Source of the DNA: Candidatus Moraniibacteriota bacterium
GTDB taxonomy: Bacteria > Patescibacteriota > Minisyncoccia > Moranbacterales > UBA9337
NCBI GenBank assembly: GCA_028695135.1
Contig: JAQVJM010000006.1
Location: 1 to 35,721 of the forward strand
DNA length: 35,721 nucleotides
Direction: 5' to 3'
The notes beneath the pieces were generated by a model. That model had not been told where the DNA came from, did no database searches, and saw only the letters and a list, made by a program, of their open reading frames with translations. Within the stretch, counting starts at the first letter, position 1; each line of letters begins with the position of its first letter. The position numbers and the translations under genes were made by a program. Below, piece after piece: positions 1-35,721 of the stretch.

Positions 1-1
1 T

Positions 2-904
2 TTTTCATACCTACTTATTAAAAGCTCCAGGGAAACAGTCAAACAAAAAGAAGAGCTTGAAATTTTATCCAAAAAATTGGCCAAGAATAACAGAAAGCTC
101 AAGGAACTTGATGATGCCAAGAATGAATTCATCTCCATCACCGCCCATCAGCTGAGGACTCCGCCGACGGTCATCAAGGGATATATAAATATGGCGCAGG
201 AAGATCCCAACAATAAATTGGACGACGAGACGAGGGATGCTTTGGATAGGGCGCTGATTTCCAACGAAAGACTCATTGATCTTATCGAAGACATCCTTAG
301 CGTTTCTAGGATAGAATCGGGCAAGATGAGATATGAGATGAAGGAGGATCAAGATATAGAGGGAGTATTGGAAGAAATTTACGAGTCTTTTCTTTTACGG
401 GCGCAGGATAAGGGCTTGGAGCTGGTTTTAAGCAATCCGAAAGAACGCTTGCCTAAGATATTTATGGACGGAAAAAAGATCAGGGAAGTCATTTCCAACC
501 TGGTGGACAACGCCATAAAATATACCCGCGAAGGAAAAGTTGAGATTGTAGCTTCGGAAAGGGATGGGAATATCCGCATCGAAGTGAAAGACACGGGCGT
601 GGGAGTTCCTCGAGAAGAAATGCCTTATCTGTTCAAGAAATTTTCCCGGGGAAAAAATCCCGGCCGGCTGGGAGCCGAAGGCACCGGTCTGGGCATATTT
701 GTCGGCAAAAAAATTGTCGAAGACCATGGCGGAAAAATTTGGATCGAGTCCGAGGGAGCTAATAAGGGGTCGACTTTCATAATCGAGCTTCCCGTCAGAG
801 CCGTGGAGCAGGAAGAAAAAAGGATCATTGAGGAAGAAAGGCGGGAAAAAATAAAAGAAGCTCGGCAAGAAAAAGAAGTTGAAAAATTTGTGGAAGAGAT
901 TTAA
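2..904 (+). CDS. Sensor histidine kinase, C-terminal part (5' end outside window)
   Basis: This is the autokinase core of a two-component sensor kinase, which phosphorylates itself on His and passes the phosphate to a response regulator. The frame is open from the first bases, so the gene runs off the left edge; the TTG at 77 used in the ORF track is probably internal. The frame starts FSYLLIKSS, which may be the end of a membrane helix, then a short coiled linker leads into the HisKA H-box (ITAHQLRTPPT). The HATPase_c boxes follow: N-box NLVDNAIKY, G1 DTGVGVP and G2 GTGLGIFV. The tail after residue 240 is Lys/Glu-rich and looks helical. Oddity: the residue after RTP is a second Pro, where Leu is usual. 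Its response regulator is not adjacent. The seven-helix protein 60 bases downstream could be a sensing partner, but that is inference. Confidence 0.9.
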   Translation, partial: FSYLLIKSSRETVKQKEELEILSKKLAKNNRKLKELDDAKNEFISITAHQLRTPPTVIKGYINMAQEDPNNKLDDETRDALDRALISNERLIDLIEDILSVSRIESGKMRYEMKEDQDIEGVLEEIYESFLLRAQDKGLELVLSNPKERLPKIFMDGKKIREVISNLVDNAIKYTREGKVEIVASERDGNIRIEVKDTGVGVPREEMPYLFKKFSRGKNPGRLGAEGTGLGIFVGKKIVEDHGGKIWIESEGANKGSTFIIELPVRAVEQEEKRIIEEERREKIKEARQEKEVEKFVEEI

Positions 905-918
905 ATAAAAAATAATCA

Positions 919-957
919 CCCGGGCATTTTTTGATTTTTCATCAAAAAATTTACGGG
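919..957. repeat. Intergenic hairpin between kinase and membrane protein
   Basis: A perfect 10-bp stem (ATTTTTTGAT / ATCAAAAAAT) with a 5-base loop is enclosed by CCCG / CGGG. No T-run follows it, so it is not a standard intrinsic terminator. It may be an mRNA-processing or stability element between two co-directional genes. Confidence 0.45.
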
Positions 958-965
958 ACAAAAAT

Positions 966-1646
966 ATGACAGCCTCAATATCCACCCTGGTTTTTTCTTT
1001 ACTTTCTTTGATCATTGCTTCCGGAATCTTTGGATCTTATCTGGGAAGCGGGAGAAAAAGCAAAAAATTAAAAAGGCTCTACATTTTTTTCGCGCTTTTT
1101 TCCGTCTATCAGTTGTGCTTTTCCTATTTCTTTTTTTTCGACAATCTCTACTTTGCCGCTTGGGCATATAATCTGGCGGTTGTGATTGTTTTTGCGATGA
1201 TTGCCTTGATTTTTGGGATAATTATGGACATATTCGATTTTACCTTGAGCGGCAGGAGGCTGACCTACGCTTTGATAATTTTCGTCGGAGCGTCCGTATC
1301 GGCTGTTCAAATATATGATCTGCACTTTCCCATAGTCGAGGAAGACGGAATTGTAAACTGGAACGCCAATGTCATTGCCGCCCGCGCCACTTCTCTTTCT
1401 GTTTTTTTCGTTTCCTTGACTTGGGTCTACGGAATTTTAAAGAACTTTTCGGCTTTTGAATATTTTTCTCAGAAGGCGAAGGCGATCTTTCTTTCTTCGG
1501 GAGGACTTTTTTTGGGATTATCCGGTCTTACCACTTACCACTCCTACGAAAGAGAGATAGCGATAATATCGCATATTTTTGCTTTTGTCGGAGGCTTCTT
1601 GATTTTGGCCACTCTTTTGATCTACGATAAAAATAAGGAGAAGTGA
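966..1646 (+). CDS. Seven-helix integral membrane protein, function unknown
   Basis: The protein has 226 residues and about seven hydrophobic segments, beginning at the N-terminus (TLVFSLLSLIIASG) and ending just before the charged tail YDKNKEK. The seven-segment layout with short loops and no C-terminal catalytic domain resembles the N-terminal 7TM sensor modules (HisKA_7TM/MASE-like) usually fused to kinases. Here it stands alone, directly after a kinase gene, so a role as a detached sensory partner is possible but unproved. There is no signal peptide and no recognisable catalytic motif. The next gene starts 1 base after its stop, so the two are probably co-transcribed and perhaps translationally coupled. 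Confidence 0.7.
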   Translation: MTASISTLVFSLLSLIIASGIFGSYLGSGRKSKKLKRLYIFFALFSVYQLCFSYFFFFDNLYFAAWAYNLAVVIVFAMIALIFGIIMDIFDFTLSGRRLTYALIIFVGASVSAVQIYDLHFPIVEEDGIVNWNANVIAARATSLSVFFVSLTWVYGILKNFSAFEYFSQKAKAIFLSSGGLFLGLSGLTTYHSYEREIAIISHIFAFVGGFLILATLLIYDKNKEK

Positions 1647-1647
1647 T

Positions 1648-2103
1648 ATGAAAAAAGTGATGGTTTTCGGAACTTTTGATATTTTTCATCCCGGCCATGA
1701 TAATTTTTTAAAGCAAGCCCGAAAGTGTGGGGATTATTTAATAGTTGTAGTAGCCAGGGACGAGACGGTTTTGGCCGTGAAAGGAAGACGGCCATTAAAT
1801 GATGAAAGTTTCCGGATAAAAAAAATCAGGGAGAGCGGATTGGCGGATGAAGTCGTACCGGGAAGATCCTTGGACAAAAAATCGCCCCTCTCCAACCCTC
1901 CTCTCAAGGAGGGGAAGGGGTCATCGAGGCAGTATGAGATTATCAAAAAATTCAGGCCGGATGTGATCTGTCTCGGCTATGACCAGAAATTCTTTGTCGA
2001 CGGGCTGGAGGATAAATTGGAAGAGTTCGGATTGGGCGGAACTGAAATAATAAGATTAAAGCCTTTCAAGCCTGATATTTATAAGTCGTCGAAATTGAGA
2101 TAA
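1648..2103 (+). CDS. Cytidylyltransferase-like nucleotidyltransferase (RibL/TagD family) with in-frame insert
   Basis: A 151-residue HIGH-superfamily nucleotidyltransferase, which transfers AMP or CMP from ATP or CTP to a phosphorylated small molecule. The N-terminal nucleotide-binding motif FGTFDIFHPGH and the later LGYDQ block are typical of archaeal-type FAD synthetase (RibL) and glycerol-3-phosphate cytidylyltransferase; the sequence alone does not fix the substrate. The start ATG has a good Shine-Dalgarno (aaggag), unlike most genes here. Residues 80-91 (PLSNPPLKEGKG) are encoded by a GC-rich palindrome. They sit between the LADEVVPG strand and the YEIIKKFRPDVI helix-strand, where family members usually have a short loop. 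The frame stays open through it. The insert probably lengthens a surface loop without destroying the fold. Confidence 0.85.
   Translation: MKKVMVFGTFDIFHPGHDNFLKQARKCGDYLIVVVARDETVLAVKGRRPLNDESFRIKKIRESGLADEVVPGRSLDKKSPLSNPPLKEGKGSSRQYEIIKKFRPDVICLGYDQKFFVDGLEDKLEEFGLGGTEIIRLKPFKPDIYKSSKLR
1885..1920. repeat. In-frame palindromic element inside the nucleotidyltransferase gene
   Basis: Exactly 36 bases (12 codons) form a GC-rich imperfect palindrome: CCCTCCT-CTCA-AGGAGGG at the centre and CCCCT / AGGGG outside. Composition is very different from the A/T-rich gene around it. It resembles in concept the Rickettsia palindromic elements that insert in frame into genes. Only one copy is seen in this window, so its repeat status is inferred from style. 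Confidence 0.65.
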
Positions 2104-2113
2104 AATTTACAAA

Positions 2114-2150
2114 AACGTAGCATGTTAATGCGGTCGTATTTTGTTGCTAC
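2114..2150. repeat. Palindromic intergenic repeat, copy 1
   Basis: A 37-base unit, 3 mismatches from copy 2 at 2724-2760. It folds as GTAGC..GCTAC outside an internal loop, with inner stem AATGCG-gt-CGTATT. The C-to-T difference from copy 2 is kept as a G-U pair, which suggests selection on the RNA or DNA structure. It begins 10 bases after the preceding stop codon. Confidence 0.8.
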
Positions 2151-2158
2151 AATATTTT

Positions 2159-2722
2159 ATGCATAAGTTCGGTTCCACGCAAAAGAAGATCATGTTGATA
2201 TTTTTAGGAGGCTTGGCGCTAGGGACGTCCTCATCTCCCCGCCAATATTTTAGGAATCTCCGGCTGATCAGGAAGGAATGGAAGAATATAGATCAGCGCA
2301 CTTTCAATCATTCCATAGCCAGACTCTCTGAGGAGAAATTATTGGAAGAAAAGATCCTTCCGAACGGATCTTTCAAATTGATTCTGACAAAAGAAGGAAG
2401 GCGCCAAGCTGAAATACTCAGCATTCTTGGCAGTTCGATAAAATTCAATAAGCCGAAGCGTTGGGATAAAAAGTGGAGGATCGTCGTTTTTGATATTCCG
2501 GAGAAGGACAGGATTTTTAGAAATATTTTGCGAGGGCATCTTAGGGATCTTGAATTTTATAAGCTTCAAAACAGTGTTTTTGTCTCTCCTTATCCTTTTG
2601 AAAAATCGATTTTAGAATTAGTAGAGGTGTATTCGGCCGGAAAGTATGTTAGAGTTATTGTCGCTACGAATATCGATAATGAAAAAACTATTAAGAATTA
2701 TTTTTTTAGACGCAAAAAATAA
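2159..2722 (+). CDS. PaaX-like / Cas2-fold transcriptional regulator family protein
   Basis: The product has 187 residues from the ATG at 2159. The ORF track's TTG at 2141 lies inside the palindromic repeat and would add six unlikely residues. The first ~100 residues look like a winged-helix DNA-binding domain (FNHSIARLSEEKLLEE, then a wing and LTKEGRRQAEI). The last ~80 form the ferredoxin-like Cas2/PaaX-C domain (KKWRIVVFDIPEKDR, then LQNSVFVSPYPFE). This architecture is common and stand-alone in Patescibacteria, and automatic pipelines often mislabel it Cas2. No CRISPR array or other cas gene is present, so a regulatory role is more likely. Its target and ligand are unknown. It is bounded on both sides by copies of the same palindromic repeat. 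Confidence 0.8.
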   Translation: MHKFGSTQKKIMLIFLGGLALGTSSSPRQYFRNLRLIRKEWKNIDQRTFNHSIARLSEEKLLEEKILPNGSFKLILTKEGRRQAEILSILGSSIKFNKPKRWDKKWRIVVFDIPEKDRIFRNILRGHLRDLEFYKLQNSVFVSPYPFEKSILELVEVYSAGKYVRVIVATNIDNEKTIKNYFFRRKK

Positions 2723-2723
2723 T

Positions 2724-2760
2724 AACGTAGCATATTAATGCGGTCGCATTTTGTCGCTAC
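2724..2760. repeat. Palindromic intergenic repeat, copy 2
   Basis: A 37-base unit with GTAGC..GCTAC closing arms and a perfect inner AATGCG-gt-CGCATT stem. It starts 2 bases after the stop of the PaaX-like gene and ends 12 bases before tsaC. Same orientation as copy 1, 610 bases downstream of it. Confidence 0.8.
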
Positions 2761-2771
2761 TTTTTTGAGGT

Positions 2772-3371
2772 ATGAAAATAATCAGACTGGATTTGAAAAA
2801 TTTTTCTTCCAAGGATATCGAGACGATTTCTTCCGAATTGAAAAGGGGGAAAGTCTTGGTTCTGCCGACGGATACGATTTACGGATTAAGCGCTTTGGCG
2901 GAAAATAAAGAGGCTGTGGAAAAAATTTATCGGATAAAGAAGAGGGACTGGAATAAGCCCCTGGTCACGGTTATGAAAAACTTCCGTATGCTGAGGGATT
3001 ATTGCTATCTGAGCCGGAGGCAGTATGATTTTTTGAAAAAAGAGCTTTCAAAAACCCGGCCGGTGACGGTCATTCTGAAAGGAAGGAAAAATCTGCCTGA
3101 ATATCTGTCGGACAAAGAAGGGGGAGTTGCCGTGCGGATTCCTGCAGGAAGCGAATTTTTGATGAATATCTTAAAAAAAGTAGGTAGGCCTCTGGTTTCA
3201 ACCAGTCTGAACGTTTCCGGGGAGAAAGAGTTGACGAATCTCAACAGATTGGAAGAATATTTCAAATCTACAAGACCCGAGCTGGCGGTCGATGGGGGAA
3301 AAATTATCGGAAAATCCTCGAAAATTATCGATGTCAGGGAAATAAATGATGCAAAGGTTATCAGAAAATAA
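2772..3371 (+). CDS. tsaC: L-threonylcarbamoyladenylate synthase (TsaC/YrdC/Sua5 family)
   Basis: This enzyme makes threonylcarbamoyl-AMP from Thr, bicarbonate and ATP, the first step of t6A37 modification of ANN-reading tRNAs. The 199 residues match a YrdC domain from near the N-terminus: LPTDTIYGLSA (nucleotide and Thr pocket), IKKRDWNKPL, RPVTVIL, GVAVRIP and the C-terminal VSTSLNVSGE. The length fits the short bacterial TsaC form without a Sua5 C-terminal domain. A GAGG-like sequence lies just before the ATG. The other t6A enzymes (tsaB/D/E) are not in the window. Palindromic repeats flank the gene, copy 2 upstream and copy 3 overlapping its stop codon. Confidence 0.95.
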   Translation: MKIIRLDLKNFSSKDIETISSELKRGKVLVLPTDTIYGLSALAENKEAVEKIYRIKKRDWNKPLVTVMKNFRMLRDYCYLSRRQYDFLKKELSKTRPVTVILKGRKNLPEYLSDKEGGVAVRIPAGSEFLMNILKKVGRPLVSTSLNVSGEKELTNLNRLEEYFKSTRPELAVDGGKIIGKSSKIIDVREINDAKVIRK

Positions 3372-3410
3372 CGCAGTATCTCATGACGTTCGTTATTTGA
3401 TGCTGCGTTT
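3370..3410. repeat. Palindromic intergenic repeat, copy 3 (diverged)
   Basis: A diverged member of the 2114/2724 family with the same layout: AACGCAG..CTGCGTT arms (10 pairs with one mismatch including ATC/GAT) and inner TGACG-tt-CGTTA. Many base changes relative to copies 1 and 2 are compensated in the stem. It begins within the tsaC stop codon. Confidence 0.65.
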
Positions 3411-3485
3411 CTAGGTTCTGAATTATCTGAATTATTAATCACTAAATTATCGAATTTATCTAATCATTTTTTACTACGTATCATT

Positions 3486-4109
3486 ATGCCAAAAAGAAAA
3501 AGACAGCTATTCGTAATCCACGGCGGAATGACTTTCAGAAGCAAGAAAGATTATTTAAATTTTTTGAAAAGCAGGGAAATATCCGTCGAAAGGAAGACAA
3601 AATGGGCCGATGAATATCTGGACAAGAAACTAGGAAAATATTTTGACATAATAAGACCGAGGATGCCTCTTTCGGAGAATGCCAAATATGGGGAATGGAA
3701 GATGAATTTCGAGAGATATTTCCCTTATTTCAAAAACGGCGTTATGCTCATCGGTAATTCGCTCGGCGGGATTTTTTTGGCCAAATATCTTTCCGAAAAC
3801 GGATTTCCCAAAAAAATCTTGTCCGTTTATCTGGTCTGTCCTCCGTTTGACGGCAGTTTGTCGGAGGAGGATCTGGTCGGAGGCTTCAGGCTCAGGTCCG
3901 ATCTGTCGGCGCTGGAAGAAAAGACAAAAAATCTCAATCTGTTTTTTTCAAAAGATGACGACGTGGTTCCGGCCGAGCATGCGGAAAAATATCGCAAAAA
4001 ATTGAAAAATGCCCGAATCTTCATCTATGAAGGGAAAAACGGACATTTTAAAATTTCCGAATTTCCCGAAATAGTGAAAATGATAAAAGAAGAAGCAAAA
4101 ATAAAGTGA
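3486..4109 (+). CDS. Alpha/beta hydrolase, RBBP9/YdeN-like
   Basis: A predicted small serine hydrolase of 207 residues, probably cytoplasmic, since no signal peptide is seen. After the LFVIHGG strand near the N-terminus come the nucleophile elbow GNSLGG (about residue 90), the acid strand with SKDDDVVP (about 155) and a final His in NGHF (about 185). Together they form a complete Ser-Asp-His triad. The RBBP9/YdeN family acts on esters or peptides, but the physiological substrate is unknown. The region before the gene (3411-3485) is A/T-rich with short imperfect direct repeats and no coding signal. It is probably its own transcription unit or the end of the upstream one. Confidence 0.8.
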   Translation: MPKRKRQLFVIHGGMTFRSKKDYLNFLKSREISVERKTKWADEYLDKKLGKYFDIIRPRMPLSENAKYGEWKMNFERYFPYFKNGVMLIGNSLGGIFLAKYLSENGFPKKILSVYLVCPPFDGSLSEEDLVGGFRLRSDLSALEEKTKNLNLFFSKDDDVVPAEHAEKYRKKLKNARIFIYEGKNGHFKISEFPEIVKMIKEEAKIK

Positions 4110-4115
4110 TTGAAA

Positions 4116-4144
4116 TTGCCAAGAGAGTTTTTCTTTGATACGAT
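4116..4144 (+). promoter_or_regulatory. Possible promoter for serS
   Basis: TTGCCA, a 17-base spacer, then TACGAT. The -10 box is weak and overlaps a small hairpin (ATACGAT-tatt-ATCGTAT, 4138-4155). A second hairpin AATGTGC..GCACATT lies at 4163-4186, within the serS leader. No tRNA-binding T-box features are visible. Confidence 0.35.
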
Positions 4145-4191
4145 TATTATCGTATAGTGATTAATGTGCAACGCATAGCGCACATTTCATT

Positions 4192-4219
4192 CAAAATTCA
4201 TAATTCAAAATTCATAATT
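4192..4219 (+). repeat. Tandem 14-base repeat before serS
   Basis: Two perfect copies of CAAAATTCATAATT directly upstream of the serS start codon. There is no Shine-Dalgarno between the repeat and the ATG. Confidence 0.8.
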
Positions 4220-4227
4220 CACAAAAA

Positions 4228-5544
4228 ATGTTAGACATAAGATTCATCAGGGAAAATAAAAAGGCTGTAAAGAAGGCCATTGAGGATAAAAATGTCGATT
4301 TGGATCTGGATAAGCTTTTGGATTTGGACAAAAAAAGGGTCAGGGCCCTTCAGAAAATCGAAAAACTTCAGAAAGAAAGAAACCAGCTTAATGATAGAAT
4401 CGCAAAGGCTGAAAATAAAGAGGAAATTATTGCTGAAGGTTCAAAAATAAAAGAGCAGTTGGCCGAGCTCGATCCGGAATATAAAAAAATAAAAGACGAA
4501 TTTGATGATCTGATGGTAAGGGTTCCCACGATTCCTTCCAAAGATACTCCCAAAGGTAAGAGCGACGCGGACAATGTCGAAATTGACAAATGGGGAGAAA
4601 AGACCGAATTCAAATTCAAAGCGAAAGACCACATAGAGCTCGGAAAAGATCTGGATATTTTGGATCTCGAGAGGGGCTCGAAAGTAGGAGGATACCGGGG
4701 TTATTATCTGAAAAATGAAGGAGTTTCTCTGGTTATGGGACTGATGATGTACGCGATAAACAAGATGATTAAAAAAGGTTTTGCGCCGATGATTCCGCCG
4801 ACTCTGGTAAAGGAATTCGCGCTTTTTGGAAGCGGTTATTTCAAAGGGAAGAAATATGACGGAGAGACGGACGAGATCTATCAGGTCGCGACATCGGACA
4901 AAGAAGCTGATGGAAGCGAAAGCAAAGAAAAAAAATTTTTGGTGGGAACCGCCGAGCCGTCGCTTCTGGCTTATTATTCCGATGAACTTCTGGACGAAAA
5001 AGATCTGCCTATAAGGACCTGCGGTTATTCGCAATGCTACAGGAGCGAGATAGGGAGCTATGGAAAAGACACCAAGGGAATGTATCGGGTGCACGAATTC
5101 ATGAAAGTGGAGCAGATCATCGTTTCCAAGGCCGATATCGGAGAAGCCGATGCGCTTCAGCAGGAAATGGTTGGAATTACGAGGGAGATGCATGAGGAGC
5201 TGGGGCTTCCTTACAGGGTTCTTCAGATCTGTACCGGAGATATGGGAGTCGGGAAATACAAGATGTTTGACATAGAAGCCTGGATGCCGGGACTTGAACG
5301 CTGGGGAGAGACCGGAAGCGCTTCCAATTTTTTGGATTGGCAATCGAGACGGCTCAATGTAAAATATGTCGATAAAAAAGGAAAAAAGCAGCATGCTTAT
5401 CTTTTAAATAACACCGCCCTTCCCAGTCCGCGAATCTTTATCGCAATTCTGGAGAATTACCAACAAGCCGACGGAAGCGTGGTCATTCCGGAAGTTCTTC
5501 GCAAATGGATGCCAGGGAATATTGAAAGGATCGAAAGGAAATAG
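4228..5544 (+). CDS. serS: Seryl-tRNA synthetase
   Basis: A class II aminoacyl-tRNA synthetase that charges tRNA-Ser with serine in the cytoplasm. The 438 residues are close to the bacterial norm of about 425. The N-terminus is the long antiparallel coiled-coil arm that grips the tRNA-Ser variable arm (residues ~25-105, rich in KxxEKLQKERN-type heptads). The catalytic domain then shows motif 2 (TCGYSQCYRSEIGSYG) and motif 3 (PSPRIFIAILENYQ). The Arg of motif 3 is kept, while the preceding stretch reads NNTALPSPR, where many bacteria have a Gly-rich version. The ATG follows an A-run and a tandem repeat rather than a Shine-Dalgarno. A strong terminator follows, so it is probably transcribed alone. 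Confidence 0.97.
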   Translation: MLDIRFIRENKKAVKKAIEDKNVDLDLDKLLDLDKKRVRALQKIEKLQKERNQLNDRIAKAENKEEIIAEGSKIKEQLAELDPEYKKIKDEFDDLMVRVPTIPSKDTPKGKSDADNVEIDKWGEKTEFKFKAKDHIELGKDLDILDLERGSKVGGYRGYYLKNEGVSLVMGLMMYAINKMIKKGFAPMIPPTLVKEFALFGSGYFKGKKYDGETDEIYQVATSDKEADGSESKEKKFLVGTAEPSLLAYYSDELLDEKDLPIRTCGYSQCYRSEIGSYGKDTKGMYRVHEFMKVEQIIVSKADIGEADALQQEMVGITREMHEELGLPYRVLQICTGDMGVGKYKMFDIEAWMPGLERWGETGSASNFLDWQSRRLNVKYVDKKGKKQHAYLLNNTALPSPRIFIAILENYQQADGSVVIPEVLRKWMPGNIERIERK

Positions 5545-5571
5545 AAGTTAATATTTGAATATATTTAAAGG

Positions 5572-5605
5572 GGTAACGCATCATTATTTACGTTACCTTT
5601 TTTAT
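5572..5605 (+). terminator. Intrinsic terminator after serS
   Basis: The stem GGTAACG / CGTTACC (7 bp, extended by A-T pairs) with a 12-base loop is followed by TTTTTTATTT. It lies 28 bases after the serS stop. Confidence 0.8.
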
Positions 5606-5876
5606 TTGTATCTTTTGTGTTTGATCCACACCCTGATTCTACATTGCGCTACCGCTAAAGCTGCGGCGATACGCGGTCGAAGGTGGAAGGAGGTTATTTT
5701 TTAGAGTACAATTAAAACGCCGAGCTATTTCAGTTCCGATACCGCATCGGGGCGAGACAGAAACCGGTGGTGCTAGCAAATATTTTTGATTTTTTTAGAA
5801 GCCTATTAAAAAAACGTAAAATAATGTAGAATGATATAGGAATAAAAATTTCCAATAATTTTTTAAATACAAGAAA
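5606..5876. other. Gene-free interval with GC-rich structured islands
   Basis: No credible ORF is seen. Two GC-rich islands stand out in an A/T-rich background: about 5638-5695 (with an imperfect hairpin CCGCt..GCGG) and about 5728-5778 (with CCGAT-accgc-ATCGG). The composition resembles the GC-rich repeat fragments at the tRNA locus, but no direct match to them was found. The last ~100 bases are A/T-rich leader for the next gene. Confidence 0.4.
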
Positions 5877-6290
5877 ATGTTTGGGAAAAATAAAAGAGGA
5901 AATCATAGCAAAGACCCTTTCGGTGACAGGGCGGCTGATAAGATAACGGAAATAATAGGAAGCTGGAAGTTTATAATAATCCAGAGCATCCTTTTGTTTT
6001 TGTGGGTAGCTGTCAATATAGTGGCGTGGATGAGCCATTGGGATCCTTATCCTTTCATCCTTCTTAACTTGGCCTTGAGTTTTCAAGCGGCTTACGCGGC
6101 TCCCATAATAATGATGAGCCAGAACCGCGTGGCTGATAGAGACAGAAAAAAGTGGGAACAGGATCTAGCTACTGACAGGCGGGCGGAAAGGAGGATTATC
6201 GAGTTGCAAAAACAATTAAATGGTATAGAGAGGAACAAGCTGGCAAGGATTTGCCAGGCGGTGGAAAAAAATAATAGAAAAATATTATGA
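5877..6290 (+). CDS. DUF1003 family membrane protein
   Basis: A 137-residue protein with the DUF1003 signature: an N-terminal GDRAADKITEIIGSWKFII, two membrane helices (about residues 34-55 and 62-80), DPYPFILLNL between them and IIMMSQNR(V)ADRDR after the second. A helical, Arg/Lys-rich cytoplasmic tail follows. The molecular function of the family is not established. It overlaps the next gene by four bases (ATGA), which points to translational coupling and a shared transcript. Confidence 0.9.
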   Translation: MFGKNKRGNHSKDPFGDRAADKITEIIGSWKFIIIQSILLFLWVAVNIVAWMSHWDPYPFILLNLALSFQAAYAAPIIMMSQNRVADRDRKKWEQDLATDRRAERRIIELQKQLNGIERNKLARICQAVEKNNRKIL

Positions 6291-6769
6291 GAGATAAAAG
6301 CGGATCGGAGATGAGTTTTCCGGAAAAAAAAGCGGAAGAATCAGGAGTGAAGACAAGGCTTGAAAGCATCCGTGATTCAGTCGTAAATATCCATGACAAA
6401 TTGATCGAATGCGATAGAACGACGGACAACGCTCTTCCCGAATGTTTTACCGATTTGGTTACGGGAATCGTCATTAATGCGCAAATTATTTCGATGGAAA
6501 ATGGCAAAAATCCTTTTTTGTCAGATGAAGAAATCAAAATTTTAAACGAGCATGCTAAAAATTTAATCGACTTGGAAAAAGAAAGAAGAGAAAAAGTTAA
6601 AATCGAAGGAGGAACGTACAGCGTCTTGAAGAGCGGATCGACGAAAAAAGGAAAAATAGCAAACCCGGAAGAATATGAACCCATATTAATAAAAGCCATC
6701 GAGGAAATGGAATCTTTGAGCAATTATATTTCAAAAATTTTGGAATCCAGGAACGTAAAGGGAGACTAA
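6287..6769 (+). CDS. Hypothetical helical protein coupled to DUF1003 gene
   Basis: I do not recognise this 160-residue protein. It is soluble, highly charged and predicted mostly helical: a first helix pair around residues 20-60 (VKTRLESIRDSVVNIHDKL), another about 75-110 (LSDEEIKILNEHAKNLIDL), a short Gly-rich linker and a last helix (residues 128-155). No cysteine cluster, nucleotide-binding or membrane segment is seen. Its start codon overlaps the stop of the DUF1003 gene, so a shared process is likely. A phage- or toxin-like origin is not indicated by composition. Confidence 0.7.
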   Translation: MRDKSGSEMSFPEKKAEESGVKTRLESIRDSVVNIHDKLIECDRTTDNALPECFTDLVTGIVINAQIISMENGKNPFLSDEEIKILNEHAKNLIDLEKERREKVKIEGGTYSVLKSGSTKKGKIANPEEYEPILIKAIEEMESLSNYISKILESRNVKGD

Positions 6770-6813
6770 TTTATCTCAACAACGGACATTTTTTAATAAT
6801 GTGATCTTTGAAG

Positions 6814-7998
6814 ATGGATAAAAAAATAAAATTTCCAAAAGATTTTTTGTGGGGATCGGCCGTTTCTTCTTATCAAGTTGAGGGATGGAATGATAATTCC
6901 GATTGGTATGAGTGGGAGAAATCCGGAAGGACAAAAGAGAAAAACGGAATAGCTTGCGATTATTGGAATCGGTATAAGGAAGATCATTCTATTATAAGCC
7001 AACTTGGGCAAAACGCTTTTCGCCTGTCTCTGGAATGGTCGAAAATAGAGCCGGAAGAGGGAAAATTTTCCGAGGAAGCCATAAATCACTACAGGGAAAT
7101 TCTGAAAGACTTAAAAAGCCGGGGAATAAAAACGGCCGTTACTCTTTGGCATTGGACTTTGCCGATTTGGCTTTCGAAAGATGGCGGGTGGCACAATTGT
7201 GATACTGTTGATTATTTTGTTCGATTCTGCGAGAGGGTGGTTAAGGATCTCGGAGAGGATATTGACCTCTTTATATTGATGAACGAGCCTAGAATACCTC
7301 TTAACAAAGGATATTTATGGGGCGTTTTCCCCCCAGGGAAAAAGAACCCTTTTCTATATTTCAAGGCCCGAAAGAATATGATAAGGGCTTGCATCAGAAG
7401 TTACGATGCGACAAAAAAAATCAATCCTGACGTAAAAATAGGAATTACTCAATTTACAAATGCTATTTACTATTTAGGTTCATCGAAAATTCTCAAAGGC
7501 ATCAGTAAAATTATAAGCAATCTATACAATTGGAGATTTCAAGACGGGATTGGTGAAAAGCAAGATTTTATTGGAGTTAATTATTATTTTGCAGTAGAAA
7601 CCAGAGTTGGGTATCCGTTTTTTAAGATGATAAATGACAACAAGTTCCCAACAAATATGGGCTGGGGAGTCTTTCCGGATGGACTAAGAGAGGTCTTGGA
7701 AGATGGTTGGAAAAGATACAAAAAGCCAATGTATGTTTTTGAAAACGGAATTGCGATTGACCAAGATGAAGTTCGCGCTGAATTTATCAAAGAACATATA
7801 AAGGCGATTGCGCAGGCGATCAAAAACGGCGCGGATGTAAGAGGATATTTTTATTGGTCTCTTATGGATAATTTTGAATGGAACGAAGGTTTCAAAATGA
7901 AGTTTGGCCTAGTTGAAATCGATCGCAAAACCCTCGAAAGGAAAATCCGCCCAAGCGCTTGGGAATATGCAAAAATCTGCAAAAACGGAGAGTTTTAA
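6814..7998 (+). CDS. Glycoside hydrolase family 1 (beta-glucosidase-like)
   Basis: A retaining beta-glycosidase of GH1. The start is set at ATG 6814 (MDKKIKFPKDFLWG), because family members begin with the PKDFLWG strand; the ORF track used a TTG two codons earlier. The catalytic acid/base Glu is in LMNEPR (about residue 155) and the nucleophile Glu in YVFENG (about residue 310). Other GH1 marks are SSYQVEG, NAFRLSLEWSKIEP, TLWHWTLP, GVNYY and YWSLMDNFEW. At 394 residues it is shorter than the usual ~450 and lacks some loop insertions, as in compact archaeal-like forms. No signal peptide is seen, so it acts in the cytoplasm on imported or internal beta-glucosides. The sugar specificity is unknown. 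Confidence 0.93.
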   Translation: MDKKIKFPKDFLWGSAVSSYQVEGWNDNSDWYEWEKSGRTKEKNGIACDYWNRYKEDHSIISQLGQNAFRLSLEWSKIEPEEGKFSEEAINHYREILKDLKSRGIKTAVTLWHWTLPIWLSKDGGWHNCDTVDYFVRFCERVVKDLGEDIDLFILMNEPRIPLNKGYLWGVFPPGKKNPFLYFKARKNMIRACIRSYDATKKINPDVKIGITQFTNAIYYLGSSKILKGISKIISNLYNWRFQDGIGEKQDFIGVNYYFAVETRVGYPFFKMINDNKFPTNMGWGVFPDGLREVLEDGWKRYKKPMYVFENGIAIDQDEVRAEFIKEHIKAIAQAIKNGADVRGYFYWSLMDNFEWNEGFKMKFGLVEIDRKTLERKIRPSAWEYAKICKNGEF

Positions 7999-8041
7999 AA
8001 ATATTAATAAAATAGAAATAATCGATTAAGAAGCAAAAAGC

Positions 8042-8668
8042 ATGAGGAAAAACAAGAGTTATTTCAGTCTGAAAAAAGTCAACAGAATTATCAGGCTTTT
8101 GATCGTTTCCGATCTTTTTGTGGTGGGAGGATTCGCTTTGGTGGCGCCTATTTTTGCCATTTACATAACAAGGACCATTGAAGGAGCCGACTTGGCGGTA
8201 TTGGGGATAGCGGAGGCGATCTATCTGCTTACCAGAAGTGTTTTTCAAGTGCCTTTTGCTATGGTTGTCGATAGGATAAAAGGGGAAAACGATAATTTTT
8301 GGGCGGTGGTGATAGGGCTTTCGATTTATGCAATCGTGCCTTTGCTATATCTTTCGATATCTTTTTCTTGGCAGTTGTATGCGATCCAATTTTTATATGG
8401 CTTGGGTTCCGCCATAGCTGTTCCTTCGTGGATGGCGATATTTATAAAAAATGTCGACAAAAATCACGAAGGACTGGAATGGGGAGTTTACGAAATGTCC
8501 GTCGGTCTGGGCTCGGCGCTGGCGGCTTTTATGGGGGGAGTCTTATCCGAAATCCTCGGATTTGCTCCGGTGTTTTTGATGATTTCCTTCATGTCCTTGG
8601 CGGGAATCGCGATGATTTTTATGATAAGAAAAGATATATATTCGGGAAAATCCAAAATTGGCGGATAA
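8042..8668 (+). CDS. Half-length MFS transporter-like protein (six helices)
   Basis: A 208-residue membrane protein that matches one six-helix half of a major facilitator superfamily transporter. Helices run from about residue 17 (LLIVSDLFVVGGFALVAPIF) to about 195. The typical loop 2-3 basic motif is present in the form FAMVVDRIKGENDNF. The full family has twelve helices in ~400 residues. Here the frame closes cleanly after helix 6 with a hydrophilic tail (RKDIYSGKSKIGG), and the next 120 bases hold no second half. Either it is a natural half-transporter that dimerises, or it was truncated in the ancestor. Substrate unknown. Confidence 0.75.
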   Translation: MRKNKSYFSLKKVNRIIRLLIVSDLFVVGGFALVAPIFAIYITRTIEGADLAVLGIAEAIYLLTRSVFQVPFAMVVDRIKGENDNFWAVVIGLSIYAIVPLLYLSISFSWQLYAIQFLYGLGSAIAVPSWMAIFIKNVDKNHEGLEWGVYEMSVGLGSALAAFMGGVLSEILGFAPVFLMISFMSLAGIAMIFMIRKDIYSGKSKIGG

Positions 8669-8681
8669 ATGATTTATTTTT

Positions 8682-8710
8682 TTTAGATTTTTTAGAAGGT
8701 GTGCTATAAT
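8682..8710 (+). promoter_or_regulatory. Promoter for the ABC transporter operon
   Basis: TTTAGA, a 17-base spacer, then a perfect TATAAT preceded by TGC, giving an extended -10. The start site would lie about 75 bases before the ATG at 8791. A tiny ORF (MKKLQSVFFIF) starts at 8725 in the leader; its role is doubtful. Confidence 0.6.
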
Positions 8711-8790
8711 TACAAGTTAGAGCGATGAAAAAATTGCAATCCGTTTTTTTTATTTTTTAACTTGGTAAAGCTTATACTCAGAAAACAAAA

Positions 8791-10125
8791 ATGGAAGAAA
8801 TTACTACAAAATACGAAGAGGTTATCATTGAGTTGCAAAGTGTCAATTTTATCTATAACAAAGGAAAGGACAATGCCTATCAGGCTCTTTATGATATAAA
8901 CCTCAAAATAAAAAAGAATGACTTTTTGATAATATTCGGTCCGTCCGGATGCGGAAAATCAAGTCTTCTTAACGTCATATCCGGATTGGAATATCCCGAT
9001 GAGGGAGAGGTTTTTGTTCTGGATAAAAAGAGAAGTGAAATGACCAAGAAAGACCAAGTTCAATTTCACAGGAAAACCATAGGCATGATTTTCCAGGCCT
9101 ATAATCTGATTCCCACTCTTAATGTTTTGGACAATGTGGCTATCCCGCAAATTTTCATCAATAAAAGGAAAAAAGAAAGGGAAGCCAGAGCCATGGAGCT
9201 TTTGGATAAATTCGGAATAAAGGAATATGCTGAAAGGATTCCCACCGAACTTTCCGGAGGGCAGCAGCAGAGGATCGGCATTGCTAGGACGCTCATAAAC
9301 GATCAGCCGATCATATTGGCCGATGAGCCGGTGGGAAATTTGGATTCCAAGTCGGCTACCAACGTGATGCACATCCTTAACCGGCTCAATACGGAAGAAA
9401 ACAAAACAATAATAATGGTTTCCCATAATCCGGAAAACATAATCTGGGGAAACCATATCATATATATGAAGGACGGGAGGATCGAAAAAGAAGAATTCAG
9501 GGATATTAAGGGAGATATTACCGAAGTAAACAAGATGAAACAGCAAGATATCACCGATATCGAGGCGCTTCTGAGAAATTTCCAAGGGCTCACCAAAGAG
9601 CAGATCCGCATGATGATAGCTCCCATGAAGGCCAAAATATTGGCGCGGGCGGCCATCTTTGATCTGGAGGAGGATCAGCACAAAAAATTGGAGGATGGCA
9701 TAAGGCAGAGGATCTTAAATACCATCAATCCGAAAGAATTTTTTGACATATTGGACAGGCCGGAAGAGAGAGGAGGAGTGGAGTTAAACGCCAGAACGGC
9801 TCATAAGATATCCGAAAAGGTGGAGGAAATCATAAAGATCGCCCGCATTTCAGGGGACAGGGAGAAGTTTAGCGACGACGAAAGAGCCAGCATCGTTTCC
9901 AAATATATAAGCAATCAGGACGGAGTTTCCATCCAGCCCGATAAATTCAATAATTTGAGAGTCCTCATAAAAAACAGGCTCAACAGCGAAATAAATAGGA
10001 AGGAATTTTCCGAGCTTCTCGATAAGGACAAGGAAGATGGGGGCGCCGGACTGAATAAGCAGACGGCCAAAAAAATCGCCAAGCACATAGATCTGATCCT
10101 GATGATCAGCTACGGAATGACATAG
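8791..10125 (+). CDS. ABC transporter ATPase (MacB/LolD type) with duplicated C-terminal module
   Basis: The nucleotide-binding subunit of an export-type ABC system. Residues 1-235 are a normal MacB/LolD/FtsE-like ATPase: Walker A GPSGCGKSS (50-58), Q-loop IFQAYN, signature LSGGQQQR (154-161), Walker B IILADEP and a His switch MVSHNPE. The usual length is ~230, but this protein continues for another ~210 residues. That extension is helical and contains two ungapped copies of a 53-residue unit, at residues 299-351 and 388-440, about 40 percent identical to each other. Shared marks are INxKEF..LLD, GG..LN and TAxKI. I know no named domain for it. The gene is followed 43 bases later by its permease, so the two form one exporter or envelope-tension complex at the cytoplasmic membrane. 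Confidence 0.9.
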   Translation: MEEITTKYEEVIIELQSVNFIYNKGKDNAYQALYDINLKIKKNDFLIIFGPSGCGKSSLLNVISGLEYPDEGEVFVLDKKRSEMTKKDQVQFHRKTIGMIFQAYNLIPTLNVLDNVAIPQIFINKRKKEREARAMELLDKFGIKEYAERIPTELSGGQQQRIGIARTLINDQPIILADEPVGNLDSKSATNVMHILNRLNTEENKTIIMVSHNPENIIWGNHIIYMKDGRIEKEEFRDIKGDITEVNKMKQQDITDIEALLRNFQGLTKEQIRMMIAPMKAKILARAAIFDLEEDQHKKLEDGIRQRILNTINPKEFFDILDRPEERGGVELNARTAHKISEKVEEIIKIARISGDREKFSDDERASIVSKYISNQDGVSIQPDKFNNLRVLIKNRLNSEINRKEFSELLDKDKEDGGAGLNKQTAKKIAKHIDLILMISYGMT

Positions 10126-10168
10126 TTTTATTTATTTTTTAAGACGAATTTATTTAATTTATTTTTTT

Positions 10169-11344
10169 ATGTTGATTACGGATGTATTCAAAATATCGGC
10201 GCGATCTTTCAAAAATAACCGTTTAAGGACATTTTTGACTGTCGCAGGAATCGGAGTGGGAATCGGATCCATATTCTTTTTGGTTTCCTTGGGATACGGA
10301 GTGCAGAAAGTGGTTTTGGAAAAGATAGCTACCAGCGATTCGCTGCTTTCCTTGGATGTTTTTTCCAGCGATAAGGAAAAACCGATTTCCAGCGAAGATG
10401 TAAATGTTTTGGAGCAAGTGGACGGAGTTTCCAAAATATCTCCGGTTATCAATCAAAAGACAAAGATAAGCGGAAATAATTTTACGACTGATTCCACAAT
10501 AAACATCGTCAACCAGAATTTTTTCAGCTTGGAAGGAATTACTGTGAAAGAGGGAGAGCTTTTTGAAGATTCTGACACGGACAAAATAGTGGTTACCCAG
10601 GCGGTTTTGGATCTATTGCATATCGGCGAAGATGATTTTGAAGGCAGGAAAATAACCATAGTCATAGAAGCGGCAGAGAACGGTTCGGCCAAAATGGTTG
10701 AAAGGACGTATGAGGTCATAGGATCCATAAAAGACAAATCAAAAGCCAATATCTACGTTCCCAGCAGTTCGGTCCGGGATCTCGGGTTTAGCAGTTTTAG
10801 CAGGATAAAGGTGAAAGCTTCTTCCGACGGGCAGGTTGATGCGGTAAGAAACTCTTTGATGGAGAAGGGATATTTTGTTTCTGCAATTTCCGATACGGTC
10901 GATCAGACGAGAAAAATATTCCGAGTGATCCAAATAGTTCTTCTCTCATTCGGAATGCTGGCTTTGATAGTAAGTGCCATAGGAATGTTTAATACTATGA
11001 CCATTTCTCTTTTGGAAAGGACCCAAGAGATCGCCATTATGAAATCTTTGGGGGCTTCGGTGATCGATATCTGGAGCATGTTTTTGGCGGAATCGGTCTT
11101 GATCGGATTTTCGGGAGGAACGATGGGAGTGGCGCTGGGATACGCGTCGACCGAAGCTTTTAATCTGCTTCTAAATTTTATAGCCACCCGGTTCGGGGGA
11201 GCGAGCGTCGATCTTTTCGCAATACCGATATGGTTCGTTTTCTTCATAGTGGTTTTTTCCACGGCAGTAGGATTGATTACCGGATTTTATCCGGCCAGAA
11301 GGGCGGCCAATCTGGACACTTTGGAGGCGCTCAGATATAAATAA
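10169..11344 (+). CDS. ABC transporter permease (MacB/FtsX type)
   Basis: A 391-residue membrane subunit paired with the upstream ATPase. It has the MacB layout: an N-terminal helix (RLRTFLTVAGIGVGIGSIFFLVS, about 20-42), a large extracytoplasmic MacB_PCD-like domain (about 43-255), then three helices of the FtsX domain (about 256-385). The cytoplasmic coupling loop reads LLERTQEIAIMKSLGAS, and the C-terminus GFYPARRAANLDTLEALRY is diagnostic for the family. MacB-type systems are mechanotransmitters acting on envelope substrates such as peptides, lipoproteins or toxins. No outer-membrane or adaptor partner is encoded nearby, which fits a monoderm-like cell. Substrate unknown. Confidence 0.92.
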   Translation: MLITDVFKISARSFKNNRLRTFLTVAGIGVGIGSIFFLVSLGYGVQKVVLEKIATSDSLLSLDVFSSDKEKPISSEDVNVLEQVDGVSKISPVINQKTKISGNNFTTDSTINIVNQNFFSLEGITVKEGELFEDSDTDKIVVTQAVLDLLHIGEDDFEGRKITIVIEAAENGSAKMVERTYEVIGSIKDKSKANIYVPSSSVRDLGFSSFSRIKVKASSDGQVDAVRNSLMEKGYFVSAISDTVDQTRKIFRVIQIVLLSFGMLALIVSAIGMFNTMTISLLERTQEIAIMKSLGASVIDIWSMFLAESVLIGFSGGTMGVALGYASTEAFNLLLNFIATRFGGASVDLFAIPIWFVFFIVVFSTAVGLITGFYPARRAANLDTLEALRYK

Positions 11345-11365
11345 TTATTTTTTTAATCAAACAAT

Positions 11366-11938
11366 ATGAAATTTTACAAAGATACGTTGGAAATAATATT
11401 TTTTGCCAGAGCCGGTCAGGGAGCGAAAAGCGCGGCTGAGATTTTGGCGCAAGCGGCGGTTGCGGAAGGAAAACATATACAAGCCTTCCCTTATTACGGT
11501 CCGGAAAGGAGCGGTGCGCCTACGAAAGCTTACGTAAGAATCTCTTCAAGACCCATCCGAACCCATGAACCGATTACCGACCCCGATCTGGTGGTGGTGA
11601 TGGACGATACTCTTCTAAAAACCGAAAATGTTACCAAAAATCTTGATGAAAACGAATCTTTGATAGTGAACACCAAAAAGACGGAAGAAGAAATCCGTAA
11701 ATTGGCCAAAGGATTCAAGGGTAACATAAAAACCATCGATGCTATCGGAATAGCCGAAGACACCATCGGCCAGCCCCGCCCGAACGGAGTGATGCTGGGG
11801 AAAATAGTGAGCGTCATCAAGGTTGTCAAGCTGGAAAATGTTTTCGATCAGTTCAGGAAAATATTCGAGAAGAAAGTGGGCAAAGCGATCACCCAGAAAA
11901 ATATTCTGGCTATAGAGAGGGGGCACGATTCTTTGTAA
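11366..11938 (+). CDS. porC: Pyruvate/2-oxoacid:ferredoxin oxidoreductase, gamma subunit
   Basis: The gamma subunit of the four-subunit PFOR complex that turns pyruvate and CoA into acetyl-CoA, CO2 and reduced ferredoxin. The 190 residues match the POR_gamma domain: FFARAGQGAKSAAEILAQ near the N-terminus, FPYYGPERSGAPTKAYVRIS and DPDLVVVMD. The length is normal. The partners porD, porA and porB follow on the same strand but are separated from porC by a 476-base stretch holding a decayed GxxExxY gene. There is no Shine-Dalgarno; the leader is A/T-rich. Specificity for pyruvate rather than another 2-oxoacid is assumed. Confidence 0.93.
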   Translation: MKFYKDTLEIIFFARAGQGAKSAAEILAQAAVAEGKHIQAFPYYGPERSGAPTKAYVRISSRPIRTHEPITDPDLVVVMDDTLLKTENVTKNLDENESLIVNTKKTEEEIRKLAKGFKGNIKTIDAIGIAEDTIGQPRPNGVMLGKIVSVIKVVKLENVFDQFRKIFEKKVGKAITQKNILAIERGHDSL

Positions 11939-11943
11939 TCTTT

Positions 11944-11980
11944 ACTAATTACTAATAAAATACGAATATAACTAATTAGA
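11944..11980. repeat. Left flanking short-repeat block of the GxxExxY cassette
   Basis: ACTAATTACTAAT at 11944-11956 followed by related ACTAATTAG at 11972-11980. The motif recurs in inverse orientation on the other side of the pseudogene. It starts 5 bases after the porC stop. Confidence 0.6.
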
Positions 11981-11988
11981 ATTTTTTA

Positions 11989-12375
11989 ATGGCCATGAGA
12001 AATTATTTAATTTATAAAGACGAATGTTATAGGATAATAGGTTTGATTTTTTAAATATTTAATGAAATAGGATAAGAGCACAAGGAAGAATTCTATCAAA
12101 AAGCTGTAGCGAATATTTTTTCGGAAAATAATATAAAATTTAAGGAGCAATTAAAATCCAAAGTTAAGTTTAAGGGCAGAGAAGCGGGATATTACATATT
12201 TGATTTCTTAGTTTTTGATAAAATAGTTGTTGAACTGAAACAGAAGAATTATTTTTCCAGTAAAGACATTGATCAATTATATTCTTATTTGAAAGCAAAA
12301 GACATAAAATTGGGCATTTTGGTCTATTTTACAAAGGAGGGGATACGTTATAAAAGAATAGTAAATTTAAATTGA
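11989..12375 (+). pseudogene. GxxExxY-family protein, disrupted by two in-frame stops
   Basis: One reading frame from ATG 11989 to TGA 12375 encodes a recognisable GxxExxY protein of about 128 codons. It starts NYLIYKDECYRIIGLIF, continues GYYIFDFLVFDKIVVELKQK (the PDxxK-like core strand region) and ends IKLGILVYFTKEGIRYKRIV. Two TAA codons interrupt it, at 12052-12054 and 12073-12075. The second falls within the signature itself (NEIG-stop-EHKEEFY). No frameshift is needed, so the decay is by point changes. The ORF track misses it. GxxExxY proteins are small, sporadic and mobile-looking; the molecular role is not firmly known. The copy lies between porC and porD and is bordered by inverted ACTAAT/ATTAGT repeats. 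Read-through of the stops cannot be excluded but nothing supports it. Confidence 0.85.
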
Positions 12376-12384
12376 AATTAATAT

Positions 12385-12403
12385 ATTAGTAAAAATTAGT
12401 AAT
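12385..12403. repeat. Right flanking short-repeat block of the GxxExxY cassette
   Basis: ATTAGTaaaaATTAGTAAT is the inverse complement style of the ACTAATTACTAAT block at 11944. Together they bracket the pseudogene between porC and porD. Confidence 0.6.
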
Positions 12404-12414
12404 TGTAATAATTT

Positions 12415-12678
12415 ATGAATAAAGGATCAATCTTAAAGCACAAGATAAAAAATGCGGCAGATACTGGCGCGTGGAGGAACCAATCTCCTTATTTAGATAA
12501 GAAGACCTGTATCGGTTGCGGGAACTGCGTCAAATATTGTCCGGATGCCTGCATCGTTCTCAGAGAAGCCGTAAAAAAAGGGAAAAAAGTGAAATTCGCC
12601 AATATCGACAAAAAATTCTGCAAGGGTTGCGGGGTGTGCGCGCAAGTCTGCCCGGTAAAAGCGATTGCTATGAAGTAA
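12415..12678 (+). CDS. porD: Pyruvate/2-oxoacid:ferredoxin oxidoreductase, delta subunit (2[4Fe-4S] ferredoxin)
   Basis: The electron-transfer subunit of PFOR. In 87 residues it carries two classic [4Fe-4S] motifs: CIGCGNCVKYCPDAC (about residues 31-45) and CKGCGVCAQVCPVKA (about 70-84). The ~30-residue N-terminal extension ending in TGAWRNQSPYLDKK is typical of PorD and separates it from free ferredoxins. It passes electrons from the thiamine diphosphate site on PorA/PorB towards soluble ferredoxin. It precedes porA by 62 bases, clearly in the same operon. Confidence 0.95.
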   Translation: MNKGSILKHKIKNAADTGAWRNQSPYLDKKTCIGCGNCVKYCPDACIVLREAVKKGKKVKFANIDKKFCKGCGVCAQVCPVKAIAMK

Positions 12679-12740
12679 GAGGGAAAAATATGGCTCATGA
12701 TCCATGATTTTATATTTTAAAAAAATAAATAAGATAAAAG

Positions 12741-13907
12741 ATGAAAAATAATAAATACAAAAAAGCTTTAACGGGAGGCGCGGCAGCCGCCGAAGCTTTG
12801 CGCCAGATAAATCCTGATGTGGCGCCGGTCTATCCGATCACGCCCCAAACTCCGATAATAGAAACTTTTGCCAAATTTTGCGCCGACGGAAAAGCGCGGA
12901 CGGAAATAATGACCGCCGAGTCCGAGCACAGCGCCATAAGCGCGGCCGTGGGATCGCAAGCGGCCGGAGCCAGAACCGTCACCGCCACCAGCTCCCAAGG
13001 ACTGGCGCTTATGAACGAGATTCTCTATATCGCCAGCGGGATGCGCCTGCCGATCGTGATGCTTATTTCGGCCAGAGCCTTGAGCGCGCCGATAAATATC
13101 CATGGCGACCACAGCGATGTGATGGGTGCGCGCGATACAGGCTGGATACAATTATTTTCAGAAAATTCCCAGGAAGTCTATGATAATACCATCATCGGTA
13201 CGAAATTGGCAGAAAGATCAGAACTGCCGATCATGGTCATAATGGACGGATTCACCACTTCCCACAGCGTGGAAAATTTGGAAATGCTTCCTGACGGCAC
13301 GGTGAGAAAATTTGTCGGAAGATATAAGAATAAGGAAGCGCTTTTGAATGTAAAAAAACCTCATACTTTCGGCCCGGTGTCGCTTCCTGATTCGTATTTC
13401 GAATTAAAGATCGATCAGGATGAAGCTATGAAAGAAGTTTTAAAAAATTATGAGGAGACAGCCGGAGAATTCAAGGAAGTCTCCGGAAGAGACTATGAGC
13501 TTATTGAAGAATACAGAGCCAAGGACGCCGATCACATTCTTGTTTTGATCGGATCGACCGCCGGAACCGCCAAGGATGTGGTTGATAATATCAGGGAGAA
13601 AGGGGAGAAGGTCGGACTTGTGAAAATAAAACTTTTCAGGCCTTTTCCTTACAAGGAGGTTGCTGTGGCTGTTTCAAAAGCCAAAAGTATCGCGGTTATG
13701 GACAGATCTATATCTTTCGGCTCTGTTCCGCCTCTCTATTCTGAAATAATAAATAGCGTCAAAGATTGTGATCTGCGGGTTGCGAGCTACGTTTACGCTT
13801 TAGGCGGACGGGATATTTTTACCAAGGATATCGAGAGAGTCTTTGAAGATCTGATTTCTGGAAATATTTCTGATAAGACGGAATACTTAAACGCTAAGAC
13901 GCAATGA
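12741..13907 (+). CDS. porA: Pyruvate/2-oxoacid:ferredoxin oxidoreductase, alpha subunit
   Basis: The 388-residue alpha subunit, with the pyrimidine-binding side of the thiamine diphosphate site and the CoA-handling domain. It begins with the GGAAAAEALRQINPDVAP strand, then YPITPQTPIIE, the conserved TAESEHSAISAAVGSQAAGA and TATSSQGLALMNE. The core IV domain follows with GDHSDVMGARDTGWIQ, and the C-terminal part has the PorA domain (RPFPYKEV and AVMDRSISFGSVPPLY). Length is normal. It sits between porD and a small membrane-protein gene that starts 1 base after its stop. Confidence 0.96.
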   Translation: MKNNKYKKALTGGAAAAEALRQINPDVAPVYPITPQTPIIETFAKFCADGKARTEIMTAESEHSAISAAVGSQAAGARTVTATSSQGLALMNEILYIASGMRLPIVMLISARALSAPINIHGDHSDVMGARDTGWIQLFSENSQEVYDNTIIGTKLAERSELPIMVIMDGFTTSHSVENLEMLPDGTVRKFVGRYKNKEALLNVKKPHTFGPVSLPDSYFELKIDQDEAMKEVLKNYEETAGEFKEVSGRDYELIEEYRAKDADHILVLIGSTAGTAKDVVDNIREKGEKVGLVKIKLFRPFPYKEVAVAVSKAKSIAVMDRSISFGSVPPLYSEIINSVKDCDLRVASYVYALGGRDIFTKDIERVFEDLISGNISDKTEYLNAKTQ

Positions 13908-13908
13908 T

Positions 13909-14187
13909 ATGGATAATATGCAAATTTGTCCTCAGGTTTGCGTGGAACAGATAAAAGTATCCTTTACTGTCATAGGATTTGTATTTGTCTTTTTTTCTTT
14001 TTTGACAATTTATTTATTGAAGAACAAATTGACTAGAAAAGCACTAATTTTCCTAGTTGCGGCTTCAACAATATTATTTATATTATTATTAAATTTTAAA
14101 TATGATGCATGCGCCAGCGGTTGTTCTTCTAGCGGTCTTAGCTTGGGAGAAATTAAACCTGTCCCATCATGGTTTATAAATCATTAA
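13909..14187 (+). CDS. Small two-helix membrane protein inside the por operon
   Basis: I do not recognise this 92-residue protein. It has two hydrophobic helices (about residues 17-37 and 44-62), joined by the basic loop KNKLTRK. The N-terminal segment carries CPQVC and the C-terminal segment CASGC, so four cysteines flank the helices, probably on the same (outer) side by the positive-inside rule. This could allow disulfides or metal binding. It begins 1 base after porA and precedes porB by 41 bases, so it is co-transcribed with PFOR subunits. It is not a known PFOR component. Its A/T-rich codon use differs a little from the por genes, which hints at an inserted gene. Confidence 0.65.
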   Translation: MDNMQICPQVCVEQIKVSFTVIGFVFVFFSFLTIYLLKNKLTRKALIFLVAASTILFILLLNFKYDACASGCSSSGLSLGEIKPVPSWFINH

Positions 14188-14228
14188 TTTTAAGGATAAT
14201 TCTTATTAATATCTTTAATAAAAATAAA

Positions 14229-15149
14229 ATGAATAAAAAATTGACTGAAAAATTTTATCCGGGACACGCGACCTGCGCAGGATGCGGAATTCCGGCGATC
14301 GTGAGGCACGTCTTGGACGAAGCGGATTGTCCCGTGGTCGTGATAAACGCCACGGGTTGCCTTGAGGTGACTTCGACGCTTTATCCTTATAGCGCTTGGA
14401 AAGTTCCCTATATCCACAACGCTTTTGAAAACGCGGCGGCTACTGCGGCGGGAGTGGAAACCGCTTACCGGGCGCTCAAAAAAAAGGGAAAAATAAAAGA
14501 TAAGATGAAGTTCGTGGTGTTTGCAGGAGACGGAGGGACTTTTGATATCGGCCTGCAAGCTCTCTCCGGAATGCTTGAGCGCGGACACGATGTCCTTTAT
14601 GTGGCTTACGACAATGAAGGATATATGAATACGGGCGGACAACGCTCGAGCGCCACTCCCGTGGGAGCGGATATGGAAACCACTCCGGCGGGAAAGAAGT
14701 CCTCGGGAAACAAGCTTCCCAGAAAAGACATGATGGAGATAGTCAAAAGCCATCACATCAAATATCTGGCCCAGGCCAATGTCGCCTATATCGAAGATCT
14801 GAGGAAAAAGGCCAGAAAGGCGCTGGAAACGGAAGGACCGTCCTTCCTTCTGGTTCTACAGCCCTGCACCAATGTTTGGAAATTTCCGACTTCCGATTAT
14901 GTAAAAATCGGAAAACTTGCGACTGAGACCAATTACTGGCCTCTTTACGAGATCGAAGACGGAAGATATATTTTGAATCTAAAAATTGAAAAACCGAAAA
15001 AGATTGAAGAATATCTAAAGACGCAAAAAAGGTTCGGACATCTTTTGAGTCCCAAGAACAAAGAGCTGGTGAAAAATATCCAGGAAAATATAAACAGGGA
15101 ATGGGAAGGGTTGATTGAAAGGGAAAATGGTGGGATAGTAGAGCAGTAA
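14229..15149 (+). CDS. porB: Pyruvate/2-oxoacid:ferredoxin oxidoreductase, beta subunit
   Basis: The beta subunit, which carries the diphosphate and Mg2+ part of the thiamine diphosphate site. I start it at ATG 14229 (MNKKLTEKFYPGHATCAGCG). The ORF track's 14169 overlaps the upstream small gene and adds 20 hydrophobic residues not found in PorB. Marks are HATCAGCGIPAIVRHVL, NATGCLEV, AGDGGTFDIGLQALSG (GDGG Mg-TPP motif), YDNEGYMNTGGQRS and LQPCTNVW. At 306 residues the length is normal. The cysteines in CAGCG and later positions can ligate the proximal [4Fe-4S] cluster as in PFORs. It completes the por set. Confidence 0.95.
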   Translation: MNKKLTEKFYPGHATCAGCGIPAIVRHVLDEADCPVVVINATGCLEVTSTLYPYSAWKVPYIHNAFENAAATAAGVETAYRALKKKGKIKDKMKFVVFAGDGGTFDIGLQALSGMLERGHDVLYVAYDNEGYMNTGGQRSSATPVGADMETTPAGKKSSGNKLPRKDMMEIVKSHHIKYLAQANVAYIEDLRKKARKALETEGPSFLLVLQPCTNVWKFPTSDYVKIGKLATETNYWPLYEIEDGRYILNLKIEKPKKIEEYLKTQKRFGHLLSPKNKELVKNIQENINREWEGLIERENGGIVEQ

Positions 15150-15201
15150 GGCGGTAAAACTGCAATGCCATGTCGGCGATGCTTATTTTTTAAATTTTTT
15201 T

Positions 15202-15543
15202 ATGAAAATAGTAAGAGATAAAATTTCAGTCGAAGAGCTCAAGGAAATGTCGGAAAGGATGTTCGGCAATCTGGTCAAAGCGGTCGTAGATGTTAAGAAG
15301 GAAATTATGGCCGTGGACGCTGAACTGCATGCCGACCAGGAAGCTTTTCTTTTAGAAGAGGGATCCGAGCAAAAAGATTTGTGGGGAATAAACTTGTATC
15401 CGGAAATGAAAGGCGATGATTTTATCGAATTTGATTCGATGATAAATCTGCGTCCGTCGCAGGATAACAGGAGCCGAGGCGTAGATGATTCCGAACTGCA
15501 GAAAAGGATAATTGAAATAGTCTATAAATTAGTGGAAAGATAA
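15202..15543 (+). CDS. DUF5674 family protein
   Basis: A 113-residue soluble protein with the DUF5674 pattern: an N-terminal KISVEELKEMSERMFGNLVK, VKAVVDVKKEIMAVDAELHAD, then the strand LWGINLYPEM and MINLRPSQDNRSRGVDD near the C-terminus. Function is unknown; the fold looks alpha-beta. It is widespread as a single small gene in Patescibacteria and some other bacteria. The stop is followed after 5 bases by the next small gene, so the pair is probably co-transcribed. No Shine-Dalgarno, only a T-run, precedes the ATG. Confidence 0.85.
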   Translation: MKIVRDKISVEELKEMSERMFGNLVKAVVDVKKEIMAVDAELHADQEAFLLEEGSEQKDLWGINLYPEMKGDDFIEFDSMINLRPSQDNRSRGVDDSELQKRIIEIVYKLVER

Positions 15544-15548
15544 TTTTT

Positions 15549-15890
15549 ATGGAAGAGATCCAGCACAAAAATTTAGCCGGAGGAGAATGGCTCAAGCTTT
15601 CTTTTTTCGAGCAGATGGCCAATGTCGGAAGCGAGGTAGAAAGATCGATTATCTGGAAGGATAAGAATAATAGAGAATATAGCCGAATAGCATTTGAAAG
15701 AGCGCTGGAGCTTTTGGATCTGACGATTGCCGATCCCAAGAATAAAAAACGTCTCAAAGAGCTTCTGCGCGTGCGCGAATGTCTGGCCGACCATTTCGTC
15801 TTTGAAAATGAGTATGCTTCAACAGACAAAAACTGGCAAAATTATTTTTTCGTTTTCAACTGGGCGGCGAGGACAAGGAATAAAATGTAA
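15549..15890 (+). CDS. Small conserved hypothetical protein
   Basis: A 113-residue, mostly helical, soluble protein. The sequence has the look of a family often seen in Patescibacteria: WLKLSFFEQMANVGSEVERSI, then YSRIAFERALELLDLTI, RLKELLRVRECLADHF and a C-terminal WQNYFFVFNWAARTR. No catalytic or metal motif stands out. It is five bases downstream of the DUF5674 gene. I cannot assign a function; a structural or nucleic-acid-related role is only a guess. Confidence 0.75.
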   Translation: MEEIQHKNLAGGEWLKLSFFEQMANVGSEVERSIIWKDKNNREYSRIAFERALELLDLTIADPKNKKRLKELLRVRECLADHFVFENEYASTDKNWQNYFFVFNWAARTRNKM

Positions 15891-15927
15891 AATCGGAGTC
15901 AAATTTAAATTTTCCAGTTTTAACGCT

Positions 15928-16011
15928 TGAGCCATGAGCGAGATTCGAAATCGCGGCCTACGAATGGAGTTTATCCGCTTGCCTCGGCGAGCGGAAATGC
16001 TTTACCCCGCC
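15928..16011 (-). pseudogene. Degenerate tRNA-like 3' half with inserted hairpin element
   Basis: Read on the - strand, these 84 bases align without gaps to the + strand copy at 16286-16369. Both start GGCGGGG, share a 30-base identical stretch and end TGGCTCA. The - copy ends like a tRNA 3' half: variable AGGCC, T-arm with loop TTCGAAT, and acceptor strand TCATGGC. It has no matching GCCATGA 5' half nearby, its anticodon stem does not pair well, and the T-stem closing pair is a T-C mismatch. I treat it as a tRNA fragment carried by or next to a repeat, not a working tRNA. Confidence 0.6.
15964..15993 (-). repeat. 30-base hairpin element, inverted copy
   Basis: Identical over 30 bases to the + copy at 16304-16333. 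It begins CGCTCGCCGAGGC and ends AAACTCCAT, with a hairpin core CGCTcGCCgaGGCaAGCG. Confidence 0.85.
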
Positions 16012-16040
16012 AGCCCTGAGACTATAATCGGACTTGCTAT

Positions 16041-16074
16041 CAATTTGTCAAAATTTTAATTTTGCGACAAATTG
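16041..16074. repeat. A/T-rich hairpin before the tRNA locus
   Basis: CAATTTGTC / GACAAATTG (9 bp) encloses AAAATT-tt-AATTTT, with a GC bulge. It is not followed by a long T-run. It could be a bidirectional transcription barrier or part of the repeat-rich tRNA region. Confidence 0.5.
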
Positions 16075-16185
16075 GAATCTGCCTCTGGCGGAAACCCTAT
16101 TTTTTCGTCTAGACTAATTTTTATTTTTATGCATAATTAAATAGAGCTGAGCGAATCAGCCACCTTAGCTCAGTTGGCAGACCTT

Positions 16186-16291
16186 CCCGCCATTGCCTAA
16201 GCCCACGTAGCTCAGTTGGTAGAGCGACGCACTCGTAACGCGTAGGTCATCGGTTCAATCCCGGTCGTGGGCTCAGGCTTAGGCAGGCGGG
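16186..16291. repeat. Inverted repeat bounding the nested tRNA
   Basis: The left arm CCCGCC-att-GCCTAAGCC (16186-16203) and the right arm GGCTTAGGC-a-GGCGGG (16276-16291) are inverse complements apart from the short central spacers. They enclose the intact tRNA-Thr, and the left arm shares its last three bases with the tRNA 5' end. Confidence 0.85.
16201..16273 (+). tRNA. tRNA-Thr (anticodon CGT)
   Basis: A complete 73-base cloverleaf. The acceptor is GCCCACG / CGTGGGC, the D-arm GCTC-AGTTGGTA-GAGC, and the anticodon loop CTCGTAA gives CGU, reading ACG. The variable loop is AGGTC and the T-arm ATCGG-TTCAATC-CCGGT. Discriminator T; CCA is not encoded. The last pair of the anticodon stem is an A-C mismatch (ACGCA with CGCGT), the only flaw. 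The gene lies wholly inside the D-arm of a second tRNA-Thr sequence and is bounded by inverted repeats. Confidence 0.9.
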
Positions 16292-16303
16292 GCGACGCAC
16301 TTA

Positions 16304-16333
16304 CGCTCGCCGAGGCAAGCGGATAAACTCCAT
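16304..16333 (+). repeat. 30-base hairpin element in the anticodon loop
   Basis: Same 30 bases as at 15964-15993 but on the + strand. It lies in the loop of the outer tRNA-Thr, and its last T is the first base of the 3' anticodon-stem strand. Confidence 0.85.
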
Positions 16334-16378
16334 GCGTAGGTCATCGGTTCAATTCCGATAGGTGGCTCATAATTTTTT

Positions 16379-17305
16379 ATGAACAACAGAGATAAAAAAA
16401 ATATAAATTTGGAGGATTTCCTGAAAAATATAAATTCGGGAAAAAACAAGAGAATAAACCCTTTTATAACCGTAGTGCTGCTGATTTTCGTCTTTTTAAA
16501 TATTCTCGCCGACACGGGCGGGTTTAGCCTAATAATTAATCATCTAAAATCTATGGGAACACTCACGACGCTGATTATCATTGCGGCAGTGATCATATTG
16601 ATCTCCATCCGCCAGATCAATCAGTACCAAAAAGGTGTAAAATTCATGTTGGGAAAATATGTCGGTATCATGGAGCCTGGCTGGAGGCTGGTTTTTCCGA
16701 TAATCCAGGGCTATCAAAAAGTCGATATGCGCATCAAGGCGGTTGATGTGCCGGATCAGGAAGCTATCACTAAGGACAACATTTCCGTAACGGTCAACGC
16801 GGTGATATATTACAAGGTGGCCGATGCGGAAAAAGCGATAATCGAAGTGGAGGATTTTTATTATGCCGTATCCCAGCTGGCGCAGACTACGATGCGAAAC
16901 GTAGTCGGAGAGGTCGATCTGGACGAGCTTCTCTCCAATCGGGACGCGATTGCGGAGAAAATCAGAAAAATTGTTGATGAAGCGACGGACGCTTGGGGAG
17001 TGAAAGTCAACTCGGTGGAGCTCAAAGACGTCACTCTTCCCGAGGAGATGAAAAGGGTTATCGGAAAGCAGGCTGAGGCGGAAAGGGAGAAAAGAGCGGT
17101 TATAATAAAATCGGAAGGAGAGGTCGTGGCAGCCGGCAATATTTCCAAAGCGGCTGAAATGCTTTCTGCCAAGCCGGGGTCGCTTCATCTGAGAACGCTT
17201 CACACCCTTAATGATCTTTCATCTGATCAGTCCAATACGGTAATCTTTGCCGTACCCATAGAAGTTCTGAGGGCTCTTGAAAAAATAGGCGGTCAGGGGA
17301 AATAA
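16379..17305 (+). CDS. SPFH / Band 7 (stomatin-slipin-like) membrane protein
   Basis: A 308-residue scaffold protein of membrane microdomains. Two hydrophobic segments lie near the N-terminus (about residues 27-44 and 60-78), followed by the SPFH domain from RQINQYQKGVKFMLG. Typical marks are GIMEPGWRLVFPI, VDMRIKAVDVPDQEAITKDN, VTVNAVIYYKV and the slipin helix QTTMRNVVGEVDLDELLSNRD. A Glu/Ala-rich coiled segment (GKQAEAEREKRAVIIKSEGE) and an oligomerisation tail follow. No NfeD gene is next to it, although one often accompanies slipins. Its ATG lies only 11 bases after the disrupted tRNA, so it shares or follows that transcript. Function: probably organisation of membrane proteases or lipids. 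Confidence 0.9.
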   Translation: MNNRDKKNINLEDFLKNINSGKNKRINPFITVVLLIFVFLNILADTGGFSLIINHLKSMGTLTTLIIIAAVIILISIRQINQYQKGVKFMLGKYVGIMEPGWRLVFPIIQGYQKVDMRIKAVDVPDQEAITKDNISVTVNAVIYYKVADAEKAIIEVEDFYYAVSQLAQTTMRNVVGEVDLDELLSNRDAIAEKIRKIVDEATDAWGVKVNSVELKDVTLPEEMKRVIGKQAEAEREKRAVIIKSEGEVVAAGNISKAAEMLSAKPGSLHLRTLHTLNDLSSDQSNTVIFAVPIEVLRALEKIGGQGK

Positions 17306-17340
17306 CAAGAACGTACTTACGTCCGTAATTACGAAAAAAT

Positions 17341-17505
17341 ATGAAAAAAGAAATAAGGAAATTAAGCAAAACATCGACCCATAGCTACTCAATCGTTATC
17401 CCGAAAGCGATAATCGATAGATATGGATGGCGGGAAAAACAAAAACTTGTCATTGAAGACAAGGGCAGGGGAAAATTGGAAGTAAGAGATTGGCGGAAGC
17501 GTTAA
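17341..17505 (+). CDS. AbrB/MazE-type SpoVT-AbrB domain protein, 54 residues
   Basis: This short gene is absent from the ORF track. ATG at 17341 to TAA at 17505 gives 54 residues that form one swapped-hairpin SpoVT-AbrB DNA-binding unit: KLSKTSTHSYSIVIPKAI, then IDRYGWREKQKLVIEDKG and a strand KLEVRDWRKR. The SxSIVIPKAI strand and the GW-x-ekqklvi turn are the family marks. Such proteins bind DNA as dimers and act either as antitoxins or as transition-state regulators. No toxin ORF is adjacent, so I favour a free-standing regulator. It lies between the SPFH gene and a 16-base tandem repeat in front of rubrerythrin, which could be its target. Confidence 0.75.
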   Translation: MKKEIRKLSKTSTHSYSIVIPKAIIDRYGWREKQKLVIEDKGRGKLEVRDWRKR

Positions 17506-17510
17506 GGCGT

Positions 17511-17567
17511 TATAACAATTAAACAATATAACAATTAAACAATATAACAATTAAACAATATAACAAT
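17511..17567 (+). repeat. 16-base tandem repeat ending at the rubrerythrin start codon
   Basis: Three perfect copies of TATAACAATTAAACAA plus a 9-base partial copy, running without gap into the ATG at 17568. It occupies the place of the ribosome binding site, and no Shine-Dalgarno is present. Confidence 0.92.
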
Positions 17568-18086
17568 ATGCGTACATTTATCTGTGAAATTTGCGGGGAC
17601 GCTTATCTGGGAACGGAGGCGCCTTCAAAATGTCCTTTCTGCGGGGCTGATCATTCTTATATAAAGCCGGGAGCCGAAGCCAATCCTGTTTTTAAAAGAG
17701 CGGGAGAAATAGGCGAAAAATCCAAGGAAAATTTGATGCTGACCTTAGATTTGGAAATGAAAGCCAGCGCCATCTATCTTTGTATGGCGGGAAAAACCGA
17801 AAAATTTGAAATTAAGCAGATGTATAAGCGTCTGGCCAAGGTTGAGCTGGAGCACGCGACGGTCGTGACGAAGCTTCTGGGGATAGAGATGCCGAAAAGC
17901 TCGGTCGAAGAGTGCGGAGACGAAGATCTGGAAAATTTCGAAAAAACCGTGGAGCTGGAAGAGCACGCCACGTCTCTTTACGGAAGATTCGCTGCGGAAT
18001 CCGAAGAAGAAAAAGTGAAAACTTTTTTCGTGGCTCTTATGAAGGTCGAAGCGGAGCATATCGAGCTTATAAGGAATTATATGTAA
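17568..18086 (+). CDS. Rubrerythrin with N-terminal rubredoxin-like domain
   Basis: A diiron peroxidase that detoxifies hydrogen peroxide in anaerobes using NAD(P)H- or rubredoxin-derived electrons. In 172 residues, the [Fe(SCys)4] centre comes first (CEICGDAYLGTEAPSKCPFCG, residues 6-25) and the four-helix ferritin-like domain follows (about 50-172). The diiron ligands are seen as an early Glu in LDLEMKASAIY and the two ExxH motifs, VELEHA and VEAEHIEL, with ELEEHATSLY between. Classical rubrerythrins have the rubredoxin part at the C-terminus; this order is that of 'reverse' rubrerythrins. A tandem repeat replaces the ribosome-binding region. A terminator follows, so it ends a transcription unit. 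Confidence 0.9.
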   Translation: MRTFICEICGDAYLGTEAPSKCPFCGADHSYIKPGAEANPVFKRAGEIGEKSKENLMLTLDLEMKASAIYLCMAGKTEKFEIKQMYKRLAKVELEHATVVTKLLGIEMPKSSVEECGDEDLENFEKTVELEEHATSLYGRFAAESEEEKVKTFFVALMKVEAEHIELIRNYM

Positions 18087-18128
18087 AAATATTTTAAATC
18101 CTGTTTAATCTTTTGATTTATAAAAAAT

Positions 18129-18150
18129 CGCCGGCTTTTCCGGCGTTTTT
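18129..18150. terminator. Bidirectional terminator between rubrerythrin and PBP gene
   Basis: The stem CGCCGG-cttTT-CCGGCG has an A-run before it and TTTTT after it, between convergent genes. It can serve both strands. Confidence 0.85.
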
Positions 18151-18202
18151 CATTTTGCAACTATATAATTCCGCATATTTATATTTTAGAAAGAGATTTT
18201 TT

Positions 18203-20362
18203 TTAATCCTTATTTTCTTCTTCTTCCGAATATTGCCTTATCGCATCTTCCCATCTTTTGAGCATCTCTGGATCTACGTGCATCGTTTCGGACAGATAAT
18301 AAAGCAAAGAATGATTATCTTCGATTTCCACTTTTTCTTCAATCTTGTCGCTGTCTGTTTTTTCAGCTTTTTCAGCGCTTATTTTTTTCCCTGTTTTTAT
18401 ATTATAGTAAACAGTTTTCTTTTTAAGCCTGGAATCTCCGGAAATCATCGGAATATTTTTTATCTCAGGGACATACCCGATGAAATTTTCTTTAGGGACA
18501 TCAGTTATTATTTGCGAGATGAATTTATTCCAGATCGGCGCGGCGACATAAGAGCCGTCTGCTCCCATTTTCATAGGACGGTTATCATTGTTTCCTGCCC
18601 AGACCCCCACAGCTATTGAAGGCGTATACCCCACAGTCCAGGCATCTCTGTAATCCTGGGTAGTTCCCGTTTTGGCCGCTAGGGCATATCCGTCCAGATG
18701 CAGGAGATTATTCGGTCCGAAAATTGGCGTTCGCGCTGCATTATCGGATAAGATGGAATTTATCTTTCTGGCGATTTCCGGATCGATCGCCCTTATTTCT
18801 TCTTTTGTAAATGTCTGGATTTCTTTGCCGGAAGAATTTGTTATTTTTATGATAGGAGTCGCGGGATTTCTTATTCCGTCATTGGCGAAAACCGAAAAAG
18901 CAGAAGTTTCTTCCAATAATTTCATAGCGCCTCCGCCAAGGGCAAGCGCCAGGCCGTAGTTTCTATCGTCGTTCAATGTCGTTACTCCCAGCCTCTTTGC
19001 CAGTTCTATCGTTTCAGGAATTCCGGCTAAGTAGAGAGTTTGCACTGCCGGAATATTTAGCGACATTGCAAGAGCCTGTCGCATTGAAACTCGTCCATGA
19101 AATTTTCCGTCATAATTTCGGGGAATATAATCTTTGCCGCTTCCGTCCGGACCGAAGTTTGTGCGTGCGTCGAAAAGAAGAGTTTCTGGCTGGAAGCCTT
19201 TTTCGAAAGCCTTGGCGTAAACTATGGGCTTAAAGGATGATCCGGGCTGTCTTTCCCTTAATGAAACGTTTACTTGTCCGTCTATCGATTTGTCAAAATA
19301 ATCCAAGGATCCTGCCATCGCCAAAATCTGTCCTGTTTTAGGATCGATAGCCACCAGCGAAGCATTGGTCGCCCCATACCTATTGAGATGATCTTTGGAG
19401 TTTTTGAGAATTTCTTCCGCAAGCATCTGCTTTTCCCAATCAAGGGAAGTGATTATTCTCAGTCCTCCTTTTTCAAGAAAATCTCTTCCATATTCGCTTT
19501 CCATCTTTTCAAGGACATACATTACAAAATGGGGCGCTTTGATGTCGCGGTTAAGGGGCTGTATTTTTTCCTCTATATTTTCATTCAGCGCTTTTTCTGC
19601 CGTTTCTCCCGAGACCAGTCCCAATTCTCGAGTCCTTTCTATTATTTTGCGCTGTTTTTTTACCAGTTCTCCGATATTTTCTCCGTAAGGAAGATACAAA
19701 CTAGGTGCGTTGGGAAGGATCGCAAGCAACGAGGCCTCATCTAAGGTGAGATCTTTTGCGTCTTTTTTAAAATACGTCTGGGCGGCCGCTTGGATTCCGT
19801 AGGCGTTGGCTCCGTAAGGAACTTTGTTGAGGTACATATCAAGAATCTCGTCTTTGGAATAGATCCGTTCTATCTTTATAGCCAAGACCGCCTCTTTGAT
19901 CTTTCTTTTAAAAGTTTTTTCCCGGGTCAAAAAAACGTTTCTGGCCAGTTGCTGGGTTATGGTTGAAGCTCCCTGTTCGATGTTTTCCGCCTTTAGATTC
20001 TCTCTGGCAGCTCGAAGCGAGGATTTTATATCTATACCGAAGTGATGGTAGAAATTATCGTCTTCGGCCGCGATGGTCGCCCAGCGTATCGTGTCAGGTA
20101 TCTCGTCGTGAGAAAGAACTTTCCTATTTTCCTCTCCAAAAATTTTATAAAGGACATGCTTGCCGCTCCTGTCATAAATTATCGAAGTCTCATTCATCTC
20201 AAATTTTTTTTCCGTCACTTCTGAAGTATTGGTATAAAAATATATGAAAGTCAGGAGAAAGGCCAGAAAAATCGAAACTAGGACGTCAAATATTCCCAGC
20301 GCCGTCTGAAGCGCTAAGCGCGCGTATTTATTGCGGGGAGGATTTTTAGCTTTGCGGGTCAT
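18203..20362 (-). CDS. Bifunctional penicillin-binding protein (PBP1A/1C family)
   Basis: A class A PBP that polymerises glycan strands from lipid II and cross-links peptides outside the membrane. Of 719 residues, 22-43 form the single N-terminal membrane helix. The GT51 domain (about 75-245) shows AAEDDNFYHHFGID with catalytic Glu100, QGASTITQQLARN and YSKDEILDMYLN. The transpeptidase domain (about 320-620) shows S375-SFK with Lys378, S434-L-N and K564-TG-T. All catalytic residues are present. A Glu/Lys-rich tail of about 80 residues ends the protein. It implies a peptidoglycan wall. A well-formed promoter overlaps a palindrome just upstream (20390-20405). Confidence 0.95.
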   Translation of the reverse strand: MTRKAKNPPRNKYARLALQTALGIFDVLVSIFLAFLLTFIYFYTNTSEVTEKKFEMNETSIIYDRSGKHVLYKIFGEENRKVLSHDEIPDTIRWATIAAEDDNFYHHFGIDIKSSLRAARENLKAENIEQGASTITQQLARNVFLTREKTFKRKIKEAVLAIKIERIYSKDEILDMYLNKVPYGANAYGIQAAAQTYFKKDAKDLTLDEASLLAILPNAPSLYLPYGENIGELVKKQRKIIERTRELGLVSGETAEKALNENIEEKIQPLNRDIKAPHFVMYVLEKMESEYGRDFLEKGGLRIITSLDWEKQMLAEEILKNSKDHLNRYGATNASLVAIDPKTGQILAMAGSLDYFDKSIDGQVNVSLRERQPGSSFKPIVYAKAFEKGFQPETLLFDARTNFGPDGSGKDYIPRNYDGKFHGRVSMRQALAMSLNIPAVQTLYLAGIPETIELAKRLGVTTLNDDRNYGLALALGGGAMKLLEETSAFSVFANDGIRNPATPIIKITNSSGKEIQTFTKEEIRAIDPEIARKINSILSDNAARTPIFGPNNLLHLDGYALAAKTGTTQDYRDAWTVGYTPSIAVGVWAGNNDNRPMKMGADGSYVAAPIWNKFISQIITDVPKENFIGYVPEIKNIPMISGDSRLKKKTVYYNIKTGKKISAEKAEKTDSDKIEEKVEIEDNHSLLYYLSETMHVDPEMLKRWEDAIRQYSEEEENKD

Positions 20363-20389
20363 TTTTCTAAAAAATAAAAAATAAAAAAC

Positions 20390-20405
20390 GGCTTATCGAT
20401 AAGCC
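20390..20405. promoter_or_regulatory. Perfect palindrome at the PBP transcription start (possible operator)
   Basis: GGCTTATCGATAAGCC is a perfect 16-base palindrome. It lies directly downstream of the - strand -10 box, so it covers the expected start site. On the - strand a T-rich run follows, which also gives it a terminator look. Confidence 0.5.
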
Positions 20406-20434
20406 ATTATAGACTTTTTTTTACGGCAAGTCAA
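20406..20434 (-). promoter_or_regulatory. Promoter of the PBP gene
   Basis: On the - strand: TTGACT, a 17-base spacer, then a perfect TATAAT. The expected transcript start lies about 40 bases before the ATG. Confidence 0.75.
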
Positions 20435-20461
20435 TTTTCTTTCTTTAATGCCGGTTTTTAT

Positions 20462-20490
20462 TTGCATTTTTTAGGGAAGTTTATTATAAT
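20462..20490 (+). promoter_or_regulatory. Promoter of the O-antigen-ligase/TPR gene
   Basis: TTGCAT, a 17-base spacer, then a perfect TATAAT at 20485-20490. The start of transcription falls near 20497, at the first ATG (20496), which argues that translation begins at the next in-frame ATG, 20574. Confidence 0.75.
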
Positions 20491-20573
20491 TCACTATGAG
20501 TTTTGAAGCTTTAAAACTGAATTTTTTAAAAGTCAGTTTTGTTTTTATTAAAAATTTAAATAAAGAAAAAAAT

Positions 20574-23135
20574 ATGAAAAACTATTTTACCGGAAAGGGG
20601 ATAAATCTCAGATCGCACGATTCTGAGGAGAGTGTCGCGAGCATTGCCAAAGAAACCGATCAAAGGAAAGAAAATATAGCGAAAAGCATAGACAAACTCA
20701 TGTCGTTCAGCCTTTTTATGATATTTTTCGGGTTGCCGTTGTTTTTTACCGGGCTGGCTTTTCAGGGAGTTGTTTTTGAAAAGCAAATATATTTCTATTT
20801 TTGGGCTCTTCTGGCTTTGGTTTCTTGGGCGGCCAAGGGAGTTATTTTGGGAAAGATGAAGATTCGGAGAACTCCCCTTGATATTCCGATTGTCGCTTTT
20901 TGGTTGACCTATGTCATATCTACGGTATTCTCTGTCGATAGATGGCACAGCATTTGGGGATTTTTTGGAGATCCTTCCAGGGGACTTATGAATGTGACGG
21001 CGATAATAGTAATTTATTATCTGATAATGAGTAACTTCACCAAGGAAAGAATGCGCTTGATGATAGGCGGACTGGTGTCGGCGGGAATCATATTATCCTT
21101 GTGGTCCCTTATTCTTTTTATGGGAATTGATATTGTTCCGGACAAAATTAAGCCGTTTATCCCTTTCAATATAGTCGGGACTTCTACCGGACTTAAGCTT
21201 CTTTTTGGCGCCATGATTCCTTTAATTATCCTGTTTTTATTCGAGATGGATACGGAAAAAAGCCGGCTTAAAAAAATTACTTCTTATGTCTTGCTCGCTT
21301 TCGTTCCGATAAACATATTTTTGACTTCGATTCTTTTTGATAAGACCGGAGCGATTATAATATTGATAGGCGTGGGAATTTTTCTTCTGTATATCCTTTC
21401 CAATATTGTGAGGCCGAAAGACAAGATGACGTGGGTTCCTATGGTTGCTTTTGTTTTGGTCATGATAGCCTTAATGGTGGGAAGAAATAATATCAGCAGA
21501 GTAGATATTCCTTTGGAGGTAAGTCCGAATGCCAAAATATCTTGGGAGATTGCCAAGGGAAGCCTGAAGGAAAATGCCTTTTTGGGTTCCGGTCCTGCTA
21601 CTTACGGATATAATTTTTCCATGTTCAAGCCCCAGGAATTCAATAATAATGTCTTTTTTGAATTGAGGTTCTATCAGGCGACCGGACTATTTTTCGAAGC
21701 TCTTTCGACCATCGGAGTTATCGGATTGGTAGCTTTTCTGATCGTGACAATCGCTTTTATAAATGTTTCGATTTATCTAGTGAGCAAAGATAAGGAGAAG
21801 AACAAAATTTATTCCCTGAGTCTTTTTTCGGCGGTTCTGATCCTTATGGCAGGCTCGCTTTTTCTCAGAGTGGAAGGAACGATATTGATTATCGGGGGAC
21901 TTTTGGGCGCTTTGGCTTTGGCAACTATATTTTGGGAAAGCGGAGTCGAGGAAAAATCAGTCAAGCTTTCTTTCAAGGCTTCTCCGAAGTTTGCCCTAAC
22001 ACTAGCTTTCATCTTTATAATGATAAGTTCAGGAGTGGCCGCTTTATTCGTCTACATCGGAAGGGCTTACGTGGCTGATATTCTCGCTGGAAAGAGCCTC
22101 AGAGAACCGGTTGTTTCAGAAAATTCCGTTTCCAATGTGGTAAAGGCCGTAAGTTTGAACAATAAGGAAGGAAGATATTATTCGAGAGCCAGCCAGGAGT
22201 TTATGGTGTTGGCCAATAATGAAGCTTTGAAGCCTGAAGAGGAGAGGGATATAAACTTTATAAGGGACAATATTAATAATGCTTTGGCTTACGGCAAAGC
22301 GGGAGTTGAGAATATGCCCAATGACGCTTTGGCCATAGCGGTGCTGGCTCAGATTTATGAAAATGCCGGCCTTTACGTTTCCGATACGCTGAATGATTCC
22401 ATAGAAACTTACAATAAAATTTTGGAAGTCGAGCCGCATAACCCGATTGCCTATATGAAAGCCGGACAGATAAAGATAACTATAGCATCGATGGAACAAG
22501 ATGAAGTCAAGAGAGAAGAATTGATAAAAGAGGCCAAAGATCTTCTTGAAACGGCAATAGAGAAAAAGCCCAGCTTGGATGCGGCCCATTATTATTTAGC
22601 TATCGCTCAAAACGCTTTGGGAGATAAAAAAGAATCAATCATATCCATGTCAAACGCCGTTTCCATCAATCCTAATAATATAACTTATCTTTTTAATCTG
22701 GGAAGGCTTTATCAGGACAGAAACGAAGGGGATGACAGCGAGAATGCCAGAAAGATATTTGAATATATCCTGACGGTCAATCCAGACGAAATCAACACTA
22801 ATTTTTCATTAGGTCTTATCTACGAAAGAGCCAATGAGGATAGCAAGGCCATTGAAAAATACAGGAAGGTCTTAAGTCTTGTGACCGGAGACGGCGAGAA
22901 CGAGAAAAATACCAGGGAACAGCTTGAAAAAATGATAAGCAATGTCCAATCCGGAATAAGCAATGAGGGAGGAGTGCAGGAGCAGGTCAATATTCCTCAA
23001 GAAGAAGAGCAGGTTCAGCCTGAAGAAATTGAGCTGATTGAAGCGAACAATCAGGCAAGTCAAGTCCAGGGTCCGGCCGAAGCTTCTCAAGAGGAAGAAC
23101 AGTCTGATCAGCCTGAAGAAAATATCGGGCAATAA
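20574..23135 (+). CDS. O-antigen ligase/polymerase-like membrane protein with TPR domain
   Basis: The product has 853 residues from ATG 20574; the ORF-track ATG at 20496 would sit at the promoter's transcription start. The first half is a polytopic membrane domain with about eleven helices starting at SLFMIFFGLPLFFTGL. It resembles the O-antigen ligase (Wzy/WaaL) family, with a periplasmic loop before GSGPATYGYNFSMF. The second half (about residues 510-790) contains tetratricopeptide-type repeats, such as IETYNKILEVEPHNPIAYMK, AIEKKPSLDAAHYYLAIAQ and AIEKYRKVL. It ends in an acidic Gln/Glu-rich tail. This fusion is common in Patescibacteria. It probably transfers or polymerises surface polysaccharide or glycosylates surface proteins. 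It shares a divergent promoter region with the PBP gene, which fits a joint envelope role. Confidence 0.85.
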   Translation: MKNYFTGKGINLRSHDSEESVASIAKETDQRKENIAKSIDKLMSFSLFMIFFGLPLFFTGLAFQGVVFEKQIYFYFWALLALVSWAAKGVILGKMKIRRTPLDIPIVAFWLTYVISTVFSVDRWHSIWGFFGDPSRGLMNVTAIIVIYYLIMSNFTKERMRLMIGGLVSAGIILSLWSLILFMGIDIVPDKIKPFIPFNIVGTSTGLKLLFGAMIPLIILFLFEMDTEKSRLKKITSYVLLAFVPINIFLTSILFDKTGAIIILIGVGIFLLYILSNIVRPKDKMTWVPMVAFVLVMIALMVGRNNISRVDIPLEVSPNAKISWEIAKGSLKENAFLGSGPATYGYNFSMFKPQEFNNNVFFELRFYQATGLFFEALSTIGVIGLVAFLIVTIAFINVSIYLVSKDKEKNKIYSLSLFSAVLILMAGSLFLRVEGTILIIGGLLGALALATIFWESGVEEKSVKLSFKASPKFALTLAFIFIMISSGVAALFVYIGRAYVADILAGKSLREPVVSENSVSNVVKAVSLNNKEGRYYSRASQEFMVLANNEALKPEEERDINFIRDNINNALAYGKAGVENMPNDALAIAVLAQIYENAGLYVSDTLNDSIETYNKILEVEPHNPIAYMKAGQIKITIASMEQDEVKREELIKEAKDLLETAIEKKPSLDAAHYYLAIAQNALGDKKESIISMSNAVSINPNNITYLFNLGRLYQDRNEGDDSENARKIFEYILTVNPDEINTNFSLGLIYERANEDSKAIEKYRKVLSLVTGDGENEKNTREQLEKMISNVQSGISNEGGVQEQVNIPQEEEQVQPEEIELIEANNQASQVQGPAEASQEEEQSDQPEENIGQ

Positions 23136-23169
23136 AAAATAATTAGATTAAATATTTGAATATAAAAAA

Positions 23170-23484
23170 ATGTCAATAGAAATTACCGATAAAAATTTCA
23201 AGCAAGAAGTTCTGGAAAGCGACAAAGTCACTATGGTTGACTTTTGGGCGCCTTGGTGCGGACCTTGCCAGATGATGGGACCTATATTGGATGAGCTTTC
23301 AAAAGAGGTGGGAGATAGATTTAAGATCTGCAAGCTGAATGTAGATGAAAATCCTTCTTCGGCTTCGGAGTATGGAATTATGTCCATTCCGGCGCTGAAA
23401 ATATTCAAAGACGGAAAGGTCGTGAAGGAACTGGTCGGTCTGCAGAATAAGGATTCATTGAAAGATGAGCTGGAAAAAGCCTAA
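23170..23484 (+). CDS. trxA: Thioredoxin
   Basis: A 104-residue thioredoxin, the general protein disulfide reductase of the cytoplasm. The active site is WAPWCGPC (Cys30 and Cys33), with the later cis-Pro in MSIPALK and the Gly-rich turn KELVGLQNKD. Length and all core residues are standard. Thioredoxin reductase is not in the window. It lies 34 bases after the TPR-protein gene and before a strong terminator, so it may be the last gene of that transcript. Confidence 0.97.
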   Translation: MSIEITDKNFKQEVLESDKVTMVDFWAPWCGPCQMMGPILDELSKEVGDRFKICKLNVDENPSSASEYGIMSIPALKIFKDGKVVKELVGLQNKDSLKDELEKA

Positions 23485-23506
23485 AAAATAAATGCTTTTG
23501 AATTTA

Positions 23507-23544
23507 AGCGGGAACGGACATCGAAGTCTGTTCCCGCTTTTTTA
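23507..23544 (+). terminator. Intrinsic terminator after trxA
   Basis: The 13-bp stem AGCGGGAACGGAC / GTCTGTTCCCGCT (one G-T pair) with a 6-base loop is followed by six T. Confidence 0.92.
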
Positions 23545-23787
23545 ATAAAATTTGTTCTATTCCTTGAGGGGCTATTAATTTTGGCAGAAATTTCTTTGCA
23601 GAAGCAGCGTAAAAAAGTGTCTGAATTGTCCACATGAGACAAAACAGGCAATGTTTTTTAGAAATACATTTTTATAATTGTCCGGTTTAAAAAAGTTGTC
23701 AAATATCGCACGTGCGTCCGGATGATAACTTTTTTAATTTATTTTATTTTAAGTCCGGATATGATCGATTTTTAAAATCCAATTAAA
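23545..23787. other. Gene-free interval between convergent trxA and gpmI
   Basis: No ORF with coding character. The motif GTCCGG occurs three times (near 23680, 23717 and 23752). The only strong structure is the cruciform-like hairpin at 23689-23735. Confidence 0.5.
23689..23735. terminator. Cruciform-like bidirectional terminator downstream of gpmI
   Basis: The outer stem AAAAAAGTTGTCA / TGATAACTTTTTT (13 pairs, one G-T) encloses the perfect palindrome CGCACGTGCG. For the - strand gpmI transcript the hairpin ends in a T-run. It lies 53 bases beyond the gpmI stop. Confidence 0.65.
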
Positions 23788-25356
23788 TTATTTCAGCGCC
23801 TTGAGAAGACTTTCTCCGTTCATCTCCTCGGGCTTTTTTATACCCATAAGATCCAGCACGGTGGGCGCTACATCACTCAAAAGACCATGGATTTCGTTCC
23901 GGCTTTTGGCTATGTCAGATTCCGTTTTTTCCCTGTGATTATCTCCGGTGACGAACCAGAGGGGAACCGGATTGGTGGAGTGTTCCGTTACTGCTTGTCC
24001 CGTGTAAGGGTTTATCATTTCTTCCGCATTTCCGTGGTCGGCGGTTATTAGTAAGCATCCTCCGGCTTGAAGCACTTTGGGAACGAGGATGGATAGGCTT
24101 TTGTCTATGCACCGGACTGCTGTGATTGCTGCCTCCATATTTCCCGTATGCCCGATCATGTCGGCATTGGCGTAGTTCATCAATACGAAGTCATATTTTT
24201 TTAACTCGATGCTTTCCAAGGCTTTTTGGGTGACTTTGGCCGCGCTCATTTCGGGCTCTTCATCATATTTGGAAACTGAAGGGGAAGGCACGAGAATCCT
24301 ATCTTCCCCCGGCCAAGCATCTTCTTTTCCTCCATTAAAGAAATATGTCACATGGGCGTATTTTTCGGTTTCTGCGATGCGAAGTTGTTTCTTGTTGTTT
24401 TTGCTGAGTATTTCTCCCAGTCCATTGGTCGTTTTTTCCGGAGGAAAAACTACGAAGGCTGGCAGGTCTTTTTCGTATTCCGTCATAGTGGCGAAATATA
24501 CCTTGATTTTCTTTATATTTTTTATTTTATTGAATTCCGGAACAACGAAAGCCTTCGTTATCTGGCGAGCCCTATCTTCCCGAAAGTTGAAAAAAATAAC
24601 CGAATCGTTGTCCCTTATTATCCCAACAGGCTGGCCGTTTTTTTCCACTACTCCCGGCTCCATATATTCGTCGGTGATGTTCTTTTTATAAGACGCTTCC
24701 ATATAAGCGACGGGGTCGCTTGTTTTTTCTCCTGCTCCTTCCGTAAGCATGCGGTAAGCCTTCTCGGTCCTGTCCCAATTATTATTTCTGTCCATAGCCC
24801 AGTTTCTTCCGCAAACGCTGGCTATTTCTCCGATTTCCGCTTCGCTTATTTTCTTTTGGATCTTCTTGACAGTCTCAGTGCCTGATTTCGGAGGAGAATC
24901 TCTTCCGTCGGTAAATAGATGAAAAAAGACATTTTTTATCTTTTGAGACTTGGCCATCTCGATAAGCGCAAAAAAGTGATCCATGGATGAGTGCACCGAG
25001 CCTTCCCCTACCAGTCCCATTATATGGAGAGCGCTGTTGTTTTTATGGACGTTTTCCATGGCGGAAAGGAGAATTTTATTGGCAAAAAAACTCCTATCTT
25101 GGATTGACAGGGTTATTCTGGGAAGGTTTTGGTATATTATTTTTCCGCTTCCCAATATGGTGTGTCCGACTTCGCTGTTCCCCGGCTCTCCCCAAGGTAT
25201 GCCTGCGGATATCCCCGAGGCTTGAAGGGAAATGAGGGGGTAATTCCTGTCCAATTTGTCTATTGTCGGCAGGACGGCTTTTTTTATCGCATTTCCTTCT
25301 TCGCTTTCGCTGACTCCCCATCCGTCCAAAATCACTAAAAAAATCGGCTTGTGCAT
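23788..25356 (-). CDS. gpmI: 2,3-bisphosphoglycerate-independent phosphoglycerate mutase
   Basis: A glycolytic enzyme interconverting 3- and 2-phosphoglycerate through a phosphoserine intermediate, with two Mn2+ ions. The 522 residues are normal for iPGM. The N-terminus carries LVILDGWG (metal ligand Asp11), and the nucleophile is Ser61 in EPGNSEVGH. HLFTDGRDSPP, FNFREDRARQITKA, NYANADMIGHTG and ITADHGNAEEM carry the substrate and metal ligands. All expected residues are present. It is divergent from rny, and the two promoters share overlapping -35 boxes. Confidence 0.97.
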   Translation of the reverse strand: MHKPIFLVILDGWGVSESEEGNAIKKAVLPTIDKLDRNYPLISLQASGISAGIPWGEPGNSEVGHTILGSGKIIYQNLPRITLSIQDRSFFANKILLSAMENVHKNNSALHIMGLVGEGSVHSSMDHFFALIEMAKSQKIKNVFFHLFTDGRDSPPKSGTETVKKIQKKISEAEIGEIASVCGRNWAMDRNNNWDRTEKAYRMLTEGAGEKTSDPVAYMEASYKKNITDEYMEPGVVEKNGQPVGIIRDNDSVIFFNFREDRARQITKAFVVPEFNKIKNIKKIKVYFATMTEYEKDLPAFVVFPPEKTTNGLGEILSKNNKKQLRIAETEKYAHVTYFFNGGKEDAWPGEDRILVPSPSVSKYDEEPEMSAAKVTQKALESIELKKYDFVLMNYANADMIGHTGNMEAAITAVRCIDKSLSILVPKVLQAGGCLLITADHGNAEEMINPYTGQAVTEHSTNPVPLWFVTGDNHREKTESDIAKSRNEIHGLLSDVAPTVLDLMGIKKPEEMNGESLLKALK

Positions 25357-25408
25357 ATTTTTTGTTTGTTATTTTTTTCTTTGTTTTTTAAGGATTGCAG
25401 TCAGATAT

Positions 25409-25437
25409 ATTTTAACACTTTTATTTTCCTTTGACAA
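25409..25437 (-). promoter_or_regulatory. Promoter of gpmI
   Basis: On the - strand: TTGTCA, a 17-base spacer, then TAAAAT. The -35 box overlaps that of the rny promoter on the opposite strand by five bases. Confidence 0.6.
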
Positions 25438-25459
25438 AAGTCTTTTGTTGTAATATTAT
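25431..25459 (+). promoter_or_regulatory. Promoter of rny
   Basis: A consensus TTGACA, a 17-base spacer, then TATTAT. It predicts a leader of about 220 bases before the rny ATG. Confidence 0.7.
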
Positions 25460-25688
25460 TTTTATGAGTAATTAATAATAATATTTTATCTGTTTACTCG
25501 TTTAATAGCTTTATAAAATTGAACTTTTTATAATAAATTTTTTGTTGAGAATGGAATATAAACTTGTTTTGATTTTTGAAAAAAGAATAAGATTTTGTAT
25601 CGGAATAACAGGAAATTGATTTTCCTTAGAAGTTATTTTGATGCAATATCCAAGCTATTTAAACAAGAAACATGACTAATTGCGTCGT
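25460..25688 (+). other. Long 5' leader of rny, no gene seen
   Basis: A/T-rich sequence between the rny promoter and its start. It contains a three-codon ORF (ATG AGT AAT TAA) at 25463 and a small hairpin GGAAA-ttga-TTTCC. No known riboswitch fold is recognised. A long leader on an RNase gene may allow feedback control by mRNA decay. Confidence 0.4.
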
Positions 25689-27221
25689 ATGGAAATAAAT
25701 TTGGCGTTTATAGCCATTGGAATGATAATGCTTACATTGGGAGCGGTAGCCGGATATTATACTAGGCAGTCTATAGCTAGAAAACAGCTTTCTACTGCGG
25801 AAGGAAAAGCCAATAGCATTTTGGAAGAAGCTAATCAAAAGTACAAAGAAGAAACTCTTGAAGCGAAGAAAAAGGCTGTCAAAATACTTGAAGAGGCCAA
25901 GAAGAAAGAAGAAGAAAGAGAAAATCAGATAAGACAGATGGAAAAAAGGCTAGAAAGAAGAGAGGAAATGTTGGATAAGAAAATGGAAGAGCTGGATAAG
26001 GGTCGGGATTTGCTCGAGAAGAAAGTTGTGGATGTCAAAAAAATAAGAAAGGAAGCCGAATCCATAAAGAACAAAGAAATGGCTCGTCTGGAAAAAATTG
26101 CCGGATTGAGCAAAGATCAAGCTAAAAAAGTTTTATTGCAGCTCACGGAAGAGAATTGCAAAAGCGATTTGGTCGAAAGAATAAAGAAGATGGAGAATCA
26201 AGGGGCGGATGAGCTGAAGAAAAAAGCCCAAGGGATAATAGCCCAGGCTATCCAAAAATACGCCGGTTCTCATTCGGCGGAAATGACGACCTCGACCGTG
26301 TCCATTCCTTCGGATGAAATAAAAGGAAAAATCATCGGTCGGGAAGGAAGAAACATAAAAACTTTGGAGAGACTCACCGGAGTGGAGATAATAGTCGATG
26401 ATACTCCGGAAACCATAGTCGTTTCCAGTTTTGATCCGGTCAGAAGAGAAATCGCCAAAATGGCCTTGAACAAGCTGATCGAGGACGGGAGGATCCATCC
26501 GACACGGATAGAAGAAGCGGTCGAATATGCGAAAGGAGAAATAGACAATAAGATAAAAGAAGCCGGCGAAGCGGCGGTATATGACATTGGAATTGCCGGA
26601 TTGGAACCCAAGCTGGTGTATCTTATAGGAAGGTTGAGATACAGGACCAGTTTCGGGCAGAATGTGCTTATCCATTCGATGGAAGTCGCGCATCTGGCCG
26701 GAGCTTTGGCGGAGGAACTGGGAGCGGATGTTGCTGTGGCCAAAAAGGCGGGTCTCCTGCATGATATCGGCAAAGCGGTTGATCATGAAATTCAGGGCAC
26801 TCATGTTAAGATCGGAATTAAAATATTGGAGAAATTCAATATTGACAAGGAAGTTATCGATGCCATGAAATCTCATCACGAAGAATATCCTTTCGGAACA
26901 GCGGAATCTTTCATAGTGGCGGCGGCGGATGCTATTTCTGCCGGGCGTCCAGGCGCCAGAAAGGACACTCTCGAGCAGTATTTGAAGAGAATAGAGGAGC
27001 TTGAGGAAATCGTTAATTCTTTCGAGGCGGTAGAAAAAAGTTATGCCATCCAGGCAGGAAGAGAGATAAGGGTTTTCGTCGATTCGGAAAAATTGGATGA
27101 CTACGGATCAATAAAGCTTGCCAGAGAAATTGCCGATAAGATTGAAGAAGATCTGAAATATCCGGGAGAGATAAAAGTTAATGTTTTGAGGGAAACCAGA
27201 TCAATAGAGTTTGCTAGATAG
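25689..27221 (+). CDS. rny: Ribonuclease Y
   Basis: A membrane-anchored endoribonuclease that starts mRNA decay. The start is ATG 25689 (MEINLAFIAIGM); the ORF track used a TTG three codons earlier. The 510 residues comprise an N-terminal membrane helix (about 2-22), a long charged coiled coil (about 28-190), a KH RNA-binding domain (GKIIGREGRNIKTLE, about 215-230) and the HD phosphohydrolase domain with metal ligands in LLHDIGKAVDHE (about 355-366) and SHHEEYPFG. A C-terminal RNase Y domain follows. Length is normal. It is divergent from gpmI and followed by HU with its own probable promoter. Confidence 0.97.
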   Translation: MEINLAFIAIGMIMLTLGAVAGYYTRQSIARKQLSTAEGKANSILEEANQKYKEETLEAKKKAVKILEEAKKKEEERENQIRQMEKRLERREEMLDKKMEELDKGRDLLEKKVVDVKKIRKEAESIKNKEMARLEKIAGLSKDQAKKVLLQLTEENCKSDLVERIKKMENQGADELKKKAQGIIAQAIQKYAGSHSAEMTTSTVSIPSDEIKGKIIGREGRNIKTLERLTGVEIIVDDTPETIVVSSFDPVRREIAKMALNKLIEDGRIHPTRIEEAVEYAKGEIDNKIKEAGEAAVYDIGIAGLEPKLVYLIGRLRYRTSFGQNVLIHSMEVAHLAGALAEELGADVAVAKKAGLLHDIGKAVDHEIQGTHVKIGIKILEKFNIDKEVIDAMKSHHEEYPFGTAESFIVAAADAISAGRPGARKDTLEQYLKRIEELEEIVNSFEAVEKSYAIQAGREIRVFVDSEKLDDYGSIKLAREIADKIEEDLKYPGEIKVNVLRETRSIEFAR

Positions 27222-27252
27222 CGTTTTTCCTTTTATATTGTGGATAAAATGC

Positions 27253-27282
27253 TTGCATTGTTTGGAATTAAGGTAGTAGACT
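27253..27282 (+). promoter_or_regulatory. Possible promoter of hup
   Basis: TTGCAT, an 18-base spacer, then TAGACT. It fits the expectation that abundant HU is expressed separately from rny. Confidence 0.4.
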
Positions 27283-27318
27283 TATCTAGAAGAAGGAAAA
27301 ATTTAATTTCGCAAAAAG

Positions 27319-27327
27319 AAAGGAGGT
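27319..27327 (+). promoter_or_regulatory. Strong Shine-Dalgarno of hup
   Basis: AAAGGAGGT, a near-perfect anti-16S match. An ATG at 27330 is too close and opens only MENEKH-stop. The ATG at 27337 has correct spacing, so it is the HU start. The two starts overlap in different frames. Confidence 0.85.
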
Positions 27328-27336
27328 GTATGGAAA

Positions 27337-27618
27337 ATGAAAAACATTAACAAAGGGGAATTGATAGACGCAGTTGCGGCAAAGACTGACATGTCGAAAA
27401 AAGATGTCAGTTCAGTCTTGGAAGCTACTTTGGATAAAGTGACTGAAGAGATCAGAAAAGGAAACAAGGTCACCATTACCGGATTCGGAACATTCAAAAC
27501 AAGCAAGAGATCTGCCAGGCAGGGAAGAAATCCTCAAACTGGTGAGACTATCCAAATCGCAGCTTCCACTGTACCTAAATTTTCAGCGGGTAAAGCGCTT
27601 AAGGATGCTGTTAAATAA
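27337..27618 (+). CDS. hup: DNA-binding protein HU
   Basis: A 93-residue histone-like protein that bends and compacts DNA as a dimer. It has the HU/IHF pattern: N-terminal helices (KGELIDAVAAKTDMSKKDV), the VTITGFGTFKTSKRSARQGRNPQTGE strand-arm region containing the conserved GFGTF and the RNPxTGE beta-arm tip, and the C-terminal KFSAGKALKDAV. It carries one of only three clear Shine-Dalgarno sequences in the window and is followed by a perfect-palindrome terminator, consistent with a highly expressed single-gene unit. Confidence 0.97.
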   Translation: MKNINKGELIDAVAAKTDMSKKDVSSVLEATLDKVTEEIRKGNKVTITGFGTFKTSKRSARQGRNPQTGETIQIAASTVPKFSAGKALKDAVK

Positions 27619-27636
27619 AAATAAAAAGATAGCTTC

Positions 27637-27672
27637 AAAATCTCGTTCGCCTAGGCGAACGAGATTTTGTTA
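27637..27672 (+). terminator. Perfect-palindrome terminator after hup
   Basis: A 32-base perfect palindrome with 16-base arms (AAAATCTCGTTCGCCT and its complement) ends in TTTT. It lies 18 bases after the HU stop, and the symmetry makes it bidirectional. Confidence 0.9.
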
Positions 27673-27715
27673 TAGATTAAAATTTTCCGAGGAGCAAAGA
27701 TTGACGCGTTTGCTA

Positions 27716-27744
27716 TTGATGAAAATGTGAGTGTATTGTATAAT
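27716..27744 (+). promoter_or_regulatory. Promoter of the type IV pilus operon
   Basis: TTGATG, a 17-base spacer, then a perfect TATAAT, 44 bases before the pilM ATG. It follows the HU terminator, so the pil operon starts here. Confidence 0.7.
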
Positions 27745-27788
27745 TTAAGTGCTGAAAAACTTTTTTAAAATTAAAACAAAAAACAGCT

Positions 27789-28913
27789 ATGTTGAACCTG
27801 CCTTTTCTTTTCGGAAAAAATAATTTTTTAGGTATTGATTTCGGAACTTCTTCGATAAAGATTGTCGAGCTTACCTATAAGGATGAAAACACCCATCTTA
27901 TAAATTATGGGTGGGTCAATATGCCGACCAGGACCAAGACCAACGAATTGGAAGCTAAGACTAGGGAAAAAGATGACGCTCAGATCGTGTCTTCTCTCAA
28001 AAAACTTCTTGATAAGATGGACATCCAGAGCAACTCCGCCAATATATCCATCGGATCTTATCGGGGGCTCACTGCTTTGATAAAAGTCAATAAGGTCGAT
28101 GATGATGATGTGGCTGAAATAATAAAAGCGGAAGCCGGCAAACATATTCCAGTTTCTTTGGACGAAGTCTATCTCAGCTGGGATATCGTTTCCAAAAATA
28201 TTCCCAAAAAAAGCTTTCTGATTTCCGGCGACAGAGAAAGGGACGAATTGGAAGGGAAAAAAGAAAGCGCCGAGGTTCTTCTCGTAGCGGCGCCCAAAGA
28301 AGATGTGCGGAGATTCGAAGGAATTGTTTCCGAAGTCGATCTGAAAGTTGATTCTTTGGAGCTGGATATTTTTTCATCGGTGAGATCTCTCTTGGGCAAT
28401 GATTTGGGGGTTTTTCTGATAGTGGATGTGGGAGCCAGGGTGACTAATCTAGTTTTGGTGGAAAAAGGCATCGTGAGGGTAAATAGGAATATAAACATCG
28501 GCGGAGACGAAATTACCAAAAACATTTCTTCCGGCCTGAACGTATCATGGGAAAGAGCGGAGAGTTTTAAAAAGAAAAATGATTATCTTTCCAATGAAGG
28601 CAAACAGATGGTTTCTCCGGTCTTGGAAGTGATAGCCAAAGAAGCCAATCGGATAATAAGCGCTTATTTTGCGGAAGGCCAGAAGAACAAGATTGACAGC
28701 GTCATCCTGGTTGGAGGAGGAGCTGGAATAAACAAGATCGACGCACTTTTTGCTGAAATACTGGGCACCCGGGTCTCTATCGGTGATCCTTGGCAGAAGA
28801 TAACGATAGAAAACGAAAAAATAAAAAATAATTCAAAGATGATTTCCAGGTCTCTGGCGGTCGCCACGGGGTTGGCTCTCAAGGGCGTGGATAATTATAA
28901 GCGTAAGGAATAG
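27789..28913 (+). CDS. pilM: Type IV pilus assembly ATPase-like protein PilM
   Basis: The actin-like cytoplasmic member of the pilus inner-membrane platform, which binds the N-terminal tail of PilN. The 374 residues have the FtsA/PilM fold: phosphate-1 motif FLGIDFGTSSIKIVEL at the N-terminus, EIIKAEAGKHIPVSLDEVYLSWD, a second nucleotide motif FLIVDVGARVTNLVLVE (about 214-230) and VILVGGGAGINKIDALF near the end. It is the first gene of the operon, downstream of a good promoter. Next is pilN after ~107 bases, where a weaker internal promoter (TTGAAT, TATAAT, spacer only 15) might exist. Confidence 0.93.
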   Translation: MLNLPFLFGKNNFLGIDFGTSSIKIVELTYKDENTHLINYGWVNMPTRTKTNELEAKTREKDDAQIVSSLKKLLDKMDIQSNSANISIGSYRGLTALIKVNKVDDDDVAEIIKAEAGKHIPVSLDEVYLSWDIVSKNIPKKSFLISGDRERDELEGKKESAEVLLVAAPKEDVRRFEGIVSEVDLKVDSLELDIFSSVRSLLGNDLGVFLIVDVGARVTNLVLVEKGIVRVNRNINIGGDEITKNISSGLNVSWERAESFKKKNDYLSNEGKQMVSPVLEVIAKEANRIISAYFAEGQKNKIDSVILVGGGAGINKIDALFAEILGTRVSIGDPWQKITIENEKIKNNSKMISRSLAVATGLALKGVDNYKRKE

Positions 28914-29020
28914 GAACTATAAAAACCTTTGAATTATTTATAAATATGTTATAATAATATAAAATAATCTTTCAAAACAAGAAATAAAATTTTTTAAAAT
29001 AATTATTAAACACAAACAAA

Positions 29021-29554
29021 ATGGTTGACGTAAATCTTCATCAAGCCGCCGAAAAGGAGTTGAGAATAAAAAGAAGCGTTCCTTTTTTCAAGACCAGTCC
29101 TTTTATTTCTTTTTCTCTGTTGGCGATAGTATTGATATTATATGGCGGAACGATCCTTTATCAGAAAGTTTTGGAAAGCAAAAGTGCTGAGTTGGCTCAG
29201 GCGAAGGAGCAGGAGCTTAAGACGATTAATGCTGATGCCGCCAATGAAGCGATTGATTTTCAAAATAGGCTCGATTCCTCTCTGAAAAACCTGGAAAAAA
29301 AAGTCAGCCCTAAAGATACTCTTGACGCTCTGGAAAGCATGATGGTCAAGGGAGTGTTTTTGAACAGCTTGGTCAATAATACGGATAGCAATAAGATGGA
29401 AATCGAAGCTGTTTCGGACGGATTTAAAACGACTGCCAGCCAGATGCTCAGTTTTAAAAAAAGCGACATCTTTACCGATGTGAGGATAAACGAATCCGGC
29501 CGGGACGAAAATGGCCGAGTGGTCTTTTCTATGGAAGCCGATCTTAAAAAATAA
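29021..29554 (+). CDS. pilN: Type IV pilus assembly protein PilN
   Basis: A bitopic membrane protein that links PilM to PilO. The 177 residues start with the short cytoplasmic PilM-binding segment (MVDVNLHQAAEKELRIKR, a variant of the INLLP-type tail). A membrane helix follows (about 30-50, ISFSLLAIVLILYGG), then a coiled coil and a small ferredoxin-like domain. Sequence similarity within the PilN family is low, so the call rests on topology and position between pilM and pilO. pilO begins 23 bases downstream. Confidence 0.8.
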   Translation: MVDVNLHQAAEKELRIKRSVPFFKTSPFISFSLLAIVLILYGGTILYQKVLESKSAELAQAKEQELKTINADAANEAIDFQNRLDSSLKNLEKKVSPKDTLDALESMMVKGVFLNSLVNNTDSNKMEIEAVSDGFKTTASQMLSFKKSDIFTDVRINESGRDENGRVVFSMEADLKK

Positions 29555-29577
29555 TTTTTTAGAATAAAAATAAAAAT

Positions 29578-30399
29578 ATGAAAATAAAATTTATATTAAT
29601 GCCGGCAGCCATAGTGGCTTCAATCATAATAATGATATGGCATGTCTGGCCCGCATGGTTCGATAAGAGTTTGGACAACAGCGTGGCTTCGCTGAATGAA
29701 GACATAAAGGCTCAGGAAGAAGAGATTGCGAAAATAAAAAATAAGAAAAACAACATTGAGAAGTTGTCGCAGACTTTGAGAAGCGATATCTCTAATAAGG
29801 ATCTTGTTTTTTCCTATTATCCCTTCATAAAGAAAGATGAGGACATAGTGAACAAGATAAATCATATCGCTTTTGGATCAGGAGTTTTTGTAACCGGAAT
29901 CAATGTCGAGTATGGAAAAATAGACAGCAAAAAGGACGACTCGGAAAAAATACTGGCCATTCCTGCCGATAAAAGCGACAGCGCTAAAGTAACCGATATA
30001 GAAAAAGCTATCTTATCCGCCGGAAAAACGGAAAAAACTCCGGGATTTCTTACTGCTAGCATAGGAGTCTATGGAGACTATCCTCAGATAAAGAATTTTC
30101 TCCATTCGCTTTATCTGACTGAATTTCTCAATAATATAAGATTGTTTGATATTCACAGAAGCAGTTCCGGCGCTGCCGGAGATTCGTCAGCCGGAAAGCT
30201 GGAAGCTGAGATAACGGTAAGCTTCGGATATCTGTCTAAGATGGAGGAAAAAAATCCTGATGTTATCATAAACAATCCCTTGTTCTCTTCCAGCAGTTTT
30301 AATCTGGGAGCATTGAATGAAAAAAGAGAGCTGATGTCCGAAAAATATCCCAATAGCGAAATGGGCGAAATCGGTACGGTTGACCTTTTCGTTCCCTAA
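29578..30399 (+). CDS. pilO: Type IV pilus assembly protein PilO-like
   Basis: A 273-residue bitopic protein with one membrane helix near the N-terminus (residues 4-24), a coiled coil (about 33-75, SLNEDIKAQEEEIAKIKNKK) and a periplasm-side alpha-beta domain. PilO partners PilN in the alignment complex. The motif GDYPQIKNFLHSLYL is the typical PilO strand-helix. A low-complexity Ser-rich stretch (RSSSGAAGDSSAG) lies near residue 200, and a 60-residue C-terminal extension after that is larger than in classic PilO. No pilP or pilQ follows, as expected for cells without a usual outer membrane. Confidence 0.8.
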   Translation: MKIKFILMPAAIVASIIIMIWHVWPAWFDKSLDNSVASLNEDIKAQEEEIAKIKNKKNNIEKLSQTLRSDISNKDLVFSYYPFIKKDEDIVNKINHIAFGSGVFVTGINVEYGKIDSKKDDSEKILAIPADKSDSAKVTDIEKAILSAGKTEKTPGFLTASIGVYGDYPQIKNFLHSLYLTEFLNNIRLFDIHRSSSGAAGDSSAGKLEAEITVSFGYLSKMEEKNPDVIINNPLFSSSSFNLGALNEKRELMSEKYPNSEMGEIGTVDLFVP

Positions 30400-30486
30400 A
30401 TAAATCTTTCAATTCTCTTGATAATTATTAACGTTCTGTCGTAGTGGTTTTTGCGAATTTTATTGCGTATACATATATAAACAAAA

Positions 30487-32175
30487 ATGCCTGAAAAAAA
30501 GATAAAAAAAAATGAAAAAAGAGAAGAATTGAAGGAGCTGGCTGAAGAATTAGGGGTTGGCTTTTTGGAAAAAGCTCCCGAAAGTGTCGACAGAAAAACT
30601 GTTAAAATAATCCCGGAGGAAGTGGGCAAGAAATATGGGATGGTTTCTTTCGCCAGGGAAGGGAAAAATATAGTCAAAGTTGTGATGTCTGATCCTCAGA
30701 ATGTGGAAGCCAGAAATATCCTAGGTTTTTTGGCGGAGAGGAATAAAGTCGAATTTGATGTTTCGATAGCGCCTCCGGATGTGATAAAGGAGATATTGGG
30801 CAAATATCATTCGGCGGAAAAAGCGGTAGAGGATGTGATGCTTTCCTTCCAAGATTCGGTAAAAGAAAGGGAGGAAGCGAGCAAAAAAAGAAAAAAAGTA
30901 GATTCCAATATAATTATCCAAGACGCTCCGGTTTCCAAGTTGGTAAAGGTAATAATCAATCACGCCATAGAAGGCGAGGCGAGCGATATCCATATCGAGC
31001 CCATAGACAACGAGTACAGAGTGAGATACAGGGTTGACGGCATGCTCCATTCCACTCTGGTTCTGCCCAAGAGCGTCGGAATGGCGGCCATATCCCATAT
31101 AAAAATATTATCCAATTTAAAAATAGATGAAACGAGAAAGCCCCAGGATGGAAGGTTTAAGGCGAACGATGAAAATATTATCACTTCCGAAGGAGTGGAT
31201 TTCCGCGTGTCGACTCTGCCCGTGATAGAAGGAGAAAAAGTGGCTATGAGGGTGCTCACCAAGGATGACCGGGTTTTTGACCTTAAAAAGCTCGGACTTA
31301 TGGGAAAGAATTTCGATGTGCTCAATAAAAAGATCAAAGAGCCGAACGGAATCATACTTAATACCGGGCCGACCGGATCGGGAAAATCCACCACGCTTTA
31401 TTCTTTTTTGCGCATTATCAATAAGGAAGAGAGAAACATTGTCACCTTGGAAGACCCGATAGAATATTCGCTGGAGGGGATAAATCAGAGCCAGATCAAT
31501 CCGGCTATCGGTTATACTTTTGCCAGCGGATTGAGATCCATATTGAGGCAGGATCCCAATGTCATAATGATAGGGGAGATCCGCGATAATGAAACGGCTG
31601 AACTGGCGATACACGCTTCTCTTACGGGTCATTTGGTTTTCTCCACTCTGCATACCAATAACGCCATAAGCGCCATTCCGAGGCTTATCGATATGGGAAT
31701 CGAGCCCTTTCTGCTTTCCTCTTCTTTGAGCGCGGTGGCCGCCCAAAGGCTTGTAAGAAGGCTTTGCGATAATTGCAAGAAAGAGATAAAGCTGCCGGAG
31801 AAAGTCTATGCCACAGCAAGAGAGGCTTTGGAAACTATAGACAATGAGGAGCTGAAAAAATACGATATCGATGGGCCGTTGGATCTGGACAATCTGAAAT
31901 TCTATACCAAAACTGGTTGCGAGGAATGCGGCAACACCGGATACAAGGGACGATTGGCCATTTTTGAATGCGTTGACGTGGATAACGATTTGAAAGAAGT
32001 TATTACGGAAAAAAATGAGATTCTTCTCAAAAAAGTCGCCCAAAAACAAAATATGCTCACCATGCGCCAAGACGGTTTTTTGAAAGCGGCAAAGGGATTG
32101 ACTTCGGTTTCGGAGGTTGAGAGAATGACGGAAGGGACGATGTCGGTGGGCGAACTGGAAGATGATATAGGATGA
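30487..32175 (+). CDS. pilB: Type IV pilus extension ATPase PilB (GspE family)
   Basis: The hexameric ATPase that powers pilin polymerisation. The 562 residues comprise an N-terminal MshEN-like domain (about 15-115), N2 (ASDIHIEPIDNEYRVRYRVDG) and the ATPase core with Walker A GPTGSGKST (about 295-303), Asp box, Walker B region MIGEIRDNETAE and His box HLVFSTLHTN. The zinc-binding cysteines are kept in two CxxC pairs, CDNC and CEEC. All these are normal for PilB, including the GRLAIFE end. The gene is followed by a CheY-like response regulator before pilT. Confidence 0.96.
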   Translation: MPEKKIKKNEKREELKELAEELGVGFLEKAPESVDRKTVKIIPEEVGKKYGMVSFAREGKNIVKVVMSDPQNVEARNILGFLAERNKVEFDVSIAPPDVIKEILGKYHSAEKAVEDVMLSFQDSVKEREEASKKRKKVDSNIIIQDAPVSKLVKVIINHAIEGEASDIHIEPIDNEYRVRYRVDGMLHSTLVLPKSVGMAAISHIKILSNLKIDETRKPQDGRFKANDENIITSEGVDFRVSTLPVIEGEKVAMRVLTKDDRVFDLKKLGLMGKNFDVLNKKIKEPNGIILNTGPTGSGKSTTLYSFLRIINKEERNIVTLEDPIEYSLEGINQSQINPAIGYTFASGLRSILRQDPNVIMIGEIRDNETAELAIHASLTGHLVFSTLHTNNAISAIPRLIDMGIEPFLLSSSLSAVAAQRLVRRLCDNCKKEIKLPEKVYATAREALETIDNEELKKYDIDGPLDLDNLKFYTKTGCEECGNTGYKGRLAIFECVDVDNDLKEVITEKNEILLKKVAQKQNMLTMRQDGFLKAAKGLTSVSEVERMTEGTMSVGELEDDIG

Positions 32176-32310
32176 GGAAATGTCGTAAAAAATAACAGAA
32201 TAATAATTAATCAAAGGGACAAAAACAAATTAACAAAGAGGTTTCTTCTCAAGGATAAAGCAATATTTGTGTTTCAATGTTAAATTGTTTCTTGTTAAGT
32301 TGATAAAAAT

Positions 32311-32718
32311 ATGGAAGAAAAAAGCAATGAAAACAAAGAAATAAACATCTTATTGGCGGAAGACGATGAATTTATAAGGGATATTTACAGCCGTATTTTT
32401 ACAATGAACGGATATAATGTTATAATTGCCAATAACGGGATAGAAGCGATGGAAAAACTGGAGAAGAACGCTCCCGATCTGATACTTCTGGATATAATGA
32501 TGCCTTATATGAATGGCAAGGAAGTTTTTAAAAAGATAAAAGCCAGCGACAAGCTAAAAAATATTCCGGTGGTTTTCCTGACCAATGTTTCCGCCCAGGA
32601 CGATATAGAGCAGGAACTTTTGGAACAGGCCGACAAATATCTGATAAAAGCCCATTTTACCCCCAAAGAAGTCATAGAAGAAGTCACTCCTCTTATAAAT
32701 AAAAATAAAAAAATTTAA
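32311..32718 (+). CDS. CheY-like single-domain response regulator
   Basis: A 135-residue receiver domain with no output domain. The acidic pocket is LLAEDDEF, the phospho-acceptor Asp is in LILLDIMMP, the switch Thr in VFLTN and the Lys in YLIKAH. All receiver residues are in place. It lies between pilB and pilT, so it probably tunes pilus extension and retraction in answer to a histidine kinase, as PilG/PilH do elsewhere. The kinase is unknown; the one at the left edge of the window is only a candidate. A ~135-base spacer precedes it; no clear promoter was found there. Confidence 0.93.
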   Translation: MEEKSNENKEINILLAEDDEFIRDIYSRIFTMNGYNVIIANNGIEAMEKLEKNAPDLILLDIMMPYMNGKEVFKKIKASDKLKNIPVVFLTNVSAQDDIEQELLEQADKYLIKAHFTPKEVIEEVTPLINKNKKI

Positions 32719-32796
32719 AAATAAAAATTTAATCCTGCCGAAGTGAAGAGCTTAAAATGATCAAGAAAGACAGGATAAAAAAATAAAAACAAAAAA

Positions 32797-33879
32797 ATGG
32801 CTGACACATTGCATGCGGAACAGAAGTTAAAAAGTTTTTTGTTGACGGTTGCCCAGCAGAATGCCTCGGATCTCCATCTGGTTGTCGGACGCTATCCGAC
32901 TATCAGGGTGGACGGGCGCCTTATCCCTCTTACTGAGGAGGAAGTCCTGACTCCCGAAAAGACAAAAGATTTCAGCAAAGTGCTTCTGACGGAAAAAGAC
33001 GAAAAAGAGCTTCTCGAAAAAGGGCAGTCGAATTTTTCTTATGATTTCGAAGGCAAAGCCCGCTTTAGGACCAGCGTTTATTTCCAGCAGGGAAAATTGA
33101 GCGTAGCGATGCGTCTTATCCAGACAAAAATCAGGACACTTGAAGAATTGGAAATAAATCCGAGCCTTTATGATTTTGCCCAGCACGGCCAGGGATTGGT
33201 TTTGGTCACCGGACCGGTGGGGCACGGAAAATCCACCACTTTGGCGGCCATCATCGATTATATCAATCATAATTTTGACAAGCACATAATGACTATCGAA
33301 GATCCGATCGAATATATATATCAGCAGGACCGCTGTCTCATAAACCAGCGGGAAGTCGGGCACGATACGGAGAGTTTCGCTCTGGGACTGAGGGGAATAT
33401 TCAGAGAAGACGTCAACGTGCTTCTTATCGGAGAAATGAGAGATCTCGATACCATTGCGACCACCATGACGGCCGCAGAAACCGGACATCTGATCTTTGC
33501 CACCCTTCACACCAATAACTGCGCCCAGACGGTGGACAGGATCGTGGATGTTTTTCCGGCCCATCAGCAGAACCAGATCAGGGCGCAATTAGCCAATGTC
33601 CTTCTGGGAGTCGTATCCCAACGGCTTATTCCAAAAATCGGGGGAGGAAGGACGCCGGCGGTGGAAATAATGATAAAGAATCACGCAGTGGGGAACCTGA
33701 TCAGAGAAAACAAATCCTATCAGATCGATTCGATCATAGAGACAAGCCTCAAGGAGGGAATGGTTTCGCTCGACAGGGCGTTGAGCCAATTGGTAAAAAA
33801 TGGTATAATTTCCATAGAAGATGCCTTTACCTATACGAACAACAAGGAATATCTAAAAACAATAATAAAAAATAAATAA
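32797..33879 (+). CDS. pilT: Type IV pilus retraction ATPase PilT
   Basis: The hexameric ATPase that disassembles pili and drives twitching. The 360 residues are standard. The N-terminal PAS-like part contains ASDLHLVVGRYPTIRVDG. The ATPase domain has Walker A GPVGHGKST (about 138-146), where the common form is GPTGSGKST, an Asp box with TIEDPIEYIY, Walker B LLIGEMRDLDT, and the PilT mark TAAETGHLIFATLHTNN. The AIRNLIRE-type C-terminal motif appears as AVGNLIRENK. The substitutions in the P-loop keep the essential GKST. pilC follows after 8 bases. Confidence 0.95.
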   Translation: MADTLHAEQKLKSFLLTVAQQNASDLHLVVGRYPTIRVDGRLIPLTEEEVLTPEKTKDFSKVLLTEKDEKELLEKGQSNFSYDFEGKARFRTSVYFQQGKLSVAMRLIQTKIRTLEELEINPSLYDFAQHGQGLVLVTGPVGHGKSTTLAAIIDYINHNFDKHIMTIEDPIEYIYQQDRCLINQREVGHDTESFALGLRGIFREDVNVLLIGEMRDLDTIATTMTAAETGHLIFATLHTNNCAQTVDRIVDVFPAHQQNQIRAQLANVLLGVVSQRLIPKIGGGRTPAVEIMIKNHAVGNLIRENKSYQIDSIIETSLKEGMVSLDRALSQLVKNGIISIEDAFTYTNNKEYLKTIIKNK

Positions 33880-33887
33880 AAATTTTT

Positions 33888-35149
<1,262 letters not shown>

Positions 35150-35156
35150 TAGGTAG

Positions 35157-35540
35157 ATGAAAAATAAAATTGAAAAGTTTACGGATTTGATAGCTTGGAA
35201 AGAAAACCATGAATTGACATTAATAGTTTATGATGTAACGAAAAAATTTCCGGAAGAAGAAAAATTTGGATTAACCAACCAGATGAGACGATGTGCCGTT
35301 TCGATTACCTCAAATGTTGCCGAGGGATTTAGCAGAAGTACGCCCAAAGATAAGAATAGTTTTTTCTTTAGGGCGTTAGGGTCGGTGACCGAGCTCCAGA
35401 ATCAATTGCTATTAAGCAAGGATTTAAAATATATAAAAGACGAGGATTTTCAGGTTTGCGCAGAAAAATCAGTCAGAGCTCACAAATTGATAAACGGTTT
35501 GATCAAAAGCAACAACAAGAGAGTAGCAAGTAAAAAGTAA
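35157..35540 (+). CDS. Four-helix bundle protein (S23 / IVP-like)
   Basis: A 127-residue protein of the small four-helix bundle family first known from intervening sequences in 23S rRNA genes and related to the Avd protein of diversity-generating retroelements. Marks are FTDLIAWKENHELTLIVYDVTKKFP, FGLTNQMRRCAVSITSNVAEGFSR and the later FFFRALGSVTELQNQLLLSKDL. The core helix signature RRCAVSITSNVAEG is complete. There is no reverse transcriptase here. The function is unknown, perhaps nucleic-acid binding. The gene splits pilC from the pilin gene and is bordered by inverted short repeats, so it looks like an inserted cassette. Confidence 0.92.
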   Translation: MKNKIEKFTDLIAWKENHELTLIVYDVTKKFPEEEKFGLTNQMRRCAVSITSNVAEGFSRSTPKDKNSFFFRALGSVTELQNQLLLSKDLKYIKDEDFQVCAEKSVRAHKLINGLIKSNNKRVASKK

Positions 35541-35629
35541 AAAACATAAACTTAATATTTGCTACATTTTAATAGTAAAAATTAAATAAGTATAAATTAG
35601 GGACGTGGGATAGAATATAACATATTCTG

Positions 35630-35662
35630 CTTTCTACATACTACTTTATACTTACTACTTTA
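35630..35662. repeat. Right flanking repeat of the four-helix cassette
   Basis: It reads CTTTCTAC followed by TACTACTTTATACTTACTAC-type units. Its complement gives GTAGTAAGTATAAAGTAGTA and GTAGAAAG, the same alphabet as the block at 35101-35156 in inverse orientation. Confidence 0.7.
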
Positions 35663-35669
35663 TATGGAG

Positions 35670-35675
35670 GGAGGT
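35670..35675 (+). promoter_or_regulatory. Shine-Dalgarno of the pilin gene
   Basis: GGAGGT lies 8 bases before the pilin ATG (35684). As in hup, an earlier out-of-frame ATG (35679) is too close and ends at once (ATG GAA TGA). Confidence 0.8.
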
Positions 35676-35683
35676 GAAATGGA

Positions 35684-35721
35684 ATGAAAAAAGGTTTTAC
35701 ATTGATCGAGCTTTTGATCGT
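35684..35721 (+). CDS. Type IV prepilin, N-terminus only (runs off the window)
   Basis: Only 38 bases are present, but they encode MKKGFTLIELLIV, the class III prepilin signal. Prepilin peptidase (PilD) cuts after the Gly and methylates the Phe; Glu5 of the mature pilin is there. It is the expected major or minor pilin at the end of the pil operon. Nothing can be said of its body. Confidence 0.92.
   Translation, partial: MKKGFTLIELLI

Follow-up and report, generated by a model that had tools for sequence, protein, structure and literature searches.

Two short blocks of DNA face each other on opposite strands of this Candidatus Moraniibacteriota contig, each ending like a tRNA gene and each interrupted by the same hairpin, which raises the question of how one hairpin came to occupy two tRNA-like sequences. 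The preliminary description of the window (the whole stretch analysed, 35,721 nucleotides) took the blocks for two different tRNA genes, each entered at the anticodon loop by a palindromic element specific to tRNA loops. Its alignment is sound: the reverse complement of 15928-16011 matches 16286-16369 without a gap at 63 of 84 positions, by far the best 84-base inverted match in the window, and the longest identical run is indeed the 30-base core (CGCTCGCCGAGGCAAGCGGATAAACTCCAT). With up to three mismatches allowed, this 30-mer occurs at two sites in the 911-kb assembly, both of them here. Both blocks also finish, as described, with a T-arm and the 3' strand of an acceptor stem. A plain inverted duplication, raised at the outset as a possible refutation, is ruled out because the runner-up 84-base inverted match has only 50 identities and because identity is weak or lost outside the block, except in a short adjoining stretch.

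Each block represents the 3' part of a broken tRNA-Thr gene (hereafter a shell) whose anticodon loop is occupied by a hairpin ending in GGATAAACTCCA. The 84-base extent holds for the match itself, but the + strand block belongs to a longer object, beginning at 16159, of which it forms the 3' part. This larger feature, overlooked in the first reading, is an intact tRNA-Thr gene nested in the D-arm of the + strand shell. The parts of the locus are as follows.

15928..16011, - strand: degenerate tRNA shell, 3' part (GGCGGGG arm, hairpin-bearing anticodon arm, T-arm, acceptor 3' strand), aligned with the + strand copy as above
15966..15997, - strand: hairpin element TTTCCGCTCGCCGAGGCAAGCGGATAAACTCC; 29.2 bits, E 1.6e-6 with an element covariance model whose rows exclude this sequence itself and include a shortened relative of it
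16159..16181, + strand: 5' part of the outer tRNA-Thr(CGT), GCCACCTTAGCTCAGTTGGCAGA; 23/23 identical to an intact gene (locus L010) in genome G003
16182..16200, + strand: left arm CCTTCCCGCCATTGCCTAA; base-paired to the right arm in the fold prediction
16201..16274, + strand: inner intact tRNA-Thr(CGT); called by ARAGORN and by Rfam (RF00005, 64.4 bits)
16275..16291, + strand: right arm AGGCTTAGGCAGGCGGG; from the predicted pairing and recurrence in relatives
16292..16301, + strand: end of the outer D-stem and 5' strand of the anticodon stem, GCGACGCACT; 10/10 identical to L010
16302..16333, + strand: hairpin element TACGCTCGCCGAGGCAAGCGGATAAACTCCAT, in place of CGTAAC in L010 (anticodon lost); exact motif match at 16321-16332
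16334..16369, + strand: 3' part of the outer tRNA (3' strand of the anticodon stem, T-arm, acceptor AGGTGGC, TCA); 36/36 identical to L010

Taken jointly, the three outer pieces, the last of which reads GCGTAGG...AGGTGGCTCA up to 16369, correspond at 69 of 69 bases to the intact tRNA-Thr(CGT) of G003, a member of the same family, which has nothing at the position of the D-arm cassette. The outer acceptor strand GCCACCT (from 16159) pairs 7/7 with AGGTGGC, and both are distinct from the inner pair GCCCACG/CGTGGGC. On these comparisons the + strand locus is very probably an invaded tRNA-Thr(CGT) gene, with its D-arm split by a cassette of GC-rich inverted arms around a foreign-like intact tRNA-Thr(CGT) and its anticodon loop replaced by a hairpin. 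The palindromic element thus lies in the anticodon loop as originally proposed, but not by simple insertion: 32 bases stand in place of CGTAAC, no clear target-site duplication was found at the junctions compared with L010, and such replacement of loop bases counts against plain insertion.

The genomic setting of the two loci is similar. In G003 the intact gene lies between porB and rubrerythrin genes (names assigned from translations read by eye), and in the window por genes lie upstream and a rubrerythrin-like gene downstream of the tRNA locus; extra genes are interposed in this common neighbourhood, and the relative orientation of the tRNA varies among genomes. A DUF5674 protein (Pfam PF18924) is encoded at 15202-15543 of the window, between porB and the tRNA locus.

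The inner gene forms a cloverleaf with an anticodon and is the sole tRNA seen at the locus by ARAGORN or Rfam; searches of the assembly and of stretches extracted from it gave no further Thr(CGT) gene, and the two additional Thr genes detected are GGT and TGT. The outer tRNA is nearest to family members (100% and 94% identity). For the inner tRNA the closest gene, at 96% identity, comes from another family (G013), and no collected family member exceeds 89%, although these identities span only about 75 bases and so have limited resolution of native from foreign. Shells and nesting are overlooked by both programs: neither calls a tRNA in the - strand shell at 15928..16011, the outer copy in the window gives no cloverleaf with anticodon even after its D-arm flanks are joined, and in an Rfam covariance search of the shells and element the inner tRNA alone passed, with no other credible match.

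The proposal of two different target genes was not borne out. The + shell is itself a tRNA-Thr(CGT). With its GGCGGGG arm and the element, the - block looks more like an outer shell of the same locus type than an independent target. Since the hairpin of the two shells is absent elsewhere in the genome, one shell probably copied the other via conversion or template switching.

Nesting of this kind recurs among relatives, in which a tRNA-Thr lies in the D-arm of a tRNA-Thr shell between arms of the type CCTGCCCGCC...GCCTAA, which precede the nested tRNAs, and GGCNTAGGCAGGCGGGGC. More nests were recovered by a right-arm search of 384 genomes of the class and a left-arm search of 380 genomes of the phylum, with inner tRNAs including Thr(TGT), Thr(GGT), Arg and Lys, and with up to three levels (double nest L144, triple nest L335). 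The same architecture, with different sequences, in many independent genomes leaves an assembly error in the metagenome bin with a negligible probability, despite the fragmentation of the source assembly into 37 contigs. Viral carriage of the nested cassette was considered and rejected: the left-arm 16-mer is present in 48 IMG/VR contigs, 0 of which have an adjoining tRNA call.

A more serious alternative is that tandem tRNA-Thr copies decayed via deletion and replication template switching, the palindromes arising by slippage with nothing mobile involved. Shells do often adjoin intact tRNAs of the same kind, the replaced loop bases are not flanked by duplications, and one hairpin is common to both facing copies, all in keeping with decay. 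Against it, the two acceptor halves of an outer gene are complementary to one another but not to the inner gene. Of 15 candidate loci, 6 show such pairing at 7/7 positions, compared with a mean of 1.46 under permutation, and 3 of 5000 permutations reached this count; pairing of the inner 5' half with the outer 3' half occurs in 0 of 15. The list of loci was drawn up by regular expression and includes a few false candidates, which lower rather than raise the score. Different classes share this D-arm site and these arm sequences, and L010 provides an exact intact counterpart; both points likewise argue against decay, which we regard as unlikely.

The outer gene could also be a working two-piece tRNA, its halves held by the arms after removal of the inner tRNA. 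The arms pair in the predicted fold and some outer copies keep an anticodon, being called as tRNA-Thr by ARAGORN once their flanks are joined (L144, L285, L335); however, the outer copy in the window has lost its anticodon and several joined outers (L288, L289, L314) give no tRNA call, so that this alternative is hardly credible. The tRNA-Thr calls regained in L144, L285 and L335 also count in favour of an outer gene split by invasion.

Several related arrangements were observed. The source genome (G000) has at least one further nest, an intact tRNA-Arg(TCG) flanked by the arms GTCTGCCCGCCAGTGCCAGT and AGGCATCGGCAGAC and set within a degenerate tRNA-Leu-like shell (C35:1-700, L352), plus other decorated shells. 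At C27:47250-47750 (L351) degenerate tRNA shells, bearing a T-loop palindrome and the arm AGGCATAGGCAGGCGGG, come after a tRNA-Arg(GCG). At C14:11000-12400 (L353) an intact tRNA-Ile(GAT) gene is followed downstream by a repeat of its 3' half whose anticodon loop contains CTCGCCGCGGCGAG, and this repeat may mark an integrated element. In G330 (L284/L349) a single outer tRNA-Thr holds one tRNA-Thr(TGT) in its D-arm and another in its anticodon loop, where the arms are CCCCGCACCA and TGGTGCGGGG. The literature searched, which included few subscription journals, gave no earlier account of a tRNA gene nested in another.

What, then, is the hairpin? The motif GGATAAACTCCA has 45 exact matches in 131 genomes of the order, and the reversed control has single matches in 4 genomes; more than half of the matches first inspected lack a hairpin and resemble chance, and many genomes of the order are without the motif. 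When a hairpin is required, copies are found in tRNA shells, at the anticodon loop, the variable region or the D-arm (there often with a GGATAAAGTCC tail), with hosts also including tRNA-Arg, Val, Ser, Phe and Ala, and in REP-like palindromes (GTCATTCCCGC..GCGGGAATCC and similar). The 130 distinct copies comprise 34 placed beside or inside tRNA-like shells by tRNA similarity, 15 placed in REP-like palindromes by their left flank, and 81 unclassified, among which are many coding chance matches. The 34 divide into 26 in the same orientation as the tRNA and 8 in the opposite one, the weakest similarity scores being doubtful. A tRNA-specific invader, as originally suggested, is ruled out by the copies in REPs and elsewhere; its lack of a protein of its own was upheld, no protein-coding partner lying beside the element. 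A flanking stem (score >=5) closes 29% of non-coding copies, compared with 7-8% in controls.

A GTDB scan returned element matches in many phyla among the matches listed, some of them coding; covariance-model matches below about 26 bits were left unused, being mostly hairpins without the tail. Hairpin-pattern matches in Serratia, in Paenibacillus and in one Patescibacteria reading frame containing AEKADKLREA were discarded, as they look like coding chance matches. In G203 (L215, 1479-1688) a 93-base tandem repeat has as its unit an acceptor stem plus a D-arm carrying the hairpin with the GGATAAAGTCC tail.

The GGATAAACTCC tail is conserved in unrelated hosts and phyla, a further point against decay of tandem copies. 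The hairpin stem covaries and the tail is invariant, in a small hand-picked alignment that is biased towards covariation. Together with recurrence of the motif next to tRNA-Thr(CGT) in several families, this might suggest a conserved tRNA-like non-coding RNA, retained next to tRNA-Thr(CGT), in which a hairpin extends the anticodon arm and an internal loop is conserved. Such an RNA is very unlikely because the element is also found inverted relative to the tRNA and in the varied tRNA hosts and REPs listed above; in addition, many genomes of the order lack it, and truncation differs from shell to shell. We infer instead that the hairpin, a short dispersed palindrome, belongs to a dispersed REP-like family occupying the loops of other hairpins, namely tRNA arms and CGTC-type REPs.

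Among known systems, the CGTC-tagged REP super-family (Di Nocera et al. 2013, PMC3733652), which includes Neisseria dRS3 and Rickettsia RPE-4/RPE-6, is similar in consisting of short palindromes dispersed in several phyla; a dedicated transposase was reported absent, and GTAG-type repeats were noted inside other palindromes. The host palindromes GTCATTCC..GGAATCCA fit this description, with a CGTC/TGTC start, an AT-first stem and a CCA tail (PMC3733652). The present element, in contrast, combines a hairpin with a GGATAAACTCC tail and lies inside such REPs and inside tRNA shells; it is not assigned to the super-family because the unpaired GTAG or CGTC tag is absent from the hairpin foot, where flanks and tail read TTCC..GGATAAACTCC. 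No paper on the tail motif was found in the same literature.

REP/RAYT (TnpA_REP) systems are likewise small hairpins with a conserved single-stranded tag, for which a single-stranded DNA HUH transposase is proposed as the spreading agent; occupation of hairpin loops is not described in the available portions of these sources (PMC8266576, PMC2817692), and our element has no GTAG tag, nor was a RAYT linked to it noticed. The insertion sequences IS1397, IS621 and ISPpu9 insert specifically in REP palindromes but are full insertion sequences with transposases (PMC1525189), whereas the present element has about 22-32 bases; the terminal inverted repeats and target-site duplication of an insertion-sequence-derived MITE did not emerge from the junction comparison with L010. 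Mitochondrial double-hairpin and repetitive hairpin-forming elements are also tiny, invade genes and intergenic DNA, and have conserved stems and variable loops, but they are organellar, and tRNA-in-tRNA nesting is unmentioned in the part of the account available (PMC2800124). Archaeal split and intron-bearing tRNA genes, interrupted in their loops, are spliced by protein machinery according to the available parts of PMC3218864 and PMC4090602. The present locus differs in being bacterial, in having as its insert a tRNA gene with arms, and in the outer copy being usually broken.

Taking these lines together, we consider it rather probable that a tRNA-Thr(CGT) gene was invaded, that the inner copy took over, and that the outer copy is decaying while hairpins spread into hairpin loops. 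The inner tRNA would be expressed from the promoter of the outer gene (promoter-like matches at the locus are consensus matches only) and would be cut free of its transcript, as any pre-tRNA is, by RNase P and RNase Z. Because it would have taken over the function, the outer copy would be left free to decay as a hairpin-rich landing place. Cassettes and hairpins might spread as folded single-stranded DNA that enters the loops of other hairpins, driven by a single-stranded DNA enzyme (most obviously one of the HUH/Y1 type) or by template switching at hairpins; this single-stranded route is conceivable but questionable. No clear association with Y1 transposases emerged: Y1_Tnp is present in 67 of 123 genomes of the order and does not obviously track the element, and the source genome has only a short weak match, on another contig.

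More broadly, and tentatively, Patescibacteria may carry self-targeting tRNA cassettes. Each would consist of a functional tRNA between GC-rich inverted arms and would insert into a resident tRNA, mostly one of its own kind, at the D-arm or the anticodon loop. As the incoming tRNA would provide the function of the resident one, even an essential gene could be entered without harm, and repeated invasion would give rise to Russian-doll tRNA loci. If this is true, foreign copies can replace essential tRNA genes without loss of function, and the nested loci would provide a readable record of nested insertions. The loci would also allow the entry of folded single-stranded DNA into the loops of other hairpins, a question likewise raised by REP-type repeats, to be tested concretely.
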